NCBI RefSeq assembly: GCF_020181035.1
Contig: NZ_JAIQYY010000003.1
Coordinates: forward strand, 214,885-278,884
Source: Streptomyces sp. CoH27
Lineage (GTDB): Bacteria > Actinomycetota > Actinomycetes > Streptomycetales > Streptomycetaceae
Direction: 5' to 3'
DNA length: 64,000 nucleotides
Below, piece by piece: positions 1 to 64,000 of the stretch. The translations under genes were made by a program, and so were the position numbers. The notes beneath the pieces were generated by a model. The model did not search any database and had not been told where the DNA came from. It was given only the letters and a program-made list of their open reading frames with translations. The stretch's first letter is position 1; each line of letters begins with the position of its first letter.

Positions 1-792
1 CGCCTTCGGATTGCCCGGCGCGTGCTGGGCCACCCAGGCGCAGCTGGCCGTCTCGCGGGCGCCGCGCAGCACCGCGCAGCCGGCCCACTCCCGTACGTCC
101 CACCCGTACGCCTCGGTGAAGGAGTCGTACGCCTCGGCGGGCAGCCCGTAGCGGTCGCGGGAGAGGGCCATGACCACCAGGTCGTGCTCGCGCAGGTCGG
201 CCGAGAAGGTCTCCAGGTCGACCAGGACCGGCCCGTCCGGCCCGATGTGCACATTGCGGGGCAGTGCGTCGCCGTGGATCGGCCCCGGCGGCAGATGGGG
301 CGTCAGCGCGGCCGTGGCCGCCCTGAAACCGTCCCGGCGCGCGCGGAGGTAGGCCGCGTCCTCGGGGTCGATCGCGTCGCCCGCCAGCCGCAGCCAGCGT
401 TCGACGCCGCCCAGCAGGTCGCGGGGCGGCAAGGTGAAGGTAGGCGAGGGCAGTGCGTGCACCGTGCGCAGCAGTTCCGCCAGATCGCGCGGCTCGGCGG
501 GGCGTACCGGCTCCGGCAGCCGGTGCCACACGGTCACCGGATGGCCGTCGGCCAGCCATGGCTTCGGCTCGGCCGCCCGCACCGCCGGCACGCCCGCCTC
601 GGCCAGCCAGCCGGCGATGTCCAGCTCGCGCCGGGCCCGCTCCAGCAGCTCGGCGTCCCGGCCCACCTTCACCACCAGGTCCCCGGCGGCGAACACCGCG
701 TTCTCCCCGAGGGCGAGCAGCCGCGCGTCCCCGGCCGGGCCCGGCAGCACCCCCGCCGCGGCCAGTACGTCCCGTGCCCGTGCCTCGTCCAT
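1..792 (-). CDS. phosphotransferase family protein (APH fold), C-terminus cut by window edge
   Basis: The reading frame begins at an ATG at 792 and runs off the left edge, so about 264 residues are visible. The N-terminal half has a small kinase lobe ([20 protein letters not shown]). It is followed by the Brenner motif [13 protein letters not shown], with catalytic Asp and Asn, and by VLVDLETFS, which supplies the metal-binding Asp. This is the aminoglycoside phosphotransferase/choline kinase fold, a cytoplasmic enzyme that phosphorylates small hydroxylated molecules. The substrate cannot be read from sequence. It is divergent from the glycosyltransferase at 896, with 103 bp between them, so the two may share regulation. 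The family call is firm; an actual resistance role is not shown. Confidence 0.85.
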
Positions 793-858
793 CGTGCCTC
801 CGTGCCGTCGGATCTCCCCGGCCAGTCTCGCATTCGTACATCGCGCGAAAGAAACAGC

Positions 859-895
859 TTGGACGAGACGTCTCGTCTCGTTTAGCCTCGGGTGC
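859..895 (+). promoter_or_regulatory. leaderless promoter with perfect 16-bp palindrome in the spacer
   Basis: A -35-like TTGGAC (859-864) and a -10-like TAGCCT (883-888) are separated by 18 bp. The predicted +1 falls on or next to the ATG at 896, so the glycosyltransferase mRNA should be leaderless. The spacer holds the perfect palindrome GACGAGACGTCTCGTC (862-877). A repressor bound there would block RNA polymerase directly. The size and symmetry suit a TetR-family dimer, but no TetR gene lies nearby, so the regulator is unknown. Confidence 0.65.
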
Positions 896-2101
896 ATGAC
901 CAGTCCCGCACACATCGCCATGTTCTCCATCGCCCAGCACGGCCACGTGAACCCCAGCCTGGAGGTGATCCGTGAGCTCGTCGCCCGGGGACACCGGGTC
1001 ACGTACGCGATCCCGCCGGTGTTCGCCGAGAAGGTGGCCGAGACCGGCGCGCGACCCGTGCCGTACACCTCGACGCTGCCCGGCCCCGGCGCCGACCCGG
1101 AAGCGTGGGGGACCACCCTCCTGGACAACGTCGAGCCGTTCCTGGCCGACGCCATCCAGGCGCTTCCGCAGCTCGCCGAGGCCTACGACGGCGACGAGCC
1201 CGACCTCGTGCTGCACGACATCGCCTCCTACCCGGCCCGCGTCCTCGCCCACCGCTGGGGCGCTCCGGCGATCTCCCTCTCACCGAATCTGGTCGCCTGG
1301 GAGGGGTACGAGGAGGAGGTCGCCGAGCCGATGTGGGCCGAGCCGAGGAAGACCGCGCGCGGGCAGGCGTACTACGCCCGGTTCGAGGCATGGCTGGCGG
1401 AGAACGGGATCACTCAGCATCCCGACCCGTTCGCCGGCCGCCCGAGCCGCTCGATCGTCCTCATCCCCAAGGCCCTCCAGCCGCACGCCGACCGGGTCGA
1501 CGAACGGGTGTACAGCTTCGTCGGCCCCTGCCAGGGTGACCGTGCCGAACAGGGCGACTGGCAGCGCCCGGCCGGCGCCGACAAGGTCGTGCTGGTGTCC
1601 CTGGGCTCGGCCTTCACCAAACAGCCCGCCTTCTACCGCGCGTGCGTCCGCGCCTTCGGCGACCTGCCCGGCTGGCACCTGGTCCTCCAGGCCGGCCGCC
1701 ATGTGTCCGCCGCCGACCTGGGCGACGTACCGGCCAACGTCGAAGTGCACAGCTGGGTACCGCAGTTGGCGATCCTCAAAGAGGCCGACCTGTTCGTCAC
1801 GCACGCGGGCGCCGGCGGCAGCCAGGAGGGCCTCGCCACCGGCACGCCGATGATCGCCGTACCGCAGGCAGCGGACCAGTTCGGCAACGCCGACATGTTG
1901 GTGTCTCTCGGCGTCGCCCGGCGGCTGGACACCGAGGAGGCCACCGCCGACCGTCTCCGCGAGGCCGCCCTCGCCCTGGTGGACGACCCCGAGGTGGGCC
2001 GACGCCTGAAGTCCCTCCAGGCCGAGACGGCCCAGGAGGGCGGCACCCGCCGGGCGGCCGACCTCATCGAGGCCGAGCTGCACCGACTCGGCCGCGCGTG
2101 A
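896..2101 (+). CDS. macrolide-family glycosyltransferase (MGT, OleD-like, GT1)
   Basis: A 401-residue GT-B fold enzyme expected to transfer a sugar from a UDP-sugar to macrolides, flavonoids or similar acceptors in the cytoplasm; the OleD/MgtA relatives inactivate the host's own antibiotics. The N-terminus has [11 protein letters not shown], with the presumed catalytic His17. The C-terminal donor-binding signature includes [20 protein letters not shown] and [13 protein letters not shown], followed by DQFGNA. Length matches the family. The ATG at 896 was chosen because homology begins there and the -10 box lies 7 nt upstream; the long upstream extension in this frame is antisense to the phosphotransferase. 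The gene ends 20 bp from the convergent caspase gene, with no clear terminator between. Confidence 0.92.
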
Positions 2102-2121
2102 GGAGGGCCGGCGGATCCCGG

Positions 2122-5100
2122 TCAGCGGTGGCCCGGCAGCACCGGCGGCCCGTACTGGGAGCGCACCACCAGGGAGAGCAGCCCGGTGACGGAGGGCGGC
2201 AGGACCGGGGCGACGAAGGCCGGGTTGGACTCGTCCATCCTGGCCTCCGGATGGTCCCACTCGTACAGGAGCGCGGTCCGCAGCTCCTCCGCCGTGTCGT
2301 CCTCCCGAGGAGCGCCCCGGTAGAGGGCGAACATCTCCCGGGCCCGTTCGAGATTGCCGCCGTGCAGGGCGATGAGCGACACCAGCCAGGTCTTGCCCTC
2401 GTGCGGCTTGGGGCGGGGGCTGTTCGGGATGCCTTCGGGGAAGGAGTCCAGCGCCGCCTGCGCCCGTACCGGGTCGCCGGCCCCCAGCCAGCCGATGGCC
2501 TCGTAGAGCGCGAGGTTGATGACTTTCGGGTGGGCCGGCCGGTAACGCTGTGCGGTCCGGGCCGAGTCCAGCCACTGCCCGCGGCGCTGCAGGAGCAGCA
2601 CCTCCGCGAGGTAGGCCTGCGCGGTCAGGGCCGGGTTCTCCCCGAGCCACCGGGCCGTTCGCACCAACGGTTCCTCGGTCGGTTCGGCGGCCGCGTACGG
2701 GACGGCGTGATCGGCGAGCCGGTATGCGTCCTTGTACTTCACCTGCTCGCACCCCTCGCGGAGCGTCTCCAGCGCCTGCGGCACGCGGCCGAGCTGGACC
2801 TCGCACTTGGCGATCTCGTCGTAGATGGCGAACTTCTGCTCCCTGACCTTCTTGAGCGCGATCCGGCCCTCGCGCACGGTGGCTTCGGGGCCCTCCACGT
2901 CCCGCACCAGCTTCAGCAGCAGGCTCCACGGGTACATCTCGGAGCGCCCCCGTGTCGCCTCGCGCGCGTGGACCAGTGCCTTCTTCAGATCACCGGGTGC
3001 GTCGCGCAGCCGTAGCAGCATGGCCAGATGATGGTGGGTGTACGGCGAGCCGCCGTCGGTGAGATAGGCCTCCATCAGCTCGATACGGGCACTCAGCTCC
3101 GCCGGGGACTCGGGCAGGGAGTGGTGGTAGCGCCCCCTGCCGTACCTCCGCTCCAGGTAGCCGCCGATCGTCCGCGCCATGCGGGCCAGCTCGTCGTCCA
3201 GCTTCCCCTCGGAGAAGTGCAGCCGGGCCGCCGACAGGGCGAGGGCCAGCCGGTGGTCGCCGGACCTCGACGGGTCCTGCGCGTAGAGCGGGCGGGCGTA
3301 CCAGAGTCCGGCGCGGCGATGGGCGGCCTTCCAGGCCTTCTCGTCCTCGCGCATGCGGACGCAGACGACCTCGCGCACGGCGGGGTGCACCTGGAAGTGG
3401 GTGCTACGGGTGTGCGTCGTCTCGTTGTCGACCGTACGGACCTGGAGCAGGAACCGCTTCTGGAGCTGTTTGCGCAGCTCGGAGAAGTCGCCGAGGTCCC
3501 GGGTCATCGCCTTCACCAGGTCCTGGCCGGCCCAGTCCGCGAGCACCGACAGATTGCGCAGTGCGGCCCGGGCCGACGGCGTGAGCCGCTCGGTCGCCTT
3601 GGCGACCAGCTCCTTCTCGATCGTCTCGACCAGACTGAGGTCGTACGGTGCCTGGGGCACCTCGCTGGGCGGTCCCAGCAGCTCCTGCAGCGTCCAGTCG
3701 TACGGGCCCACCAGGCTGTGCAGCAGGCGCAGCACGAACGGGTTGCGGCCCAGCCGCTCCACGACCTCCTCGCGCCGCTCCGGCGGGAACCACTCCTCCG
3801 CCTCGTCCCGCTCCCGGGTGCCGACGAGGATCCGCACGGCGTCCTCGACCGGAGGCGGTGGCAGCTCCACGGGGCTGAAGTCCTGGGCCCAGACCGGGTC
3901 GGCCTTCTGGTTGGACACCAGCCAGAGACAGCCGTCCCCGTGCTGCCCCGGCGCCACGACGGTCTTCAGATCGTCCGCGATCGGCTGCACCGGGCGGCCG
4001 CGCTCGTCCAGCAGCCGCTGGAACTCGTCGAAGACCACCAGCACCCCGCGGTTCAGCAGCGTGGTCAGTGCCCGGTCGAGCCGCCGTTCCGGCGCGAGGG
4101 TGTCCGCCAGCTCGTAGTGGCCCGTGTGTTCCAACTGCTCGTGCAGCCGCGCGAGAAGCTCCTTGACGGCGTCGACGGGATGTTCCGGCACGTCGACGAG
4201 CACGGTGGTGCGGCCGTGCATCAGCCGGGCCTCGTCCATCAGGGGGCGTACGACCCGGTCGGTCTTGCCCACCCCCGAGAAGCCGTGCAGCAGGGCCGCG
4301 CTCCGGCGCTGCCTCGTCCAGCGCTCCCACAGCTGGAGCGCGGCCGTGCGGCGCTGCTCCCCGTCGATGCCCTGCAACAGGGGCGGTTCGGCGTCGGTGA
4401 AGAGAGGGCCGGCGCCGGACTGCCGGGCCGCACTGAGCGGTGTGGCCGGCGTGGCGGGCCGGGGTGGGGGTGCGGCGGCCGGCAGGGCCAGGAACGGGGG
4501 GACGTCACCGTTCAGGCCCATGGGATGCCAGTTGATGCGCTGGTAGCCGGGCCGGTTCTCGCTGGACTGCATCTGCTGCACAAGCCTGCCCAGGGGCAGC
4601 ACACCGCCGGCGCCGGCGAGGGCGTCCACGGCCTCCCGTAGCAGGGCCGGAAAGGCCCCGGACTCGGCGGACTCGTTCTTCTGCGCGGAGGAGAGAACGA
4701 CGAAGCCCGATTCGGTGTCCTCCGCACCCCAGTCGAGCGCCATCTGCCCTACGGCGGAGGCAGCGACCTGGTCTCCGCCCCGGCCGGAGTAACAGGTGTC
4801 CAGGATGAGCAGGAATCGCCGTACCGGGGTTTCGAGCAGTGCGGCTCTGGCCAGGTCGTCGGTCGGCAGGGCGGCGGCGAGATCCGTGGGCCGGTATTCC
4901 GAGGTGAGCAGGACGTGCCTGTTGTTGATCTCGATGACCTCGCCGTGGGCGGCGATGTACAGGACCACGAGATCGTCGGGTCTGCGATCGGGGGAGGCGC
5001 AGAATTCCCGCACGGCCTGCGTGAGCTGGACGGCGGTGGGGTTCAGGCCGAGGGTCGTGACGTGCTCGTAGCCGAAGCGTTCTGTGAAGAGTTCGATGAC

Positions 5101-5208
5101 GTCGTCGCGGGCCTGCGCCAGTTCGGGGCGGTCGAGTTGTGGGTCGTTGTGATAGCGCGGCACCGCCGTCGCGAGCAGGTACCGGCGTGCGCCGTCCTCA
5201 GCGGGCAT
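2122..5208 (-). CDS. caspase-like protease fused to STAND-type NTPase and TPR-like helical repeats
   Basis: A 1028-residue multidomain protein. Residues 8-240 form a peptidase C14 (caspase-like) domain: the catalytic pair is His88 in VLYIAAHGE and Cys139 in LILDTCYSGRGG. A Pro/Ala-rich linker (about 240-265) leads to a P-loop NTPase with Walker A HGFSGVGKT (308-316) and Walker B VLVVFDEFQ (about 389-397), then a winged-helix-like segment. From about residue 640 to the end it is helical and TPR-like, probably the sensor. This architecture is typical of predicted bacterial conflict or regulated-death proteins, in which ligand sensing activates the protease. The start overlaps the hydrolase stop by 11 nt, so the two are translationally coupled. 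The target is unknown. Confidence 0.88.
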   Translation of the reverse strand: MPAEDGARRYLLATAVPRYHNDPQLDRPELAQARDDVIELFTERFGYEHVTTLGLNPTAVQLTQAVREFCASPDRRPDDLVVLYIAAHGEVIEINNRHVLLTSEYRPTDLAAALPTDDLARAALLETPVRRFLLILDTCYSGRGGDQVAASAVGQMALDWGAEDTESGFVVLSSAQKNESAESGAFPALLREAVDALAGAGGVLPLGRLVQQMQSSENRPGYQRINWHPMGLNGDVPPFLALPAAAPPPRPATPATPLSAARQSGAGPLFTDAEPPLLQGIDGEQRRTAALQLWERWTRQRRSAALLHGFSGVGKTDRVVRPLMDEARLMHGRTTVLVDVPEHPVDAVKELLARLHEQLEHTGHYELADTLAPERRLDRALTTLLNRGVLVVFDEFQRLLDERGRPVQPIADDLKTVVAPGQHGDGCLWLVSNQKADPVWAQDFSPVELPPPPVEDAVRILVGTRERDEAEEWFPPERREEVVERLGRNPFVLRLLHSLVGPYDWTLQELLGPPSEVPQAPYDLSLVETIEKELVAKATERLTPSARAALRNLSVLADWAGQDLVKAMTRDLGDFSELRKQLQKRFLLQVRTVDNETTHTRSTHFQVHPAVREVVCVRMREDEKAWKAAHRRAGLWYARPLYAQDPSRSGDHRLALALSAARLHFSEGKLDDELARMARTIGGYLERRYGRGRYHHSLPESPAELSARIELMEAYLTDGGSPYTHHHLAMLLRLRDAPGDLKKALVHAREATRGRSEMYPWSLLLKLVRDVEGPEATVREGRIALKKVREQKFAIYDEIAKCEVQLGRVPQALETLREGCEQVKYKDAYRLADHAVPYAAAEPTEEPLVRTARWLGENPALTAQAYLAEVLLLQRRGQWLDSARTAQRYRPAHPKVINLALYEAIGWLGAGDPVRAQAALDSFPEGIPNSPRPKPHEGKTWLVSLIALHGGNLERAREMFALYRGAPREDDTAEELRTALLYEWDHPEARMDESNPAFVAPVLPPSVTGLLSLVVRSQYGPPVLPGHR

Positions 5209-6052
5209 CCAGCCCTCCCCTGATCGCCTTGCCGGTGAGCCGGTCGGTCAGATATGCGGTGGCGTCGTGGGCGTGCGCGCCGTTGTGCACGATCGCCGAG
5301 GTCATCCGTTCCCCGAACCGCGGCCGGAGATCCTTCACGAGGGCGACGATGTCACCCTCGTCGGCGATGTTCGTCCAGGCCAGCGCCGGGCCGCCGGGCC
5401 AGGCACCGGTCGGTGCCGGCGCGGGCGACAGCCGGTCGAAGACCATCCGCATCCCGAGCGGCGAGCCCAGCGTCACCAGGGCCCGCACCCCGTGCCCGTC
5501 CAGCGCACACAGCGCCTCGTAGGCCACGACCGAGCCCAGGGAGTGCGCCACGACCACCCGGGTGTCGGCGCCGATCGCGTCGGTCACCCGCTGCCGGGCC
5601 TCCCGGCGCACCTCGGGATCCAGCAGATATCGGGTGGTCTGCTTCAGGTCGGACACCAGCAGCCGCAGGGTGAGGCCGGAGAAGAACCGGGACGCCGACA
5701 ATGCCCGCAGCGCGGTTTGCACCGAACGCGGCGTCCGGGCCAGGGTGTTGGCGTCCGGCGGCACGACCCTGTTGTCCACCGCGGCCGCGGCCTCCCACCA
5801 CGCGTACAGCAGCTCGGTCTCCGGCCCCTCAGCCACGTCGGCCGCCGTGTACAGCGGATCTCCGACGGCGAGGGTGCGGCCGGGCGGGCGGAACAGGTCG
5901 CCGTAGAAGGCCATGGACAGATCGCCGGGACCGAGTTCGGGACCGTCGGCCCGGCGCAGCCCGTCCAGCAGCGCCGGCCGCCAGTCCTTCAGCAGGCCGT
6001 CCTCGCCCAGCAGTTGCTTGCCCACCCCGTGCACGGCGACCACGGATGCCAT
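5198..6052 (-). CDS. alpha/beta hydrolase, lipase/esterase-like, paired with caspase
   Basis: A 284-residue alpha/beta hydrolase. Its N-terminal VVAVHGVGKQ is an oxyanion-type strand-loop, and the nucleophile elbow is VVVAHSLGS (Ser171). A late His (VHNGAHAHDA) may complete the triad. No signal peptide or membrane segment is seen, so it should act in the cytoplasm or on the inner membrane face. It is the first gene of a two-gene operon and its stop overlaps the caspase start. A good ribosome site (GGAGG) precedes the ATG at 6052. PGAP1/lipase-like hydrolases are common near conflict NTPases; phospholipid hydrolysis as an effector activity is inference. It could also be an ordinary esterase. 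Confidence 0.8.
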   Translation of the reverse strand: MASVVAVHGVGKQLLGEDGLLKDWRPALLDGLRRADGPELGPGDLSMAFYGDLFRPPGRTLAVGDPLYTAADVAEGPETELLYAWWEAAAAVDNRVVPPDANTLARTPRSVQTALRALSASRFFSGLTLRLLVSDLKQTTRYLLDPEVRREARQRVTDAIGADTRVVVAHSLGSVVAYEALCALDGHGVRALVTLGSPLGMRMVFDRLSPAPAPTGAWPGGPALAWTNIADEGDIVALVKDLRPRFGERMTSAIVHNGAHAHDATAYLTDRLTGKAIRGGLDAR

Positions 6053-6164
6053 CCGTGTCCTCCTTCATCACCAGACAGCCGAAATGTCGATCGGCCCACT
6101 TTAGATGAACCCGCTTGTCTCTTCCCGCAGTTCACCGGTGGAGCTCCGGCAACGACACGAAGAG

Positions 6165-6200
6165 AGGGCCCGTTGGTTCCCCCGGAGACCAACGGACCCT
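6165..6200. terminator. strong hairpin terminator
   Basis: The 13-bp arms AGGGCCCGTTGGT (6165-6177) and ACCAACGGACCCT (6188-6200) pair with one mismatch around a 10-nt loop. It lies just downstream of the MMPL gene and upstream of the hydrolase-caspase operon, so it should insulate that operon from read-through. There is no U-tract, as is usual in Streptomyces. Confidence 0.8.
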
Positions 6201-6216
6201 CATACGGGTGGAAGCG

Positions 6217-8457
6217 TCAGACCCGCACCGTCTCACCCTCGTCCGGCACCGCCGGCGCGGCCGGCTCCGGCGCCTCGTCGTGCGTGAGGTCGGGCAGCCG
6301 GTGCAGCCACTTCGGCAGATACCAGTTGCGCTCGCCGAGCAGGGCCATCACGGCCGGCAGCAGCACCCCGCGGATCACCGTCGCGTCGATGAGGACCGCC
6401 GCGGCCAGGCCCACACCCATCTGCTTCATCGACTGCATGGACAGCGTGCCGAAGATCGCGAACACGGCGACCATGATGACCGCGGCGCTGGTGACGACAC
6501 CCGCGGTGGTCACCACGCCGTGCCGGATCGCCTCCCGCGTCTGAAGTCCCCTGGCCCGTGCCTCGCGGATCCGGGAGACGACGAACACGTGGTAGTCCAT
6601 CGAGAGCCCGAACAGGATCACGAAGAGGAACAGCGGCAGCCAGGTCACGATCGCGCCGACCCCCTCCGCGCCCACCAGCGAGGCACCCCAGCCGTGCTGG
6701 AAGACGGCGACGAGGATGCCGTAGGCGGCGCACACCGACAGCAGGTTGAGCACGATCGACGTGATCGCGACGGTCAGCGAGCGGAACGACAGCAGCATCA
6801 GCAGGAAGGCGAAGACGACCACGAACACGAAGACCGGGACGACGGAGCCGAGCAACTGGTCGTTGAAGTCGTGGTTGCCGGCGACCTGTCCGGTGACCGG
6901 CGCCTGCAGGCCGGGCACCTTGCCGAGCGTGGCGGGCCGCACCTCGTCGCGCAGCTTCTCCAGGCTCTTGACCGCCTGGTCCATGTCGGAGCCGCCGACC
7001 AGCGGTACGGAGACCACGGCGATGTTCTGCGCGTCGTGCAGCCGGATGTCGACCGGGCCGCGCGAGGCGCCCGAGGCGATCGCCCGCTGCTTGAAGTCGG
7101 CCAGCGCCTGCCGTACCTCGGGCGCGTTGATGTCCTTGGCCTTGACCATGACCTGGGCCGGCTCGCTGCCGCCGGGGAAGGCGTCGTTGACCCGGTTGTA
7201 GGTCTGCACGATCGGCAGTGACGTGCCGAACTCCTGGTCCAGGGTGAGCTGCTGGGTCTTCATGCCGAGCGCGGGCGCGGCGATCGCCAGCAGCGCGCCG
7301 GCCGCCACGGCGACGGAGACCAGCGGCCTGGCCAGGACGACCCGCAGCACGGCCGTCCAGAACCGGCTCTCCGAGGCGCCCTTGCGGCGTCGGCTCAGGA
7401 ACGGGAGGCGGCCCTTCTCGACGCGCTCGCCGAGCAGCGACAGCAGCGCGGGCAGCACGGTCACCGAGCCGACCATGGCGACCGCCACCACCATCAGCGA
7501 GGCCAGACCCATCGCCTCGAACTCGGCGAGCCCGGTGAACAGCATGCCCGCCATGGCCACGCACACCGTGACCCCGGAGACGATGACCGCCCGTCCGCTG
7601 GTGGCGGCGGCGATCCTCAGGGCGGTGCCGGCGTCGCGCCCGGCGGCCCGCTCCTCGCGCTCCCGGCGCAGATAGAACAGGCAGTAGTCGACCCCGACGG
7701 CCATGCCGACCAGCAGCATCACGGAGTTGGCGGTGTCGCTCATCGGCTGCAGATGGCTGACGACGCCCATCAGACCCATCGTCGCCATGATCGCCGTGAT
7801 CGCGAGGGCCACCGGCAGCAGCGCGGCCACCAGCGCGCCGAACGCGATCAGCAGGATGCCGAGGGCCACCGGCACCGCCGAGTACTCGGCCTGCTTGAAG
7901 TCGTCGCCGAAGGCGTCCTTGTACTGCTTCTGCATGCTGGCGCCGCCGATCTCCTCGATCCGCAGGCCGCTGTGCTGCTTCTGCACCCCGGCGACGGCGT
8001 TCAGCACCGGCTCGATCCGGTCGACGGCCGTCTTGGCGTCGCCGCGCACGTCGAACTGGACCAGCGCGCTGCGCCCGTCCCGGGAGATCGTGTGCGTGTC
8101 GTACGGCGAGGTCACCCCCGTGACCTTCCCGGTGGCCCCGACGGCCTTCACCACATCGGCGACGGCGGCCCGGAACTCGCTCCCGGTCGCCTGCTGGGCA
8201 CTGTCCTTCGACTGGATCAGGACGGTCTCGCCGGCCGGCTGCTTGATCCCCGCGTCGTCGATGATCCGCGCGGCGGTGTGCGTCTCGCCGCTCAGCTGGT
8301 CGCCCTCGTTCACGTCGACCCGGCCCGCCGCCGAGCCGAGTCCCAGCGCCAGGACGACGAACAGCACCCATATGCCGACGGCCGCCCAGCGGTGCCGGGC
8401 GCTCCAGCCGCCCGCGCGGGCGGCCAGCCCCCGCGCCCGCACCTGTGTGTTCCCCAT
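6217..8457 (-). CDS. MMPL-family transporter (RND superfamily)
   Basis: A 746-residue polytopic membrane protein with the RND duplication: one TM, a large extracytoplasmic domain (about 50-180), five TMs, then the same again. Each half carries the proton-relay Asp-Tyr pair expected of MmpL proteins (GVDYCLFYLRRERE and SMDYHVFVVSRIREA). Such proteins export lipids or other hydrophobic molecules using the proton gradient. The N-terminal basic stretch before the first TM and the ATG at 8457 fit the family. The gene is monocistronic, closed by the 6165-6200 hairpin. The substrate is unknown; neighbours give no clue. Confidence 0.92.
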   Translation of the reverse strand: MGNTQVRARGLAARAGGWSARHRWAAVGIWVLFVVLALGLGSAAGRVDVNEGDQLSGETHTAARIIDDAGIKQPAGETVLIQSKDSAQQATGSEFRAAVADVVKAVGATGKVTGVTSPYDTHTISRDGRSALVQFDVRGDAKTAVDRIEPVLNAVAGVQKQHSGLRIEEIGGASMQKQYKDAFGDDFKQAEYSAVPVALGILLIAFGALVAALLPVALAITAIMATMGLMGVVSHLQPMSDTANSVMLLVGMAVGVDYCLFYLRREREERAAGRDAGTALRIAAATSGRAVIVSGVTVCVAMAGMLFTGLAEFEAMGLASLMVVAVAMVGSVTVLPALLSLLGERVEKGRLPFLSRRRKGASESRFWTAVLRVVLARPLVSVAVAAGALLAIAAPALGMKTQQLTLDQEFGTSLPIVQTYNRVNDAFPGGSEPAQVMVKAKDINAPEVRQALADFKQRAIASGASRGPVDIRLHDAQNIAVVSVPLVGGSDMDQAVKSLEKLRDEVRPATLGKVPGLQAPVTGQVAGNHDFNDQLLGSVVPVFVFVVVFAFLLMLLSFRSLTVAITSIVLNLLSVCAAYGILVAVFQHGWGASLVGAEGVGAIVTWLPLFLFVILFGLSMDYHVFVVSRIREARARGLQTREAIRHGVVTTAGVVTSAAVIMVAVFAIFGTLSMQSMKQMGVGLAAAVLIDATVIRGVLLPAVMALLGERNWYLPKWLHRLPDLTHDEAPEPAAPAVPDEGETVRV

Positions 8458-8891
8458 GACGGGTCTGCCCCCCTCGTGTGCGGTGACGGCCCCCTGCCGC
8501 CCCGTCTTCCTTGCTCCGCATTGACCGTATGGGGCGGATAAAGGCGTCTCGTCGTGCTGTTCGGTGAAGTGCGCGACCGGTTTCTCCGCACTGGGAAGGA
8601 CGACGGCCCCTTACACCTATCGGGGGTTCTCGGGGACGCGTCTCGGGGTCGGAACCGGCCACGCGGCAGGGCCGCCGCGACGAGGGGGTTCCCGCGCCGG
8701 GAGGAGGGATGTCCGTTCCGCCGTCCGCGCGCCGGTTTGTGATTGCGAAAGCTTGTTGAACGAGTCACAGCTGCGTGGAGAGGTTGCTCCGGCCCCCGGC
8801 GATCGGCGAGAGTTTCGCGCAGCCCGCCCCACGCGGGCCCGGCCGCCGTGCCCACCCCCACGGGGCACGGCGGCCCCTCTAGGCTGGCCGG
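8458..8891. other. 434-bp intergenic region between MMPL and DUF1697 genes
   Basis: This divergent spacer holds the start regions of both flanking genes. On the plus strand TAGGCT (8880-8885) lies 6 nt before the ATG at 8892, the recurring leaderless pattern of this window. An AT-richer patch at about 8736-8770 contains TGTGA and TCACA arms 22 nt apart; no regulator is assigned. No convincing small gene was found. Confidence 0.5.
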
Positions 8892-9440
8892 ATGACGACC
8901 TACGCGGCGCTCCTGCGCGGAATCAATGTCGGCGGCGGCAAGAAGGTGCCCATGGCCGATCTGCGCGCCCTTCTGACCGGCCTCGGCCACACCGGCGTAC
9001 GGACCTATCTGCAGAGTGGCCAGGCCGTTTTCACCACCGCGCGTGGTGACGAGGAGGCGCTGGCCGCGGAGTTGGGCCGGGCGGTCGAGGAACGCTTCGG
9101 CTTCCCGGTCGACGTGCTCGTGCGCGACCATGCCTATCTCAAGGCCGTGGCGGAGAACTGTCCCTTCCCCGCTGCCGAGTTGGCGGCCCGGCAGTTGCAC
9201 GTCACGTACTACTCGGCGCCCGTCACCCCCGACCGCTTCGCGCACATCGACCAAGCCGCCCTCCTCCCGGAGGAGTTCCGGCTCGGCGACCGCTGCCTGT
9301 ACCTCTACGCCCCCGACGGCCTCGGCCGCTCCAAGCTCGCCGAGCTGCTGGGCCGCCGGCCGGCCAAGGGGCTGATCGCCACCAGCCGGAACTGGAACAC
9401 GGTGCTCAAACTGGTGGAGTTGACGGCTCCGCAAGCATGA
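8892..9440 (+). CDS. DUF1697 domain-containing protein
   Basis: A 182-residue cytoplasmic protein beginning MTTYAALLRGINVGGGKKVP, the signature opening of the DUF1697 family. Conserved features further on include the LQSGQAVF strand and the C-terminal ATSRNWNTVLKL block. The family is widespread in actinomycetes as a single-domain protein of unknown function. The ATG has no ribosome site but has TAGGCT six nt upstream, so translation is probably leaderless. The downstream gene is 65 nt away. Confidence 0.85.
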   Translation: MTTYAALLRGINVGGGKKVPMADLRALLTGLGHTGVRTYLQSGQAVFTTARGDEEALAAELGRAVEERFGFPVDVLVRDHAYLKAVAENCPFPAAELAARQLHVTYYSAPVTPDRFAHIDQAALLPEEFRLGDRCLYLYAPDGLGRSKLAELLGRRPAKGLIATSRNWNTVLKLVELTAPQA

Positions 9441-9505
9441 CGGAAGCCTGCCGGGAGCAGGGCGGGCGCGGGCGGGAATGGGCACAGGTGTGCGAGGCTC
9501 GCCCC

Positions 9506-10516
9506 ATGCGCTACATCATCATCGGGGCCGGAGCGGTCGGCGGAACCGTCGGCGGGCGGCTCGCCCAGGCCGGGCACGAGGTCGTCCTCGTGGCACGCGG
9601 CAGACACCTGATGGAACTCGACGCACACGGCCTGCGACTACGCGTCCCGGAAAGGGAGTTGACGTACCGGCTGCCCGCCGTCGACGGACCCGGCCCGCTC
9701 GGCGAGCTGCGCGCCGACGACGTCCTCGTCCTCGCCGTGAAGACCCAGGACACCGTCTCCGCACTGGACGCCTGGGCCGGGACGCCGGTCGCGGGCGGCG
9801 GTACGGCGGCCGAGCGCCTGCCACTGGTGTGCCTGCAGAACGGCGTGGAGAGCGGCCGGCTGGCCCTGCGTCGCTTCCGGCACGTGTACGGCGTCTGCGT
9901 CTGGCTGCCCTCGACCTTCGTGGAACCCGGTGTCGTCTCCGCCCCGGGCACCCCGCTCACCGGCATCCTGCACCTCGGCCGGCTGCCGTACGGGACCGAC
10001 GACACCGCCCGCCGGATCGCCGCCGACCTGGCCGACGCCCGCTTCGAGGCGCCCGTCGTCCCCGACGTGGCCCGCTGGCAGCACGCCAAGCTGCTCGCCA
10101 ACCTGAGCAACGCCATCGAGGCGCTGACCGGGTCCCGCGAAACCGAGGCCGCCCAGGCGCTGTTCGCGCGGGTGCGCGCCGAGGGCGAGGCCGTGCTGGA
10201 CGCCGCCGGGATCGCGTACACGAGCGACGCGGAGCAGCGCGCGGCCCGCGGCGACAAGGTGACCCTGGTGCCGCTGGACGGCACCCCGCGCGGCGGCGGC
10301 TCCTCCTGGCAGTCCCTGGTCCGGGGCACCGGCACCATCGAGGCCGACTACCTCAACGGCGAGATCGCCCTGCTCGGCCGGCTGCACGGCGTACCGGCCC
10401 CGCTGAACGAACTGCTCCAGCACCTCGCCAACCGGTTCGCCCGCGAGCGCCGGGCCGCCGGGTCCATGCCGGTCGCGGAGCTCGTCCGCAGGGCCGACGC
10501 GGCGGAACAGCCGTAG
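9506..10516 (+). CDS. ketopantoate reductase family protein (2-dehydropantoate 2-reductase-like)
   Basis: A 336-residue NAD(P)-dependent oxidoreductase. The N-terminal Rossmann motif is YIIIGAGAVGGTVGGRLA, and the ApbA/PanE pattern continues with VLAVKTQDT and LVCLQNGV. A C-terminal helical domain carries a Lys-containing HAKLLANLSNAIEAL segment and the SSWQSLVRGTGTIEADYLNG substrate-site block. It could make pantoate for coenzyme A, but PanE paralogues acting on other 2-oxo acids are common, so the substrate is left open. ATG 9506 was chosen because the Rossmann fold begins there. Confidence 0.85.
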   Translation: MRYIIIGAGAVGGTVGGRLAQAGHEVVLVARGRHLMELDAHGLRLRVPERELTYRLPAVDGPGPLGELRADDVLVLAVKTQDTVSALDAWAGTPVAGGGTAAERLPLVCLQNGVESGRLALRRFRHVYGVCVWLPSTFVEPGVVSAPGTPLTGILHLGRLPYGTDDTARRIAADLADARFEAPVVPDVARWQHAKLLANLSNAIEALTGSRETEAAQALFARVRAEGEAVLDAAGIAYTSDAEQRAARGDKVTLVPLDGTPRGGGSSWQSLVRGTGTIEADYLNGEIALLGRLHGVPAPLNELLQHLANRFARERRAAGSMPVAELVRRADAAEQP

Positions 10517-10606
10517 AACAGCGGTTGGAATCAAGCCAATTGGGCCAAGAAAACGAGCGACGAATGGGCCGGGATTGCACACCAATGACCGAGTACCGTC
10601 AAGGGT

Positions 10607-11266
10607 ATGAACCACAGCGAGACCGCCACCGAGACCGTTGCCGCCACCGGCGCCGAGCCCCACCGTACCCGGGTCGACTTCTTCTTCGACCCGGCCTGCC
10701 CCTTCGCCTGGATCACCTCCCGCTGGATGCTGGAGGTCGAGCGGCAGCGCCCGCTCGACCTCCGGTTCCGGCCCATGAGCCTGTACCTGCACAACATCGG
10801 CAACGAACTCCCGGACTGGTACCGGGACTTGGTGGACCGCTCGATCGGCCCCGTACGGGTCGCCGTGGCCGCCGCCGGGCAGCACGGCGACGAGGTGCTG
10901 CGCGACCTCTACACCGCCTTCGGCACCCGCATCCACGAGCGTGAGATCAAGGACTTCGACGAAGTGATCGCCGACTCACTGGCCGAACTCGGCCTCCCCG
11001 CGGATCTGGCGGCCGCCGCCCACGACCCGGCGTACGACGACGCCGTACGCCGCAGCCACGAGGCGGGGGTCGAGCCGGAGACGGGCGCCTACGTCGGCAC
11101 CCCGACCCTCCACGTCGACGGCACGGTGTGGTTCGGGCCGGTGCTGCGCGCCGTACCGCGCGGCGCCGAGGCGGCCGAACTCTTCGACAGCTTCCGGGTG
11201 CTGGCCCGCCACCCCGACCTGTTCGAGCTCAAGCGGACCCGCACCGGGGGCCTCCGCTTCGACTGA
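10607..11266 (+). CDS. DsbA-family oxidoreductase (mycothiol-dependent nitroreductase Rv2466c type)
   Basis: A 219-residue thioredoxin-fold protein with DFFFDPACPFAWITSRW near the N-terminus; the single Cys of the CPFAW motif is the expected active-site thiol. The cis-Pro region TPTLHVDG lies near residue 165. This matches the actinobacterial Rv2466c/DsbA-like family, which uses mycothiol as reductant and acts in the cytoplasm; no signal peptide is present. ATG 10607 is preceded by TACCGT (10594-10599) 7 nt upstream and no ribosome site, indicating a leaderless message. The substrate is unknown. Confidence 0.85.
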   Translation: MNHSETATETVAATGAEPHRTRVDFFFDPACPFAWITSRWMLEVERQRPLDLRFRPMSLYLHNIGNELPDWYRDLVDRSIGPVRVAVAAAGQHGDEVLRDLYTAFGTRIHEREIKDFDEVIADSLAELGLPADLAAAAHDPAYDDAVRRSHEAGVEPETGAYVGTPTLHVDGTVWFGPVLRAVPRGAEAAELFDSFRVLARHPDLFELKRTRTGGLRFD

Positions 11267-11357
11267 CCCATGAACCGCTTGGCCGATAAACGTCCCTGAG
11301 GCGCCCGCGGTCCGCCTCACCTGTGACACACGGGCGGTGCCCGGCGCAGAACGAAGA

Positions 11358-11400
11358 GCCGACGGGTCCGACGTCACAGGGGAGCGCCGGACCCGTCGGC
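11358..11400. terminator. perfect 13-bp hairpin terminator
   Basis: The arms GCCGACGGGTCCG (11358-11370) and CGGACCCGTCGGC (11388-11400) pair perfectly around a 17-nt loop, 90 nt after the nitroreductase-like gene. It lies in the 547-bp gene-free stretch 11267-11813. The rest of that stretch shows no gene I can support, only an AT-richer patch near 11445-11476 with a TAGGGT that could be a -10 box. Confidence 0.8.
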
Positions 11401-11813
11401 CTTGTACCACGTCCCCGCCTCCCGATGGCGCCGCTCGCCGAACCTCGCGACAAATTCGTCCGCTTGTCCCTAGGGTCAGGAGCGCGAACGGCCGAGGCGG
11501 AACGGTCCGAGGGACGGGTGGATGAGCGGGACGGGCAGCACGGGCACAGCGGCACCGACGGTGCCGCCGTACCTCTCGCGGCGCCGGTCTCCAGGGCCCG
11601 GTCAACGGACGCCGATCACCCAGATGGGTGAGGATTTCCGGCCCGCTCCGCGCCATCGTGACCGTCCGGGCCATCGTCCGCCCGGCGGACGCCCGCGACA
11701 GCGCCGTACGACCGCACACGCGCCCCCGCGAGATCGGTAACGTCAGCGGCCCTGAACCCCCCCACACACACTCCCCCCCCATGGCTCCTTCGGGTCAGAT
11801 GCGAGGACAGGAC

Positions 11814-12110
11814 ATGAGCACCTACGACTTCGGCGACCACGGTCGCATGGACCTCAGCGACGGCCCGCCCGACCTGCGGACCCTCATGGCTGCGGCGGAC
11901 CGCCTCACCGAGGCGCTGCGGGCCGAGTATCCCGGGCTCGCCGGGTGGGGCGAGAGCGTCCAGCGCGAGCTGGCGCTGTCCGCCGAGGACGGACTGCCGC
12001 CCAACCGGGGCCGGATCCGCACGGCACTGGAGGAGGTCGCCATCGTGGCGAGCGCCGGCACCGGCAGCCTCAGCTTCACCCGGCAGCTCCTGCACGCGCT
12101 CGACCTGTGA
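11814..12110 (+). CDS. small hypothetical protein, 98 residues
   Basis: I do not recognise a family. The protein is acidic at the N-terminus (MSTYDFGDHGRMDLSDGPPD) and then helical, ending in a basic, hydrophobic tail around RTALEEVAIVASAGTG and LLHALDL. No signal peptide, TM segment or cysteine is present. A purine-rich GCGAGGACAGG sits at ribosome-site distance before the ATG at 11814, and codon bias is typical of a real gene. It stands alone, 70 bp from the convergent chelatase gene and separated from it by a hairpin. Confidence 0.65.
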   Translation: MSTYDFGDHGRMDLSDGPPDLRTLMAAADRLTEALRAEYPGLAGWGESVQRELALSAEDGLPPNRGRIRTALEEVAIVASAGTGSLSFTRQLLHALDL

Positions 12111-12130
12111 CCGGCCGCCGGTGACCAGGC

Positions 12131-12154
12131 GGGGCCGCGTCGGCACGCGGCCCC
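12131..12154. terminator. bidirectional terminator hairpin
   Basis: GGGGCCGCG (12131-12139) and CGCGGCCCC (12146-12154) form a perfect 9-bp stem with a 6-nt loop between two convergent genes. It should end both the 98-residue ORF and the long sulfur operon. Confidence 0.8.
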
Positions 12155-12183
12155 GGACACCGCCCCCCTGCGGGCCGGTGCGC

Positions 12184-12921
12184 TCAGGCACCCAGCGCCG
12201 CCAGCGCCGGCTGGCGGGCCGCGTCGTAGCGCTCCAGCAGCACCCGTGCCACCTCGGGCGCCGGGCCCAGCACGTCCGCCCGTACGTCCGCCCCGGCCGC
12301 GCCCCGCGCGATGCGGTCCGGCAGAAAGCCGGGGGCCAGGACGTACGGCGCGACGGCGACCCGCTCGCAGCCGAGCGCACGCAGCTCGGCTACGGCGTCC
12401 TCGGTGCGCGGAAGGGATGCGGAGGCGAACGCAGGCCGCACGGCGCACCAACCGGTGTGCCACCACTCCCGCGCGATATCGGCGATCACTGCGATCGCCT
12501 CCGGGTCGGAGGACCCCGCCGAGGCCAGCACGACCCCGGTCGAGGGCTTGTCGGCGGGGCTCAGCCCCGCTTCGTACAGCCGCCGCTCCAGCGCGTCCAG
12601 CAGCAGCGGCGACGGACCGAGCACGTCCGCCTGCCGGATCCTGAGGCGCGGCGGGGCGTCCCGCAGGACGGCCGGGATGTCGGCCTTGGCGTGGAAGGCG
12701 CGCGTCAGCAGCAGGGGCAGCGCGACGACGTCCCGCACTCCCTCCGCCGCGAGTGACTCCAGCACCCCGTGCACGGACGGTACGTTGAATTCGAGGAACC
12801 CGGTCTCCACGCGCAGCCCCGGCCGCTGCGACCGCACCCGCTCCACCAGGGCGTGCACGGTCGCAGCGTGCCGCGGATCGCGGCTGCCGTGGGCGATGAC
12901 GAGCAGGACCGGGGCGCGCAT
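12184..12921 (-). CDS. sirohydrochlorin chelatase (CbiX/SirB family)
   Basis: A 245-residue class II chelatase that inserts metal into sirohydrochlorin. The first metal-binding site is in LLVIAHGSRDPRHA (His10) and a second lies in LPLLLTRAFHAKADIP. The duplicated CbiX halves are visible (residues 1-120 and 120-240), giving the long-form length. As the last gene of the sulfur operon, one nt after the importer permease stop, its likely job is Fe2+ insertion to make siroheme for the sulfite reductase at the operon head. A cobalt role in cobalamin synthesis is less likely here. Confidence 0.9.
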   Translation of the reverse strand: MRAPVLLVIAHGSRDPRHAATVHALVERVRSQRPGLRVETGFLEFNVPSVHGVLESLAAEGVRDVVALPLLLTRAFHAKADIPAVLRDAPPRLRIRQADVLGPSPLLLDALERRLYEAGLSPADKPSTGVVLASAGSSDPEAIAVIADIAREWWHTGWCAVRPAFASASLPRTEDAVAELRALGCERVAVAPYVLAPGFLPDRIARGAAGADVRADVLGPAPEVARVLLERYDAARQPALAALGA

Positions 12922-12922
12922 G

Positions 12923-13807
12923 TCAGCCCTTCACCAGCAGGCCGCGGCTGCGCAGCACCCACCGCTCCAGCGGACTGAAGATCAGCAGGTCGATCGCGAT
13001 ACCGACGAACAGGATCAGGAAGATCGCCTCGAACACCATGGACATGGAGCTGGCGTTGCGGCCGTTCTCCAGCAGCGCGCCCAGACCGATGCCCAGGTCG
13101 GGGGAGGAGGCGATGATCTCCGCGGCCATCAGCGAACGCCAGGAGAACGCCCAGCCCTGCTTGAGCCCGGCCAGATAGCCCGGCAGCGCGGCCGGCAGCA
13201 CGATGTGCCAGGCGCCCTTCAGCCCGGTCGCGCCCATCGTGCGGCCCGCCCGCAGGAACAGCGGGGGCACCTGGTCGATGCCGGACACCAGGCCGTTGGC
13301 GATGGACGGCACCGCGCCGAGCAGGATCACCGCGTACATCATCGAGTTGTTCAGGCCCAGCCAGATCACCGCGGGCGGCACCCACGCCACCGACGGCAGC
13401 GACTGCAGACCGGACAGCACCGGCCCGATGGCCGCGCGCAGGAACTTCACCCGGGCCACCAGCAGCCCCAGCGGGGTGCCGATGGCCAGCGCGAACAGGA
13501 AGCCCAGCAGACCGCGCGAGACGGATGTCCAGATGTAGCCGAGCAGGTTGCCCTGCAGCCAGGCCTGCTTGAACTCGTTGCCGACGTCGGCGGGCGACGG
13601 CAGCTTCGTCGGATCGTCGACGATCTTGAAGGAGATCAGCGCCTGCCACACCGCCAGCACCACCACCGTGGCGACCAGCGGGGGCAGGATCTTGCTGACG
13701 AAGGTCTGCCGGAACGACGTCCGGGAGGTGACGGCGGTCTCCAGGGCGTCCAGGCCGGCCTCGACGCTTCCCGCGTCCGTGACGGTCGTCGTCTCAGTGC
13801 TGGCCAT
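12923..13807 (-). CDS. ssuC: sulfonate/taurine-type ABC transporter permease
   Basis: A 294-residue inner-membrane permease of the SsuC/TauC class with six TMs. The EAA-type loop, GATGLKGAWHIVLPAALPGY, contacts the ATPase. The N-terminal 35 residues are cytoplasmic and Thr-rich. ATG 13807 is chosen because it is preceded by GGAG and fits family length; an upstream in-frame start would overlap the ATPase gene more deeply. The start lies inside the last codons of ssuB (14-nt overlap), indicating translational coupling. With ssuA and ssuB it forms a complete importer for organosulfur compounds; the exact substrate is inferred from operon context. Confidence 0.88.
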   Translation of the reverse strand: MASTETTTVTDAGSVEAGLDALETAVTSRTSFRQTFVSKILPPLVATVVVLAVWQALISFKIVDDPTKLPSPADVGNEFKQAWLQGNLLGYIWTSVSRGLLGFLFALAIGTPLGLLVARVKFLRAAIGPVLSGLQSLPSVAWVPPAVIWLGLNNSMMYAVILLGAVPSIANGLVSGIDQVPPLFLRAGRTMGATGLKGAWHIVLPAALPGYLAGLKQGWAFSWRSLMAAEIIASSPDLGIGLGALLENGRNASSMSMVFEAIFLILFVGIAIDLLIFSPLERWVLRSRGLLVKG

Positions 13808-14573
13808 GGCGGCGGATCTCCCCACGCAGTACTTCGGTGATCTCAAGGGACAGCTCGGCGACCGGCGCGTCCTCGATGCGCCGAGGCTGCGGGATGTCCA
13901 CGCGCCACTCGCGGGCCACCCGGCCCGGCCGGGACGACAGCAGCACGACCCGCTGCGCGAGCCGCACCGCCTCGCGCACGTTGTGCGTGACGAACAGCAC
14001 CGACAGCCCCGTCTCCGCCCAGATCCGGGTCAGCTCGTCGTGCAGCAGGTCACGAGTGATCGCGTCCAGCGCGGCGAACGGCTCGTCCATCAGCAGCAGC
14101 TGGCTGTCCTGGGCGAGCGCGCGGGCCATGGCCACACGCTGGCGCATACCGCCGGACAGCTCGTGCACCCGCTTGCCGTACGCGCCCTGCAACCGGACGA
14201 GTTCGAGCAGCTCCTCGGCCCGCTCACGCCGCTCGTTCTTCGCGACGCCCCTGAGCTTCAGGGCGAGTTCGATGTTCTTGCCCGCGGTCAGCCACGGGAA
14301 CAGGGCGTGCTCCTGGAACATCAGAGCCGGCCGCCCGTTGGTCGTGATGCTGCCGGCGGAGGGCCGGTCGAGCCCCGCCACCAGGTTCAGCAGGGTCGAC
14401 TTGCCGCAGCCCGAGGCGCCCAGGAGGGTGACGAACTCGCCCGGCGCGACATCGAGGCTGATGTCGTCCAGGACGAGCTGCTGCCCGCCGGGGTTCGCAA
14501 AGGACTTCGAGACGTGCTCGATGCGCGCCGCGTGCTCTACGGACTCGGCGGCCTTGGCGAAGGTCGTGGCCAT
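13794..14573 (-). CDS. ssuB: sulfonate/taurine-type ABC transporter ATP-binding protein
   Basis: A 259-residue ABC ATPase: Walker A GASGCGKST, Q-loop LMFQEHALFPW, signature LSGGMRQRVAMARAL, Walker B LLLMDEPFAALD and H-loop FVTHN. The sequence is closest in layout to the nitrate/sulfonate/taurine group. ATG 14573 is preferred over one 24 nt upstream because AGGAGG sits 8 nt before it. It drives import through the SsuC-like permease, which its 3' end overlaps. Confidence 0.9.
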   Translation of the reverse strand: MATTFAKAAESVEHAARIEHVSKSFANPGGQQLVLDDISLDVAPGEFVTLLGASGCGKSTLLNLVAGLDRPSAGSITTNGRPALMFQEHALFPWLTAGKNIELALKLRGVAKNERRERAEELLELVRLQGAYGKRVHELSGGMRQRVAMARALAQDSQLLLMDEPFAALDAITRDLLHDELTRIWAETGLSVLFVTHNVREAVRLAQRVVLLSSRPGRVAREWRVDIPQPRRIEDAPVAELSLEITEVLRGEIRRHGQH

Positions 14574-14609
14574 GGTCGTCACCTCCTGGGAACTCATCGG
14601 CTACGGGGG

Positions 14610-15713
14610 TTACTTGACGCCGAGACCGGCGTCGCCGACAGCGGGCTCGCCCGCGGCCTTGAGGACCTTGTTCAGCAGGGTGAGGTCATAGATGCCGGCC
14701 AGCTGGGGGTTCTTCAGCAGACCGGCCTTCACCGCGTGCTGCGCCTCGGTGTCGAGGGTGGAGGCCAGCGGGTCGTCGGTGAACTGGATCGACGTCCAGG
14801 CCGGGTCCAGCACCTTCGCCGGCAGCGCCTTGCCCGAGTCCGCCGCCAGTTGCTGGTTCGCCGCCGCCTTGGCCTGGTCCGGGTTGGCGTTGATCCACTT
14901 GTTGGTCTCGACCGAGGCCTTCAGCACCGCCTCGACCGCCTTCGGGTGCTCCTTCAGGAAGGCCTGCCGCACGATGATGTTGGTGATCACGAACTTCTTG
15001 TCCGGCCACAGCGACGCCTCGTCCAGCAGCACCTTGCCGCCCTCGGCGACCAGCTTCGACGCGGTCGGCTCCGGCACCCACGCGCCGTCGATGGAGCCGG
15101 ACTTGAAGGCGTCCGGGGTCACCTTGTTGTCGGTGCGGACGACGGACACATCGCCCTTGCCGCTCTGCGCGTCGACCGTCCAGCCCTGCGAGGCGATCCA
15201 GTTGAGGAACGCCACGTCCTGGGTGTTGCCCAGCTGCGGGGTCGCGATCTTCTTGCCCTTGACGTCCTGCAGGGACGTGATCTTCTTGGGGTTCACGACC
15301 AGCTTCACCCCGCCGGACGCCGAACCGCCGATGATCCTCAGGCTCTTGCCCTTCGACTTGGTGTAGCCGTTGATCGCGGGGGAGGGGCCGATCCAGCCGA
15401 TGTCGATGGAGCCCGAGTTGAGGGCCTCGATCTCGGACGGGCCGGCGTTGAACACCTGGTACTCGGCCTTGGTGGCGCCCAGCTCCTTCTGGAAGAAGCC
15501 CTTCTGGTTGCCGACCAGCGCGGTGGCGTGCGTCAGATTGCCGAAGTAACCGATCTTCACGGAGTCGAGACCGTCGATCTTCTCCGCTCCGGCGGCGATC
15601 TTGGCGGTGTCGCTCTTCTTGGCCTCGGAGCCGTAACCGCAGGCGGCGAGGGTGAGCAGGGGGAGTGCGGCGATCACCGCGAGGCTGCGGCGGAATGCGG
15701 TCGGTGCAGGCAC
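14610..15713 (-). CDS. ssuA: organosulfur ABC transporter substrate-binding lipoprotein
   Basis: A 367-residue secreted lipoprotein with signal VIAALPLLTLAAC; the lipobox Cys is followed by GYGSEAKK. The body is a type II periplasmic-binding fold of the NMT1/SsuA class (VKIGYFGNLTHATALVGNQKG, IDIGWIGPSPAINGY). It binds aliphatic sulfonates or taurine outside the membrane and delivers them to SsuBC. GTG 15713 is chosen because GAGAGG lies about 9 nt upstream and the signal sequence then has normal length; a GTG at 15746 is the alternative. It lies about 220 bp after cysN, the only sizeable gap in the operon, so an internal promoter or leader control is plausible. Confidence 0.88.
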   Translation of the reverse strand: MPAPTAFRRSLAVIAALPLLTLAACGYGSEAKKSDTAKIAAGAEKIDGLDSVKIGYFGNLTHATALVGNQKGFFQKELGATKAEYQVFNAGPSEIEALNSGSIDIGWIGPSPAINGYTKSKGKSLRIIGGSASGGVKLVVNPKKITSLQDVKGKKIATPQLGNTQDVAFLNWIASQGWTVDAQSGKGDVSVVRTDNKVTPDAFKSGSIDGAWVPEPTASKLVAEGGKVLLDEASLWPDKKFVITNIIVRQAFLKEHPKAVEAVLKASVETNKWINANPDQAKAAANQQLAADSGKALPAKVLDPAWTSIQFTDDPLASTLDTEAQHAVKAGLLKNPQLAGIYDLTLLNKVLKAAGEPAVGDAGLGVK

Positions 15714-15752
15714 GGGAGGTGTTCCTCTCGGAGGCCCGGCGGTCACGGTCTC

Positions 15753-15842
15753 TCAGGTCGTGGCCGGGAGGTCGGCAGGTCTTCGTCTACGGCGGTGGGG
15801 GGTGAGGGCGCGCGAGCAGTGCGCGTACGTCAGCGCACACAT
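15753..15842 (-). CDS. possible 29-codon leader ORF upstream of ssuA
   Basis: A short frame (ATG 15842, stop 15753-15755) encodes a 29-residue peptide with Cys at positions 2 and 9 and a run of five Arg. It begins inside the end of the preceding 34-codon ORF and ends 40 nt before the ssuA start. Cys-containing leader ORFs are known to control sulfur genes in actinobacteria by attenuation; this assignment is inference from position and composition. It may be chance. Confidence 0.3.
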   Translation of the reverse strand: MCALTYAHCSRALTPHRRRRRPADLPATT

Positions 15843-15934
15843 CGGGCCACTCCGCCCTGCCCGCTGCCGAGGGCGCCGCTGCCGACGCGGCCGCCCTCCT
15901 TCGCGAACGTCGAGTAGATGTCCAGGGCTTTCAT
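15830..15934 (-). CDS. possible 34-codon ORF between cysN and ssuA
   Basis: ATG 15934 lies 2 nt after the cysN stop. The peptide starts MKALDIYSTFAKEGGRVG and ends ARCVR, so a Cys codon sits just before the stop. Its AT-richer first half is less biased than flanking GC-rich DNA and reads like real protein. It overlaps the next tiny ORF at ATGTGTGCGCTGA. It could be a coupled leader or a remnant of a larger gene. No family is recognised. Confidence 0.4.
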   Translation of the reverse strand: MKALDIYSTFAKEGGRVGSGALGSGQGGVARCVR

Positions 15935-15936
15935 GC

Positions 15937-17271
15937 TCAGAAGTCCCAACCGTCCTCGTCGGCCTGGTCCTTGACCGGCTCCGGGGACGCGAACGACTCG
16001 CCGACCATGCCCGCGGTCAGCGTGGTGCCGTCCGACGGGTCGATCAGGATGAAGGAGCCGGTGCGGCGCGAGTCGGCGTAGGAGTCGACCGGCAGCGGCT
16101 CGGCGGTACGGATCTTCACCCGGCCGATGTCATTGGCGACGAGCTGTCCCGGGTGCGGGTGCAGGGACAGGTCGTCCAGCGTGAGGCGGGACGGGATGTC
16201 CTTCACGATCGCCTTGACCGTGCGGGTGCCGTGCTTGAGCAGCACCCGGTGGCCGACCCGCAGCGGTTCGTCGGCCACATGGCAGACGGTCGCCTCCACG
16301 TCCTGGGTGGTGGCCGGCGCGTCCTTGGTCGGCACGATCAGATCGCCGCGCGAGATGTCGATGTCGTCGGCCAGCCGGATCGTCACCGACTGCGTGGTCC
16401 AGGCGATGTCGACCGGCTTGCCCAGCAGATCGATGCAGGAGATGGTCGAGGTGCGGCCCGACGGCAGCACGGTGACCGCCTCGCCGACCCGGAAGGAACC
16501 GGCCGCGATCTGGCCCGCGTAGCCCCGGTAGTCCGGGTGCTCGGAGGTCTGCGGCCGGATCACGTACTGCACGGGCAGCCGGGCGTGGCAGTGCGCCAGG
16601 TCGTGGCTGACCGGCACGGTCTCCAGGTGCTCCAGCACCGTCGGACCGCCGTACCAGTCCATGTTCACCGACGGCTCCACCACGTTGTCACCGGCGAGCG
16701 CCGAGATCGGGATCGCGGTGACCTCGGGCACACCCAGCTCGGTCGCGTACGCCGTGAACTCCTCGGCGATCGCGGCGAACACCTTCTCCGCGTACCCGAC
16801 GAGGTCCATCTTGTTGACCGCGAGGACGACGTGCGGGACGCGCAGCAGGGCTGCGATGGCCGCGTGCCGCCGGGTCTGCTCGACCACGCCGTTGCGGGCA
16901 TCCACCAGGATCACCGTCAGCTCGGCCGTGGAGGCACCCGTCACCATGTTGCGGGTGTACTGCACGTGTCCGGGCGTGTCGGCCAGGATGAAGCGGCGCC
17001 GGGGCGTGGCGAAGTAGCGGTAGGCCACGTCGATCGTGATGCCCTGCTCGCGCTCGGCGCGCAGGCCGTCGGTGAGCAGCGCGAGGTCGGGGGCGTCCTG
17101 GCCGCGGCTGGCGGAGGCGCGCTCCACGGCCTCCAACTGGTCGACGAGGACCGACTTGGAGTCGTGCAGCAGCCGCCCGACGAGCGTGGACTTGCCGTCG
17201 TCGACCGAGCCGGCGGTGGCGAACCGCAGCAGGGTGGTGGCCGAGAGTGCCTCGGTCGTGGTCGTGCTCAT
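15937..17271 (-). CDS. cysN: sulfate adenylyltransferase subunit 1 (GTPase)
   Basis: A 444-residue EF-Tu-like GTPase with G1 GSVDDGKST (residues 21-29), G3 DTPGH, G4 NKMD and two C-terminal beta-barrels. It forms ATP sulfurylase with CysD, using GTP hydrolysis to drive adenosine 5'-phosphosulfate (APS) formation from ATP and sulfate. It lacks the fused APS kinase domain found in longer CysNC proteins, consistent with a separate cysC upstream. ATG 17271 lies 2 nt beyond the cysD stop. Confidence 0.96.
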   Translation of the reverse strand: MSTTTTEALSATTLLRFATAGSVDDGKSTLVGRLLHDSKSVLVDQLEAVERASASRGQDAPDLALLTDGLRAEREQGITIDVAYRYFATPRRRFILADTPGHVQYTRNMVTGASTAELTVILVDARNGVVEQTRRHAAIAALLRVPHVVLAVNKMDLVGYAEKVFAAIAEEFTAYATELGVPEVTAIPISALAGDNVVEPSVNMDWYGGPTVLEHLETVPVSHDLAHCHARLPVQYVIRPQTSEHPDYRGYAGQIAAGSFRVGEAVTVLPSGRTSTISCIDLLGKPVDIAWTTQSVTIRLADDIDISRGDLIVPTKDAPATTQDVEATVCHVADEPLRVGHRVLLKHGTRTVKAIVKDIPSRLTLDDLSLHPHPGQLVANDIGRVKIRTAEPLPVDSYADSRRTGSFILIDPSDGTTLTAGMVGESFASPEPVKDQADEDGWDF

Positions 17272-17273
17272 GG

Positions 17274-18209
17274 CTAGAAGTACCCCTCGCGCTTGCGGTC
17301 TTCCATCGCGGCCTCGGACAGCTTGTCGTCGGCGCGGGTCGCGCCCCGCTCGGTGAGCCGGGAGGCGGCGATCTCGGCGATCACGGCGTCCAGCGTGGCC
17401 GCGTCGGAGTCGACGGCACCCGTGCAGGACATGTCGCCCACGGTCCGGTAGCGGACCTGGCGCTTCTCCACCGTCTCGCCGTCCTTCGGGCCGCCCCACT
17501 CGCCGGCGGTCAGCCACATGCCGTTACGGGCGAACACCTCACGCTCGTGCGCGAAGTAGATCTGCGGCAGCTCGATGCCCTCCCGGGCGATGTACTGCCA
17601 CACGTCCAGCTCGGTCCAGTTGGACAGCGGGAAGACCCGCACGTGCTCGCCGGGCGCGTGCCGGCCGTTGTACAGGTTCCACAGCTCGGGGCGCTGACGG
17701 CGCGGGTCCCACTGGGAGAACTCGTCGCGCAGGCTGAACACCCGCTCCTTGGCGCGGGCCTTCTCCTCGTCCCGGCGTCCGCCGCCGAAGACCGCGTCGA
17801 ACTTCTCGCTCTGGATCTTCTCCGTCAGCGGCAGCGTCTGCAGCGGGTTACGCGTGCCGTCGGGACGCTCCTTCAGCACACCGCGGTCGATGTAGTCCTG
17901 CACGGAGGCCACATGCAGGCGCAGCCCATGGGCGGCCACCACACGGTCCCGGTACTCAAGAACCTCGGGGAAGTTGTGTCCCGTGTCCACATGCAGCAGC
18001 GAGAACGGGACCGCGGCCGGCGCGAACGCCTTCAGCGCCAGGTGCAGCATGACGATGGAGTCCTTGCCACCGGAGAACAGGATCACCGGGTTCTCGAACT
18101 CGCCCGCCACCTCACGGAAGATGTGCACGGCCTCGGACTCCAGCGCGTCCAGGTGGGACAGGGCGTACGGGCTGTCCGTACCGCCCTCGACCTCGGCCAC
18201 GGTCGTCAT
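17274..18209 (-). CDS. cysD: sulfate adenylyltransferase subunit 2
   Basis: A 311-residue ATP pyrophosphatase-type enzyme with PP-loop SGGKDS (residues 46-51) and the conserved LLHVDTGHNFPEVLEYRD. It is the catalytic half of ATP sulfurylase, joining sulfate to AMP from ATP. Length and motifs are typical of bacterial CysD. Its ATG at 18209 overlaps the cysC stop in an ATGA, and cysN follows after 2 nt, so CysC, D and N should be made in fixed proportion. Confidence 0.96.
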   Translation of the reverse strand: MTTVAEVEGGTDSPYALSHLDALESEAVHIFREVAGEFENPVILFSGGKDSIVMLHLALKAFAPAAVPFSLLHVDTGHNFPEVLEYRDRVVAAHGLRLHVASVQDYIDRGVLKERPDGTRNPLQTLPLTEKIQSEKFDAVFGGGRRDEEKARAKERVFSLRDEFSQWDPRRQRPELWNLYNGRHAPGEHVRVFPLSNWTELDVWQYIAREGIELPQIYFAHEREVFARNGMWLTAGEWGGPKDGETVEKRQVRYRTVGDMSCTGAVDSDAATLDAVIAEIAASRLTERGATRADDKLSEAAMEDRKREGYF

Positions 18210-18742
18210 GCCAGTCCCCTCTCGCTCAGCAGGGCGTACACCGATGCCGCGGACTCCTGCACGGTCTGGTTCTGCGACTCGATCCGCAGATCCGGGGTCT
18301 CCGGCTCCTCGTAGGGGTCGTCGACCCCCGTCAGCCCGCTCAGCTCGCCCGCGGCCTGCTTGGCGTACAGCCCCTTCACATCGCGCACGCTGCACACCTC
18401 GACCGGGGTCGCCACGTGGATCTCCAGGTACGGCGTGGCGTTCTCGTCGTGCCGCTTGCGAACCGCCTCCCGGCTGTCCGCGTACGGCGCGATCACCGGC
18501 ACCAGCGCCTTGACGCCGTTGCGGGCCAGCAGTTCGGCGACGAAGCCGATGCGCTGCACATTGGTGTGCCGGTCCTCACGGCTGAAGCCGAGGCCCGCCG
18601 AGATGAACTCGCGGATCTCGTCGCCGTCGAGCACCTCGACACGGTGGCCCTCGGCGCGCAGCCGGCCGGCCAGCTCGTAGGCGATGGTGGTCTTGCCGGC
18701 ACTCGGCAGACCCGTGAGCCAGACGGTGGCTCCGGTGGTCAC
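18206..18742 (-). CDS. cysC: adenylyl-sulfate kinase
   Basis: A 178-residue P-loop kinase with Walker A GLPSAGKTT near residues 11-19, DGDEIREF, and FVAELLARNGVKALVPVIAP. It phosphorylates APS to PAPS. GTG 18742 is chosen because AGGAG lies 6 nt upstream and homology begins there; an ATG at 18775 that overlaps the cysH stop is possible and would add 11 residues. Its presence beside a reductase with APS-type cysteines means PAPS may serve sulfation as well as reduction. Confidence 0.93.
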   Translation of the reverse strand: MTTGATVWLTGLPSAGKTTIAYELAGRLRAEGHRVEVLDGDEIREFISAGLGFSREDRHTNVQRIGFVAELLARNGVKALVPVIAPYADSREAVRKRHDENATPYLEIHVATPVEVCSVRDVKGLYAKQAAGELSGLTGVDDPYEEPETPDLRIESQNQTVQESAASVYALLSERGLA

Positions 18743-18771
18743 GTCGTTCTCCTGAAGAGTCTGATGGTTCG

Positions 18772-19485
18772 TCATCCGTGCAGTCCGCACTCGGTCTTGG
18801 CACTGCCCGCCCAGCGGCCGGCGCGCGCGTCCTCGCCCTCAAGGACCCGGCGGGTGCACGGGGCGCAGCCGATGGAGGCGTAGCCGTCCATCAGCAACGG
18901 GTTGGTCAGGACGCCGTGTTCGGCGACGTAGGCGTCCACGTCGTCCTGCGTCCAGCGGGCGATCGGGGAGATCTTGACCTTCTGCCGCTTCTCGTCCCAG
19001 CCGACGACCGGGGTGTTCGCCCGGGTCGGGGACTCGTCGCGGCGCAGCCCGGTCGCCCAGGCCTGGTAGCCCTTGAGGCCCTCTTCCAGCGGCTGCACCT
19101 TGCGCAGCTTGCAGCACAAGTCGGGATCGCGGTCGTGCAGCTTCGGGCCGTACTCGGCGTCCTGCTCGGCCACCGTCTGCCGCGGGGTGAGGGTGATGAC
19201 GTTGACGTCCATCACGGCCTCGACGGCGTCCCGGGTGCCGATGGTCTCCGGGAAGTGGTAGCCGGTGTCGAGGAAGACGACGTCCACGCCGGGCATCGCG
19301 CGGGACGCGAGGTGTGCCACCACCGCGTCCTCCATCGAGGAGGTCACGCAGAAGCGCTTGCCGAACGTCTCCGCCGCCCACTGGAGAATCTCCAGCGCGG
19401 AGGCGTCCTCCAGATCGCGGCCCGCCTGCTCGGCGAGCGCCTTCAACTCCTCGGCCGTACGCTGCTGTTCCTGAGCCGTCGTCAT
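18772..19485 (-). CDS. cysH: assimilatory APS/PAPS reductase with 4Fe-4S cysteines
   Basis: A 237-residue reductase that makes sulfite from activated sulfate. The PP-loop-like CVTSSMEDAV and LDTGYHFPET precede Cys124-Cys125 (DLCCKLRK) and Cys207-Cys210 (GCAPCTR). These four bind the [4Fe-4S] cluster that marks the APS-using branch, while Cys233 in ECGLHG is the nucleophile. So despite the usual PAPS reductase label, APS is the likely substrate. The start overlaps the stop of the small zinc-ribbon gene by ATGA. Confidence 0.94.
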   Translation of the reverse strand: MTTAQEQQRTAEELKALAEQAGRDLEDASALEILQWAAETFGKRFCVTSSMEDAVVAHLASRAMPGVDVVFLDTGYHFPETIGTRDAVEAVMDVNVITLTPRQTVAEQDAEYGPKLHDRDPDLCCKLRKVQPLEEGLKGYQAWATGLRRDESPTRANTPVVGWDEKRQKVKISPIARWTQDDVDAYVAEHGVLTNPLLMDGYASIGCAPCTRRVLEGEDARAGRWAGSAKTECGLHG

Positions 19486-19721
19486 ATCAGCTCGTCCCCT
19501 CCGTTGTCGGCTCGCTGAAGGCCGCCTTTTTCAAGGGCGTTCGCCTTCGGAGCGCTGAAGTCGGCACTACGGCTCACGCCCCGGGCGAGCAGCCCGAGGA
19601 ACTTCAGCTGGAATGCGCGGTTGCACGCCCCGCATTCCCAGGCGCCGTGACCCTCTTCGCTCGGACGCAGGTCCTCGTCGCCGCAGTAGGGGCAGTAGAA
19701 CGGCGCGGCACGCTCGCTCAC
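19482..19721 (-). CDS. small zinc-ribbon/rubredoxin-like protein, CysX-like position
   Basis: A 79-residue protein with two Cys pairs, FYCPYCGDEDLRP and WECGACNRAF, followed by a helical, charged tail. The pattern suggests a zinc ribbon or rubredoxin-like metal site. It sits exactly between sulfite reductase and cysH with 4-nt overlaps on both sides. Corynebacterium glutamicum has a small CysX between cysI and cysH, proposed as an electron carrier; a matching role here is inference. GTG 19721 is the start. Confidence 0.8.
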   Translation of the reverse strand: MSERAAPFYCPYCGDEDLRPSEEGHGAWECGACNRAFQLKFLGLLARGVSRSADFSAPKANALEKGGLQRADNGGDELI

Positions 19722-21415
19722 GACAACGCCTCCTCGGAAGCGCGGGCCGCCCAGGTGGCGAACCGCTCACCGTCCGCGCGCTCCGCCCGGAACCGCTTCA
19801 GCACCCGCTCGACGTAGTCGGGCAGTTCCTCCGCGGTGACCTTCAGACCGCGCACCTTGCGGCCGAAGCCCGGCTCCAGACCGAGTGCGCCGCCGAGGTG
19901 CACCTGGTAGCCCTCGACCTGTTCGCCCTGGTCGTTCAGGACCAGCTGGCCCTTGAGACCGATGTCCGCGACCTGGATACGGGCGCAGGCGTTCGGGCAG
20001 CCGTTGAGATTGATGGTGATCGGCTCGTCGAAGTCCGGCAGACGGCGCTCCAGTTCGTCGATGAGCTGTGCGCCGCGCTGCTTGGTCTCGACGATGGCGA
20101 GCTTGCAGAACTCGATGCCGGTGCACGCCATGGTGCCGCGCCGGAAGGAGGACGGCCGGGCGGTGAGGTCCAGTGCCTCCAGGCCCTCGACCAGCGAGTC
20201 CACCTTGTCCTGCTCGACGTCGAGGACGATCATCTTCTGCTCGACCGTGGTCCGGACCCGCCCGGAGCCGTGCGCCTCCGCCAGATCGGCGATCTTCGTG
20301 AGCGTGGCGCCGTCGACGCGGCCGACCCGCGGCGCGAAACCGACGTAGAACCGGCCGTCCTTCTGCCGGTGCACACCGATGTGGTCGCGCCACTGCTGCA
20401 CGGGCTGCTCGGGCGCGGGGCCGTCGGTCAGCGTGCGCTTGAGGTACTCGTCCTCCAGCACCTGCCGGAACTTCTCCGCGCCCCAGTCGGCGACGAGGAA
20501 CTTCAGGCGGGCGCGGTTGCGCAGCCGGCGGTAACCGTAGTCACGGAAGATCGAGATGACGCCCTCGTAGACGTCCGGGACCTCGTCGATCGACACCCAG
20601 GCACCGAGCCGCACACCGAGCTTGGGGTTGGTGGACAGCCCGCCGCCGACCCACACGTCGAAGCCGGGGCCGTGCTCGGGGTGGACCACGCCGACGAACG
20701 CGATGTCGTTGATCTCGTGCACCACGTCCAGCAGCGGCGAGCCGGAGACCGCGGACTTGAACTTACGGGGCAGGTTCGAGAAGGCCGGGTTGCCGACGAT
20801 CCGGCGGTGGATCTCCTCGACGGCCGGGGTGCCGTCGATGATCTCGTCCGCGGCGATCCCGGCGACCGGGGAGCCGAGGATCACGCGGGGCGTGTCACCG
20901 CAGGCCTCGGTGGTGGACAGGCCGACGGCCTCCAGCCGCTCCCAGATCTCGGGCATGTCCTCGATCCGGATCCAGTGGTACTGGATGTTCTGCCGGTCGG
21001 TGATGTCCGCGGTGCCGCGCGCGAACTCCTGCGAGATCTCGCCGATCACCCGCAGCTGCGCCGTGGTGAGCGCACCGCCGTCGATGCGCACGCGCAGCAT
21101 GAAGTAGCGGTCGTCCAGCTCCTCCGGCTCCAGGATCGCGGTCTTGCCGCCGTCGATCCCGGGCTTGCGCTGGGTGTAGAGGCCCCACCAGCGCATGCGG
21201 CCGCGCAGGTCGCTCGGGTCGATGGAGTCGAATCCACGCTTGGAGTAGATCGTCTCAATGCGCGTCCGCACATTGAGACCGTCATCGTCCTTCTTGACCT
21301 GCTCGTTGCCGTTGAGCGGGGTGAAGTGCCCCGCGGCCCACTGACCCTCACCGCGGTGACGACTCACCTTGCGGCGGGGCGCTGAGGCGGCGGGGTTCTG
21401 TGGGCTGGCGGCCAT
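19718..21415 (-). CDS. sirA: ferredoxin-type assimilatory sulfite (nitrite/sulfite) reductase
   Basis: A 565-residue siroheme and [4Fe-4S] enzyme that reduces sulfite to sulfide with six electrons. The cluster/siroheme cysteines lie at about residues 430-475 in MACTGIEFCKLAIVE and LNGCPNACARIQVAD. Two NIR_SIR ferredoxin-like half-domains flank the two core domains (IQYHWIRIEDMPEIW, RFYVGFAPRVGR). Nitrite reduction is a formal alternative, but the operon is wholly sulfur-related. ATG 21415 is preceded by AAGGACG; an upstream in-frame ATG at 21481 lacks a ribosome site. It is the first structural gene, 125 nt after the leader peptide. Confidence 0.94.
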   Translation of the reverse strand: MAASPQNPAASAPRRKVSRHRGEGQWAAGHFTPLNGNEQVKKDDDGLNVRTRIETIYSKRGFDSIDPSDLRGRMRWWGLYTQRKPGIDGGKTAILEPEELDDRYFMLRVRIDGGALTTAQLRVIGEISQEFARGTADITDRQNIQYHWIRIEDMPEIWERLEAVGLSTTEACGDTPRVILGSPVAGIAADEIIDGTPAVEEIHRRIVGNPAFSNLPRKFKSAVSGSPLLDVVHEINDIAFVGVVHPEHGPGFDVWVGGGLSTNPKLGVRLGAWVSIDEVPDVYEGVISIFRDYGYRRLRNRARLKFLVADWGAEKFRQVLEDEYLKRTLTDGPAPEQPVQQWRDHIGVHRQKDGRFYVGFAPRVGRVDGATLTKIADLAEAHGSGRVRTTVEQKMIVLDVEQDKVDSLVEGLEALDLTARPSSFRRGTMACTGIEFCKLAIVETKQRGAQLIDELERRLPDFDEPITINLNGCPNACARIQVADIGLKGQLVLNDQGEQVEGYQVHLGGALGLEPGFGRKVRGLKVTAEELPDYVERVLKRFRAERADGERFATWAARASEEALS

Positions 21416-21540
21416 GGTTCTACGTCCTTCAAGACAGGCGGCAAGGGGCTCTGACCTGCGCACGGGCGCGCATGCGGGCATGGTCGCGCATCATTGCGCG
21501 GCAGAAATCAGGTACGGGGAGTGCGGCGGTGCTGGTGGGC

Positions 21541-21624
21541 TCAGCTCGCCGGACAGATGGCGCTGGACATGCGGCCGAGGTCGACGTGCCGCCGACTCAC
21601 CAAGGCAATTCCAGTTCCAGACAT
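21541..21624 (-). CDS. putative sulfur leader peptide (27 codons)
   Basis: A short ORF (ATG 21624, stop 21541-21543) encodes a 27-residue peptide containing SRRHVDLGRMSSAICPAS at its C-terminus. The RRHVDL core followed by a Cys-containing tail is the hallmark of the short leader peptides annotated ahead of sulfur genes in Streptomyces. The lone Cys codon lies three codons before the stop. Between it and sirA the RNA can form CGCGC-AATGAT-GCGCG and GCGC-type hairpins. Control by cysteine availability is a reasonable inference, not shown. Confidence 0.8.
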   Translation of the reverse strand: MSGTGIALVSRRHVDLGRMSSAICPAS

Positions 21625-21646
21625 GACGGAAGCGTGTCACGGCGAT

Positions 21647-21690
21647 CTGGACACAGTCCAGCTTTATCCATCATGTGGACATCCTTGTCC
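21647..21690. promoter_or_regulatory. two palindromes upstream of the sulfur leader ORF
   Basis: CTGGAC-ACA-GTCCAG (21647-21661) and GGAC-ATCCTT-GTCC (21677-21690) share the GGAC/GTCC arms and lie 23-66 nt before the leader start. They are candidate operators for a sulfur regulator. The core promoter was not resolved. Confidence 0.45.
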
Positions 21691-21793
21691 CGAAATGTGG
21701 ACGGAGGGTGTCGTCGCTCACATGTGCCGCCGGAAGGCTTGTCGTAGCAGGTCGCGCGGGGTATGCGGGGGATGCGGGGGGCATCGGCCGGGC

Positions 21794-22366
21794 TCAGGCG
21801 GGGTACGCCCCCGGCCACGGTCCCGGCGTCGCGACCTCCCGCTCCAGCTCGACCTTGGTGTCGAACAGCCGGAAGCCGCGCCGCTGGTAGTTGTCCATCG
21901 CGAACTCGCCGTCCTTGCTGCACGTGTGCAGCCACACCCGCTTCGTCGGCGCCCGCCCCGGCCACCGCTCGGCCAGGTCCCAGGCGCGGGCCGTGCCGTA
22001 CGACAGCAGATGGCCGCCGATCCGCCGGCCGCGGAAGGCGGGGAGCAGTCCGAAGTAGACGATCTCCACCACGCCCTCGTCCTGCGCCTCCAGCTCCACA
22101 TAGCCGGCCGGCGTGCCCCGGTCGTAGGCCACCCAGGTCTCCACGCCCGGCCGTGTCAGGTGCTCCTGCCACCGGGCGTACGTCCAGCCCAGCCGGTCGG
22201 TCCAGCGGAGGTCGCCGCCGACCGAGGCGTACAGGAAGCGGCTGAGCTCGGGGGAGGGGACCTCGGCGCGGACGATCCGTACATCGCCCTCGGGCGCGGC
22301 GGCGGACAGAAGGTCGACCGGGGAGGTCTGCTCCAGGGACCAGGTGGTGACGGGGACGCTGCTCAT
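21794..22366 (-). CDS. GNAT family N-acetyltransferase
   Basis: A 190-residue acetyltransferase fold. The acetyl-CoA loop is seen in VVEIVYFGLLPAFRGRRIGGHLL (motif A, R/Q-x-x-G-x-G/A form RGRRIGG), and a late NYQRRGFRLFDTKVE strand-turn gives the usual GNAT end. Cytoplasmic and single-domain; the acceptor is not predictable. It is monocistronic, minus strand, 75 bp after the secreted-protein gene ends. Confidence 0.88.
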   Translation of the reverse strand: MSSVPVTTWSLEQTSPVDLLSAAAPEGDVRIVRAEVPSPELSRFLYASVGGDLRWTDRLGWTYARWQEHLTRPGVETWVAYDRGTPAGYVELEAQDEGVVEIVYFGLLPAFRGRRIGGHLLSYGTARAWDLAERWPGRAPTKRVWLHTCSKDGEFAMDNYQRRGFRLFDTKVELEREVATPGPWPGAYPA

Positions 22367-22441
22367 GCGGGCCAGGGAATCATCCCGCCGCCCGGTCTGT
22401 CGATCGACCTGGTCACGCCGGATGCGGCCCGGCGTACGGGC

Positions 22442-23776
22442 TCAGCCCAGTGAGCGGTCCAGCTCGGCCAGCGGGAGCGAGAACAGCATCCGGTCCGACA
22501 GCGACCACACCTCGCCGGTCGCCTGCCAGTACGACAGGGAGCCCGCGTCCTCGGCCCAGCAGCGATGCGAGGCGTCCGCACCGCAGTGGGCCGCCTTCGC
22601 CGCCGTGACGTCCTGGCGCCACAGACCGCCGTGTCCGTCCCGAGAGTCGGGCAGGTGTCCCACATACCAGGACGGATGGTCGGCGCCGGGCCGCCGGTAC
22701 GACAGCACGCCCCGGATCCCGGCCGCCCGGGTCCGGTACGCCTCCACCGCCGGGACTTGCCCGGAGGCGTCCGCGGCGAGCGGTCCACCGCGCTCGGGGT
22801 CCGTGCCGAACGCGTACCGCCACAGCCGGGCCGTACGGTCTGCGCCGGGCGCGGTCCACTCCGCCGCCACCAGGCTGTCGGGCACGGTGCTCCGGTCCAG
22901 GGCGAGTGCGCCGGGACAGGGCGGGCCGGCGGCGGAGCAGCGGCCGGCGGTGAAGCGGTAGGAGCCGACGGCGGGCATCACGTACCGGTAGCCGTCCGCG
23001 GACCAGCCGCCGGGGACCCGTCCGATCGCGGGCCCGTCGACCGTGGTGCGCTGGATGCGGTCGAGGTCGAAGACATAGAGCGCTTCGGCGCCGCCGGCCC
23101 CGGCGGTGACCAGCAGCTTGTCCTGGTACCAGACCATGCCCGAGATACCGGAGGCCAGGCCCCGGTAGTCCTGGCCGCCTTGCACCGGCAGCACCAGCAG
23201 CACCCAGCGGTAGGTGAGGCGGGCGGGGTCGTCGGCGTTCACGAAGGCGACCCGGGCGAGGCCCCGCTCGGCGGCGCGTCCGGTGGCGGCGCTGTGGGTC
23301 CAGCCGGCCAGGACCACCCGGTGTGTGCCCCACAGGCCGTCGTCGTCGGCGTCCCCGGAGGTGGTCACCGACGCCGGCCGCCAGTCCGTGGCCGAGGCGT
23401 CCGCCCGGTCCCAGCAGTAGGCGCGGTCGGCGGACGGGGAGACGGGCAGGGACGCGCGGTCGCCCGAGGAGCAGTCGGCGGCCTCGCTCATGTCGCGGTC
23501 CGCGCTCGCCAGTACGTCGTCCACGCCGACCGGGGTGCCCATCGCCGCGGACAGCCGGTCCAGGGCGCGGGCGGGGACGAGCTGCTCCTGGAGCCGCAGC
23601 CGGGAGATGTCCGCCGGGGATGAGAGGGACTTGAGCGCACCGGGGCTGTCGGTGACATCGGCCTGGGACGCGCTGATCAGGGTGGCGGTCGCGGTGAGCG
23701 CCAGCGCGGTGCCGGTCAGGACCGCGCGCAGTACGGCGCCCCGTCTGCGCCGCCGGTGTCTGCCGCGATGCTTCAT
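22442..23776 (-). CDS. secreted protein of unknown function
   Basis: A 444-residue protein with a strongly basic N-terminus (MKHRGRHRRRRRGAVLRAVL) and a hydrophobic signal segment ending near SASQA. The mature region is Trp/Tyr/Gly-rich with repeated strand patterns (YVFDLDRIQRTT, YRYVMPAVGSYRF, GVLSYRRPG), suggesting a beta-propeller-like fold that handles ligand or polymer outside the cell. No catalytic signature is recognised. ATG 23776 follows AGAGGGG at good distance and gives a normal signal peptide; the frame extends further upstream without one. Similar secreted proteins occur in many Streptomyces, function unknown. Confidence 0.75.
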   Translation of the reverse strand: MKHRGRHRRRRRGAVLRAVLTGTALALTATATLISASQADVTDSPGALKSLSSPADISRLRLQEQLVPARALDRLSAAMGTPVGVDDVLASADRDMSEAADCSSGDRASLPVSPSADRAYCWDRADASATDWRPASVTTSGDADDDGLWGTHRVVLAGWTHSAATGRAAERGLARVAFVNADDPARLTYRWVLLVLPVQGGQDYRGLASGISGMVWYQDKLLVTAGAGGAEALYVFDLDRIQRTTVDGPAIGRVPGGWSADGYRYVMPAVGSYRFTAGRCSAAGPPCPGALALDRSTVPDSLVAAEWTAPGADRTARLWRYAFGTDPERGGPLAADASGQVPAVEAYRTRAAGIRGVLSYRRPGADHPSWYVGHLPDSRDGHGGLWRQDVTAAKAAHCGADASHRCWAEDAGSLSYWQATGEVWSLSDRMLFSLPLAELDRSLG

Positions 23777-23952
23777 CTCGTCCCCTCTTCCAGGGCTCCT
23801 TCGCCGCCGAGTCGGCCCGGGGCCGAGGCGGGCCAACTGTGCCTGCTGGTTTGTAGGTTGACGCGTGCAACAGCCGGGGAGCCCTGAAGGGATGCTACGG
23901 CAGTAACGGCCCGCGCAGGGCGAATACCCCGCACTTGTGCCGAAGACTCCGC

Positions 23953-25254
23953 TCAGGGAACGGGGGACCCGGTGCCCTCCGGAGCCGTCCGGCGGCGGGC
24001 GATCGCCGGCGCCGTAGAAGAAGGCAGCAGGTCACGCGGGTCGTCGGGGAGCAGGACATCGATCTCCACGTCCTCGCAGAAACGATACGGCCGATGCTGG
24101 AGAAGTTCCCCGAGGTACCGCCGGATCCGCGACATCTCGGCCCGTACCGTCACCGTGCGTGAAGAATCCCCGAACAGATCCCCGGCGAGCGCCGCCGCGC
24201 TCCGGCCGGCGCGGTGCTCGGCGAGCAGAAAGATCAACTCGGCGTGCCGGGGGCTGAGTTCACGCGACCAGGCACCCGCGGACCCGGTCACCGTCAGCGT
24301 GCTGCGCCCCGCCTTCGCCAGATCCAGCACGATCCGCGCGGCCGTGGCCGGCGGTTCCTGCGCCGCCCGCAGCAACCAGCCCCCGGCCAGCGGCTCCACC
24401 GCGCACGAACCCAGCGACGGCAGCCACCGCAGGCCCGGCGAGAGCGACTTGGGCAGCGCGACGCGCCGTACGTACGGCATCCCCGACACCGCCGCCGACC
24501 AGCCGTCCCGGTCCACCACCAGCGCCTGCCCCTCCAGCCGGGCCAGTACCGGCGCCGCCACCGACCGCAGCCGCTCCAGCGAGTCCAGATGCAGCTCCCG
24601 CAGCCGCGCCTCCGCCAGCTTCGCCACCGCGTCCACCCAGGCCAGCGTCGCCGGATGCATCGTCTCCAGTGGGCCGCTGACATCCACCACACCGATCAGC
24701 CGGCCGTCCCTGGGATCGGTGATCGGCGCACCCGAACAGGTCCAGGAGACGTGCGAACGGACGAAGTGCTCGCCGGCGAACACCTGCACGGGCCGCCGTA
24801 CGACCGCCGGGGTGCCCACCCCGTTGGTGCCGACGACGTCTTCCCGCCAGTCCGCGCCGAGTTCAAAGCCGAGACCGTCGGCCTTGCGCAGCACCTGCGT
24901 GGCCCCCTCCCGCCACAGCACGCGGCCGTCGGCGTCCGCGACGACCATGATGTGCTGGGCGACGTCCGCGACCGAAAGCAGACCGTCGCGCAGCACCGAC
25001 AGGACGTGCCGCAGCGGTGACTCCTCACGCCGGCGCCGGATCTCGTCCGACGGCAGCAGCCCCGACCGGAAGTCGTGGTCCGGGTCCACGCCGCTGCGCA
25101 GCATGCGCCCCCAGGACTGCTCGATCACCGGCCGCGGCGCGATCCGCGCACGGTGACCGGCGAGCGTGGCCTCGCGCACCTCGCTCAGCACCCGCGCCGC
25201 CTGTGCCACGTCCACGGCGGCCAGGCGCGCCACGTTCATCGGCGGGTTCACCAC
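23953..25254 (-). CDS. GAF-domain transcriptional regulator (AcoR N-terminal type)
   Basis: A 433-residue regulator. Residues 1-80 include the conserved RPVIEQSWGRMLRSGVDPD opening of AcoR-like proteins. A GAF sensor follows (about 85-220; IMVVADADGRVLWREGA, VGTNGVGTPAVVRRPVQVF, GAPITDPRDGRLIGVVDVSG), and the C-terminus has LSPRHAELIFLLAEHRAGRS and a winged-helix-like RIRRYLGELL block for DNA. The central sigma54-activating AAA domain is absent, normal for Streptomyces, which lack sigma54. GTG 25254 is preceded by GGGAGG. It probably senses a small organic signal; the target is unknown. Confidence 0.82.
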   Translation of the reverse strand: MVNPPMNVARLAAVDVAQAARVLSEVREATLAGHRARIAPRPVIEQSWGRMLRSGVDPDHDFRSGLLPSDEIRRRREESPLRHVLSVLRDGLLSVADVAQHIMVVADADGRVLWREGATQVLRKADGLGFELGADWREDVVGTNGVGTPAVVRRPVQVFAGEHFVRSHVSWTCSGAPITDPRDGRLIGVVDVSGPLETMHPATLAWVDAVAKLAEARLRELHLDSLERLRSVAAPVLARLEGQALVVDRDGWSAAVSGMPYVRRVALPKSLSPGLRWLPSLGSCAVEPLAGGWLLRAAQEPPATAARIVLDLAKAGRSTLTVTGSAGAWSRELSPRHAELIFLLAEHRAGRSAAALAGDLFGDSSRTVTVRAEMSRIRRYLGELLQHRPYRFCEDVEIDVLLPDDPRDLLPSSTAPAIARRRTAPEGTGSPVP

Positions 25255-25398
25255 TGGGTCCTCCCGGAACGGCCCGGAAAAGGGCTTCGAACATGCTTGT
25301 CAAGCCGTACCGACGGCGGTTTCCGGCCCGGCTGTGCCACACATACTGCCGTTCCAGGCCGGGCGGAGGCAGACAATCCGCACACGCGGGCCGACAAG

Positions 25399-25417
25399 TT
25401 GCAACCCCTTGCAACCC
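25399..25417. repeat. 10-bp-phased direct repeat TTGCAACCC x2
   Basis: TTGCAACCC occurs at 25399-25407 and 25409-25417, one helical turn apart, and the first copy contains the palindrome GTTGCAAC. It sits in the 380-bp region upstream of the GAF regulator, so it may be an operator for it. The rest of 25255-25634 holds a terminator and an intergenic repeat but no gene. Confidence 0.4.
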
Positions 25418-25449
25418 TGGTGAACTTATCGGGGGTGGCCGAGACTTGA

Positions 25450-25495
25450 CCCCCGGGGTGGTGCCGTGTCGGCGCAGCACCACCCCGCCCGGGGG
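25450..25495 (-). terminator. strong GC hairpin after acyl-CoA dehydrogenase
   Basis: The arms CGGGGTGGTGC (25454-25464) and GCACCACCCCG (25477-25487) pair perfectly. They are extended by outer CCCC/GGGG bases (25450-25453 with 25491-25495) across a small bulge. It should end the acyl-CoA dehydrogenase transcript before the GAF regulator promoter. Confidence 0.75.
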
Positions 25496-25550
25496 TTTGG
25501 CCGGGTTCGCCTTCGGGGGTGCCGGGTTCTGTGCGTTGGCGGGTGCGGGT

Positions 25551-25615
25551 GCGTTGTGGTTTCTCGCGCCCACGCGGCGGTAGCCGCATGTCGATACAGT
25601 CTCGCGCCCCTCACG
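25551..25615. repeat. degenerate Streptomyces intergenic repeat
   Basis: The stretch containing TCTCGCGCCCACGCGGCGG, a short GCGG/CCGC hairpin, ATGTCGATACAG and TCTCGCGCCCC resembles a dispersed intergenic element I know from many Streptomyces genomes, usually at gene ends. It lies right after the acyl-CoA dehydrogenase gene. Identity is from memory of the pattern, not a search. Confidence 0.5.
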
Positions 25616-25634
25616 TCGGACCAGGTGCCCTCGC

Positions 25635-27272
25635 TCAAGAGGCTGGACGTGCTCGTTCCACGATCGCCACCAGGTCCAGGCCCGCCGGCAGGGTGCCGAA
25701 GCTCGCTCCGTGGTCGCCGCCCAGGCGGGAGGCGCAGAAGGCGTCGGCCACCTCCGGTGGGGCGTGGCGGACCAGGAGAGAGCCCTGGAGGACCAGGGCG
25801 AGGCGTTCCACCAGGCGGCGGGCGCGGGCCTCGATGCCGTCCAGGTCGGCGAGTTCGGTGAACAGGTCCTTCACCGCCCGGTCCAGGCGGTGGTCGGCGC
25901 CATGGGCGCGGCCGATCTCGGTGAGGCAGGCGTCCAGCGCGCCCGGCTCGCGTTGCAGCGCCCGGAGCACGTCGAGCGCCTGGACATTCCCGGCGCCCTC
26001 CCAGACGGAGTTCAGCGGCGACTCCCGGACCAGCCGGGGCAGTCCGGACTCCTCGACGTAGCCGTTGCCGCCGAGGCACTCCGCCGCCTCCACCGCGACG
26101 GGCGCGCAGCGCTTGGTGATCCAGTACTTGGCGGCGGGTACCGCGAGCCGCAGGAAGGCGCGCTCCTGCTCGCCGCCCTCGTCGTACGCTGCGGCCAGCC
26201 GCAGCGTGAGCGCGGTCGCGGCCTCGGACTCCAGAGCGAGGTCGGCGAGGACGTTGCGCATCAGCGGCTGGTCGATCAGCCGTGCGCCGAACGCCTCCCG
26301 GTGCGCGCAGTGGTGCACGGCCTGCACCACCGCCTGCCGCATCAGGCCCGCCGAGCCGAGCGCGCAGTCCAGCCGGGTCGCCGCGACCATCTCGATGATG
26401 GTCCGCACCCCGCGCCCCTCCTCGCCGACCCGGCGCGCCCAGGTCCCGGCGAACTCCACCTCGGCGGAGGCGTTGGACCGGTTGCCGAGCTTGTCCTTGA
26501 GTCGCTGGAGCAGGAACACGTTACGCGTGCCGTCCGCGAGGACCCGCGGCACGAGGAAGCAGGTGAGCCCGCCGGGGGCCTGGGCGAGCACCAGGAAGGC
26601 GTCGGACATCGGTGCCGAGCAGAACCACTTGTGACCGGTCAGCGCGTACGTCCCGGACTCGGCCAGCGGCCGGGCCTCGGTCGTGTTCGCCCGTACGTCG
26701 CTGCCGCCCTGCTTCTCCGTCATGGCCATGCCCATGAGGGCGCCGGCCTTCCGCGCGGCGGGCCGCAGCTCACGGTCGTACACCGTGGACGTCAGCAGCG
26801 GCTCCCACACGGCGGCCAGCTCCGGGTCGGTCCGCAGCGCGGGCACGGCCGCGTGGGTCATCGACAGCGGGCAGCAGTTGCCCGCCTCGACCTGGGTCCA
26901 GATCAGGAACCCGGCCGCCCGGCGCACATGCCCGGCGGGCCGTGTCCAGGCGCCGGTCAGCCCCGCCCCGACCCCCTTGCCGAGCAGCCGGTGCCAGGCC
27001 GGGTCGAAATCGACCTCGTCGATCCGGTGGCCGTAGCGGTCGTGGGTGCGCAGCCGGGGCGGGTGCTCGTTCGCCCGCGCCCCCCACTCCTGCACCTGCG
27101 CCGAACCCGAGGAGCGGCCCAGCACGGACAGCTCCGGGCGCACCTCGTCCAGTACGCCCGGGTCGGTGTACCGCTCGACGGCCGCCACGAGGGCCCGGTC
27201 GGCGGTGAACAGGTCGTAGCCGACCAGGGGCGGCGGCTGGTTCGTCACGGTGTGGGTGGAGGTGCCTGCCAT
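25635..27272 (-). CDS. acyl-CoA dehydrogenase family protein, AidB-like
   Basis: A 545-residue flavoenzyme. FAD and substrate-site segments include MAMTEKQGGSDVRAN, YALTGHKWFCSAPMSDAF and the C-terminal VEAAECLGGNGYVEES. The N-terminal extra domain (TNQPPPLVGYDLFTADRAL) marks the AidB/isovaleryl group of long acyl-CoA dehydrogenases. It may oxidise acyl-CoA or, like E. coli AidB, protect DNA from alkylation; sequence cannot decide. ATG 27272 is where homology starts. It is divergent from yihY with 134 bp between starts. Confidence 0.9.
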   Translation of the reverse strand: MAGTSTHTVTNQPPPLVGYDLFTADRALVAAVERYTDPGVLDEVRPELSVLGRSSGSAQVQEWGARANEHPPRLRTHDRYGHRIDEVDFDPAWHRLLGKGVGAGLTGAWTRPAGHVRRAAGFLIWTQVEAGNCCPLSMTHAAVPALRTDPELAAVWEPLLTSTVYDRELRPAARKAGALMGMAMTEKQGGSDVRANTTEARPLAESGTYALTGHKWFCSAPMSDAFLVLAQAPGGLTCFLVPRVLADGTRNVFLLQRLKDKLGNRSNASAEVEFAGTWARRVGEEGRGVRTIIEMVAATRLDCALGSAGLMRQAVVQAVHHCAHREAFGARLIDQPLMRNVLADLALESEAATALTLRLAAAYDEGGEQERAFLRLAVPAAKYWITKRCAPVAVEAAECLGGNGYVEESGLPRLVRESPLNSVWEGAGNVQALDVLRALQREPGALDACLTEIGRAHGADHRLDRAVKDLFTELADLDGIEARARRLVERLALVLQGSLLVRHAPPEVADAFCASRLGGDHGASFGTLPAGLDLVAIVERARPAS

Positions 27273-27406
27273 GATTGCGAACCTACCCGGGACTGGTGGA
27301 GGTGATGGCCTCCAGCGTGGCACAACGGCACGGGCCGGGGCGCCGGGGACCCGCTGACCCGGCCCGGAAGGTGAGGGCGGTCCGGTGCTGCGGCTACGGT
27401 TGGGTC

Positions 27407-28591
27407 GTGCAGCCAGCAAGTGAACCCCCCGAGCGGCCCCCCGGCCGTCTCCACCGGGCCAGAGCCCTCTACCGGAACGTCTCCAAGCGAAGGACGGCCT
27501 GGCTGCTGCTCAAGGACACCGTCAACTCCTGCATGGAGTACCGCATCCTGGGCCTGGCCGCCGAGGCGGCGTTCTTCACGCTGCTGTCCGTGCCGCCCCT
27601 GCTGCTCTGTCTCATCGGGCTGCTCGCCTACGTCGACACCTGGACCGGCGCCCACACCATCCAGAGCCTGGAGACCAACATCCTCGACGCCTCGCGGACG
27701 GTCCTGTCCGACAAGGGCGTGAAGGAGATCGCCGAGCCGATCCTGCACGACGTGCTGAAGACCAGGCCCGACGTCATCTCCATCGGGTTCGTCTTCGCGC
27801 TGTGGTCGGGATCGCGCGCGGTGAACGTCTTCATCGACACCATCACCGTCATGTACGGCCTCGACGGCGTCCGCGGCATCGTCAAGACGAGGGTGATGTC
27901 GTTCCTGCTCTTCATCGTCGCCCTGCTGATCGGCTCGGTGGCGCTGCCGCTCATGGTGGCGGGCCCGGACGCGGTGGTACGGGTGGTGCCCTGGTCGGCG
28001 ACGGTCGTGCAGGTCCTGTACTGGCCGGTCGTCATGGTCCTGTCCATCGCCTTCCTGACGACCCTGTACCACGTGTCCGTGCCGGTCCGCTCCCCGTGGA
28101 TCGAGGACGTCCCCGGCGCCCTCGTCGCGCTGGCCATGTGGGTCTTCGGCAGTTTCCTGCTGCGGATCTACCTCGTGCACACCATCGAGGGCGCCACGAT
28201 CTACGGCTCCCTGGCCGCCTCCGTCGCGGTCCTGCTGTGGATCGGCGTGTCGGCCTTCGCGGTCCTGGTCGGCGCGGCCGTGAACGCGGCCATCGACCGG
28301 GTCTGGCCCGCCGCCGCCACGGCCGCCGCCCGCGAGGCGAACGAGCGGATACGTGAGGCGCAGGTCGCCGAGTACGTCGCCTGGACGGCGGCGTCCCGCG
28401 AGGCCGACCCCGACGACCCGGACATGCCCTCCGAATTCCCCGAGCGCTGGTCCCGCTTCCTGCCCCCGGAGGACATCACGGCCCGCCTGCGCACCCACGC
28501 CAAGAACCCGCACCACCACCCTCACGCCCACAACGGCACCGGGGACACACCCACGAATCCTCACGGGGGCACACCGCCGCAGGGCCAGTGA
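27407..28591 (+). CDS. YihY/BrkB family membrane protein
   Basis: A 394-residue inner-membrane protein with about six TM segments (AAFFTLLSVPPLLLCLIGLL, SFLLFIVALLIGSVALPL, GSLAASVAVLLWIGVSAFAV). The long His- and Pro-rich cytoplasmic tail contains HHHPHAHNG. The family was once labelled ribonuclease BN in error; its role is unknown. GTG 27407 has TACGGT (27395-27400) 6 nt upstream and no ribosome site, so it is probably leaderless. Confidence 0.85.
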   Translation: MQPASEPPERPPGRLHRARALYRNVSKRRTAWLLLKDTVNSCMEYRILGLAAEAAFFTLLSVPPLLLCLIGLLAYVDTWTGAHTIQSLETNILDASRTVLSDKGVKEIAEPILHDVLKTRPDVISIGFVFALWSGSRAVNVFIDTITVMYGLDGVRGIVKTRVMSFLLFIVALLIGSVALPLMVAGPDAVVRVVPWSATVVQVLYWPVVMVLSIAFLTTLYHVSVPVRSPWIEDVPGALVALAMWVFGSFLLRIYLVHTIEGATIYGSLAASVAVLLWIGVSAFAVLVGAAVNAAIDRVWPAAATAAAREANERIREAQVAEYVAWTAASREADPDDPDMPSEFPERWSRFLPPEDITARLRTHAKNPHHHPHAHNGTGDTPTNPHGGTPPQGQ

Positions 28592-28766
28592 GCGGTGACT
28601 CTCCACCCCTGGGTGCGCATCAGCGGTGGATGACGGCGCCGGGTGTTTCCACCTGCATTCCACCCGTCTCTCCACCCGTGCTCCGATCCGCCCGGTACCG
28701 CCATGGACCTAGCGTTTTCCACGGGCCGGCGGTGGCTTCCCGACCGGCGAAGAGGCGGAGGTCGAT

Positions 28767-29633
28767 ATGACGGAGACGGAGACGGGCCCGGGGGCGGAGT
28801 CGGGCCCGGGGGCGGAGTCGGGCCCGGGGGCGGAGTCGGGCCCGGGGGCGAGGAACGGTGGGCTGGGCCACGGCCCGCTGCTCGGGATCGCCGCCGACAT
28901 CCTCCTGCCCCTCCTCGTCTACTACGCCGCCCGCGTACTCGGCGCGCACCAGGGCCCGGCGCTCCTGCTCAGCGGGGCGCCTCCCGCCCTGCGGCTGCTG
29001 TACGGCGCGCTGCGGCACCGCAGGATCGACGGCGTGGACCTGTGCTTCACGGTGTGGCTGGCCGGTGCCGCGCTGGTGTCCCTGATCGGCGGCGGTCCCC
29101 GTGTCCTGCTGTTCAAGGACGAGGCGCTGTCCCTCGTCGTCGGCACCTGGGTGGCCGGCACCGGGTTCACCCGCAGGCCGCTGGCCTTCCAGCTGGGACA
29201 GCGGCTGCACCGGGGGCCGGCCGCCCTGGCGCGCGCCGGGCTCTGGCGGGACTCCGCCGAGTTCCGCCGGGCCCTGCGCGCCCTCACCCTGGCCTGGGGC
29301 GCCGAGCAACTGCTCGACGGCGGCCTCGGCACACTCGCCGCGGCCGTACTGCCGTCCGACACCGTGCCGCTGCTCACCCGCGTGGTGTCCCTGTCCCTGC
29401 TCGCCCTGACGGCCGCGGCCACCGCCGGGTACGCCCGCCGCTTCCGCACCCGCCACGGCCTCCCGTTGCTCGGCACCCCCGGCACGGAGCACGCCGACCG
29501 CACGAACGGCAGCCTGCCCCCGTCCTTCCCGTCCTTCCCGTCCGCTCCGGCGCCCGCTGCGACCCTGGCGACGGCGGACCCCGGCATACGCACCCAGCTG
29601 CCGCCGCGTTCTCCGGCCCGGCGTCCGGGCTGA
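28767..29633 (+). CDS. VC0807-like integral membrane protein with N-terminal GPGAES repeats
   Basis: A 288-residue protein whose first 30 residues are GPGAES-type hexapeptides coded by an 18-nt tandem repeat (about 28788-28845). Then come four or more TM segments ([38 protein letters not shown], a late [18 protein letters not shown]) and a Pro/Ser-rich tail. The core matches VC0807-type membrane proteins of unknown function. A purine-rich GGCGGAGG precedes the ATG. Repeat copy number is likely to vary between strains. Confidence 0.75.
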
Positions 29634-29642
29634 CCGTCACTG

Positions 29643-29688
29643 CGGCACCGGCACCGGCACCGGCATCGGCATCGGCACCGGCACCGGA
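29643..29688. repeat. hexanucleotide repeat (GGCACC/GGCATC)n
   Basis: About seven copies of a 6-nt unit lie between the VC0807-like gene and the AraC-family gene, roughly 25 nt before the latter's -10 box. Slippage could change promoter spacing; whether it does is unknown. Confidence 0.7.
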
Positions 29689-29724
29689 CAGACTGAGTGC
29701 CGTCGGCGACGTAGGCTGGCGCTT

Positions 29725-30411
29725 GTGTACGCGGAGCGGGCGTCCCGGCTGGCCGGTGCCGTCGTGTGGACGAACACCCCGACCGGGGCCGGTGGCCGGG
29801 CCGTGCTGCCCGACGGCTGCATGGACCTGCTGTGGAGCGAGGGCCGGCTGCTGGTCGCGGGCCCCGACACCCGCCCCTACGCCCCCGAGGGTCCGGAACG
29901 TTCCTGGGCTGGTGTCCGTTTCTTTCCCGGCACCGCGCCCGCCCTGCTCGGCGTACCGGCGCACGAACTGCGGGATCGGCGCGTGGAGTTGGCCGACCTG
30001 TGGCCCGCCGCCCGAGTCCGCCGGCTGTGCGACCGGATCGAGGCGGCCACCGATCCGGCGACGGCACTGGAGGACGTCGCCCTGGACGCGGCAGCGCGCG
30101 TGGCGGCCCCCGATCCGCTGCTGCGCCGGCTGGTGGAGCGCCTGGACGAGGGCCGGCCGGTGTCCGAGACGGCCGCCGAACTCGGCATCGCCGCCCGCAC
30201 GTTGCACCGCCGCAGCCTGAACGCGTTCGGCTACGGCCCCAAGACTCTCGCCCGCATCCTGCGTCTGCAACGGGCGCTGACGCTGGCCCGCTCCGGGGTG
30301 GCGTACGCCGAGACGGCGGTCCGCGCGGGCTACGCGGACCAGGCCCATCTCGCCCGGGAGGTACGGGAGCTGGCCGGTATGCCGCTCGGGGAGCTACTCG
30401 GCGGCGGGTAG
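29725..30411 (+). CDS. AraC-family transcriptional regulator (DUF6597-type N-terminus)
   Basis: A 228-residue regulator. The N-terminal half ([19 protein letters not shown]) is the DUF6597-like sensor. The C-terminal half is a two-helix-turn-helix AraC domain with [18 protein letters not shown] and the second helix region [23 protein letters not shown] 29725 has TAGGCT (29712-29717) 7 nt upstream: leaderless. Its 3' end overlaps the convergent VOC gene by 18 bp, so the pair may be co-regulated or antisense-controlled. Confidence 0.88.
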
Positions 30412-30795
30412 CGGGGCGAACAGGTCGACGCCGTTGCCGTCCGGGTCGTGCACGGTGGCGTACCGCTGGCCCCAGAAGGCGTCCCACGGCTTCAGCTCGC
30501 CGTGGTACCCGGCGCCCACGAGTTCCTCGTACCGGGCGTCGACCTCGGCGGGTGAGCCGCAGCGGAAGGCGAGCCCGATGCGCCCACCGCCCTCGGGCGG
30601 GCGCCAGCCGGGGTGGAAGGAGCGGACGGTCTCCTCGGTGTCCAGCGCGAGCACCAGCCCGCCGGGCAGCTCGGCCTCGACATGCGGCTGTTCCTCGGCC
30701 CCGTCGGGGAAGACCAGCCCGAGGCGGCGGTAGAAGGCGAGCGAGGCGGCCAGATCGGAGGCCACCACGCCGATCACGGCGAATCGTGCAGTCAT
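30394..30795 (-). CDS. VOC family (glyoxalase/bleomycin-resistance fold) protein
   Basis: A 133-residue single-domain VOC protein: [30 protein letters not shown], and the C-terminal [18 protein letters not shown]. Paired beta-alpha-beta-beta-beta modules are evident. Members bind metals or small ligands, including antibiotics; the substrate here is unknown. ATG 30795 has TACGGT 6 nt upstream on its strand (30807-30802), so the transcript is likely leaderless. It overlaps the convergent AraC gene at its 3' end. Confidence 0.85.
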
Positions 30796-30874
30796 GGGGC
30801 CACCGTAGGAGGGCGGTGGCGGGAGGGTCTTGAAGAAATCGGCCACCCTGCGGGTGCGATGACAGCTTCCGGTC

Positions 30875-31507
30875 TCAGCCGAAGGTCACCGGCCCCTTCG
30901 GTGTGTCCACGATGAAGGTGAGCGCCGCCGGACCCAAGGTGACGGTCAGCTCGGTGTCCAGGGCCGCCAGCGGTCCGCGGAGGGCCTCCGGGTCGGGGAG
31001 CGTGGCCCTCAGCTCCAGCAGCGGGGTGACCGGCAGACCCGAGTCCGCCGGGTGGCGCGAGTCGCCCCAGTCGATCAGGAAGGGCACCAGGCCGGAGGGG
31101 TCCCCTGAGGTGCCGTCGGTCAGCCGCCAGCGCAGCAGGGTGCCGTCGGGGGTGCGGCGGCTCATCGGGCGGACGGGGCCGGGGTCGTAGCCCCGCGCGC
31201 GGGCCGCCGTGATCGCCGTGTCGAGGTCGGGCGGGCTGATCGCCCAGGTCAGCGTGCGCGGCTCGGTCAGCTGGTCGACGCCGAACGGCCGCGGCCCGGC
31301 GGGCTCCGGCTGCTCCGGGTCGGGGCCGAGGATCTCCAGGTACCTGCGGCCGCCCAGCCCCACCAGATGGTTGCGGGTGCCGAGACCGAGGTGCACACCG
31401 CCGGGCTCGGGTGTCACTCCGGTGCGCCGGGTGAAGTCGGCGACGGTCGCGGCCAGATCCGGCGTGGCGAGGACGAGGTGGTCCAGGAGCGGGGGAACGG
31501 CGTTCAT
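30875..31507 (-). CDS. VOC family protein, glyoxalase-like domain
   Basis: A 210-residue protein with the glyoxalase-3-like pattern LDHLVLATPDLAATVADF, GTRNHLVGLGGRRYLEILGP and RPFGVDQLTEPRTLTWAI. It has a longer second half than simple VOC proteins, as in this subfamily. Function is unknown. ATG 31507 lacks a ribosome site but has TAGCCT on its strand 8 nt upstream (31521-31516), so it is probably leaderless. It is 79 bp upstream of the other VOC gene in the same direction but has its own promoter. Confidence 0.82.
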   Translation of the reverse strand: MNAVPPLLDHLVLATPDLAATVADFTRRTGVTPEPGGVHLGLGTRNHLVGLGGRRYLEILGPDPEQPEPAGPRPFGVDQLTEPRTLTWAISPPDLDTAITAARARGYDPGPVRPMSRRTPDGTLLRWRLTDGTSGDPSGLVPFLIDWGDSRHPADSGLPVTPLLELRATLPDPEALRGPLAALDTELTVTLGPAALTFIVDTPKGPVTFG

Positions 31508-31634
31508 GCCCGGCGAGGCTACGGTCACCGGCCGCACGGCACAAGGAAGTTGGACCGAGCCCGAGCCTTCGGTGACGTCCGCTCGGTGAAACCGTTCCCC
31601 CATTGGAGTGAGTAAAGCATGCGTATGTGGAAAG

Positions 31635-31672
31635 TCACGTGAACATCTAGAGATGCTCTTGCTTTGGCAAAG
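31635..31672. promoter_or_regulatory. three short palindromes before the PEP mutase-like gene
   Basis: TCACGTGA (31635-31642), CATCT-AG-AGATG (31644-31655) and CTTTG-G-CAAAG (31662-31672) lie in an AT-rich 38-bp stretch just upstream of the TTG start at 31696. They are possible operators for three proteins or parts of one composite site. Confidence 0.4.
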
Positions 31673-31695
31673 GGATCCGTGGGAGGAGTCGGACC

Positions 31696-32559
31696 TTGAC
31701 TTACGGAAAACAGCTGCGCGAACGCATCGCCGGGCCCGGGACCACGCCGCTGATCGGCGTGTACGACATGTACTCGGCGTCGATCGCGGCCCAGCACTAC
31801 GACGGCATGTTCGTCTCGGGCTTCGGATTCGCGGCCTCGTACTACGGGCTGCCGGACATCGGTTTCATCGCCTGGCCCGACATGGTGGCCTTCGTCCAGC
31901 GGCTGCGGGGCGCGTTCCCGCACCACCACCTGCTGGTCGACATCGACGACGGTTACGTCGATCCCGAGGTCGCCTGTCATGTCGTCGAAGGACTGGAGCG
32001 CATCGGGGCCTCCGGCGTGATCCTGGAGGACCAGAAGCGGCCCCGTCGCTGCGGACACGCCGACGGCAAGCAGGTGCTGCCGCTGGAGGAGTACCTGGAG
32101 AAACTGGACAAGGTCCTCCAGACCCGCAAGGACCTGGTCGTCGTGGCCCGGACGGACGCCACCGAGGAGCACGACATCCTGCACCGCGCCCAGCGGCTGG
32201 CCGCCACCGACGCCGACGTCGTGCTGGTCGACGGGGTGCGCAGCGTCGAGTGGATCCAGCGCATCCGCAAGGTCGTGGGCGACAAGCCGCTGCTGTTCAA
32301 CCAGATCGCCGGGGGCAAGTCGCCCCGCCTCTCCCTCGGCGAACTGACCGGCCTCGGCGTGGACGTCGCCATCTACAGCACGCCGTGTCTGTTCGCCGCG
32401 CACGAGGCGATGGACTCCGCGCTCGCCGGTCTGAAGGCCGCCGACGGCCGGCTGCCCGAGGTCGATCCGGCGAGCGGCATCGGCGTGAAGGCCGCCACCA
32501 GCCTGCTGGAGCGCAACATCGCCCGGGAGCGGCTCACCCCCGAGGGCGTGGGCGTGTGA
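31696..32559 (+). CDS. isocitrate lyase/PEP mutase superfamily enzyme
   Basis: A 287-residue TIM-barrel enzyme. The metal site is in LLVDIDDGYVDPEV and the flexible active-site loop in VILEDQKRPRRCGHADGKQ. The Cys-Gly-His of the loop matches the KKCGH catalytic signature of isocitrate/methylisocitrate lyases rather than true PEP mutases, so a C-C lyase or oxaloacetate decarboxylase role is likely. A TTG start (31696) follows a strong GGGAGGAG about 9 nt upstream. Its stop overlaps the start of the small secreted ORF (GTGA). No phosphonate genes are nearby. Confidence 0.85.
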   Translation: MTYGKQLRERIAGPGTTPLIGVYDMYSASIAAQHYDGMFVSGFGFAASYYGLPDIGFIAWPDMVAFVQRLRGAFPHHHLLVDIDDGYVDPEVACHVVEGLERIGASGVILEDQKRPRRCGHADGKQVLPLEEYLEKLDKVLQTRKDLVVVARTDATEEHDILHRAQRLAATDADVVLVDGVRSVEWIQRIRKVVGDKPLLFNQIAGGKSPRLSLGELTGLGVDVAIYSTPCLFAAHEAMDSALAGLKAADGRLPEVDPASGIGVKAATSLLERNIARERLTPEGVGV

Positions 32560-32822
32560 GGCGTGCCGTACCCCGGCTCGGGACGGCGGCGGCCCTCGCC
32601 GCCGCGGCGCTCGGCGCCGGCGCGGCACCCGCGGCACCCGCACCCGCGACCGGCAGCCTGATCACCGTCATCGACAACTCCCACGCCGACTCCTGGCTGG
32701 AGGTCGACCGCACCGCCAACGTCCAGGCCGGCAGGGGCACGGCCGGCAGCGACCACGACGGCAGTGCCGTGGACGCGATCGAGGCCCTCGTCGGTGCCCC
32801 CCATCACCACGGGGACTACTGA
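32556..32822 (+). CDS. small secreted Ala-rich protein
   Basis: An 88-residue ORF starting at a GTG that overlaps the preceding stop. Basic MRRAVPRLG is followed by a hydrophobic Ala-rich signal ending near PAPA, then SLITVIDNSHADSWLEVDRT and a His-rich tail ending HHHGDY. No family is recognised. The 4-nt overlap indicates it is made together with the lyase-like enzyme. The His cluster could bind metal. Confidence 0.65.
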   Translation: MRRAVPRLGTAAALAAAALGAGAAPAAPAPATGSLITVIDNSHADSWLEVDRTANVQAGRGTAGSDHDGSAVDAIEALVGAPHHHGDY

Positions 32823-32920
32823 GGGCAACTACTCACGCCGCTCACGGCGGCGGCCGGGCACCCCGTGCGGGAGGTGCCCGACCGCCACCGTGCCCCGGCC
32901 TCACCCACGCCGGGGCCGAC

Positions 32921-33020
32921 TCGGTCTTCGCCGGGTCGGCTCAGCGCTCGCCGGGTCGGCTCGGTTCTCGCCGGGTCGGCTCAGCGCTCGCCGGGTCGGC
33001 TCGGTTCTCGCCGGGTCGGC
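32921..33020. repeat. 20-bp tandem repeat, five copies
   Basis: Five direct 20-bp units end in CGCCGGGTCGGC. The first three and last four bases vary in an alternating A-B-A-B fashion (TCAGCGCT versus TCGGTTCT). The array fills the gap between two converging small secreted-protein genes and touches the stop codon at 33021. Each unit has GCCGGGTCGGC, which can fold weakly, so the array may act as a terminator. Confidence 0.9.
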
Positions 33021-33224
33021 TCAGTCCTCGGCGAGGTCGGGGCGGCCGTTCTCGTCGAGTCCGACGTCGGCCTTCGGGTCGTGCTCGTCGCCGGGCGTGG
33101 CCACGGTGGCGCGGTGCTGTCCGGGGGCGAGGGTGCGGCAGGCGGCGTGGGCCGTACCGAAGGCGGTGACCAGAGCGACTGCGGCCACGGCGAGGGCCGC
33201 TGCGGTGCGCGAGGTGAGGTCCAT
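33021..33224 (-). CDS. small secreted protein
   Basis: A 67-residue ORF with a clear signal peptide (AAALAVAAVALVTAFGTAHA) and an acidic mature part with one Cys (CRTLAPGQHRATV ... GLDENGRPDLAED). No family is recognised. A ribosome-like GGG lies before the ATG at 33224. It ends exactly at the edge of the tandem repeat. Confidence 0.65.
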   Translation of the reverse strand: MDLTSRTAAALAVAAVALVTAFGTAHAACRTLAPGQHRATVATPGDEHDPKADVGLDENGRPDLAED

Positions 33225-33286
33225 GCCCGGGAAACGATCCCGGGTACGGCGCGGTCACCGCCCCGCGTCCGGACGGGCGTGCCGCA

Positions 33287-34345
33287 TCACGCGGCCGGCC
33301 GCGCCAGGGGCGGCGCCGCCGTGCTCGCGCGCGGCACCAGCCGGGTCGACAACTCGGTCCGGGTGCCCTCCGGACGCTCGCCCTGCATCATCCGCACCAG
33401 CAGCCGGAGCGCGGTCGCCGCCATCTCCCCGAGCGGCTGGCGCACGGTGGTCAGGGCCGGCGCGATCCAGCGGGCCTCGGGCAGGTCGTCGAAGCCCACG
33501 ACGCTCATGTCGTCCGGCACCCTCAACCCCCGTTCCGCGAGCGCCGCGTACACCCCGAGGGCCATCCGGTCCGAGCACACGAACACCGCGGTCGGCGGCT
33601 CGGGCAGGTCCAGCAGTTCGTGCGTGCGCAGCCGAGCGGTGGCCTCGTCGAAACCGGCGTACCGCACGTACTCGGCGAGGTGCCGCACCCCGGCGGAGGC
33701 GAGCGCGGAACGGTAACCGGCCACCCGGGCGCTGCTGCCCATCGTGCGCCGGTGCCCGGCGATCACCGCGATCCGCCGGTGGCCGAGCCCCAGCAGATGC
33801 TCGGTCGCGCTGACCCCGCCCTGCCAGTTGGCCGCCCCGACCGATACCACCCCGGCCGGCGGTTCGTGCGCGGGGTCGATCAGCACGTAGGGGATGCGGT
33901 GGTGGTCCAGCCACGCGTACTGCGACGGGGACAGTTCGGCGAGGTTGAACAGCACTCCGGAGGAGCCGCGGGCGGTCAGCTTGTCCAGCCAGTCGCGCTC
34001 CGGCCGGCCGCCACGGGCCCGGTTCGGCCCGGCCGAGACCACCACCTCCAGGCCCGCCTCGTGCGCCGCCGCCTCCACCCCGTGCAGCACCGCTCCCGAC
34101 CCGGAGCTCTCCAGCGAGTGCACCACCAGGTCGACCAGGACAGGAGCCTTCGCCGCGTCGAAGCGGGGCCGGCGCACATAGCCGAGCCGGTCCAGTGCCT
34201 CGGTGACCCGGCGGCGGGTCTCCGGTGCCACGTCCTCGCGGCCGTTGACCACCTTCGACGCGGTGGGCACCGATACCCCCGCCTCGCGTGCCACCACGGC
34301 CAGCGTCGGCCCGGCCGTCACGCTCGCACTCCCCGCACGGACCAC
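33287..34345 (-). CDS. LacI-family transcriptional regulator (1)
   Basis: A 352-residue repressor: N-terminal HTH PTLAVVAREAGVSVPTASKVVNG and hinge-helix region, then a periplasmic-binding-like sugar domain (LIDPAHEPPAGVVSVGAANWQGG, VFVCSDRMALGVYAALAERG, VVGFDDLPEARWIAPALTTV). GTG 34345 is chosen because GGAGAGG lies upstream and the HTH begins soon after. It sits at one edge of the pectin island and next to the ABC-GH43 operon. The palindrome AAGCGCTT on its own promoter suggests autorepression. Confidence 0.9.
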   Translation of the reverse strand: MVRAGSASVTAGPTLAVVAREAGVSVPTASKVVNGREDVAPETRRRVTEALDRLGYVRRPRFDAAKAPVLVDLVVHSLESSGSGAVLHGVEAAAHEAGLEVVVSAGPNRARGGRPERDWLDKLTARGSSGVLFNLAELSPSQYAWLDHHRIPYVLIDPAHEPPAGVVSVGAANWQGGVSATEHLLGLGHRRIAVIAGHRRTMGSSARVAGYRSALASAGVRHLAEYVRYAGFDEATARLRTHELLDLPEPPTAVFVCSDRMALGVYAALAERGLRVPDDMSVVGFDDLPEARWIAPALTTVRQPLGEMAATALRLLVRMMQGERPEGTRTELSTRLVPRASTAAPPLARPAA

Positions 34346-34428
34346 AGGAAACCGCCTCTCCGGCCCGCCTTTGGGCCTCGAAAGTTGCGACCAACGCTGC
34401 TTCCGCGGCCTGCTCACCGACCATGCAG

Positions 34429-34469
34429 AAAGCGCTTCCTACGATAGATGCGCGTCAACACGGCGTGAA
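34429..34469 (-). promoter_or_regulatory. promoter of LacI(1) with AAGCGCTT operator at +1
   Basis: On the minus strand TTCACG (34469-34464) and TATCGT (34446-34441) are separated by exactly 17 bp. The predicted start point, about 34434, falls inside AGAAAGCGCTTCC, whose core AAGCGCTT is 34429-34436. The same core occurs at 60397-60404 and a close form at 42197-42208. Confidence 0.65.
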
Positions 34470-34493
34470 GACATGGGAATTCGCGGGATGGCG

Positions 34494-34519
34494 CCGGTCG
34501 GAGCTTTCGAAACTCCGAA
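34494..34519 (-). terminator. hairpin after the ABC-GH43 operon
   Basis: TCGGAG and CTCCGA arms flank a TTTCGAAA-containing loop at about 34498-34518, some 25-45 nt past the GH43 stop. It should end that operon before LacI(1). The loop's TTTCGAAA recurs at 42703-42710, so an alternative reading is a protein site. Confidence 0.5.
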
Positions 34520-34540
34520 CATCCCCTTCGGTGGGTGAGG

Positions 34541-36370
34541 TCAGTCCGGGATGCAGTCGAGCCGGAAGCCGGTGAAGTCCGCGGTGAAGGAGGCGTCGAC
34601 GAGGTCCACCGCGTGGATCGCGGCCATGGCGCCGGTGAAGCGCAGCCGGGAGCCGTGGTCGTCGGAGAGCAGGGTGAAGTCCAGCGGCGGACCGACGCAG
34701 CGGCGGGTGCCGGCCTCGGCGTACCAGAACCTGGCCTCCCCGCGCTCGACGCGGACCCCCAGAGTGAGCGGGCCGCTCGCGTCCACGTCGGCCACCGCCA
34801 CCAGGCGCGTCTCGTCCTCGTCGCGCGCCGTCAGCGCGAGCACGCTCCGGCCGGCGCCCCGCCACTGCTGCCCGCACTGCTCCTCACCCGCGTCCTCCGT
34901 CCAGGTCAGGTCGAGGGCGAGGTAGGCCGCCGTGTTGTACCAGAGCAGCAGTCCGGCCGCCTGGGTGAACGTCGCCGGCCGCGCCTCGACGGTCACCCGC
35001 GCCTCGGCCCGGTGCTCGGTGATCCGCCGGGCGAGCAGACTGTGCGCCCACAACGACTCGGGCCCGTGCCGGCCACGCAGCCGGATCCAGCCCGCACGGC
35101 TGGTCAGGTCGATCCAGGACGGATCGGCGGGCGAGCGCAACGTGTACCAGGAGGGCTCCGACCGTCCGGGCGCGAGGGACCTTCCGGAGAGCCCCGGCCG
35201 GCCCGGTGCCATGGGGTCCCCGGCACCGGCGGTCTCGGGCTCCCGGCCGCTCGTGCAGCGGTCCGGCCGGCCCGGCGTCAGGGCATACCCGGAGGTGATG
35301 ATCTCCGGTTCCGGGCCGTTTTCGGCGGGCTCCGACACGTCTGGAAGCAGGAAAGCCCCAGCGGGCTCCGGTGCAGTCGGTGCGAGGGCGCCTTCGCTGT
35401 CGGCCGGTTCCGGCTGCCTGCCCCGCCCTCGTGGCATCGGCACCCTGAGCGCCGGTCGGCAGTCCCCGTGCCGTAGGCGGGGCCAGCCGGCCTCGTCCCA
35501 GGTCACCGCCTGGATCGCGGTCTCCCGGCCGAGGGGGCAGCGGGGGCCGGCGGGGGTGGCCAGGGGGCGGGAGGTGAGGTGGCTCAGGTACCACTCGTCG
35601 TCCGGGGCGCGTACCAACTCCGCGTGGCCCGCCTTCTGCAACGGCCAGGCCGGGTCGTCCCGGGAGGTCAGGAGCGGGCGCGGGGCCAGGTCGTACGGGC
35701 CGGTCAGCCGGCGGGAGCGGGCCACTCGAACGCCGTGCTCGAAACCTGTGCCGCCCTCGGCGAGCAGCAGGATGTACCAGCCGTCCCGTTTCAGGAGTTT
35801 CGGGCCCTCGATCAGCCGGTCGTGCTGGAGCAGGAGGTGGGTGCCGTCGACGGGGGAGAGCGTCGACGGGTTCAGCTCGGTGGCGACGATGCCGCAGAAG
35901 CGGCGGCCGCCGGGGCGGTGGTCGTTCTGCAGGTTGAGGAGCCATAGACGGCCCTGCTCGTGGAACAGGGCCGGGTCGAAACCGTGGGACGGGACCCGGC
36001 GCGGAGGCGTCCACGGGCCCGCGACGCCGGGCGCCGTGCTGACGTAGGTGTCCAGGTCGAAGTACGGCGTGCCGACCGAGCGCACCACCGTGTACGTTAC
36101 CCAGAACCGCGTACCGTTCCAGCTCAGCGAGGGCGCCCAGATCCCACCGGAGTCCGGCACCCCGGCCAGCGTTCCGCCCGGGGCCGCCCCCTCGACATGG
36201 CCGGCGTACTCCCAGTGGGCCAGGTCGCGGGAGCGGTGGATCGGGATCGTCGGGAACCACTCGAAGGAGCTGGTCGCCACGTAGTACCAGTCCCCGGCGC
36301 GGACCAGGGACGGGTCCGGGGCGAAGCCCCGGATCACCGGGTTGACCAACTCGGCCACGGCATCGGTCAC
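34541..36370 (-). CDS. GH43 family glycosidase (beta-xylosidase/arabinofuranosidase type), cytoplasmic
   Basis: A 609-residue enzyme without signal peptide. The five-bladed propeller carries the GH43 acids: Asp in NPVIRGFAPDPSLVRAG, a central Asp in HGFDPALFH and Glu in LIEGPKLLKRDGWYILLLAEG. After about residue 320 comes a low-complexity Pro/Glu/Gly insert of some 90 residues, then the beta-xylosidase C-terminal concanavalin-like domain ending TADFTGFRLDC. It should cleave xylose or arabinose from oligosaccharides brought in by the adjoining importer. GTG 36370 overlaps the permease stop (GTGA). The long disordered insert is unusual for the family. Confidence 0.9.
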   Translation of the reverse strand: MTDAVAELVNPVIRGFAPDPSLVRAGDWYYVATSSFEWFPTIPIHRSRDLAHWEYAGHVEGAAPGGTLAGVPDSGGIWAPSLSWNGTRFWVTYTVVRSVGTPYFDLDTYVSTAPGVAGPWTPPRRVPSHGFDPALFHEQGRLWLLNLQNDHRPGGRRFCGIVATELNPSTLSPVDGTHLLLQHDRLIEGPKLLKRDGWYILLLAEGGTGFEHGVRVARSRRLTGPYDLAPRPLLTSRDDPAWPLQKAGHAELVRAPDDEWYLSHLTSRPLATPAGPRCPLGRETAIQAVTWDEAGWPRLRHGDCRPALRVPMPRGRGRQPEPADSEGALAPTAPEPAGAFLLPDVSEPAENGPEPEIITSGYALTPGRPDRCTSGREPETAGAGDPMAPGRPGLSGRSLAPGRSEPSWYTLRSPADPSWIDLTSRAGWIRLRGRHGPESLWAHSLLARRITEHRAEARVTVEARPATFTQAAGLLLWYNTAAYLALDLTWTEDAGEEQCGQQWRGAGRSVLALTARDEDETRLVAVADVDASGPLTLGVRVERGEARFWYAEAGTRRCVGPPLDFTLLSDDHGSRLRFTGAMAAIHAVDLVDASFTADFTGFRLDCIPD

Positions 36371-37281
36371 TTGAGGGCTCCCAGGGTCACCCCGGTGCGC
36401 CAGTAGCGCCGCATCGCCACCATCATCACCGCCATCGGCACGATGGACAGCAGCGCGCCGGTCAGCACGAGCCCCGTCAGGTCGACACCGGACTCCATGC
36501 GGGTGCCGGACCAGTTGTACAGGCCGATGTTGAGGGTCCAGTTCTCCTTGCCGCGCAGCACGGTCAGCGGGAGGAAGAAGGCGTTCCACGTGTTGACGAA
36601 GGCGAGCAGGAAGACCGTCGCGCCGCCCGTCGTCATCATCCGCAGCACGATGCTGACGAAGATGCGCAGCTCCCCGGCGCCGTCGAGCCGGGCCGCCTCC
36701 AGCAGTTCGTAGGGGATCGTGGCCTCGGTGTACACCTTGGCCAGATACACGCTGAACGGGTTGATCAGGCACGGGATCAGCATCGCCCAGGGGGTGTCCA
36801 CCAGGCCGATCGAGGAGAACAGCAGATACAGCGGGAGGGTCAGCAGCGCGATCGGGATCAGGAACGAGCCCACCACGCACGCGAAGATCACATTGCGGCC
36901 CGGGAAGTCGAAGCGGGCCAGACCGTAGCCGGCGGCGAGCGCCACCACCGTGCCGCCGAGGGAGCCGACGCCGGCGTACAGCAGCGAGTTGGCCGTCCAG
37001 CGCAGGAAGATGCCGTCCTGGTAGGTGAACACCTCGCGCAGGTTGTCCCACAGGTGCCAGCCGGAGAACCACAGGCCGTTGCTCTGGTACAGCGCCGTGC
37101 GGTTCTTCGTCGCGCTGACCAGCAGCCACCACAGCGGGAACAGGCTGTAGGCGCTGGCCAGGGCCAGCCCGACGAGCAGGAAACGCTGGCCGCCCCGCCC
37201 GCGCGAGGCGGCGTCCGGGCGCGTGATGCGCCGCACGCCCCGGGCGGAGGGCCGCTCGGCGGGCGCTTCGGTGACCGCCAT
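36367..37281 (-). CDS. carbohydrate ABC transporter permease (MalG/AraQ type)
   Basis: A 304-residue permease with six TM segments and the EAA loop LLEAARLDGAGELRIFVSIVL that docks the ATPase. The tail is MRRYWRTGVTLGALK, typical of CUT1 permeases. Its ATG (37281) overlaps the stop of the first permease (ATGA), and its own stop overlaps the GH43 start. No ATPase gene is present in the operon; Streptomyces sugar importers usually share the MsiK ATPase encoded elsewhere. Confidence 0.93.
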   Translation of the reverse strand: MAVTEAPAERPSARGVRRITRPDAASRGRGGQRFLLVGLALASAYSLFPLWWLLVSATKNRTALYQSNGLWFSGWHLWDNLREVFTYQDGIFLRWTANSLLYAGVGSLGGTVVALAAGYGLARFDFPGRNVIFACVVGSFLIPIALLTLPLYLLFSSIGLVDTPWAMLIPCLINPFSVYLAKVYTEATIPYELLEAARLDGAGELRIFVSIVLRMMTTGGATVFLLAFVNTWNAFFLPLTVLRGKENWTLNIGLYNWSGTRMESGVDLTGLVLTGALLSIVPMAVMMVAMRRYWRTGVTLGALK

Positions 37282-38165
37282 CAGTCGGCCTCCTTCGAGG
37301 TGAACCGGTAGAAGAGGAAGGAGGCCACGCCCAGGATCAGGGCGAGCAGCACCGAAAGAGCCGCGGCGTAGTGGTAGTTGCCGGCGTTGAACGCCTGGTT
37401 GTAGATGATCACGATCGGGGTGAAACTGTCGCTGACGGTCTGCGGGGTGACGTTCCGGAACAGTGCGGGCTCGTTGAAGATCTGCAGCATCTGGATGATC
37501 GACAGCAGCCCGGTGAGGACCAGCGCCCCGCGCACGTACGGGACCTTGATGCTCCGCGCGATCCGGATCTCCGAGGCGCCGTCGAGCCGGGCCGCCTCGA
37601 ACAGCTCGCGGGGCACGCCCTGGAGCGCCGAGTAGATGATCACCATGTTGTAGCCGATGCCGTGCCAGGTCAGCAGGTTGCCGATGGACGGCCACACCAT
37701 CGACGGCGCGAAGAAGTTCCAGTGGAAGCCGAACACCTTGCCGAGCGGGGTCAGCGGACCGACGTCCGGGCTGTACAGGTTGACCCACATGATCGCCGCG
37801 ACCACGCCGGGGATCATGTACGGCACCAGCAGCAGGATCCGGAACCGGCCGGCCACGCGCGAGGTGAGCGCGTCCAGGCACAGCGCCAGCACCAGGCTGA
37901 CGAACAGCATCACCGGGATCTGCACGCAGGCGAACAGCACCACCCGCAGGATGGAGTTCAGGAACGCCGAGTCGGTCAGGCCCTGGGTGTAGTTGCCGAG
38001 CCCGGCGAACTCGGTGGTCGCCCCGCCGAGTCCGAGCCCGGACTGGTGCTCGCGGTACAGGGACTCGTGGACGGCGTAGCCGATCGGGAGCAGATAGAGG
38101 AAGACGAAGCCGAGCTGGAAGGGCAGGGTGAACGCGGCGCCCTTCCAGCGCAGTGAGCGGATCAT
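37281..38165 (-). CDS. carbohydrate ABC transporter permease (MalF type)
   Basis: A 294-residue CUT1 permease: TMs from FQLGFVFLYLLPIGYAVHESL onward, EAA loop LFEAARLDGASEIRIARSIK. It pairs with the following permease to form the membrane channel. It starts 11 nt after the binding-protein stop, so the three transporter genes form one unit driven from the 39.7-kb promoter. Confidence 0.93.
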   Translation of the reverse strand: MIRSLRWKGAAFTLPFQLGFVFLYLLPIGYAVHESLYREHQSGLGLGGATTEFAGLGNYTQGLTDSAFLNSILRVVLFACVQIPVMLFVSLVLALCLDALTSRVAGRFRILLLVPYMIPGVVAAIMWVNLYSPDVGPLTPLGKVFGFHWNFFAPSMVWPSIGNLLTWHGIGYNMVIIYSALQGVPRELFEAARLDGASEIRIARSIKVPYVRGALVLTGLLSIIQMLQIFNEPALFRNVTPQTVSDSFTPIVIIYNQAFNAGNYHYAAALSVLLALILGVASFLFYRFTSKEAD

Positions 38166-38176
38166 CGAAGCGTCCC

Positions 38177-39514
38177 TCAGCCCTTGACGCTGATGCCGCG
38201 CGACTTCAGGTCGTTCACGGTCCACTGCTGCATGTGCGCGAGCAGATCGGTGACCTTCTCCTGCCCCGCCACCACCTTGGCCCAGCCGGCCTGCATCTCG
38301 GTGAACATCGCGGTCCAGTCCGGGCCGAAGGCCCAGTCGGTGGTGACGGTGCCCAGGCTGTCGGTGACCACCTTCTGCGCCGGCGCGTAGTTCGTGCCGA
38401 GCAGTTTCTGCGAGACCGACTCGGCGACGTACGCGTTGCTGTCCTTCAGCGCCGGCATCACACCGTTGCCGGTCTCCGGGCTCGCCATCGTCTTGACCGC
38501 ACCCGCGTCGGTGGACATCCACAGGGCCGCCTGGGCCGCCTGCTCCTGGTGGCCGCATCCCTTGGTCACCAGGGTCACGCCACCGGTCAGGTTCGTGCCG
38601 GCCGGCGTCTTCGGCGCCTCGCCCGGGTACGTCGGCCACGGTGCCAGCGCCCACTTGCCGAACGACTTGGTGAAGTTCTGCACCATGCCGGCCATCTGCC
38701 AGGTGGAGATCTGCCGGGTGGCGGTGCCGCCGTTGTCGTAGTTGCGCTGCACGGCCGCGTAGTCGGCGAAGGACAGCTTGGAGTTCAGGTCGTTGTCGAT
38801 GATCTCCCGGATCACCTTCGCGGCCTTCAGGGTGCCCGGGTCCTGGAAGTCCACCTTCCAGGAGTTGCCGTCGATGGCGTACCAGTGCGCCCCGGCCTGC
38901 ATGGAGAGCACCTCCAGGGTGCTCGGGTCCTCACCGGCGTAGTTGGTGATCTTGATGCCGTGCTGCTTCAGCACCTTGCCGGCGGTGATGAAGTCGTCCC
39001 AGGTGGCGGGCGGTTTCAGACCGTACTTCTGGAAGATGTCGGTGCGGTAGATCGTGAAGTTCGGCGCGGAGCCGGTGGGAACGCCGTACAGCTTGCCCTG
39101 TACCTGCGCGCTCGCCCAGGAGCCCGGGTTGAACGTGGCGGCGTCGCCCTTGACGTACTGCGTGATGTCGGCGAGCGCGCCCTGCGACACCCAACTCGTG
39201 ACGTATTCGGCGGTGTTCTGCACCAGGCAGGGGGTGTTGCCCGCCTTCACCGCGTTGGTCAGCTGCTTCTGCATGGTCAACTGGTCGGTGACCTTGGTGT
39301 ACTTCAGCTGCACGTCCTTGTGGGAGGCGTTGAACGCCTTCACGACGGCTTCCTGGCCGTTCGCCCAGCCCCAGTAGTCGAGGGTGTCGGGGCCGGACGA
39401 CTTCGACGACGTGTCGCCCGAGCCGGAACCGCCGCAGGCGGCGAGCAGACCGGTGAGCGCGATGCCCGCGGCGGCGGCGGTGGCGAACCTTCTGCGGGAG
39501 CTGGTGACGTTCAT
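38177..39514 (-). CDS. extracellular sugar-binding lipoprotein of ABC importer
   Basis: A 445-residue type 1 solute-binding protein with a lipoprotein signal (IALTGLLAACGGSGSG). The fold is the CUT1 oligosaccharide-binding type (LDYWGWANGQEAVVKAFNAS, GKLYGVPTGSAPNFTIYRTD, WAFGPDWTAMFTEMQAGW). Aromatic residues line the cleft, as expected for a sugar ligand. Context points to a pectin-, xylan- or arabinan-derived oligosaccharide. The promoter region upstream carries three LacI-like boxes. Confidence 0.92.
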   Translation of the reverse strand: MNVTSSRRRFATAAAAGIALTGLLAACGGSGSGDTSSKSSGPDTLDYWGWANGQEAVVKAFNASHKDVQLKYTKVTDQLTMQKQLTNAVKAGNTPCLVQNTAEYVTSWVSQGALADITQYVKGDAATFNPGSWASAQVQGKLYGVPTGSAPNFTIYRTDIFQKYGLKPPATWDDFITAGKVLKQHGIKITNYAGEDPSTLEVLSMQAGAHWYAIDGNSWKVDFQDPGTLKAAKVIREIIDNDLNSKLSFADYAAVQRNYDNGGTATRQISTWQMAGMVQNFTKSFGKWALAPWPTYPGEAPKTPAGTNLTGGVTLVTKGCGHQEQAAQAALWMSTDAGAVKTMASPETGNGVMPALKDSNAYVAESVSQKLLGTNYAPAQKVVTDSLGTVTTDWAFGPDWTAMFTEMQAGWAKVVAGQEKVTDLLAHMQQWTVNDLKSRGISVKG

Positions 39515-39670
39515 CTGACCGTGATCCTTCGAAAGTAGGCGTTCTCGGCAGGGGCGGAACGCGAGGACGGCGGCTCGGTGATGCAGGCCGGGAACAGCGG
39601 ACCCGACAAGCGGGGCCGGAAACCGCCGGCACGCGGTTGCGGCGGAGGATGGCCAAGCGGAAGCTGTAGT

Positions 39671-39713
39671 AAGCGGTTGCTGGGACGGTAGGCGACCGGT
39701 TCGTCCATAGCAA
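39671..39713 (-). promoter_or_regulatory. promoter of ABC-GH43 operon with LacI-like boxes
   Basis: On the minus strand TTGCTA (39713-39708) and TACCGT (39690-39685) are 17 bp apart. Between them lies GAACCGGTC (39694-39703) and just after the -10 lies GCAACCGCTTA (39671-39681), two related half-palindromes. A repressor here would cover the polymerase site. The predicted 5' leader is about 165 nt. The rest of 39515-39927 holds a third box (next entry) and no gene. Confidence 0.65.
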
Positions 39714-39878
39714 GAGGGGTGGGGCGATTTGTTACGGCGACGAGTACGGCGGGTTGCCTCCGGCCCGCGCCAATTGCTCGCATCGGACGGAGCATTCGAG
39801 CAGGTCAACGCCGTATGGCAGGGCAGAGCCCGGGTTTCGGCGAGCGGCCCGAGAGCCGCCACCGAAGTCGTGAAGCGT

Positions 39879-39893
39879 GAGAAACCGTTTACG
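39879..39893. promoter_or_regulatory. AAACCGTTT palindrome upstream of ABC operon
   Basis: GAGAAACCGTTTACG contains AAAC-C-GTTT (39882-39890), a classic LacI-family half-site pair. It lies about 190 bp upstream of the mapped -10 and 35 bp after the stop of LacI(2), so it could be a distal operator for looping. Confidence 0.5.
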
Positions 39894-39927
39894 TAACTCT
39901 CTCGCCGAGCTCCTTGCGTACGGCGAG

Positions 39928-41016
39928 CTATCCGCGCGGCGCCGGCGGCCGCACGGAATTGCGTACGACGACATGGGTGCCCAGCACCAGATGCTCGCCG
40001 TCGGCGCCCTTGCGGCGGCCCGTGCCGCCCTCGCGCCGGTCGGCCACCGCGCGCAGCGCCACCCGGCCCATCTCCTCGTACGGCACGTGCACGGTGGTCA
40101 GCTGGGGTGTCAGCTGGGAGGCGAGCGGGATGTCGTCGTAGCCCACGATCGACACGTCCTCCGGCACCCGCCGCCCGGCCGCGCGCAGCGCCTGCATGGC
40201 GCCCGCGGCCACCACGTCGGTCCCGGCGAGCACGGCGGTGAAGTCCGGCGTCTCGCGCAGAGCGGCCTCGACCGCGGTGTAGCCGTGCGTGTCGTCGTAC
40301 GAGCCGTGCCGGATCATCCCCGGGTCGAACGGTATCCCGTACGCCTCGAAGGCCCGCCGGGCGCCCCGCAACCGGCCCTGGGCGGTGGTGAGTCCGGCCG
40401 GTCCCGGCAGGACGAGGACGCGCCGGTGCCCGGCCGACAGCAGATGGCTGGCCATGGCGTACGCGCCGCCCTCGTTGTCGTAGTCGACCGTCGTGGCCGG
40501 GACGTCGCCCTCCAGGGGCGGCCTGCCCACGAGGACGAGATGGGAGCCGGCCGCGTCCAGTGAGCGCGCGAAGCGGGCCATGCGCAGCTGGTACTCGTCG
40601 TAGTCGTACGCGCCGCCGAGCAGCACCACGGCGGCCACGCCCTGCTGCCGCATCAGGTTGACCAGCGCCAGCTCCCGCTCGGGGTCGTCGCCGGTCGTGC
40701 CGACCAGCGACAGCCAGCCGCGCAGGGTGGCGGCGCCCTCGACGCCCTTGGCCACGTGGGCGAACGCGGCGCCGGTGATGTTGTTGATGAGGATCGCCAC
40801 CGTCGGCGTGCCGCCGCCGGCCAGCGAGCGGGCGTGGGCGTTGGTGACGTAGTCCAGGTCCCGGACCACCTTCATCACCCGCCGGCGCAGCTCGTCCGAG
40901 ACCGGGTAGTTGCCCGACAGCACCCGCGAGACGCTCGCCACGGAGACGCCGGCGTGCTCCGCGACGTCGCGGATGGTCGCCCGGCCGGCCTCACTTGGCG
41001 CCTTGCGCTGACTCAC
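39928..41016 (-). CDS. LacI-family transcriptional regulator (2)
   Basis: A 362-residue repressor with HTH ATIRDVAEHAGVSVASVSRV and the sugar-binding core (AILINNITGAAFAHVAKG, LVGRPPLEGDVPATTVDYDN, SIVGYDDIPLASQLTPQL). It is clearly paralogous to LacI(3): both end in GEHL-LGTHVVVR. GTG 41016 follows AAGGAGCC. It is transcribed toward the ABC operon it probably controls. The box GGAAACCGTATCCC on its own promoter suggests autoregulation. Confidence 0.92.
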   Translation of the reverse strand: MSQRKAPSEAGRATIRDVAEHAGVSVASVSRVLSGNYPVSDELRRRVMKVVRDLDYVTNAHARSLAGGGTPTVAILINNITGAAFAHVAKGVEGAATLRGWLSLVGTTGDDPERELALVNLMRQQGVAAVVLLGGAYDYDEYQLRMARFARSLDAAGSHLVLVGRPPLEGDVPATTVDYDNEGGAYAMASHLLSAGHRRVLVLPGPAGLTTAQGRLRGARRAFEAYGIPFDPGMIRHGSYDDTHGYTAVEAALRETPDFTAVLAGTDVVAAGAMQALRAAGRRVPEDVSIVGYDDIPLASQLTPQLTTVHVPYEEMGRVALRAVADRREGGTGRRKGADGEHLVLGTHVVVRNSVRPPAPRG

Positions 41017-41081
41017 CGCTTAAGGCTCCTTCGACGTCGTGGCGCGTTTCCCACCTGCTCGGGTACCGCCCGCGCCGGTGC

Positions 41082-41095
41082 GGAAACCGTATCCC
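41082..41095 (-). promoter_or_regulatory. operator overlapping -10 of LacI(2)
   Basis: GGAAACCGTATCCC is an imperfect palindrome that contains the minus-strand -10-like TACGGT (41091-41086), about 70 nt before the GTG. Binding would occlude the promoter. Confidence 0.5.
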
Positions 41096-41144
41096 ATGCC
41101 GGCTCCGGGCCGGCGGGCCTGTGGACGGCGGTCCGCGGTGCCCA

Positions 41145-42161
41145 TCAGGCGACCCGGGCCAGGTCCGCGTGCCGCACCTCGTACAGCGGCGGCAGACCCG
41201 CGGCCAGCCGCTCCAGCTCCTCGACGACGATCGCTCCGAGCCGCTCAAGCTCATTGCCGAGCGAGCCCGCGATGTGCGGGGTGAGGAAGACGTTGGGCAG
41301 CCGGTACAGCGGGGAACCGGCGGGCAGCGGCTCGGGCTCGGTGACGTCCAGGACCGCGCGCAGCCGTCCCGAGACCAGCTCGTCGGTCAGCGCCTCGTGG
41401 TCGACCAGCGCACCGCGCGCGGTGTTGATCAGCACGCCGCCGTCCCGGACGAGGGCGAGCCGGCCGCGGTCGAGCATGTGGTAGGTCTCGGGGATGTCGG
41501 GGGCGTGCAGGCTGACGATGTCGCTGTGGCGCAACAGGTCCTCCAGCGGCAGCAGTTCGGCCCCGAGGGCGGCGGCCTCGGCGGGGCTGACGTAGGGGTC
41601 GTGCAGCAGGACCGTGAGGTCGAACGGCCGCAGCAGCTCCAGGAGCCGGCGGCCCACCCGGGAGGCCCCGATCACCCCGATGCGGCGGCCGAGATTGCCG
41701 GTGGCCGCGGTCTCGGCGGGGCCCGGATAGGTGTGGGTGCGCCGGTAGCGCTCGCGGCGCTCGAAGGTGTCCTTGCCGACGAGCAGGATCATCGCGAGCG
41801 TGTACTCCGCCACCGGCAGGGCGTTGCCGGTGACCGCGCTGGACACGGTGACCCCGTGGCTCCACAGGGCCTCGCCGACCAGGGAGCGGACCGAGCCCGC
41901 GGCGTGCAGCACGGCCCGCAGCCCGGGGGTGGCGGCCAGCGCACCGGCGTCGAGGTGCGGGCAGCCCCAGCCGGTGATCAGTACGTCGGCCGAGGCGAGG
42001 GCGCCGGCGGCCGCCGGGTCGGTGAAGTCCCGCACGACGAGGGCCGGTTCGATGTCGGCCGCGCGTGTCAGCCGGGTCATGAGCGGCGGCGGGAAGAGCA
42101 ACGGAAGATGCACCGGATCCATCGCGAACACGGCTCGCGGCGGCTGGAGGCTGGGGGGCAT
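41145..42161 (-). CDS. D-isomer specific 2-hydroxyacid dehydrogenase
   Basis: A 338-residue NAD-dependent enzyme: GRRIGVIGASRVGRRLLELL (Rossmann), catalytic Arg in LINTARGALVD, Glu in VTEPEPLPAG and His in LTPHIAGSLGNE. It interconverts a 2-oxo acid and its D-hydroxy acid. Within a pectin island it may act on a uronic-acid breakdown product; that is inference. ATG 42161 follows AGGAGAG. The promoter carries two LacI-type boxes, so the gene is likely substrate-induced. Confidence 0.92.
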   Translation of the reverse strand: MPPSLQPPRAVFAMDPVHLPLLFPPPLMTRLTRAADIEPALVVRDFTDPAAAGALASADVLITGWGCPHLDAGALAATPGLRAVLHAAGSVRSLVGEALWSHGVTVSSAVTGNALPVAEYTLAMILLVGKDTFERRERYRRTHTYPGPAETAATGNLGRRIGVIGASRVGRRLLELLRPFDLTVLLHDPYVSPAEAAALGAELLPLEDLLRHSDIVSLHAPDIPETYHMLDRGRLALVRDGGVLINTARGALVDHEALTDELVSGRLRAVLDVTEPEPLPAGSPLYRLPNVFLTPHIAGSLGNELERLGAIVVEELERLAAGLPPLYEVRHADLARVA

Positions 42162-42180
42162 GGCTCTCCTGACGGACGGC

Positions 42181-42239
42181 GGTAGAAACGTTTTCAGAAA
42201 GCGCCTTCTACCGTATGTCTGACGGGAATGGACGGTCAA
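42181..42239 (-). promoter_or_regulatory. promoter with double LacI-type operator
   Basis: On the minus strand TTGACC (42239-42234) and TACGGT (42215-42210) are 18 bp apart. The start point (about 42203) falls in GAAAGCGCCTTC (42197-42208), and GAAACGTTTTC (42185-42195) follows. Outer arms GGTAGAA (42181-42187) and TTCTACC (42206-42212) add further symmetry. Confidence 0.7.
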
Positions 42240-42636
42240 CGGTTGGGGGCCGAAGCCGGTTCCCGGCGGGCCGGGAACGGCCCAGGCCTGGGGCGGCACT
42301 GGGCGGAGACGGGTCGAGGATGGTGTGCCGGCCTCCATGCGCGTGCCTCGGTGTGCCAGGTTGCACCGAGGCGTGCGGCCCTGATCGCAGGCGCGCATCG
42401 AAATCGGTTACCGGATTTTTCGGAGTCACGACGGTCTGTACGGAGGTCAGGCGGATTCCGGTGGGCCCGGGCGGCACAGGGCTGTGCGGCACAGGGCTGT
42501 GCGTCCGCCGGACGGCCGCGCACCGGGGTATGCGCCGTACGACGACGCGCGGGGGAGTCCGCCGCGCACGACGAGTGGCATGTCGGGGCTCCTTGAACGG
42601 GTGAAAACGGGCAGGTGGAGTGGCATCTGCTGGAGA

Positions 42637-42780
42637 AACCGGTTGCCGTGATCCATCGCAGCGTACGGGTCGTTCCGGCGGCCCGTCGCTTCCTCTCAGG
42701 GTTTTCGAAAGTTCGTCATAGCTCTTGACGCGCGGTGTCTTCCGGAAGAAGCTCCCTGGCACCGCCCGTAGAAACCGGTT
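42637..42780 (+). promoter_or_regulatory. regulatory region upstream of the GH28 operon
   Basis: GAAACCGGTTGCC (core 42637-42644), TTTCGAAA (42703-42710), TTGACG (42725-42730, a -35 candidate) and GAAACCGGTTCCC (core 42773-42780) followed by GAAAGGGC lie in order. The rest of 42240-42636 shows repeated CAGGGCTGTGCG but no gene. A -10 box was not resolved. Confidence 0.5.
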
Positions 42781-42788
42781 CCCGAAAG

Positions 42789-42956
42789 GGCGTGCTCGCC
42801 GTCGCCGTGATGACCACCTACGTCACCGACGCCGGCACACCCGTCCCTCAACTCCAGGCCGCCGCCTCGGTGATGTACGTCGTCCCCATCCTCCTCATCT
42901 TCCTCGTCGCCCAGCGCGGCTTCGTCGCCGGCATGTCCACCTCCGGCCTCAAGTAA
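42789..42956 (+). pseudogene. C-terminal remnant of a sugar ABC transporter permease
   Basis: The frame encodes about 55 residues, VLAVAVMTTYVTDAG through MYVVPILLIFLVAQRGFVAG to MSTSGLK and a stop. This is the last TM segment and terminal motif of a MalG-type permease. Nothing upstream encodes the other five TMs: the DNA there is promoter and operator sequence. So a permease, and probably a whole importer, was deleted and the tail now sits at the head of the GH28 operon. Confidence 0.8.
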
Positions 42957-42993
42957 CTCCCCTGTATCCCCAGCCTTTTGTAGGGAGCCCCGC

Positions 42994-44520
42994 ATGAACC
43001 CGTCCCTGTCCCGCCGTACCGCCCTCCAGGCGGCAGGCGCCACCGTGCTCGCCGCCGGCCTGGCCGGACTCGCGACCACCGCGGCCCGGGCGGACAGTGC
43101 CGACCCGGCCCCGAAGCTGGTCACCTACCCGCTCCCGTCGGGTATGCCGACCAACACCAGCTTCAAGGTGCGGGTGCGCACCGCCCCCGACGGCGACTGG
43201 CAGACCCTCGACATCTGGCGGCCGCAGCTGGAGGAGATCAACCCGGCCACCGGCTCGGGCAAGGTCTACAACTCCTCCATGGTGTACTTCGACTTCCGGG
43301 GCTCCGCCGAGATCGAGGTCACCTACCTCAAGGGCGGTACCACCAAGGCCCGGATCAGACCCGACTCCCTCGGCATCACGCCCGACCTCCTCGGCGACAC
43401 CCTGCGCTTCACCCTCGACGAGCCGCGTGACGTCGTCGTCCAGATCAACGACGAGATCTTCGACTGCCTGCACATCGTCACCCATCACATCGACCCGAAC
43501 CCGCCCTCCGCCGACGACCCCGACATCCTCTACTTCGGTCCCGGCGTGCACTCCGTCACCGGCAACGTCTTCGCCGTCCCCAGCGGCAAGACCGTCTACC
43601 TGGCAGGCGGTGCCGTCCTGACCGCGCAGGTCTACTTCAAGAACGTGGAGAAGGCCGCCGTCACCGGCCGCGGCGTGATCACCAGCCCGACCAACGGCAT
43701 ACTCTGCGAGGGCAGCAAGAACATCCGCATCGAGGACGTCATCGTCCTCAACCCCCGCGGCGGCTACGTCACCACCCTCGGCGAGAGCCAGCACGTCCAC
43801 ATCAACAAGCTGCGCGGATTCAGCTCCCGCGGCAACGGCGACGGCATCGACATCTTCTCCTCCAGCGACGTCGTCATCGACGGCTGCTTCCTGCGCACCT
43901 CCGACGACTGCATCGCCCTCTACGCCCACCGCTGGAACTACTACGGCGACACCCGCGACATCACCGTCCAGAACTGCACCCTGTGGGCCGACGTCGCCCA
44001 CCCCGTCAACATCGGCACCCACGGCAACACCGACGCCCCCGAAGTCATCGAGAACCTCGTCATCAAGAACCTCGACATCCTCGACCACCGCGAACCCCAG
44101 ATGAACTACCAGGGCTGCATCGCCCTCAACCCCGGCGACTCCAACCTGATCCAGAACGTGCGCATCGAGGACATCCGCATCGAGGACTTCCGCTGGGGCC
44201 AGGTCCTCAACATGCGGGTGATGTACAACACCAAGTACAACACCTCGGTCGGCCGCGGCATCGAGAACGTCTACATCAAGAACCTCAGCTACACCGGCAC
44301 CCACGCCAACCCGTCGATCTTCGTCGGCTACGACGCCGACCACGCCATCAAGAACGTCACCTTCGAGAACCTCGTGATCAACGGCCGGGTCATCGCCGAC
44401 TCCCTGCAGAAACCCAAGTGGTACCTCACCACCGACACCCTCCAGTGGTACGCCAACGAGCACGTCACGAACCTGACGTTCCTCACCACAGCCGAGGCCG
44501 AGGCGGCTCGGACGTCATGA
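42994..44520 (+). CDS. GH28 family glycosidase (polygalacturonase-like), Tat-secreted
   Basis: A 508-residue right-handed beta-helix enzyme. The N-terminus SRRTALQAAGATVLAAGLAG is a Tat signal. GH28 catalytic acids lie in RGNGDGIDIFSS (near residue 280) and RTSDDCIALYA (near 300), and VNIGTHGN (near 335) replaces the canonical GHG. An N-terminal beta domain (about 40-160) precedes the helix. It cleaves galacturonan or rhamnogalacturonan backbone outside the cell. A strong ribosome site (TAGGGAG) precedes the ATG. Its stop overlaps the next start (ATGA). Confidence 0.9.
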   Translation: MNPSLSRRTALQAAGATVLAAGLAGLATTAARADSADPAPKLVTYPLPSGMPTNTSFKVRVRTAPDGDWQTLDIWRPQLEEINPATGSGKVYNSSMVYFDFRGSAEIEVTYLKGGTTKARIRPDSLGITPDLLGDTLRFTLDEPRDVVVQINDEIFDCLHIVTHHIDPNPPSADDPDILYFGPGVHSVTGNVFAVPSGKTVYLAGGAVLTAQVYFKNVEKAAVTGRGVITSPTNGILCEGSKNIRIEDVIVLNPRGGYVTTLGESQHVHINKLRGFSSRGNGDGIDIFSSSDVVIDGCFLRTSDDCIALYAHRWNYYGDTRDITVQNCTLWADVAHPVNIGTHGNTDAPEVIENLVIKNLDILDHREPQMNYQGCIALNPGDSNLIQNVRIEDIRIEDFRWGQVLNMRVMYNTKYNTSVGRGIENVYIKNLSYTGTHANPSIFVGYDADHAIKNVTFENLVINGRVIADSLQKPKWYLTTDTLQWYANEHVTNLTFLTTAEAEAARTS

Positions 44521-47500
44521 CGAACCCCGCACCGAGCCGCCGGAGCTTCCTTGGCGGCGCGGCCGCCCTGCTGCTGGCGTCCGGCACGAGCGGCCTCCTC
44601 GTCCCCGGCACCGCCCAGGCCGCCGACCGGAACGGCACCACCCCGGCCGCGCCTTTCACCCACCCCGGACTGCTGCACAGCGCCGCCGACCTCGCCCGCA
44701 TGAAGGCAGCGGTCGCCGCGCAGCGATCCCCCGTCCACGACGGCTACCTGGCGTTCGCCGCCCACGCCCGCTCACAGTCCACGTACATCGTCCAGAACAC
44801 CGGTCAGATCACCTCCTGGGGCCGCGGACCCGCCAACTACCAGAACCAGGCCGTCGCCGACTCGGCCGCCGCCTACCAGAACGCCCTGATGTGGTGCGTC
44901 ACCGGCGACCGCGCCCACGCCGACAAGGCCCGCGACATTCTGAACGCCTGGTCGTCGTCCCTGACGACGGTCACCGGTGCCGACGGCCCGCTCGGTGCGG
45001 GACTGCAGGCCTTCAAGTTCGTCAACGCCGCCGAACTGCTACGGCACAGCGACTACGACGGATGGGCCGACGCCGACATCAGCCGCTGCGAACGGTCCTT
45101 CCTGGACGTCTGGTATCCGGCGATCTCCGGCTACATGCTCTACGCCAACGGCAACTGGGACCTGACGTCCATTCAATCCATCCTGGCCATCGGCGTGTTC
45201 TGCGAGCAGCGCACGCTCTTCGAGGACGCGCTGCGCTTCGCCGCGGCCGGCGCCGGCAACGGCAGCGTCCGCCACCGCGTCGTCACCGACGCCGGCCAGG
45301 GCCAGGAGTCCGGCCGCGACCAGGGCCACGAGCAACTGGCCGTCGGCCTCATGGGCGACGCCGCCCAGGTCGCCTGGAACCAGGGCGTCGACCTGTGGGG
45401 ATACGCCGGAAACCGTATTCTCGCCAACGCCGAGTACGCGGCCCGGTACAACCTCGGCGGCGACGTCCCCTTCACCCCCGACCTCGACCGGACCGGCAAG
45501 TACATCAAGACGTCCGTGTCCGCCGTCTCCCGCGGCAACCTCCCGCCGATCTACGAGATGTACTACGCCCACTACACCGGCGTCCGAGGCCTCGACACCC
45601 CGAACACCAAGGCGGCCGTCTTCCGCGGCACCGGCGGCACACGCGCCGTCGAGGGCAGCAACGACGACCTGCCCGGCTTCGGCACCTTCGCCTACGCCGG
45701 CACCGAGGCCCCGGCGCCGACCGCGCCGACGCCCCCGGCAGGGGTCACGGCGGTGGGCGACGGCACCGGCATCACCGTGGCATGGCTGCCGTCCGCGTGG
45801 GCGACGACCTACGCCGTCCACCGGGCCACCCGGCCCGAGGGACCGTACGAGGAGATCGCGCCGGCCGTCGACGGCACGACCTACACCGACGACGACGCGC
45901 ACGGCGCCCGCACCCGCTACTACACCGTCACCGCCGCCAACTCCCGGGGCCGCAGCGCCGAATCGAGCCCAGCCGGCGCCTGCGCCAGACTCCCCGAACC
46001 CTGGTCCACCCAGGACCTCGGCGAGGTGCGGATCCCCGGCTCCGCCGCCTTCGACGGCGAACGGTTCGTCCTGGAGGCCTCCGGCACCGCCGACACCTAC
46101 CGCCTCGTCCACCTCCCGCTGCCGGGCGACGGGTCGATCACCGCGAGGATCGTGTTCCCGCTCAGCTCGCAGTACTCCAAGATCGGCGTCACCCTCCGGG
46201 ACACCCTCGACCCGGGCGCCGCACACGCCTCGATGCTGATCCAGGGGCTGCCCCTGCACACCTGGAGCGGCGTGTGGAGCGTACGCCCCGAACCGGGCGC
46301 CCCGATCTCGGCGACCGGCAGCACCCCCGTACCGCCCACCCAGCAGCAGACGATCACCGAGACCGCCGCCTTCCCCCTCTCCGACCTCGGCGCCCTCCCC
46401 GAATCGGCCACCCCGCTCCAGGCGCCCTATGTCGAAGGCGCCGGCGACGGCTACCGGCTGCGCGCACCGTACTGGGTACGGGTCACCCGCAGGGGCCGCC
46501 GCTGCACCGGCACCGTCTCCCCGGACGGCATCCGCTGGACCGAAGTCGGCTCCACGGACGTCGAGTTGGGCCACACCGCCTACGCAGGCCTCGTCCTCAC
46601 CTCCTGCCTCGGCGTCGACCAGGACTACGCCGGGACCGGCACCGGCGCCTTCGACAACGTCACCGTCGGCGCCGCGGCCAAGGGCGAGATCTGGTCCGTA
46701 CCGCGCCCCGCCCGCACCACCACCGACCTGACCGCGACCACCGGCCCCGACGCCGTGGAGCTGGCCTGGACCGACCCGGACCTCTCCGCCCGCTGCAAGG
46801 TGCTGCGCGCCACCGGCGCCGACGGCCCGTACGAGACCATCGCGACCGGTGTCGCACCCGTCGGCTTCGGCACCCGCCTGCGGTACACCGACGCCACCGG
46901 CACACCCGGGACGACCTACCACTACGTCGTCACGAAGACGAACTGCGGCGGCCGCGGACCCCTGTCACAGCCCGCCTCCGCCATGATGCCCACCTCCTCC
47001 GTACCCCAACTCACCTCACCCACCGCCGCGTTCGCCAACAAGGGCGTCTTCTTCAGCCACCTCCTGCGCGGCTCCCACGAGCCCGTCCGCTTCACCGCCG
47101 ACGGACTGCCCGACGGACTCCGCCTGGACCAGCGCACCGGCCTGATCTCCGGTACCCCCACCCGGACCGGCGAGTTCACGGTCACGACCGGCGCCGGCAA
47201 CGCGGCGGGCACCGGCACCGGCACGCTGACCCTCACCGTCGGCACACCGCCACCCGCCCCCTGGACGTACGGCGACCTCGGCGACCCCGTGCTCGACGAC
47301 CGCGCCTTCGGGACCCTCGGCGTGGTCGCCATCCGCACCCCGGGCAGTACCTCCCACGCCGACGGCACCTTCACCGTCCGCGGCGCCGGCACCGATCTGA
47401 CCGTCAACAACCAGGCGATGACAGGCCAGTTCGTACGGCAGTACGTCACCGGGGACTGCGAGATCACCGCCCGGCTCGTCTCCCGCACGGGCGCGGGCGC

Positions 47501-47858
47501 CGACCGGGTCGGCCTGCTCATGGCCAAGTCGCTGTCCCCCTTCGACCAGGCCGCCGGTGCCATCGTCTCCGGCGGCACCACCGCACAGCTCATGCTGCGC
47601 ACCACCGTCGCCGGAAAGTCCGCCTTCACCGGCAACGGCACCGCCGTCCTCCCCGGCCTGCTGCGCCTGAGGCGTGCCGGAACCACCTTCACCGCCGCGC
47701 TCTCCACCGATGACGGCGCCACCTGGACCACCCTCGCCACCGGCGAGATCCCCGGCTTCGGTGACGCCCCCTGTCACGTGGGCCTCGTGGTCTGCTCCCG
47801 CGACCCGCTGACCCGCTGCACCACCGAGTTCGACGAGGTGACCATCACCACCAACTGA
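44517..47858 (+). CDS. large multidomain alginate-lyase-fold protein, Tat-secreted
   Basis: An 1113-residue exported protein. After a Tat signal (SRRSFLGGAAALLLAS) comes an (alpha/alpha) alginate-lyase-like domain (about 45-390; NGNWDLTSIQSILAIGVF, GQESGRDQGHEQLAV, YNLGGDVPFTPD). Then follow a fibronectin type III domain (about 405-485), a jelly-roll module (about 495-720), a second FN3 (about 730-815), an Ig-like He-PIG module (LPDGLRLDQRTGLISGTPTR) and a second jelly-roll at the end. It is likely a polysaccharide lyase for an acidic plant polymer; alginate itself is doubtful here. It is paralogous to the next gene over the lyase domain. Confidence 0.85.
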   Translation: MTNPAPSRRSFLGGAAALLLASGTSGLLVPGTAQAADRNGTTPAAPFTHPGLLHSAADLARMKAAVAAQRSPVHDGYLAFAAHARSQSTYIVQNTGQITSWGRGPANYQNQAVADSAAAYQNALMWCVTGDRAHADKARDILNAWSSSLTTVTGADGPLGAGLQAFKFVNAAELLRHSDYDGWADADISRCERSFLDVWYPAISGYMLYANGNWDLTSIQSILAIGVFCEQRTLFEDALRFAAAGAGNGSVRHRVVTDAGQGQESGRDQGHEQLAVGLMGDAAQVAWNQGVDLWGYAGNRILANAEYAARYNLGGDVPFTPDLDRTGKYIKTSVSAVSRGNLPPIYEMYYAHYTGVRGLDTPNTKAAVFRGTGGTRAVEGSNDDLPGFGTFAYAGTEAPAPTAPTPPAGVTAVGDGTGITVAWLPSAWATTYAVHRATRPEGPYEEIAPAVDGTTYTDDDAHGARTRYYTVTAANSRGRSAESSPAGACARLPEPWSTQDLGEVRIPGSAAFDGERFVLEASGTADTYRLVHLPLPGDGSITARIVFPLSSQYSKIGVTLRDTLDPGAAHASMLIQGLPLHTWSGVWSVRPEPGAPISATGSTPVPPTQQQTITETAAFPLSDLGALPESATPLQAPYVEGAGDGYRLRAPYWVRVTRRGRRCTGTVSPDGIRWTEVGSTDVELGHTAYAGLVLTSCLGVDQDYAGTGTGAFDNVTVGAAAKGEIWSVPRPARTTTDLTATTGPDAVELAWTDPDLSARCKVLRATGADGPYETIATGVAPVGFGTRLRYTDATGTPGTTYHYVVTKTNCGGRGPLSQPASAMMPTSSVPQLTSPTAAFANKGVFFSHLLRGSHEPVRFTADGLPDGLRLDQRTGLISGTPTRTGEFTVTTGAGNAAGTGTGTLTLTVGTPPPAPWTYGDLGDPVLDDRAFGTLGVVAIRTPGSTSHADGTFTVRGAGTDLTVNNQAMTGQFVRQYVTGDCEITARLVSRTGAGADRVGLLMAKSLSPFDQAAGAIVSGGTTAQLMLRTTVAGKSAFTGNGTAVLPGLLRLRRAGTTFTAALSTDDGATWTTLATGEIPGFGDAPCHVGLVVCSRDPLTRCTTEFDEVTITTN

Positions 47859-47887
47859 ATCCCCCCACGGATGGGAGATGCCCCACC

Positions 47888-49141
47888 ATGAGCCGCACAT
47901 CCCCCCACCACTCCATCCCCACCGGTGAGTTGAGCCGTCGCGGTCTGCTGAAGACCGCCGGCGGCCTCACCGCGGCCGTCGCACTGGGCGCCGCGTCCGC
48001 CACCACCACGGCGAACGCGGCCCCCGCGACCTTCACCCACCCCGGCATGCTGCACAACGCCGGAGACATCAACCGCGCCAAGGTCAGGGTCGCCGCGGGC
48101 GACGACCCCTGGCTGTCCGGCTGGAACCGGCTGACCGCCAACTCCCACTCCCAGCCCACCTGGACACCCAACCCGCAGGCCACCGTCTACCGAGGCTCGG
48201 GCTACCCCGAGAACTACGGCATCCTCTACAACGACATCGCCGCCGCCTACCAGAACGCCCTGCGCTCGGTCGTCGGCGGCACCAGCGCCAACGCGGACTG
48301 CGCCGTCCGCATCCTCAACGCCTGGGCGAACACCCTGACCTCCATCCAGGGCACCGCCGACCGCTTCCTCGCCGCCGGCATCTACGGCTGGGAGTTCTGC
48401 CAGGCCGCCGAACTCATGCGCGGCTACGCCGGGTTCGACCTGACGGCGTTCCAGCAGATGATGCTGAACGTCTTCTACCCGATGAACAACGACTTCCTGA
48501 CCCACCACAACGGCGCCTGCATCACCCACTACTGGGCGAACTGGGACCTGTGCACCATGGCCTCCGTCCTGGCCATCGGGATCCTCACCGACAACGCCGC
48601 GATGTACGACCAGGCCGTCACCTACTTCAAGACCGGTGCCGGAAACGGCTCCCTCCAGCACGCGGTCCCGTTCCTCCACCCGAACGTCGACGGCTACGAC
48701 CTCGGCCAGTGGCAGGAGTCCGGCCGCGACCAGGGCCACACCGTCATGGGCATGGGCCAGATGGGCGCCATCTGCGAAATGGCCTGGAACCAGGGCGACG
48801 ACCTCTACTCCTACGACAGCCGGAGGTTCTTCAAAGCCGCCCAGTACGTCGCCAAGTACAACCTGGGCAACGACGTCCCGTTCACCACCTACACCTGGGG
48901 CAGCGGCACGAACTGCGCCCAGAACTCGCAGACCGTGATCTCCCCCGCCTCCCGCGGCCAGATCCGCCCGGTCTGGGCCATGCTCCACTTCCACTACAAC
49001 CGCCGTCTGTACCTCGACGACAAGTACATCTCCGCCATGTACGACAACCTCGTCGCCCCCGAGGGCGGCGGCGGAGACTACGGCTCCACCAGCGGCGGCT
49101 ACGACCAGCTCGGCTTCGGCACCCTGATGTACGCCAAGTGA
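47888..49141 (+). CDS. alginate-lyase-fold protein, Tat-secreted, single domain
   Basis: A 417-residue exported protein: Tat signal LSRRGLLKTAGGLTAAVALG, then the same lyase fold as its neighbour (AAYQNALRSVVGG, YWANWDLCTMASVLAIGIL, WQESGRDQGHTVMGMGQMG, YNLGNDVPFTTYTWG). The shared QESGRDQGH block probably holds catalytic residues. It starts 29 nt after the large paralogue, with GGGAG before the ATG, so both are co-transcribed with GH28. Substrate is unproven; a pectin-related uronic polymer is likely. Confidence 0.88.
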   Translation: MSRTSPHHSIPTGELSRRGLLKTAGGLTAAVALGAASATTTANAAPATFTHPGMLHNAGDINRAKVRVAAGDDPWLSGWNRLTANSHSQPTWTPNPQATVYRGSGYPENYGILYNDIAAAYQNALRSVVGGTSANADCAVRILNAWANTLTSIQGTADRFLAAGIYGWEFCQAAELMRGYAGFDLTAFQQMMLNVFYPMNNDFLTHHNGACITHYWANWDLCTMASVLAIGILTDNAAMYDQAVTYFKTGAGNGSLQHAVPFLHPNVDGYDLGQWQESGRDQGHTVMGMGQMGAICEMAWNQGDDLYSYDSRRFFKAAQYVAKYNLGNDVPFTTYTWGSGTNCAQNSQTVISPASRGQIRPVWAMLHFHYNRRLYLDDKYISAMYDNLVAPEGGGGDYGSTSGGYDQLGFGTLMYAK

Positions 49142-49271
49142 CAATATGGTCACTCACCGTCTCCGGGTAGCCCGAACGGCCCTCCCGCGCGCCCGCGCAC
49201 CGGAATACCGGACGCTCCTGTGGTGCTCTGTATGCACGGTGCACGAGTGCGCGGCGAAGGGCTGGTGGGCG

Positions 49272-50852
49272 ATGACGGCAGGCCAGGCGAACCCCGAGTT
49301 CAGGCCCGAGGTCACCACGCTGTACGGGGCCGTGCGTGGCCGGTACGAGCAGGGCGTCGCGGTGTTCCGGGGCATCCCCTACGCCGCCCCGCCCTTCGGG
49401 CCCCGCCGGTTCCGCCCGCCCCAGCCGCCCGAACCCTGGGACGGGGTGCGTGACGCCGGCGCCTTCGGCCCGACCGCGCCGAAACCGCCGTACTCCGAGG
49501 CGTTCGCCCAGTACCTGTCCGACCCCGACATCCCCGGCGACGACTGCCTCAACCTCAACATCTGGACCCCCGCCCCCGACCCGGGCGCCCGCCTCCCCGT
49601 CCTGCTCTGGCTCCACGGCGGCGCCCTGACGAGAGGATCCTCGGCCGTCCCCGTCTACGGCGGCGCCTCCTTCGCCCGCGACGGAGTCGTGTGCGTCTCG
49701 GTCAACTACCGCCTGGGAGTGGAAGGTTACGGACTGTTCCCCGACGCACCCCCCAACGCCGGCCTGCGCGACCAGCTCGCCGCCCTTCACTGGGTGCACG
49801 ACGCCATCGGCGCCTTCGGCGGCGACCCGGACCGGATCACCCTGTGCGGGCAGTCGGCCGGCGCCATCAGTGCCGGCGCCCTGCTCGCCGCACCCCCGGC
49901 CCAGGGCCTCGTCCGGCGGGCGGTCCTGCAGAGCGGCCCACCTGAGGCGTCCGACCGGGAAAAGGTACGGCGCATGGTGCGCCGCATGGCGGGCCGGCTG
50001 AAGATCCCCGCCACCGCCGAGGCCTTCGCCGCCGTCGACCGCGACCTGCTGCTGCGCACCCAGGCCGAAGCCGGCCGGCTCAGCAGCCCCGTCCTCGGCG
50101 GACCCGCCTTCGGCATCGTCGTGGACGGCGACCTCGTACCCCGCGACCCGCTCCGGGCCCTGATCGACGGCGACGCCGCCCAGGGCGTCGACCTGCTGAT
50201 GGGCTGGACCCGCGACGAGTACCGGCTCTGGCTCGTCCCCGGCGGCCTGCTGGAGCGCGTCGACCGGCTCGGCCCGGTCGCCCTCGCCGGCGCCATGGCT
50301 CGCTGCCACACCGGCCACGAGGTGCCCCGCGGCTACCGCGCCCTGCACCCCGACGCCGGCGCCGCCGAGACCGTCGGCCAGATGGTCACCGACCACCTGC
50401 TGCGCGTCCCGCTGCACCGCCTCGCCGACGCCCGCCCCGGCACCTCCCACCTCTACGAGTTCGCCTGGCCCTCCCGCCTCCCCGGCCTCGGCGCCTGCCA
50501 CGCCCTCGAACTGGGCTTCGTCTTCGACACCGGCGACGTCCCCGAATCGAAGAAACTCGCCGGCGAGGGCGCCCCGCGGGAACTGTGCGAGGCGATGCAC
50601 ACGGCCTGGGTGCGCTTCGCGGCAACCGGAAACCCCGGCTGGCAGGCCTGGGACGCCTCCCATCCGGTACGGATCTTCGGCGACGGTGAACCGTATACCG
50701 CATACGGTCCACGGGATGCGGAGATCAACCTCTGGTCGACCGCCCCCACCGTCCCGGAACCCACCCCCGCCCCGGACATCCGGGCCCCGGGAGCGGAGTG
50801 GGCAGCGGCGGTACGACGCCTGCGGCGGTCGGTGGGGACGCGGCGGCGGTGA
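49272..50852 (+). CDS. type B carboxylesterase
   Basis: A 526-residue alpha/beta hydrolase of the carboxylesterase/lipase type B family: GIPYAAPPFGPRRFRPPQPP, GDDCLNLNIWTP, LWLHGGALTRGS and the nucleophile elbow TLCGQSAGAISAG (Ser near 194), with a late His in LGACHALELGFVF. No signal peptide from ATG 49272, so it may be cytoplasmic. In this setting it could deacetylate or demethylate pectic oligomers. It starts 130 bp after the lyase gene and may have its own promoter. Confidence 0.88.
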   Translation: MTAGQANPEFRPEVTTLYGAVRGRYEQGVAVFRGIPYAAPPFGPRRFRPPQPPEPWDGVRDAGAFGPTAPKPPYSEAFAQYLSDPDIPGDDCLNLNIWTPAPDPGARLPVLLWLHGGALTRGSSAVPVYGGASFARDGVVCVSVNYRLGVEGYGLFPDAPPNAGLRDQLAALHWVHDAIGAFGGDPDRITLCGQSAGAISAGALLAAPPAQGLVRRAVLQSGPPEASDREKVRRMVRRMAGRLKIPATAEAFAAVDRDLLLRTQAEAGRLSSPVLGGPAFGIVVDGDLVPRDPLRALIDGDAAQGVDLLMGWTRDEYRLWLVPGGLLERVDRLGPVALAGAMARCHTGHEVPRGYRALHPDAGAAETVGQMVTDHLLRVPLHRLADARPGTSHLYEFAWPSRLPGLGACHALELGFVFDTGDVPESKKLAGEGAPRELCEAMHTAWVRFAATGNPGWQAWDASHPVRIFGDGEPYTAYGPRDAEINLWSTAPTVPEPTPAPDIRAPGAEWAAAVRRLRRSVGTRRR

Positions 50853-50864
50853 TTGCCTACGGTC

Positions 50865-50955
50865 GACAGCAGACAGCAGACGGCAGACGGCAGACGGCAG
50901 ACGGCAGACGGCAGACGGCAGACGGCAGACAGCAGACAGCAGACGGCAGACGGCA
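50865..50955. repeat. 7-bp tandem repeat, 13 copies
   Basis: Thirteen head-to-tail heptamers: GACAGCA x2, GACGGCA x7, GACAGCA x2, GACGGCA x2. The array is perfectly in phase and lies between the convergent carboxylesterase and LacI(3) genes, outside both. Because 7 is not a multiple of 3, all frames stay open through it, giving false long ORFs. Confidence 0.95.
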
Positions 50956-51013
50956 GAAGGACGAGACCAACCTCGGCAGATCGTCGTCGGTCGACCGTCG
51001 ACGATCCGCCCCC

Positions 51014-52087
51014 TCATCCCCCAACCGCCCCCACCGACCCCCGCACCACCACATGCGTGCCCAGCAGCAGATGCTCGCCGGCGGAAGCGGGGGAGGCAGC
51101 GGAGTCCGAGGAGTGGCCGAGGGCGGTGCGGACGGCGAGGCGGCCCAGTTCCTCGTACGGCACATGCACGGTGGTCAGCGCCGGATGCAGGTCGCGGGCG
51201 AACGGTATGTCGTCGTACCCGGCCAGCGACACGTCCCCCGGGACGTCCAGCCCGGCCTCGTGGAGCGCGGTCAGGGCGCCCGCCGCGACCATGTCGGTCG
51301 CGGCCACCACGGCCGTGAAGTCCAGCCCCTGCTCCAGCGCCCGGCGCATCAGCCGGTGTCCGGAGTCGCGGGTGAAGTCGCCGTGCAGCAGCAGGTCCGG
51401 GTCGGGTTCCAGGCCACGGGCGCGATGCGCGCCGAGGTAACCACGCTCGCGGCCCTGCGCCGTGGTGTGGTCCGGCTTGCCGCCGAGGAACAGCACCCGC
51501 CGGTGGCCCTGGGCGAGGACGTGCGCCACCAGCGCATACGCCCCGCCCTCGTTGTCGTACTCGATCACCGTCACCGGCGCGCCCGGACCGAGTGGTGGCC
51601 GCCCGCACAGCACCAGCCGGGAACCGGCCGAGGCCAGCGAGTCGGCGATACGGCGCGTGCGCTCGCGGTACTCGGGCGTGTCCGCGGCACCGCCGACCAG
51701 GATCACCGCCGCCGCCCGCTGGGCGCGCATCGTCTCGATGAAGTCCAGTTCCTGCCGCAGGTCCCCGTCCGTGCTGCACACCAGGCACAGATGCCCGAGC
51801 CGCGCGGCCTCGCGCTCCACTCCCCGCGCCATGTGCGCGAACGACGGCCCGGTGATGTCCTCCAGCACGAACGCCAGGGTCGGCGTACCGACCCCGGCGA
51901 CGGCCTTCGCGCGGGCGTCGGCCACGTAGTCCATCTCGTGCACGGCCCGCATCACCCGGCTCCGGGTCGCCGTGCTCACCGGATACACCCCGCCCAGCAC
52001 CCGGGACACGGTCGACGCGGACACCCCGGCCCGCGCGGCGACATCCCGGATCGTGCTCCGCCCGGCGGCCTCGCTCTTCCTGGTCAT
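51014..52087 (-). CDS. LacI-family transcriptional regulator (3)
   Basis: A 357-residue repressor: HTH STIRDVAARAGVSASTVSRVL, sugar-binding core (LAFVLEDITGPSFAHMARGV, LVLCGRPPLGPGAPVTVIEY, SLAGYDDIPFARDLHPALTT). It is close to LacI(2) across its length and the two probably arose by duplication. ATG 52087 follows GGAGG. The palindrome AACCGGTT just past its promoter -10 indicates autorepression and matches boxes upstream of the GH28 operon. Confidence 0.92.
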   Translation of the reverse strand: MTRKSEAAGRSTIRDVAARAGVSASTVSRVLGGVYPVSTATRSRVMRAVHEMDYVADARAKAVAGVGTPTLAFVLEDITGPSFAHMARGVEREAARLGHLCLVCSTDGDLRQELDFIETMRAQRAAAVILVGGAADTPEYRERTRRIADSLASAGSRLVLCGRPPLGPGAPVTVIEYDNEGGAYALVAHVLAQGHRRVLFLGGKPDHTTAQGRERGYLGAHRARGLEPDPDLLLHGDFTRDSGHRLMRRALEQGLDFTAVVAATDMVAAGALTALHEAGLDVPGDVSLAGYDDIPFARDLHPALTTVHVPYEELGRLAVRTALGHSSDSAASPASAGEHLLLGTHVVVRGSVGAVGG

Positions 52088-52131
52088 CCCCAGCCCTCCG
52101 CACCGTCGGGAACTGCGGCAACATGGGCAGC

Positions 52132-52155
52132 AACCGGTTCCCATGCGCGAGGCTA
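52132..52155 (-). promoter_or_regulatory. LacI(3) promoter with AACCGGTT operator
   Basis: TAGCCT (52155-52150, minus strand) is a -10 candidate and GGGAACCGGTTGC (core 52132-52139) begins a few nt past the predicted start point. The same core appears at 42637-42644 and 42773-42780. Confidence 0.6.
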
Positions 52156-52208
52156 GCGGCCGGAAGGGGCACGGACCAGAGCCGCTACGGCCGTCGCCGG
52201 CATCGGGT

Positions 52209-53135
52209 TCAGGCCGTGGCCAACGTCTCCCTGATCGATGTGATCGCCTCCGGCCCCACCCGGCAGCACCCCCCGATGAGCCGCGCACCCGCGTCCCGCC
52301 AGGTCTTCACCTGCTCGGCGCCGAACCGCGACCGCCCCGTCCAGGCCCGCGCCTCCGCGTCCCAGGCCTCCCCGCTGTTGGGGTAGACCACGACCGGCTT
52401 GCCGGTGACCCGCGCCGCGATCTCCACGGCAGGCTCGACATCCTGCGGAGCGCAGCAGTTCACGCCCACCGCGATCACCTCGTCCACGTCGGCGGCCGGC
52501 GCGAACGCCTCCTCCAGGGGCTGGCCGGCCCGCGTGTGCATACCGTCGACCGTGTACGACAGCCACGCCGGCACCCCGAGCCCTCGCACCACCCTGAGCA
52601 GCGCGGCGGCCTCGTCGGCGTCCGGAACCGTCTCCAGCGCGAGGACGTCCGGCCCGGCGGCAGCCAGTACCTCCATGCGCGGCCGGTGGAAACGCTCCAG
52701 CTCGTCCACGCTCAGCCCGTACCGGCCCCGGTACTCGGAGCCGTCCGCGAGCATCGCCCCGTACGGCCCGACCGAGGCCGCCACCCACAGCGGCCGCCCG
52801 ACGCCCGTGTCCCCGGCCCGGCGGGCGGCCGTACGCGCGAGGCCGACGCTCAGCGCGAGGAGCCGCGCCGCCTCCTCGTGGCCGATGCCGCGCCGGGCGA
52901 AGCCCTCGAAGGTGGCCTGGTAGCTGGCGGTGATCGCGACGTCCGCGCCCGCCAGGAAGTAGGCGAGATGTGCCTCGGCAATTGCTTCCGGCTGCTCGGC
53001 CAGCAGCCGCGCCGACCACAGTTCGTCGCTCAGGTCGTGCCCGGCCGACTCCAGCTGATTGGACATGCCGCCGTCGAGGACGACCGTCCCGGCGGCGAGG
53101 GCGTCGGCGAGGCTGGGGGAGATGCTGCTGTTCAT
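52209..53135 (-). CDS. mmuM: homocysteine S-methyltransferase
   Basis: A 308-residue zinc-dependent methyltransferase (TIM barrel). Zinc ligands are the Cys of VGVNCCAPQD and the Cys pair of IGGCCRVGPEAI. DGGMSNQLESAGHDL and ITASYQATFEGF are typical N-terminal blocks. It makes methionine from homocysteine, usually with S-methylmethionine, a plant-derived methyl donor. ATG 53135. It is divergent from an APC transporter gene, as mmuM often is from its permease; that pairing is inference. Confidence 0.92.
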   Translation of the reverse strand: MNSSISPSLADALAAGTVVLDGGMSNQLESAGHDLSDELWSARLLAEQPEAIAEAHLAYFLAGADVAITASYQATFEGFARRGIGHEEAARLLALSVGLARTAARRAGDTGVGRPLWVAASVGPYGAMLADGSEYRGRYGLSVDELERFHRPRMEVLAAAGPDVLALETVPDADEAAALLRVVRGLGVPAWLSYTVDGMHTRAGQPLEEAFAPAADVDEVIAVGVNCCAPQDVEPAVEIAARVTGKPVVVYPNSGEAWDAEARAWTGRSRFGAEQVKTWRDAGARLIGGCCRVGPEAITSIRETLATA

Positions 53136-53330
53136 GTCACGACGCTAGTCGAAGCGGAGCCGGGACGGGCCACGGTGTCCAGCAGGTGAGCATCCCCGGC
53201 GTTGGGTCCAACCTGCGAAAACCCTGTACGCACCGGGTTTGTGTCCAGTGCATGAACAGATCGCCCAGCATATGGACCACGGGGTTACGATCACGCTCCT
53301 CCCCGCTCCTGCTCCCTCCCCGGAACCGCC

Positions 53331-54773
53331 ATGACTGCCCCCGACTCCACCGCCCCCGACTCCACCGCCCCTGACTCCACCGCCCCTGACTCCACCGCCC
53401 CGGACTCCACCGAGTCCACCGAAGCCGCCCCGCTCACCGGGACCCCCGCTGCCCCCCGGCGCCGCTCCTTCGGCCTCGTTGCCGCGACCGCCCTGGTCAT
53501 GGGCAACATCATCGGCGGCGGCATCTTCGCTCTGCCCTCCGCCGTCGCCCCGTACGGCACCGTCAGCCTGCTCGCGTTCGCCGTGCTGTCCGTCGCCGCC
53601 GTCCTGCTCGCCCTGCTCTTCGGGAAGCTGGCCCGGCGCAGCCCGGTCACCGGCGGGCTGTACGTCTACCCGCGCGACGCGTTCGGCCCGTTCGCGGGGT
53701 TCCTGTCGGCGTGGTCGTACTGGACGATGTGCTGGGTCAGCATCGCCGCGCTCGCGGTCGCCGTCGTCGGGTACACCGACGTTCTCATCCCGCTGCACGG
53801 CAACCACCTGCTCGAAGGCCTGGTCGCGCTCGCCACGCTGTGGCTGCCGGCCGCCGCGAACTTCGCCGGCACCCGCTGGGTCGGCGCGGTGCAGATCGTC
53901 TCCACCGTGCTGAAATTCGTCCCCCTCCTCCTGGTGGCCACCGTCGGCCTGTTCTTCGTCCACGCCGACAACTTCGGCCCGTTCAACGCCACGAGCGACA
54001 GTGTCCCGGGTGCCGTCGCCGCCTCGGCCGCGCTGCTCCTCTACAGCTTCCTCGGAGTGGAGTCGGCCGCGGTGAGCGCCGGCGAGGTGGACGACCCCGA
54101 GCGCACGGTCGGCCGCGCGAGCGTCCTCGGCACTCTGGGCTCCGCCCTCGTCTACCTGCTCGGCACGGTCGCCGTCTTCGGCCTGGTGCCGCACGAGCAA
54201 CTGGCCACGTCGGGCGCGCCCTTCGCCGACGCGGTGAACGCGATCACCGGCGGCCACTGGGGCGGCACCGCGATCGCGCTGGTCGCCGTCGTCTCGATCG
54301 TCGGCTGCCTCAACGGCTGGATCCTGATGGCCGCGCAGATGCCGTACGCCGCCGCCCGAGACGGGCTCTTCCCGGCGCCGTTCGCCACGGTGGGCAAGGG
54401 CGGTGTGCCGGGCTTCGGAGTGTGGGCCTGCGCGGTGCTCGGCACGGTCCTGATCGCCCTCAATTACACGGCGGGCCCCGACACCACCTTCCGGATCCTC
54501 GTCCTGATCACCACCTTCACCGGCTGCGTGCCCTATCTGCTGTCGGCGGCCGCGCAGTTGTACTGGCTGGCCCGGGGTTCGCGCGCCCAGGTCCGGCCGG
54601 CCGGGCTGGCCCGGGACCTGATCGTCGCCGCCCTGTCCTTCGCCTTCTCCTTCTGGCTGATCGCGGGCGCCGGCTACGCGGCCGTCTACCAGGGCGTGCT
54701 GTTCCTCTTCGCGGGCATCCCGGTGTACGTGTGGCTGCGCGGCCGCCAGGACCCGGCCGAGACGCCCGCCTAG
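53331..54773 (+). CDS. APC-family amino acid permease
   Basis: A 480-residue transporter with about 12 TM segments. TM1 GLVAATALVMGNIIGGGIFAL has the unwound GxG ligand motif of the APC superfamily. The N-terminus is five APDST pentapeptides coded by a 15-nt tandem repeat, a soluble and probably disordered tail. The layout is closest to basic amino acid/polyamine antiporters; S-methylmethionine is possible given mmuM next door. The ATG follows CCGGAACC without a clear ribosome site. Confidence 0.88.
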   Translation: MTAPDSTAPDSTAPDSTAPDSTAPDSTESTEAAPLTGTPAAPRRRSFGLVAATALVMGNIIGGGIFALPSAVAPYGTVSLLAFAVLSVAAVLLALLFGKLARRSPVTGGLYVYPRDAFGPFAGFLSAWSYWTMCWVSIAALAVAVVGYTDVLIPLHGNHLLEGLVALATLWLPAAANFAGTRWVGAVQIVSTVLKFVPLLLVATVGLFFVHADNFGPFNATSDSVPGAVAASAALLLYSFLGVESAAVSAGEVDDPERTVGRASVLGTLGSALVYLLGTVAVFGLVPHEQLATSGAPFADAVNAITGGHWGGTAIALVAVVSIVGCLNGWILMAAQMPYAAARDGLFPAPFATVGKGGVPGFGVWACAVLGTVLIALNYTAGPDTTFRILVLITTFTGCVPYLLSAAAQLYWLARGSRAQVRPAGLARDLIVAALSFAFSFWLIAGAGYAAVYQGVLFLFAGIPVYVWLRGRQDPAETPA

Positions 54774-54782
54774 CCTGGGGAG

Positions 54783-55919
54783 GTGACCACACCTCTCCCC
54801 GGCGCGCCGGGTGCCCCGGAACTGCTCCGAGGCGAACTGCGTGCCATCTTCGGCGAGTTCACCGGTCCGCCGGAGTCCACGCCGCTGGCCCACAATCCGC
54901 GCAACGGCGTCACGGCGGGCGTCTGGCGGGTCCGGGCGGGCGACCGCTCGGCCGTTCTGAAGGTGCTGACCCGGTCGAAGCGGACGGAAGCGGGCTGGGC
55001 GGCCTCGGCGGATCCGCGGCACTGGAAGTACTGGCGCCGTGAGGCCGAGGTGTACGCCTCCGGGCTCACCGGGGTGTGGCGGTCGTCAGGGTTGCGCGGC
55101 CCCCGGCTGCCGACGGCGGCCGAACGGCCCGGCGGGGACGTGGCGTTGTGGCTTGAGGACGTGCCGGGCGAGCCGGCCACCGGCTGGCCGTTCGACCGCC
55201 ACATCGAGCACGCCAGCCGCCTGGGTGCAGCCCAGGGCGCGGCCCGCGTCGCGGACCGGCCATGGTTCTCCCGGCACTTCCTGCGCGACGACATCGGTGC
55301 CACGACCCTCGGCGAGGAACTGCTGGACAGCGACGAGGCCTGGCAGCAGCCCCTGGTGCGCGACCACTTCCCGCCCGGACTGCGGCGGGACATGGTCCGG
55401 CTGCGGCACGACCGGGAGTGGTTCCTGCGGGTGGTGGAGGCGCTTCCGCGCGCCTTCTGCCATCTCGACCTGTGGCCGGCGAACGTCATCGGCGCCGGGC
55501 CGGACACGGTGCTGCTCGACTGGGCCTTCGCCGGTGACGGCGCCCTCGGCGAGGACCTCGGCAACTACCTCCCGGACTCGGTCTTCGACCTGTTCGTGCC
55601 GGCCGCCCGGCTGCCCCGGTACGCGGCCGCCGCCTACGACGCCTATCTGCACGGCCTGCGGGAGAGCGGCCACCGCGGTGACGAGCGGCTTGTCCGGCTG
55701 GCCGTGTGCGCATCCGCGGTGAAGTACGAGTGGCTCACCGCCCAGATGCTCGCCCGCGCGGGGGAGGAGCAGCTGGACTACGGCGGCGGACGCACCGTCT
55801 CCGCCGAACTCCGCTACCGCGAACGGGGTTTGGTGCTCGCCTTCCTCGCGGACCGGGCCCGCGAGGCCCGCACGCTCGCCCCGCTCCTGGGCTTCCCGGA
55901 GGCGCCGAGCGGCCGCTGA
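54783..55919 (+). CDS. phosphotransferase family protein (APH fold)
   Basis: A 378-residue kinase-like enzyme: Lys in SAVLKVLTRSKR, Brenner motif FCHLDLWPANVIG and the metal Asp of VLLDWAFAGDGA. Longer than typical APH owing to an N-terminal extension and a helical C-terminus. GTG 54783 has TAGCCT (54771-54776) 6 nt upstream, so it is leaderless; the -10 overlaps the preceding stop region. Substrate is unknown. Confidence 0.82.
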   Translation: MTTPLPGAPGAPELLRGELRAIFGEFTGPPESTPLAHNPRNGVTAGVWRVRAGDRSAVLKVLTRSKRTEAGWAASADPRHWKYWRREAEVYASGLTGVWRSSGLRGPRLPTAAERPGGDVALWLEDVPGEPATGWPFDRHIEHASRLGAAQGAARVADRPWFSRHFLRDDIGATTLGEELLDSDEAWQQPLVRDHFPPGLRRDMVRLRHDREWFLRVVEALPRAFCHLDLWPANVIGAGPDTVLLDWAFAGDGALGEDLGNYLPDSVFDLFVPAARLPRYAAAAYDAYLHGLRESGHRGDERLVRLAVCASAVKYEWLTAQMLARAGEEQLDYGGGRTVSAELRYRERGLVLAFLADRAREARTLAPLLGFPEAPSGR

Positions 55920-55954
55920 GCCGTACTCGGAGCGCGTACGCGGACGACGCCGAA

Positions 55955-56015
55955 GAAAGGGCTTTCCGTTCCGCGTGTCGAACCCATTGACCCCTCGGAT
56001 GCTCACCCGTACCTT
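55955..56015 (+). promoter_or_regulatory. GAAAGGGCTTTC operator and promoter of GH43
   Basis: The palindrome GAAAGGGCTTTC (55955-55966) is followed by TTGACC (55987-55992) and TACCTT (56010-56015), 17 bp apart. The operator is near -60, upstream of the -35, unlike the other boxes. An identical 12-mer occurs at 60339-60350. Confidence 0.65.
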
Positions 56016-56086
56016 TTCGGCGTTCGGCATTACAGATGATGTACGACATCTCGAACCTCCCGTTTCCCCACCGAGAGGCAACCCGC

Positions 56087-57172
56087 ATGAGCCGCGAACC
56101 CGACCTGTCCCACATACCCAGCCGCCGACTGATGTTGAAGGGCGCCGCGCTCGCCGCGGGAGCACTGGCCACCGTCCCCGGCACGGCCCAGGCCGCCCCC
56201 GTCGACGCCACCGAGAAAGCCGGCCCGTACGTGAACCCCCTGGTCCTCCAGCGCGCCGACCCCCACATCACCCGCCACACCGACGGCCTCTACTACTTCA
56301 CGGCCACCGTCCCCGAGTACGACCGCATCATCCTGCGCCGCTCGCGCACCCTGAACGGCCTCTCCACCGCCACCGAGTCCGTGATCTGGCGGGCCCACGC
56401 CACCGGCCCGATGGGCGCGCACATCTGGGCGCCCGAGCTGCACCGCATCGGCGGCAAGTGGTACATCTACTTCGCGTCGGCCCCCGCCGAGGACGTGTGG
56501 GCGATCCGTATCTGGGTACTGGAGAACTCCAACTCCGATCCTTTCAAGGGGAGTTGGGTGGAGCGCGGCCAGATCCGCACCGCCTGGGAGACGTTCTCCC
56601 TCGACGCCACCACCTTCAAGCACCGCGGCGCCCGCTACCTGGTCTGGGCGCAGCACGAACCCGGCATGGACAACAACACCGCGCTGTGGATCTCGAAGAT
56701 GGCCAACCCCTGGACCCTCACGGGACCCCAAGTGCGCCTCTCCACCCCGGAGTTCGACTGGGAGTGCGTCGGCTACAAGGTCAACGAGGGCCCGTACGCC
56801 CTGCAGCGGGGCGGCCGGGTCTTCCTCACCTACTCGGCCAGCGCCACCGACTACCACTACTGCGTCGGCCTGCTGACCGCCGACGCCGACAGCGACCTGA
56901 TGGACGCCCGGAGCTGGACCAAGTCCCCCGTCCCGGTCTTCACCAGCAACGACACCACCCACCAGTACGGCCCCGGCCACAACTGCTTCACCGTCGCCGA
57001 GGACGGCCGCAGCGACGTCCTCGTCTACCACACCCGCCAGTACAAGGAGATCACCGGCGACCCCCTGCACGACCCCAACCGCCACACCCGGATCCAGAAG
57101 CTCGGCTGGAAGCCCGACGGCACCCCGGACTTCGGCGTGCCCGTCGCCGACACCGTGAAGGAGGGTGTGTGA
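56087..57172 (+). CDS. GH43 alpha-L-arabinofuranosidase-like enzyme, Tat-secreted
   Basis: A 361-residue five-bladed propeller glycosidase. The signal SRRLMLKGAALAAGALATV is of Tat type. Catalytic candidates are Asp in LQRADPHITRHTDG, Asp in FSLDATTFKHRG and Glu in KVNEGPYALQRGG. The pattern is that of exo-arabinofuranosidases of GH43, acting on arabinan side chains. ATG 56087 follows GAGAGG. It is co-transcribed with the next GH43, one nt away. Confidence 0.88.
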   Translation: MSREPDLSHIPSRRLMLKGAALAAGALATVPGTAQAAPVDATEKAGPYVNPLVLQRADPHITRHTDGLYYFTATVPEYDRIILRRSRTLNGLSTATESVIWRAHATGPMGAHIWAPELHRIGGKWYIYFASAPAEDVWAIRIWVLENSNSDPFKGSWVERGQIRTAWETFSLDATTFKHRGARYLVWAQHEPGMDNNTALWISKMANPWTLTGPQVRLSTPEFDWECVGYKVNEGPYALQRGGRVFLTYSASATDYHYCVGLLTADADSDLMDARSWTKSPVPVFTSNDTTHQYGPGHNCFTVAEDGRSDVLVYHTRQYKEITGDPLHDPNRHTRIQKLGWKPDGTPDFGVPVADTVKEGV

Positions 57173-57173
57173 G

Positions 57174-58583
57174 ATGAGACGCGTGTACGCCCTCCTGCTC
57201 GCCCTGTGCTGCGCCCTCGCCGCCGCGCTGACGGCGGCCGGACCCGCCCAGGCGGCACCGCAGACGATCACCAACGGCACGCAGTTCACGGACACTTCGG
57301 GCAGCGCCGTACACGCCCACGGCGGCGGTGTCATCAAGGTCGGCTCTTACTACTACTGGTTCGGCGAGGACCGCAACAGCGACAACACCTTCCGCTACGT
57401 CGACGCCTACCGCTCGACCGACCTGAAGAACTGGGAGTTCCGCGCCCACGTCCTGTCCCAGTCCTCCGCCGCCGAGCTGTCCACCGCCTACATCGAGCGC
57501 CCGAAAGTCATCTACAACGCGGCCACCGGCACGTTCGTGATGTGGATGCACAAGGAGAACGGCGTCGACTACACCCAGGCCCGCGCCGCCGTCGCCGTGT
57601 CCGACACGGTCGACGGCAGCTACTCGTACCAGGGCAGCTTCCAGCCGCTCGGCCAGTACCAGTCCCGCGACATGACCACGTTCGTCGACACCGACGGCAC
57701 CGCCTACCTGGTCTCGTCCGCCAACAACAACTACGACCTGAACATCTACAAGCTCACCGCCGACTACACCGGCATCGCCGGCCTGGTCGCCAACCCCTGG
57801 CCCGGCGGACACCGCGAGGCTCCGGCCCTGTTCAAGCGGGGCGGCGTCTACTTCATGCTGACGTCGGCTGCCACGGGCTGGAGCCCCAACCAGCAGCAGT
57901 ACGCCACCGCCACCTCCCCGGCCGGCCCCTGGACCTCCTGGAAGAACGTCGGCGACTCCACCGCCTACGGTTCCCAGACCGCCTACGTCCTTGCCGTACA
58001 GGGCAGTTCGGGCACCTCGTACCTCTACATGGGTGACCGCTGGGGCAACTCCTTCGGCGGGACGGTCGACGACTCCCGGTACGTGTGGCTGCCGCTGACC
58101 TTCCCGGCCGCCACGTCGATGTCGATGTCCTGGTCCCCCGAGATCACCGTCGACACCACCGCCGGCACGATCACCGGCACCAGTGCCACGTACAACACCC
58201 TGATCGCCCGGCACAGTTCCAAGTGCGCCGACGTACCGAACCAGTCCCTGTGGCAGGGTGCCGCGATCAGCCAGTACACCTGCAACGGCGGCACCAACCA
58301 GAAATGGTGGTTCAAGGACCTCGGCAACGGTTACTACGAGCTGATGGGCCGGGGCAGCTCGCTGTGCCTCCAGGAGAACGCGAGCAACGTGACGCAGGAG
58401 GACTGCACCGCCGCCACCGCCCAGCAGTGGTCGGTCGCCGCCTCGGGCTCCTACGTGAACGTCGAGGCCCGTACGACCGGAGAGTGCCTGGACGTGTCCG
58501 GCGCGTCCACCGCCGACTCCGCCGCGGTCATCACCTACACCTGCAACGGCGGCACGAACCAGCAGTGGACACGTGGAACATGA
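57174..58583 (+). CDS. GH43 with C-terminal ricin-type CBM13 (exo-beta-1,3-galactanase-like)
   Basis: A 469-residue secreted enzyme: Sec signal (LLLALCCALAAALTAAGPAQA), GH43 propeller (about 30-335; HAHGGGVIKVGSYYYWFGED, AYIERPKVIYNAATG, HREAPALFKRGGVYFMLTSA), then a ricin-B/CBM13 trefoil (about 340-469) with QxW-like repeats ending GGTNQKWW and GGTNQQW. This GH43-CBM13 combination is known from Streptomyces exo-beta-1,3-galactanases that degrade arabinogalactan. AAGGAGGG precedes ATG 57174. It ends 7 bp from the convergent PL4 gene. Confidence 0.88.
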   Translation: MRRVYALLLALCCALAAALTAAGPAQAAPQTITNGTQFTDTSGSAVHAHGGGVIKVGSYYYWFGEDRNSDNTFRYVDAYRSTDLKNWEFRAHVLSQSSAAELSTAYIERPKVIYNAATGTFVMWMHKENGVDYTQARAAVAVSDTVDGSYSYQGSFQPLGQYQSRDMTTFVDTDGTAYLVSSANNNYDLNIYKLTADYTGIAGLVANPWPGGHREAPALFKRGGVYFMLTSAATGWSPNQQQYATATSPAGPWTSWKNVGDSTAYGSQTAYVLAVQGSSGTSYLYMGDRWGNSFGGTVDDSRYVWLPLTFPAATSMSMSWSPEITVDTTAGTITGTSATYNTLIARHSSKCADVPNQSLWQGAAISQYTCNGGTNQKWWFKDLGNGYYELMGRGSSLCLQENASNVTQEDCTAATAQQWSVAASGSYVNVEARTTGECLDVSGASTADSAAVITYTCNGGTNQQWTRGT

Positions 58584-58590
58584 CGATTGT

Positions 58591-60270
58591 TCAGGCGAGC
58601 AGGTCGATCGCGTCGATCGCCGTGCCGGCGCTGAGATAGCCCGTCGTCCCCGAACCGCTCACGATGTCGATCTTCAGCACGTTGTACTGGCTGGTGTCCG
58701 TGAGCCACGCGGTGGCCGGGACGCTGTAGGAGAACGTGTAGTTGTTGCCCCGGTACGAGCCGACCGTCAGGGACCGGGTGCTCGGCTGGGTGGGCGGGGA
58801 GGGGATCGCCGAGGTCCAGTTGCCGTTGACCGTGATCTGCGGCCGGCCGTTGGCGTAGGCGGTGGTCACGCCGATCCGCAGGGTGTGCGCGGCGGCGGCC
58901 TGGGCGGCGGTGAGCTTGAAGTAGACGAGCAGGCCGCCGTTGACGTCCTTCCACAGGTAGCACGGGAAGGCGGAGGTCTCGGAACCGCTTCCGATCACCA
59001 CGTTCCCGGTCCAGGAGGAGGCCCGCACGTCCGAGGGGTGCGCGTACGTCATCAGATCCGCGTTCTTGAATCCGCTCGGTGTGCCGTCCCAGTTGCCGAT
59101 GCGCCAGATGGCGCTCGCGTTCGACGGGTCGTTGGACGACGGGACGGCGATCGTGTTGAGGGTCGTCGTCGCGCCCGCGGACACGGTCACCTGTGTGGTG
59201 TATACAGCCAACTCGCCTTTGTAGACAGTCAGCGTGTATGCACCCGGCAGGATCCTGGACACCGAGAACCAGCCGTCCGACGCCCGCGCCGTACCCCAGT
59301 ACTGCGCCGCCGAGTTGGCGAGCCCGACCGTGTACGTGTACGCCGTGTCCCGTCCGCTGATGCCGACGCCGGCCACCCGGCCCCGGCCGCTGTCGGCGAC
59401 GTACCCGGAGATGCCGAGCGAGTCGGCCCACGGCGTGGTGAGGGTGCCGTGGTACAGCGAGGACGAGGGCGCCCCGCCGTCGGTGAAGGCGATGACGTAC
59501 GGGCCCTGGAGGCCGAAGCGCTCGGCCTCGGTCTGGTTCTCGCCGTAGTAGAGGATCTCGTACAGTCCGCCGCCGTCGGCGCTCTGGTGGCGCAGCAGCG
59601 AGCGGTAGAAGGGGCCGCCGGAGGCCTTCTCGTGGTTGCTGCGGACGATCCACAGGCCGACGCTGCCGGTGGTCCAGCCGATGTAGTCGTAGTCGACGAC
59701 CCGGTGCCTGGAGTAGTGCTTGGAGCGGGTCTGGCCGTCGGACTTGGCGAAGACGTCCGAGGCCTCGACGGTGCTGGTGGTGTAGGTGTAGGAGTCCGGT
59801 TCGTCGTTGAGGAACAGGCCCGCTTTCACGCGCACGATGTACCGGGTGGCGGTGACCGAGGAGTCGGCCTTGTTGGTCCACAGGTAGATGTTGTTCTCGC
59901 CGCTGCGGGCCGCGTAGTAGTGCCGCAGTGTGCCGTAGGCGACGGAGATCAGGATGGTCGAGCCGGACTGGGCCAGGGTGACGGTGGAGGTGCCGAGGCC
60001 GGACTCGACGTGGGAGTTCTTGCCGCCGTAGCCCTGGTACTCGGTGCCCTTGTACACCAGCGAGGTCAGGTCGCCGTTGGTCTTGCTGACCTTGAAGACG
60101 AGGCCGGCGCCGGTGTCGACGACGTAGTCGGAGCCGTCGTCGCTCCAGCCGAAGCCCACCGCCGACGCGGTGGCCGCGAGCGGGCCGGCGAGGGCGGCCG
60201 TACCGGCGGCGGCTGCGGCGGTGACGACGACGGCGCGGCGCGTGACCGCGCTGTTCGAGGATCCGGACAT
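58591..60270 (-). CDS. PL4 rhamnogalacturonan lyase
   Basis: A 559-residue exported protein with a Tat-type N-terminus (TRRAVVVTAAAAAGTAALAG). An N-terminal beta-sandwich supersandwich domain (about 40-290; VVDTGAGLVFKVSKTNGDLT, TRYIVRVKAGLFLNDEPD) is followed by an FN3-like module (about 300-370). The C-terminal jelly-roll carries the diagnostic WRIGNWDGTPSGFKN and YAHPSDVRASSW. It cleaves the rhamnogalacturonan I backbone by beta-elimination outside the cell. Divergent from the CE12 gene, sharing a 189-bp operator-rich region. Confidence 0.92.
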   Translation of the reverse strand: MSGSSNSAVTRRAVVVTAAAAAGTAALAGPLAATASAVGFGWSDDGSDYVVDTGAGLVFKVSKTNGDLTSLVYKGTEYQGYGGKNSHVESGLGTSTVTLAQSGSTILISVAYGTLRHYYAARSGENNIYLWTNKADSSVTATRYIVRVKAGLFLNDEPDSYTYTTSTVEASDVFAKSDGQTRSKHYSRHRVVDYDYIGWTTGSVGLWIVRSNHEKASGGPFYRSLLRHQSADGGGLYEILYYGENQTEAERFGLQGPYVIAFTDGGAPSSSLYHGTLTTPWADSLGISGYVADSGRGRVAGVGISGRDTAYTYTVGLANSAAQYWGTARASDGWFSVSRILPGAYTLTVYKGELAVYTTQVTVSAGATTTLNTIAVPSSNDPSNASAIWRIGNWDGTPSGFKNADLMTYAHPSDVRASSWTGNVVIGSGSETSAFPCYLWKDVNGGLLVYFKLTAAQAAAAHTLRIGVTTAYANGRPQITVNGNWTSAIPSPPTQPSTRSLTVGSYRGNNYTFSYSVPATAWLTDTSQYNVLKIDIVSGSGTTGYLSAGTAIDAIDLLA

Positions 60271-60332
60271 GGGGGTGCCTCCTTCGGGAGGTCCGGGAGT
60301 GCGGGTGTGAGGCAGAGTGACAGTTGAATCGA

Positions 60333-60404
60333 TTTCGCGAAAGGGCTTTCGCTGCTTTGCAGTTGGCGATCGTATGAATTCGATGAGAGGCCTAGAAAGC
60401 GCTT
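60333..60404. promoter_or_regulatory. operator cluster between PL4 and CE12 genes
   Basis: TTTCGCGAAA (60333-60342) overlaps GAAAGGGCTTTC (60339-60350). The core AAGCGCTT (60397-60404, in AGAAAGCGCTTGCC) lies 56 nt before the CE12 GTG. A minus-strand -10-like TACGAT (60374-60369) is present. Shared boxes make coordinated induction of lyase and esterase likely. Confidence 0.65.
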
Positions 60405-60459
60405 GCCGGGAGCGGTACGGTCCACCGGCCGGACCTTGCGAATCGCCGAGGAGTCACGA

Positions 60460-61518
60460 GTGAGACGTTTCAACGCTGTGCGCGGCGCCGTCCTGACAGC
60501 CGTCACCGTCACCCTGTGCGCGACCCTGGCGGCCACCCCCGCCCAGGCCCACCCCGGACCGCGGCCGCTCGGCCTGGAGAACTGCACCGCCACCGGCTGC
60601 CACTTCGACGTCCCGCCGGGCACCTACGACGTCACGGTCCGGCTCGGCGGCGCGGCGGCCTCCAGCACCGCCATCACCGGCGAGACCCGGCGCTCGCTGC
60701 TCCCGGAGACCGCCGTCGCCGCCGGCGAGCGCGCCACCCGCGCCTTCACCGCGAACGTCCGCACCCCCGAGGGCGAACCGACCGGACCCGACGGCACCCC
60801 CGGCCTGGACCTCACCCTCGGCGGCTCCGCCCCCGCCCTGGCCGGCATCAGCGTCACCCCCGCCCACCATGCCCGCCAGATCATCCTCATCGGCGACTCC
60901 ACCGTCTGCGACCAGCCCGCCGCCCCCTACTCCGGCTGGGGCCAGCAGCTCCCGCAGTACCTGCGCAAGGGCCTGTCCGTCGCCAACTACGCCGACTCCG
61001 GCGAGAGTACGGTCACCTACCTGGCCGACCCGCAGCTCTGGGGCACCGTCCAGCCCCTGATCCGCCCCGGCGACCTCGTCCTCGTCCAGCTCGCCCACAA
61101 CGACAAGACCATCGACGAGGCCACCTACCGGGCCAACCTGGAGACCCTCGTCGCCGGCATCCGGGACAAGGGCGGCGAACCGGTGCTCGTCACCCCCGTC
61201 GTGCGCCGCTGGTTCAACGCCGACGGCACCCTGAACAACAACACCGCCCTGCTGGTCAACGGCCTCGGCGTCGACCTCCCGGCCGTCATGCGGTCCGTCG
61301 CCGCCGCCGAGAACGTCCCCCTGATCGACCTCACGGCGAAGACCAAGACGCTGGTGGAGTCCCTCGGCGTGGCGGGCTCCAAGGCGATCTACCTCTCCAA
61401 CGAGAAGCGCGACAACACCCATACCTCCGTGCACGGCGCGACCGTCTTCGCGGGCCTCGTCCGCGACGCGCTCGTCGCCCAGCACCTGGTGCCCGAGGGC
61501 CTGGTGCGGGTGGGATGA
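60460..61518 (+). CDS. CE12 rhamnogalacturonan acetylesterase (SGNH hydrolase)
   Basis: A 352-residue exported enzyme with signal VTVTLCATLAATPAQA. An N-terminal beta-sandwich (CHFDVPPGTYDVTVRLGG) of about 100 residues precedes the SGNH core. There the nucleophile Ser is in ILIGDSTVCDQ (near 146), with Gly/Asn blocks ANYADSGEST and LVQLAHNDKT, and the Asp-His pair in DNTHTSVHGA (near 315-325). It removes acetyl groups from rhamnogalacturonan, opening it to the PL4 lyase. GTG 60460 follows GAGGAG. Confidence 0.92.
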   Translation: MRRFNAVRGAVLTAVTVTLCATLAATPAQAHPGPRPLGLENCTATGCHFDVPPGTYDVTVRLGGAAASSTAITGETRRSLLPETAVAAGERATRAFTANVRTPEGEPTGPDGTPGLDLTLGGSAPALAGISVTPAHHARQIILIGDSTVCDQPAAPYSGWGQQLPQYLRKGLSVANYADSGESTVTYLADPQLWGTVQPLIRPGDLVLVQLAHNDKTIDEATYRANLETLVAGIRDKGGEPVLVTPVVRRWFNADGTLNNNTALLVNGLGVDLPAVMRSVAAAENVPLIDLTAKTKTLVESLGVAGSKAIYLSNEKRDNTHTSVHGATVFAGLVRDALVAQHLVPEGLVRVG

Positions 61519-61583
61519 ACTCCTGGGGCGCTCCGACCGGAACCGGGGCGCCCCAGGACCCGCCAGGAAGGAACGCCACCACC

Positions 61584-61775
61584 GTGATCCGACTGCCCGC
61601 CGACGACCGCGAGCCGAGCCCCCGCACCGGGTGCACCCGGGTGCACGGGGAGGCCGCCGCCGACGCCCTGCCGGCCGCCGTCGCCCCGTACGCCACCCCC
61701 GACCGCGCCCTCTACCGGGTGACCGGTGGGCCGGCCGTCCATCGTTCGGCGGGCGCCGAACCGTACGGCGCCTAG
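61584..61775 (+). pseudogene. N-terminal remnant of a DUF2264 protein
   Basis: The 63-residue frame (GTG 61584 after AGGAAGG; an ATG at 61515 overlapping the CE12 stop gives 86) reads LPADDREPSPRTGCTRVHGE, then ALPAAVAPYATPDRAL. This resembles the conserved start of DUF2264 proteins (P-x-D-R-x-x-S-P-x-T-G-W-T-R-x-H-W-E). The two Trp are replaced by Cys and Gly and the sequence stops after about 60 residues of an expected 400 or more. DUF2264 genes often accompany rhamnogalacturonan degradation. Confidence 0.7.
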
Positions 61776-61784
61776 CGTGGCCGT

Positions 61785-62591
61785 ATGACCGCAGAGCCCA
61801 CCGTCACCACATTCGCCGGACTGCACCGCCCGGGCGAGCCGCTGCTGCTCCCCAACGCCTGGGACCACGCCTCGGCCGCCGCCCTCGCCGCCCGGGGATT
61901 CGCGGCGATCGGCACGACCAGCCTGGCCGTCGCGGCGGCGGCCGGGCTGCCCGACGGCCAGGGAGTGACCCGCGAGCAGACCCTCTGCCTCGCCCGTACG
62001 CTCGGCCCGGAGCCCTACCTGCTCTCCGTGGACGCGGAGGACGGCTTCTCCGGCGATCCGCAGGAAGTCGCCGAGCTGGCAGGTGAGTTGTGGTCCGCCG
62101 GGGTCGTCGGCGTCAACCTGGAGGACGGCCTCGGACCGGTCGGCCGGCACGCAGCGAAGATCGCCGCGGTGAAGGCCGCCGTGCCCGGCCTGTTCGTCAA
62201 CGCCCGCACGGACACCCACTGGTCGGGCGACGGCGACGAGACGGAGACCCTCCGCCGCCTGGATGCTTATCAACAGGCGGGAGCCGACGGGGTGTTCGTG
62301 CCCGGCCTGGCCGACCCGGACCGGATCGCCGCCCTCGTCCGGCGCGTCGACGCCCCGCTGAACATCCTCTACTCGCCCACGGGCCCCACCGTGTCCCGGC
62401 TCGCCGAACTCGGCGTCGCCCGGATCAGCCTCGGCTCGCTGCTCTACCGGCGGGCGCTCGGGGCGGCGCTGGACGCGGTGGCCGACATCGTGGCCGGACG
62501 GGTGCCGGGCGGTACGACACCGTCCTACGCCGAGGTGTGCGCGCCGGACAGGAACGTCTCGGTGAGCAGGCCGGCGAACTCCTCGGGGTGA
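61785..62591 (+). CDS. isocitrate lyase/PEP mutase superfamily protein (PrpB-like)
   Basis: A 268-residue TIM barrel: PLLLPNAWDHASAAALAARG, metal site LLSVDAEDGFSG and VGVNLEDGLG, then LFVNARTDTHW. The loop lacks the Cys-Gly-His of isocitrate lyases, so it is not the same activity as the protein at 31.7 kb. A phosphonomutase, oxaloacetase or similar role is possible. ATG 61785 has TAGCGT (61773-61778) 6 nt upstream: leaderless. Its 3' end overlaps the convergent hydrolase by 67 bp. Confidence 0.85.
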   Translation: MTAEPTVTTFAGLHRPGEPLLLPNAWDHASAAALAARGFAAIGTTSLAVAAAAGLPDGQGVTREQTLCLARTLGPEPYLLSVDAEDGFSGDPQEVAELAGELWSAGVVGVNLEDGLGPVGRHAAKIAAVKAAVPGLFVNARTDTHWSGDGDETETLRRLDAYQQAGADGVFVPGLADPDRIAALVRRVDAPLNILYSPTGPTVSRLAELGVARISLGSLLYRRALGAALDAVADIVAGRVPGGTTPSYAEVCAPDRNVSVSRPANSSG

Positions 62592-63241
62592 TCCAGGGTG
62601 CCGAGATGCCCGCCCGGGAACTCCGCGAAGCGGCCGCCCAGCCGGTCGGCGAGGAACTCGGCGGTGCGGTAGAGGAGTTGGCCGCGAGAGTCGGCGCCGG
62701 CGGCGAGCGTGAGGCGGTGCCCGTCCGGCGTGACGGAGGGGACGTACGCCGTGAAGGGGTGCAGGACGTGGGCGAGGAAGACGCCCATCGGGGTCGCCGA
62801 CGCGCCCTCGGCGGGCGGCCGCTCCGGCCTGTCCAGCTGCCCGATCAGCTCGGCTCGCCGCTCCGCCCCGTCCGGCAGCACCGTCACACACGGCGGCTCG
62901 TGCGCCACCACACCCGCCAGCCGCGCGGGGTGCCGTGCGAGCAGGTCGAGGACGGCGATCCCGCCGGAGCTGGTCCCGAACACAAAGGCCCGCTCGCCCG
63001 GCGGCAGCACCGCCTCCAGCGCCCGGTGCGCCCCGTCGCTCCAGTCCGCCGGCCGCTGGTCCGGGACCGGCAGCCCGAGCCGCCCGTGGGCGAGCCCCAG
63101 CGGGTCGTACGTCACGACCGTGAAGCTCCGCGCCAGGCGTTCCGTCAGCGGCCCGAGCCCCATCGGATGCCCGGCCCCGCCCGGGAGGATCAGCAGTACG
63201 GGACCGCTGCCGGTCACGTCGTGGTGAAGCGGTTCAGTCAT
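62525..63241 (-). CDS. alpha/beta hydrolase
   Basis: A 238-residue alpha/beta hydrolase: oxyanion segment LLILPGGAGHPMG, nucleophile elbow VFGTSSGGIAVLD (Ser near 94) and catalytic His in FAEFPGGHLGTLDHPEEF. Similar to haloperoxidase-like/esterase enzymes. Its ATG (63241) overlaps the TetR stop, so regulator and enzyme form an operon and the enzyme is likely under TetR control. It overlaps the PEP mutase-like gene antisense at its 3' end. Confidence 0.87.
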   Translation of the reverse strand: MTEPLHHDVTGSGPVLLILPGGAGHPMGLGPLTERLARSFTVVTYDPLGLAHGRLGLPVPDQRPADWSDGAHRALEAVLPPGERAFVFGTSSGGIAVLDLLARHPARLAGVVAHEPPCVTVLPDGAERRAELIGQLDRPERPPAEGASATPMGVFLAHVLHPFTAYVPSVTPDGHRLTLAAGADSRGQLLYRTAEFLADRLGGRFAEFPGGHLGTLDHPEEFAGLLTETFLSGAHTSA

Positions 63242-63818
63242 GTTCCTTCGTCTCCCGGGGCCAGTGGGTGAGGGCGAGGTGCAGGGCGTCGACCGCCTTG
63301 TCCCAGGAGGCCCGGACGTCCCGGGCCGCGCCGAAGCCGCCCGCGGACTCCAGGGCGCAGTAACCGTGGAACGTGCTGCGCAACAGCCGTACGGCGTCCG
63401 TCAGATCGGGTTCGTCGAGGCCGTAGGCGCGCAGCATCCCGTAGGTGATCTCGGCCGTGCGGCGCAGGGCGGGGGAGTCGGCGATCAGGGACTGGTCGAT
63501 GCGGATCTGGGTGGCCGCGTACCGGCCCGGGTGCTCCAGGGCGTACGCGCGGTACGCCCCGGCGAAAGCGGCCAGCGCGTCCTTGCCCGCGCGGCCCGCC
63601 ACGGCCGGTGCGATCCGGTCGATCAGCTCGCCGCCCGCGTGCAGCGCGAGCCGGGTGCGCAGGTCCTCCAGGCCCCGGACGTGGGAGTACAGGCTCGCGT
63701 CCTTCACTCCGAAGCGGCGGGCGAGCGCGGACAGGGTGACGTTCTCGAAGCCCGCCTCGTCGGCGAGGTCGGCTGCCGCCGCGATCAGCCGGTCGACGGT
63801 GAGTCCCGCGCGGGCCAC
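63234..63818 (-). CDS. TetR-family transcriptional regulator
   Basis: A 194-residue repressor: HTH ENVTLSALARRFGVKDASLYSHVRG and a C-terminal TetR_C_33/WHG-like ligand domain (ALLRRTA/GYCALESAGGFG-type helices). GTG 63818 is chosen because AAGGAGGAGG lies 8 nt upstream and the HTH is then at normal distance. It is the first gene of an operon with the hydrolase (8-nt overlap). A palindromic CCTAGG array just upstream is its likely autoregulatory operator. Confidence 0.9.
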   Translation of the reverse strand: MARAGLTVDRLIAAAADLADEAGFENVTLSALARRFGVKDASLYSHVRGLEDLRTRLALHAGGELIDRIAPAVAGRAGKDALAAFAGAYRAYALEHPGRYAATQIRIDQSLIADSPALRRTAEITYGMLRAYGLDEPDLTDAVRLLRSTFHGYCALESAGGFGAARDVRASWDKAVDALHLALTHWPRETKEHD

Positions 63819-63839
63819 CCGACACCTCCTCCTTGGATA

Positions 63840-63866
63840 CCTAGGGATAATCCTAGGGCATCTAGG
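63840..63866. promoter_or_regulatory. CCTAGG repeat operator of the TetR gene
   Basis: CCTAGG at 63840-63845 and 63852-63857 plus TCTAGG at 63861-63866 form CTAGG-GATAAT-CCTAG symmetry. The site lies 22 nt before the GTG. The remaining 63867-64000 shows nothing I can assign. Confidence 0.6.
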
Positions 63867-64000
63867 TTGTGAACCGCTGTCGGGGGACAACAGGGCTTGT
63901 CGGTCTGGCGGTTGAAGCGATTCGATGGGCGGCGCGTGTGATCGCGTCCCTTCTCGTCAAGACGTCGTCGGCGGTGACATGGCCGCGGGCGGCCGGGGGG

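What the first reader, a model, noticed from the sequence alone, without database searches (positions are those of the whole stretch)
2122..6052. Hydrolase plus caspase-STAND-TPR operon: candidate immunity or regulated-death system
Two coupled genes (11-nt overlap) encode a Ser171 alpha/beta hydrolase and a 1028-residue protein joining a caspase dyad (His88/Cys139), a P-loop NTPase and a TPR-like sensor. This is the layout of a sensor-switch-effector device. A lipase-like partner might be the substrate or second effector of the protease, as bacterial gasdermins are for other caspase-like proteases. The operon is insulated by a strong terminator. The exact pairing is not one I know as experimentally described.
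Basis: partly seen in the sequence, partly recalled or inferred. Interest (0 to 1): 0.8.

Follow-up and report, generated by a model that had tools for sequence, protein, structure and literature searches.

The report
Lipase–caspase cassette with swapped sensor
In this Streptomyces two overlapping genes, of a kind found side by side in most related loci examined and in several bacterial phyla, encode a predicted lipase-like enzyme and a caspase-type protease joined to a predicted Apaf-1-like switch, a pair that likely works as a sensor-triggered cell-death or anti-phage device.

Summary
In detail: two overlapping genes encode a 284-aa alpha/beta hydrolase and a 1028-aa caspase-NTPase-repeat protein. 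Hydrolase relatives have a caspase-domain gene directly beside them in 39 of 41 Streptomyces loci and 74 of 80 named loci, including two Pseudomonadota and a cyanobacterium. Both active sites are invariant in 97 of 97 non-redundant pairs. The pair is an accessory insertion: in five relatives the flanking genes are adjacent, and the 'insulating' hairpin belongs to that older junction. The commonest partner is caspase-STAND-WD40 (14 of 20 scanned). In the window's clade, hydrolase and caspase nest in that radiation, but the switch-sensor is a STAND-TPR core that elsewhere carries glycosyltransferase or nucleosidase effectors. Inferred mechanism: sensor, oligomer, metacaspase-like protease, activation of the lipase-like hydrolase. 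A caspase plus alpha/beta-hydrolase pairing was predicted for VMAP systems (Kaur 2020), so this is a new variant of a known kind. No experiment on the pair was found, and neighbouring genes show no defence-island enrichment.

The parts
5198..6052 (-). alpha/beta hydrolase gene, 284 aa, no leader peptide visible (first strand is residues 4-8); predicted lipase/thioesterase-type fold with a helical insertion at about residues 51-145
   Evidence: S171/D234/H262 invariant in 97 of 97
2122..5208 (-). caspase-STAND-TPR gene, 1028 aa
5198..5208 (-). 11-nt overlap of the two genes, suggesting translational coupling
5540..5542 (-). Ser171 codon of the hydrolase (H-S-L-G nucleophile elbow)
   Evidence: sequence; invariant 97 of 97
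5351..5353 (-). Asp234 codon, predicted triad acid
   Evidence: invariant 97 of 97
5267..5269 (-). His262 codon, predicted triad base
   Evidence: invariant 97 of 97
4480..5208 (-). caspase (C14) domain, residues 1-243
4945..4947 (-). His88 codon
   Evidence: sequence; invariant 97 of 97
4792..4794 (-). Cys139 codon, preceded by invariant Asp137
   Evidence: sequence; invariant 97 of 97
4369..4479 (-). junction between caspase module and STAND-TPR core (residues 244-280), the presumed recombination zone
   Evidence: caspase similarity to other partners ends near 243, core similarity begins near 280
3343..4368 (-). predicted STAND NTPase (NBD-HD-WHD-like), residues 281-622; P-loop at 309-316, Walker B at 390-395
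   Evidence: AAA_22; G309/G312/G314/K315/D394 invariant in 10 aligned proteins; fold
2125..3342 (-). predicted TPR-like helical repeat array, residues 623-1028
   Evidence: secondary structure and fold
6164..6201 (-). strong hairpin: ancestral convergent terminator of the flanking genes, not operon-specific

Best explanation
The two genes are a conserved two-gene module in which a caspase-type protease joined to a predicted STAND-TPR switch likely serves as a sensor-triggered executioner: the TPR array would bind a trigger (probably of phage or stress origin), the NTPase would oligomerise, the clustered caspase domains would become active, and they would then switch on the neighbouring predicted lipase-like hydrolase, leading to likely death or arrest of the cell. 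Shown here: the pair, its conserved active sites, its occurrence in several phyla, its insertion between two otherwise adjacent genes, and a different switch-sensor part in the window's clade while hydrolase and caspase stayed together. Inferred: the trigger, oligomerisation, proteolysis of the hydrolase (expected after Arg or Lys), lipid substrates and the outcome.
Against: No experiment. No strictly conserved basic residue in the lower-confidence hydrolase loops: at least one R/K in 104-110 in 86 of 97 and in 119-125 in 78 of 97. Fold rows for the hydrolase are tied among lipases, thioesterases and esterases, so the substrate is open. No defence-island enrichment. Hydrolase without an adjacent same-strand caspase gene in 2 of 41 and 6 of 80 loci. 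Outside the best hits the family is sparse: 13 of 296 genomes drawn across the phylum match the hydrolase profile at E 1e-15. The identity correlation is not corrected for species phylogeny.
Confidence: 0.5

Rival explanations
1. The hydrolase is not a substrate of the caspase: both are recruited to the oligomer as parallel enzymes, or the hydrolase restrains or resets the switch (for example by hydrolysing a lipid or ester signal), and the caspase's main substrates lie elsewhere in the cell.
For: No universally conserved cleavage site in the hydrolase; the hydrolase is predicted with high confidence around all three triad residues; one locus keeps a hydrolase with a STAND partner lacking the caspase (L120).
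Against: Tight overlap or abutment and joint evolution of hydrolase and caspase, also across a change of core.
Confidence: 0.27
2. The pair serves regulated cell death or signalling in development (mycelial lysis) and not defence against phages.
For: 77 of the 80 best named loci are from actinomycetes, most of them mycelial genera (names; life forms recalled); neighbours show no defence enrichment.
Against: Patchy accessory distribution and insertion between conserved neighbours; a changed sensor; presence on a Rhodococcus plasmid beside recombinase genes and in Methylomonas and Duganella.
Confidence: 0.15
3. It is one more member of the published VMAP-MoxR-vWA or EACC1-caspase conflict systems with nothing separate about it.
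For: Kaur et al. 2020 state that a caspase on VMAP always has a neighbouring alpha/beta-hydrolase gene; two distant hydrolase relatives lie about 9 kb from VMAP-C genes.
Against: No VMAP-C domain in the protein, and the genome's only VMAP-C gene and its two MoxR-type AAA_3 genes lie on other contigs; caspase_w_EACC1 55.5 bits against cut-off 140, and the 5' gene is a hydrolase; most scanned partners carry their own STAND and WD40 parts.
Confidence: 0.06
4. Chance neighbours without functional link.
For: A minority of relatives lack the partner.
Against: 39 of 41 and 74 of 80 linked, 0 of 20 control regions.
Confidence: 0.01

Closest known systems
Caspase plus alpha/beta-hydrolase pairing in VMAP-MoxR-vWA ternary systems (Kaur et al. 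2020, PMC7159879; passages, section 33 and part 1 of section 9 seen)
   Same: A caspase-bearing protein with a neighbouring alpha/beta-hydrolase gene, predicted to act together in conflict.
   Different: Here a free-standing two-gene operon without VMAP-C, MoxR or vWA; the caspase is fused to its own STAND-repeat switch.
canu caspase-nuclease and the protease-pronuclease pairs of Hachiman, AVAST, Lamassu, DRT (PMC12799240; passages seen)
   Same: An executioner enzyme and a protease encoded together; in the trypsin-nuclease pairs the protease is fused to the N-terminus of a defence enzyme, the nuclease gene is upstream, and the pair recurs with different cores.
   Different: There an MBL-fold nuclease as proenzyme, with experiments; here an alpha/beta hydrolase of lipase-like fold, untested.
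EACC1-caspase two-gene systems (PMC7159879 section 33, seen whole)
   Same: Two genes, 3' gene with N-terminal caspase and highly variable C-terminal parts, mostly actinobacterial.
   Different: The 5' gene here is a hydrolase, not a membrane EACC1; profile score below cut-off.
Prokaryotic metacaspase-NACHT-WD40 proteins and metacaspase operons (Asplund-Samuelsson et al. 2012, PMC3501461; passages and section 13 seen)
   Same: Same domain order as the commonest partner of this hydrolase family; 'hydrolysases' are named among the commonest enzyme types in metacaspase operons.
   Different: Section 13 does not describe a conserved hydrolase-caspase pair; the window protein has TPR, not WD40.
Apaf-1 and plant NLRs
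   Different: Caspase is on the same chain; identity over the aligned part is only 11-13%.

Membership tests
Caspase superfamily, peptidase C14 | Pfam C14 match above cut-off and His/Cys dyad | tested here: met
   35.2 bits against 21.4; H88 and C139 in 97 of 97
Metacaspase/paracaspase-like specificity | Acidic residue two before the catalytic Cys (S1 pocket role recalled); cleavage after Arg/Lys | tested here: inconclusive
   D137 in 97 of 97, aligned to the D-x-C of Metacaspase-4; a presumed second S1 acid is not conserved (position 35: D or E in 31 of 97); cleavage not tested
STAND NTPase | P-loop NTPase with NBD-HD-WHD fold followed by repeats | tested here: met
VMAP-MoxR-vWA ternary system | VMAP-C domain with MoxR and vWA genes | tested here: not met
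   no VMAP-C match in the 1028-aa protein; the genome's only VMAP-C match is on contig C37 and its AAA_3 (MoxR) matches are on C61 and C50, the window is on C28; vWA was not searched for
EACC1-caspase system | EACC1 membrane gene 5' of the caspase gene; NF047832 above cut-off | tested here: not met
   55.5 bits against 140; the 5' gene is a hydrolase
Bacterial gasdermin systems | pore-forming gasdermin substrate gene | tested here: not met
   the partner is an alpha/beta hydrolase with intact triad and lipase-type fold
Protease-activated proenzyme pair (canu-like working) | protease cleaves and activates the partner enzyme | not testable with these tools
   only architecture and joint evolution were examined
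Lipase | alpha/beta hydrolase fold, Ser-Asp-His triad, lipid ester hydrolysis | tested here: inconclusive
   fold and triad met; activity untested; thioesterases and esterases score equally

The most novel reading that the evidence does not exclude
A portable lipase-metacaspase execution cassette: bacteria swap NLR-type sensor cores (STAND-WD40, STAND-TPR) onto one constant pair, in which an Arg/Lys-specific caspase on a single-chain apoptosome switches on a cytosolic lipase that dissolves the cell's own membrane. That would be a third caspase-triggered way to kill a bacterium, beside gasdermin pores and activated nucleases.
Probability: 0.33. Interest if true: 0.85.

Novelty: new variant of a known kind. 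Interest (0 to 1): 0.6.

Why it matters
If right, bacterial caspases gain a lipase-type executioner, and the family provides a natural series in which hydrolase and caspase stay while the sensor changes. That makes the question of what each NLR-like sensor detects directly testable by comparing TPR- and WD40-type members against one phage panel. It also adds a case for the idea that effector-protease pairs, and not single domains, are what is exchanged between immune switches.

Tried and rejected
Housekeeping gene or chance neighbour: rejected by linkage counts and empty site. Insulating terminator of the operon: rejected, it is the ancestral hairpin between the flanking genes. The consensus promoter/terminator scan of 1900-6400 found no site of either kind. 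Gasdermin-like partner: rejected on fold. Asp-specific caspase site in the hydrolase: not pursued after D137 proved invariant; a conserved basic site was looked for and none was universal. Defence-island test: 102 neighbour genes from 20 of the 41 loci gave 8 member-family matches at E 1e-10, and 102 control genes (drawn at random from 201 in regions 250-300 kb away in the same genomes) gave 10, four of them IetA models that may be one gene; so no enrichment. The neighbour set alone had REase_MTase_IIG, mREase_IV and PD-T4-6 matches, one each, too few to weigh. PADLOC gives the long protein only a weak PDC-S27 match (18.1 bits), and by sequence its NTPase resembles the transposition ATPase TnsC (E 0.0009). 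Phage records: no hydrolase match. Sequence relatives of the hydrolase in the PDB: none at E 0.1; NCBIfam: none for 49 hydrolases at E 0.001. In my notebook I wrote that 18 of 20 scanned partners had WD40 and that there were 119 partners; recounted, it is 14 of 20 with a strong WD40/propeller match (two more weak, four none) and 115 partner proteins.

Selection to tell: the 40 loci beyond the window in the first set are the best hits (119 of 295 genomes had a hit; the tool scored only 8 candidates a genome). The 80 of the second set are the best of 243 relatives; 10 hydrolases are identical between the two sets. Start codons of partners were picked by script. The caspase profile used was built from the first set; the independent check is Pfam. 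The 12 distant loci were chosen because a caspase or VMAP hit lay near in several, so 9 of 12 with a caspase domain is not an unbiased rate. Rows left out before the 97: of 111 caspase domains, four with truncated partners and 10 near-duplicates.
Full report

The pair is real. Of 295 Streptomyces genomes, 119 have a hydrolase relative and 99 a match to the caspase domain, both at E 1e-5 and both lower bounds, as few candidates per genome were scored. For the window and the 40 best hydrolase loci, 39 of 41 have a long same-strand partner abutting or overlapping: 34 downstream, at -37 to +89 nt, and 5 upstream with a 4-nt overlap; all 39 have the caspase domain. Of the two exceptions, L068 has a caspase gene nearby on the other strand and L059 none. 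In the genome-contig collection, 74 of the 80 best named loci have an adjacent caspase domain: 72 by profile, and L080 and L105 by six-frame search. The six without are L092, L102 (a second hydrolase-caspase pair lies just upstream), L115, L120 (STAND partner without caspase), L134 and L136 (hydrolase matched only in part). Carriers include Methylomonas, Duganella and the cyanobacterium Moorena. Of 23 plasmid records with a hydrolase match I inspected two, of Leptolyngbya and Rhodococcus, and both have the caspase domain next door. Twenty control regions of 20 of the same genomes have no caspase match. Across the phylum the hydrolase is sparse: 13 of 296 genomes at E 1e-15.

Active sites. In 97 non-redundant pairs, hydrolase S171, D234 and H262 and caspase H88, D137 and C139 are each present in 97 of 97. 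Pfam finds PF00656 in 89 of the 97 caspase domains, CHAT in 6, Raptor_N in 1. The invariant D137, two before the Cys, aligns with the D-x-C of plant Metacaspase-4. Metacaspases cleave after Arg or Lys (PMC3501461, passage); that this Asp lines the S1 pocket is recalled. A presumed second S1 acid is not conserved. Hence a basic P1 is likely, but untested. In the hydrolase, loops in blocks of lower model confidence (61-70, 101-110, 121-130) carry at least one Arg/Lys in 86 of 97 (positions 104-110) and 78 of 97 (119-125), but no single basic position there is universal.

Accessory insertion. In 13 relatives with an MMPL gene 80-90% identical to the window's, the glycosyltransferase and MMPL genes that flank the pair face each other with 79-344 nt between them in 5 (L154, L155, L156, L157, L163). 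In L162 only the last 85 residues of the glycosyltransferase are matched, 98 nt away; in L159 and L160 it is about 1 kb away; in 5 it is not within the stretch held. None of the 29 other loci held (1.5 kb either side of the MMPL match) has the hydrolase there. The strong hairpin credited to the operon stands in these empty sites too, so it predates the insertion.

Switch and sensor differ. Of 20 other partners scanned (of 38 in the first set), 14 have a strong WD40/propeller match, 2 a weak one and 4 none. The window's STAND-TPR core is matched in only 2 of 115 partner proteins, the window's and its conspecific's; L120 gives a marginal 8.8 bits. Against L034 the window shows 77% hydrolase, 57% caspase and 21% NTPase identity, whereas L034 against L085 shows 78, 74 and 68%. 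Trees place the TPR-core hydrolases (3 rows) as one clade inside starred sets of 10, 24 and 58 rows, and the TPR-core caspases (7 rows) as one clade inside a starred set of 59 (midpoint root; not every neighbour's core was scanned, L034's is WD40). Elsewhere the same core carries an extension at its C-terminal end: of 18 core proteins, 10 have PF20706, 1 PF01048, 2 an unnamed tail of 175-179 aa, and the 5 caspase types have at most 4 residues there. So a caspase was joined to the N-terminus of a core that otherwise carries C-terminal effectors, with the hydrolase gene alongside (inferred; that P0002 and P0125 are a pair rests on the same strain name and contig length). Hydrolase and caspase identities correlate at r 0.87, hydrolase and NTPase at 0.71, caspase and NTPase at 0.84 (97 loci, 0 of 500 permutations as high in each; not corrected for species relatedness).

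Mechanism. From Apaf-1-type and STAND biology (established for those families) and from proteases that activate co-encoded proenzymes in bacteria (canu and protease-pronuclease pairs, PMC12799240, passages), I commit to: TPR array senses, NTPase oligomerises, caspase activates, hydrolase is switched on and attacks lipids or another ester. Only anatomy, linkage, conservation and module exchange are shown. Results against: no universal cleavage site, no defence-island enrichment, substrate class open.

Known work. Kaur et al. [quoted passage not shown] part 1 of section 9 read). The window's pair is not such a system: the genome's only VMAP-C match and both MoxR-type matches are on other contigs. 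Their EACC1-caspase system has the same two-gene logic with another 5' gene (section 33). Metacaspase-NACHT-WD40 was noted in 2012, and hydrolases of unstated kind among metacaspase operon neighbours. The listings of paper searches showed no experiment on a caspase-hydrolase pair; the library lacks most subscription papers. The LypABC paper, seen by passages only, has a protease/NLR lysis system without a hydrolase or lipase term in its main text.

Verdict. A real, conserved, accessory lipase-like/caspase module with an exchanged NLR-type core: a new variant of a known kind, interesting because the executioner class and the exchange of sensors are both testable.

Noticed in passing
L120 (Catenulispora MAG), partner of 1041 aa: Hydrolase kept next to a STAND protein in which no caspase domain was found: possibly a natural loss of the protease that could tell whether the hydrolase works without it.
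   Followed up: partly
L047:6684-7805 (genome G121) and L137 (Streptomyces specialis): Partner gene is only 374 aa: caspase domain plus what may be the beginning of the NTPase, so switch and sensor are missing while hydrolase and caspase remain.
   Followed up: no
L115, L122, L127, L147 (Nocardia takedensis contigs): Four hydrolase copies in one assembly; three of the partner genes run off contig ends and for the fourth no caspase was found in the stretch held, suggesting several near-repeat systems in one genome.
   Followed up: no
P0138, C-terminal 175 aa (Streptomyces sp. NPDC002499): The STAND-TPR core here ends in an unnamed tail in place of the glycosyltransferase or nucleosidase domain; possibly an adaptor domain.
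   Followed up: no
L213 and L214 (genomes G041, G069): Distant hydrolase plus caspase-WD40 genes lie about 9 kb from a VMAP-C gene, a possible bridge between this module and the published VMAP systems; VMAP-C occurs in 239 of 295 Streptomyces genomes, once in the window's own, on another contig.
   Followed up: partly
L226:1-12846 (Rhodococcus ruber plasmid pmega_1): The pair sits between recombinase genes and an IS1634 transposase, next to a PIN-domain gene and a helicase gene.
   Followed up: no
L063 and L066, gene directly upstream of the hydrolase: A membrane-like protein of about 330 aa with a very similar N-terminus precedes the pair in both genomes, perhaps a shared insertion site.
   Followed up: no
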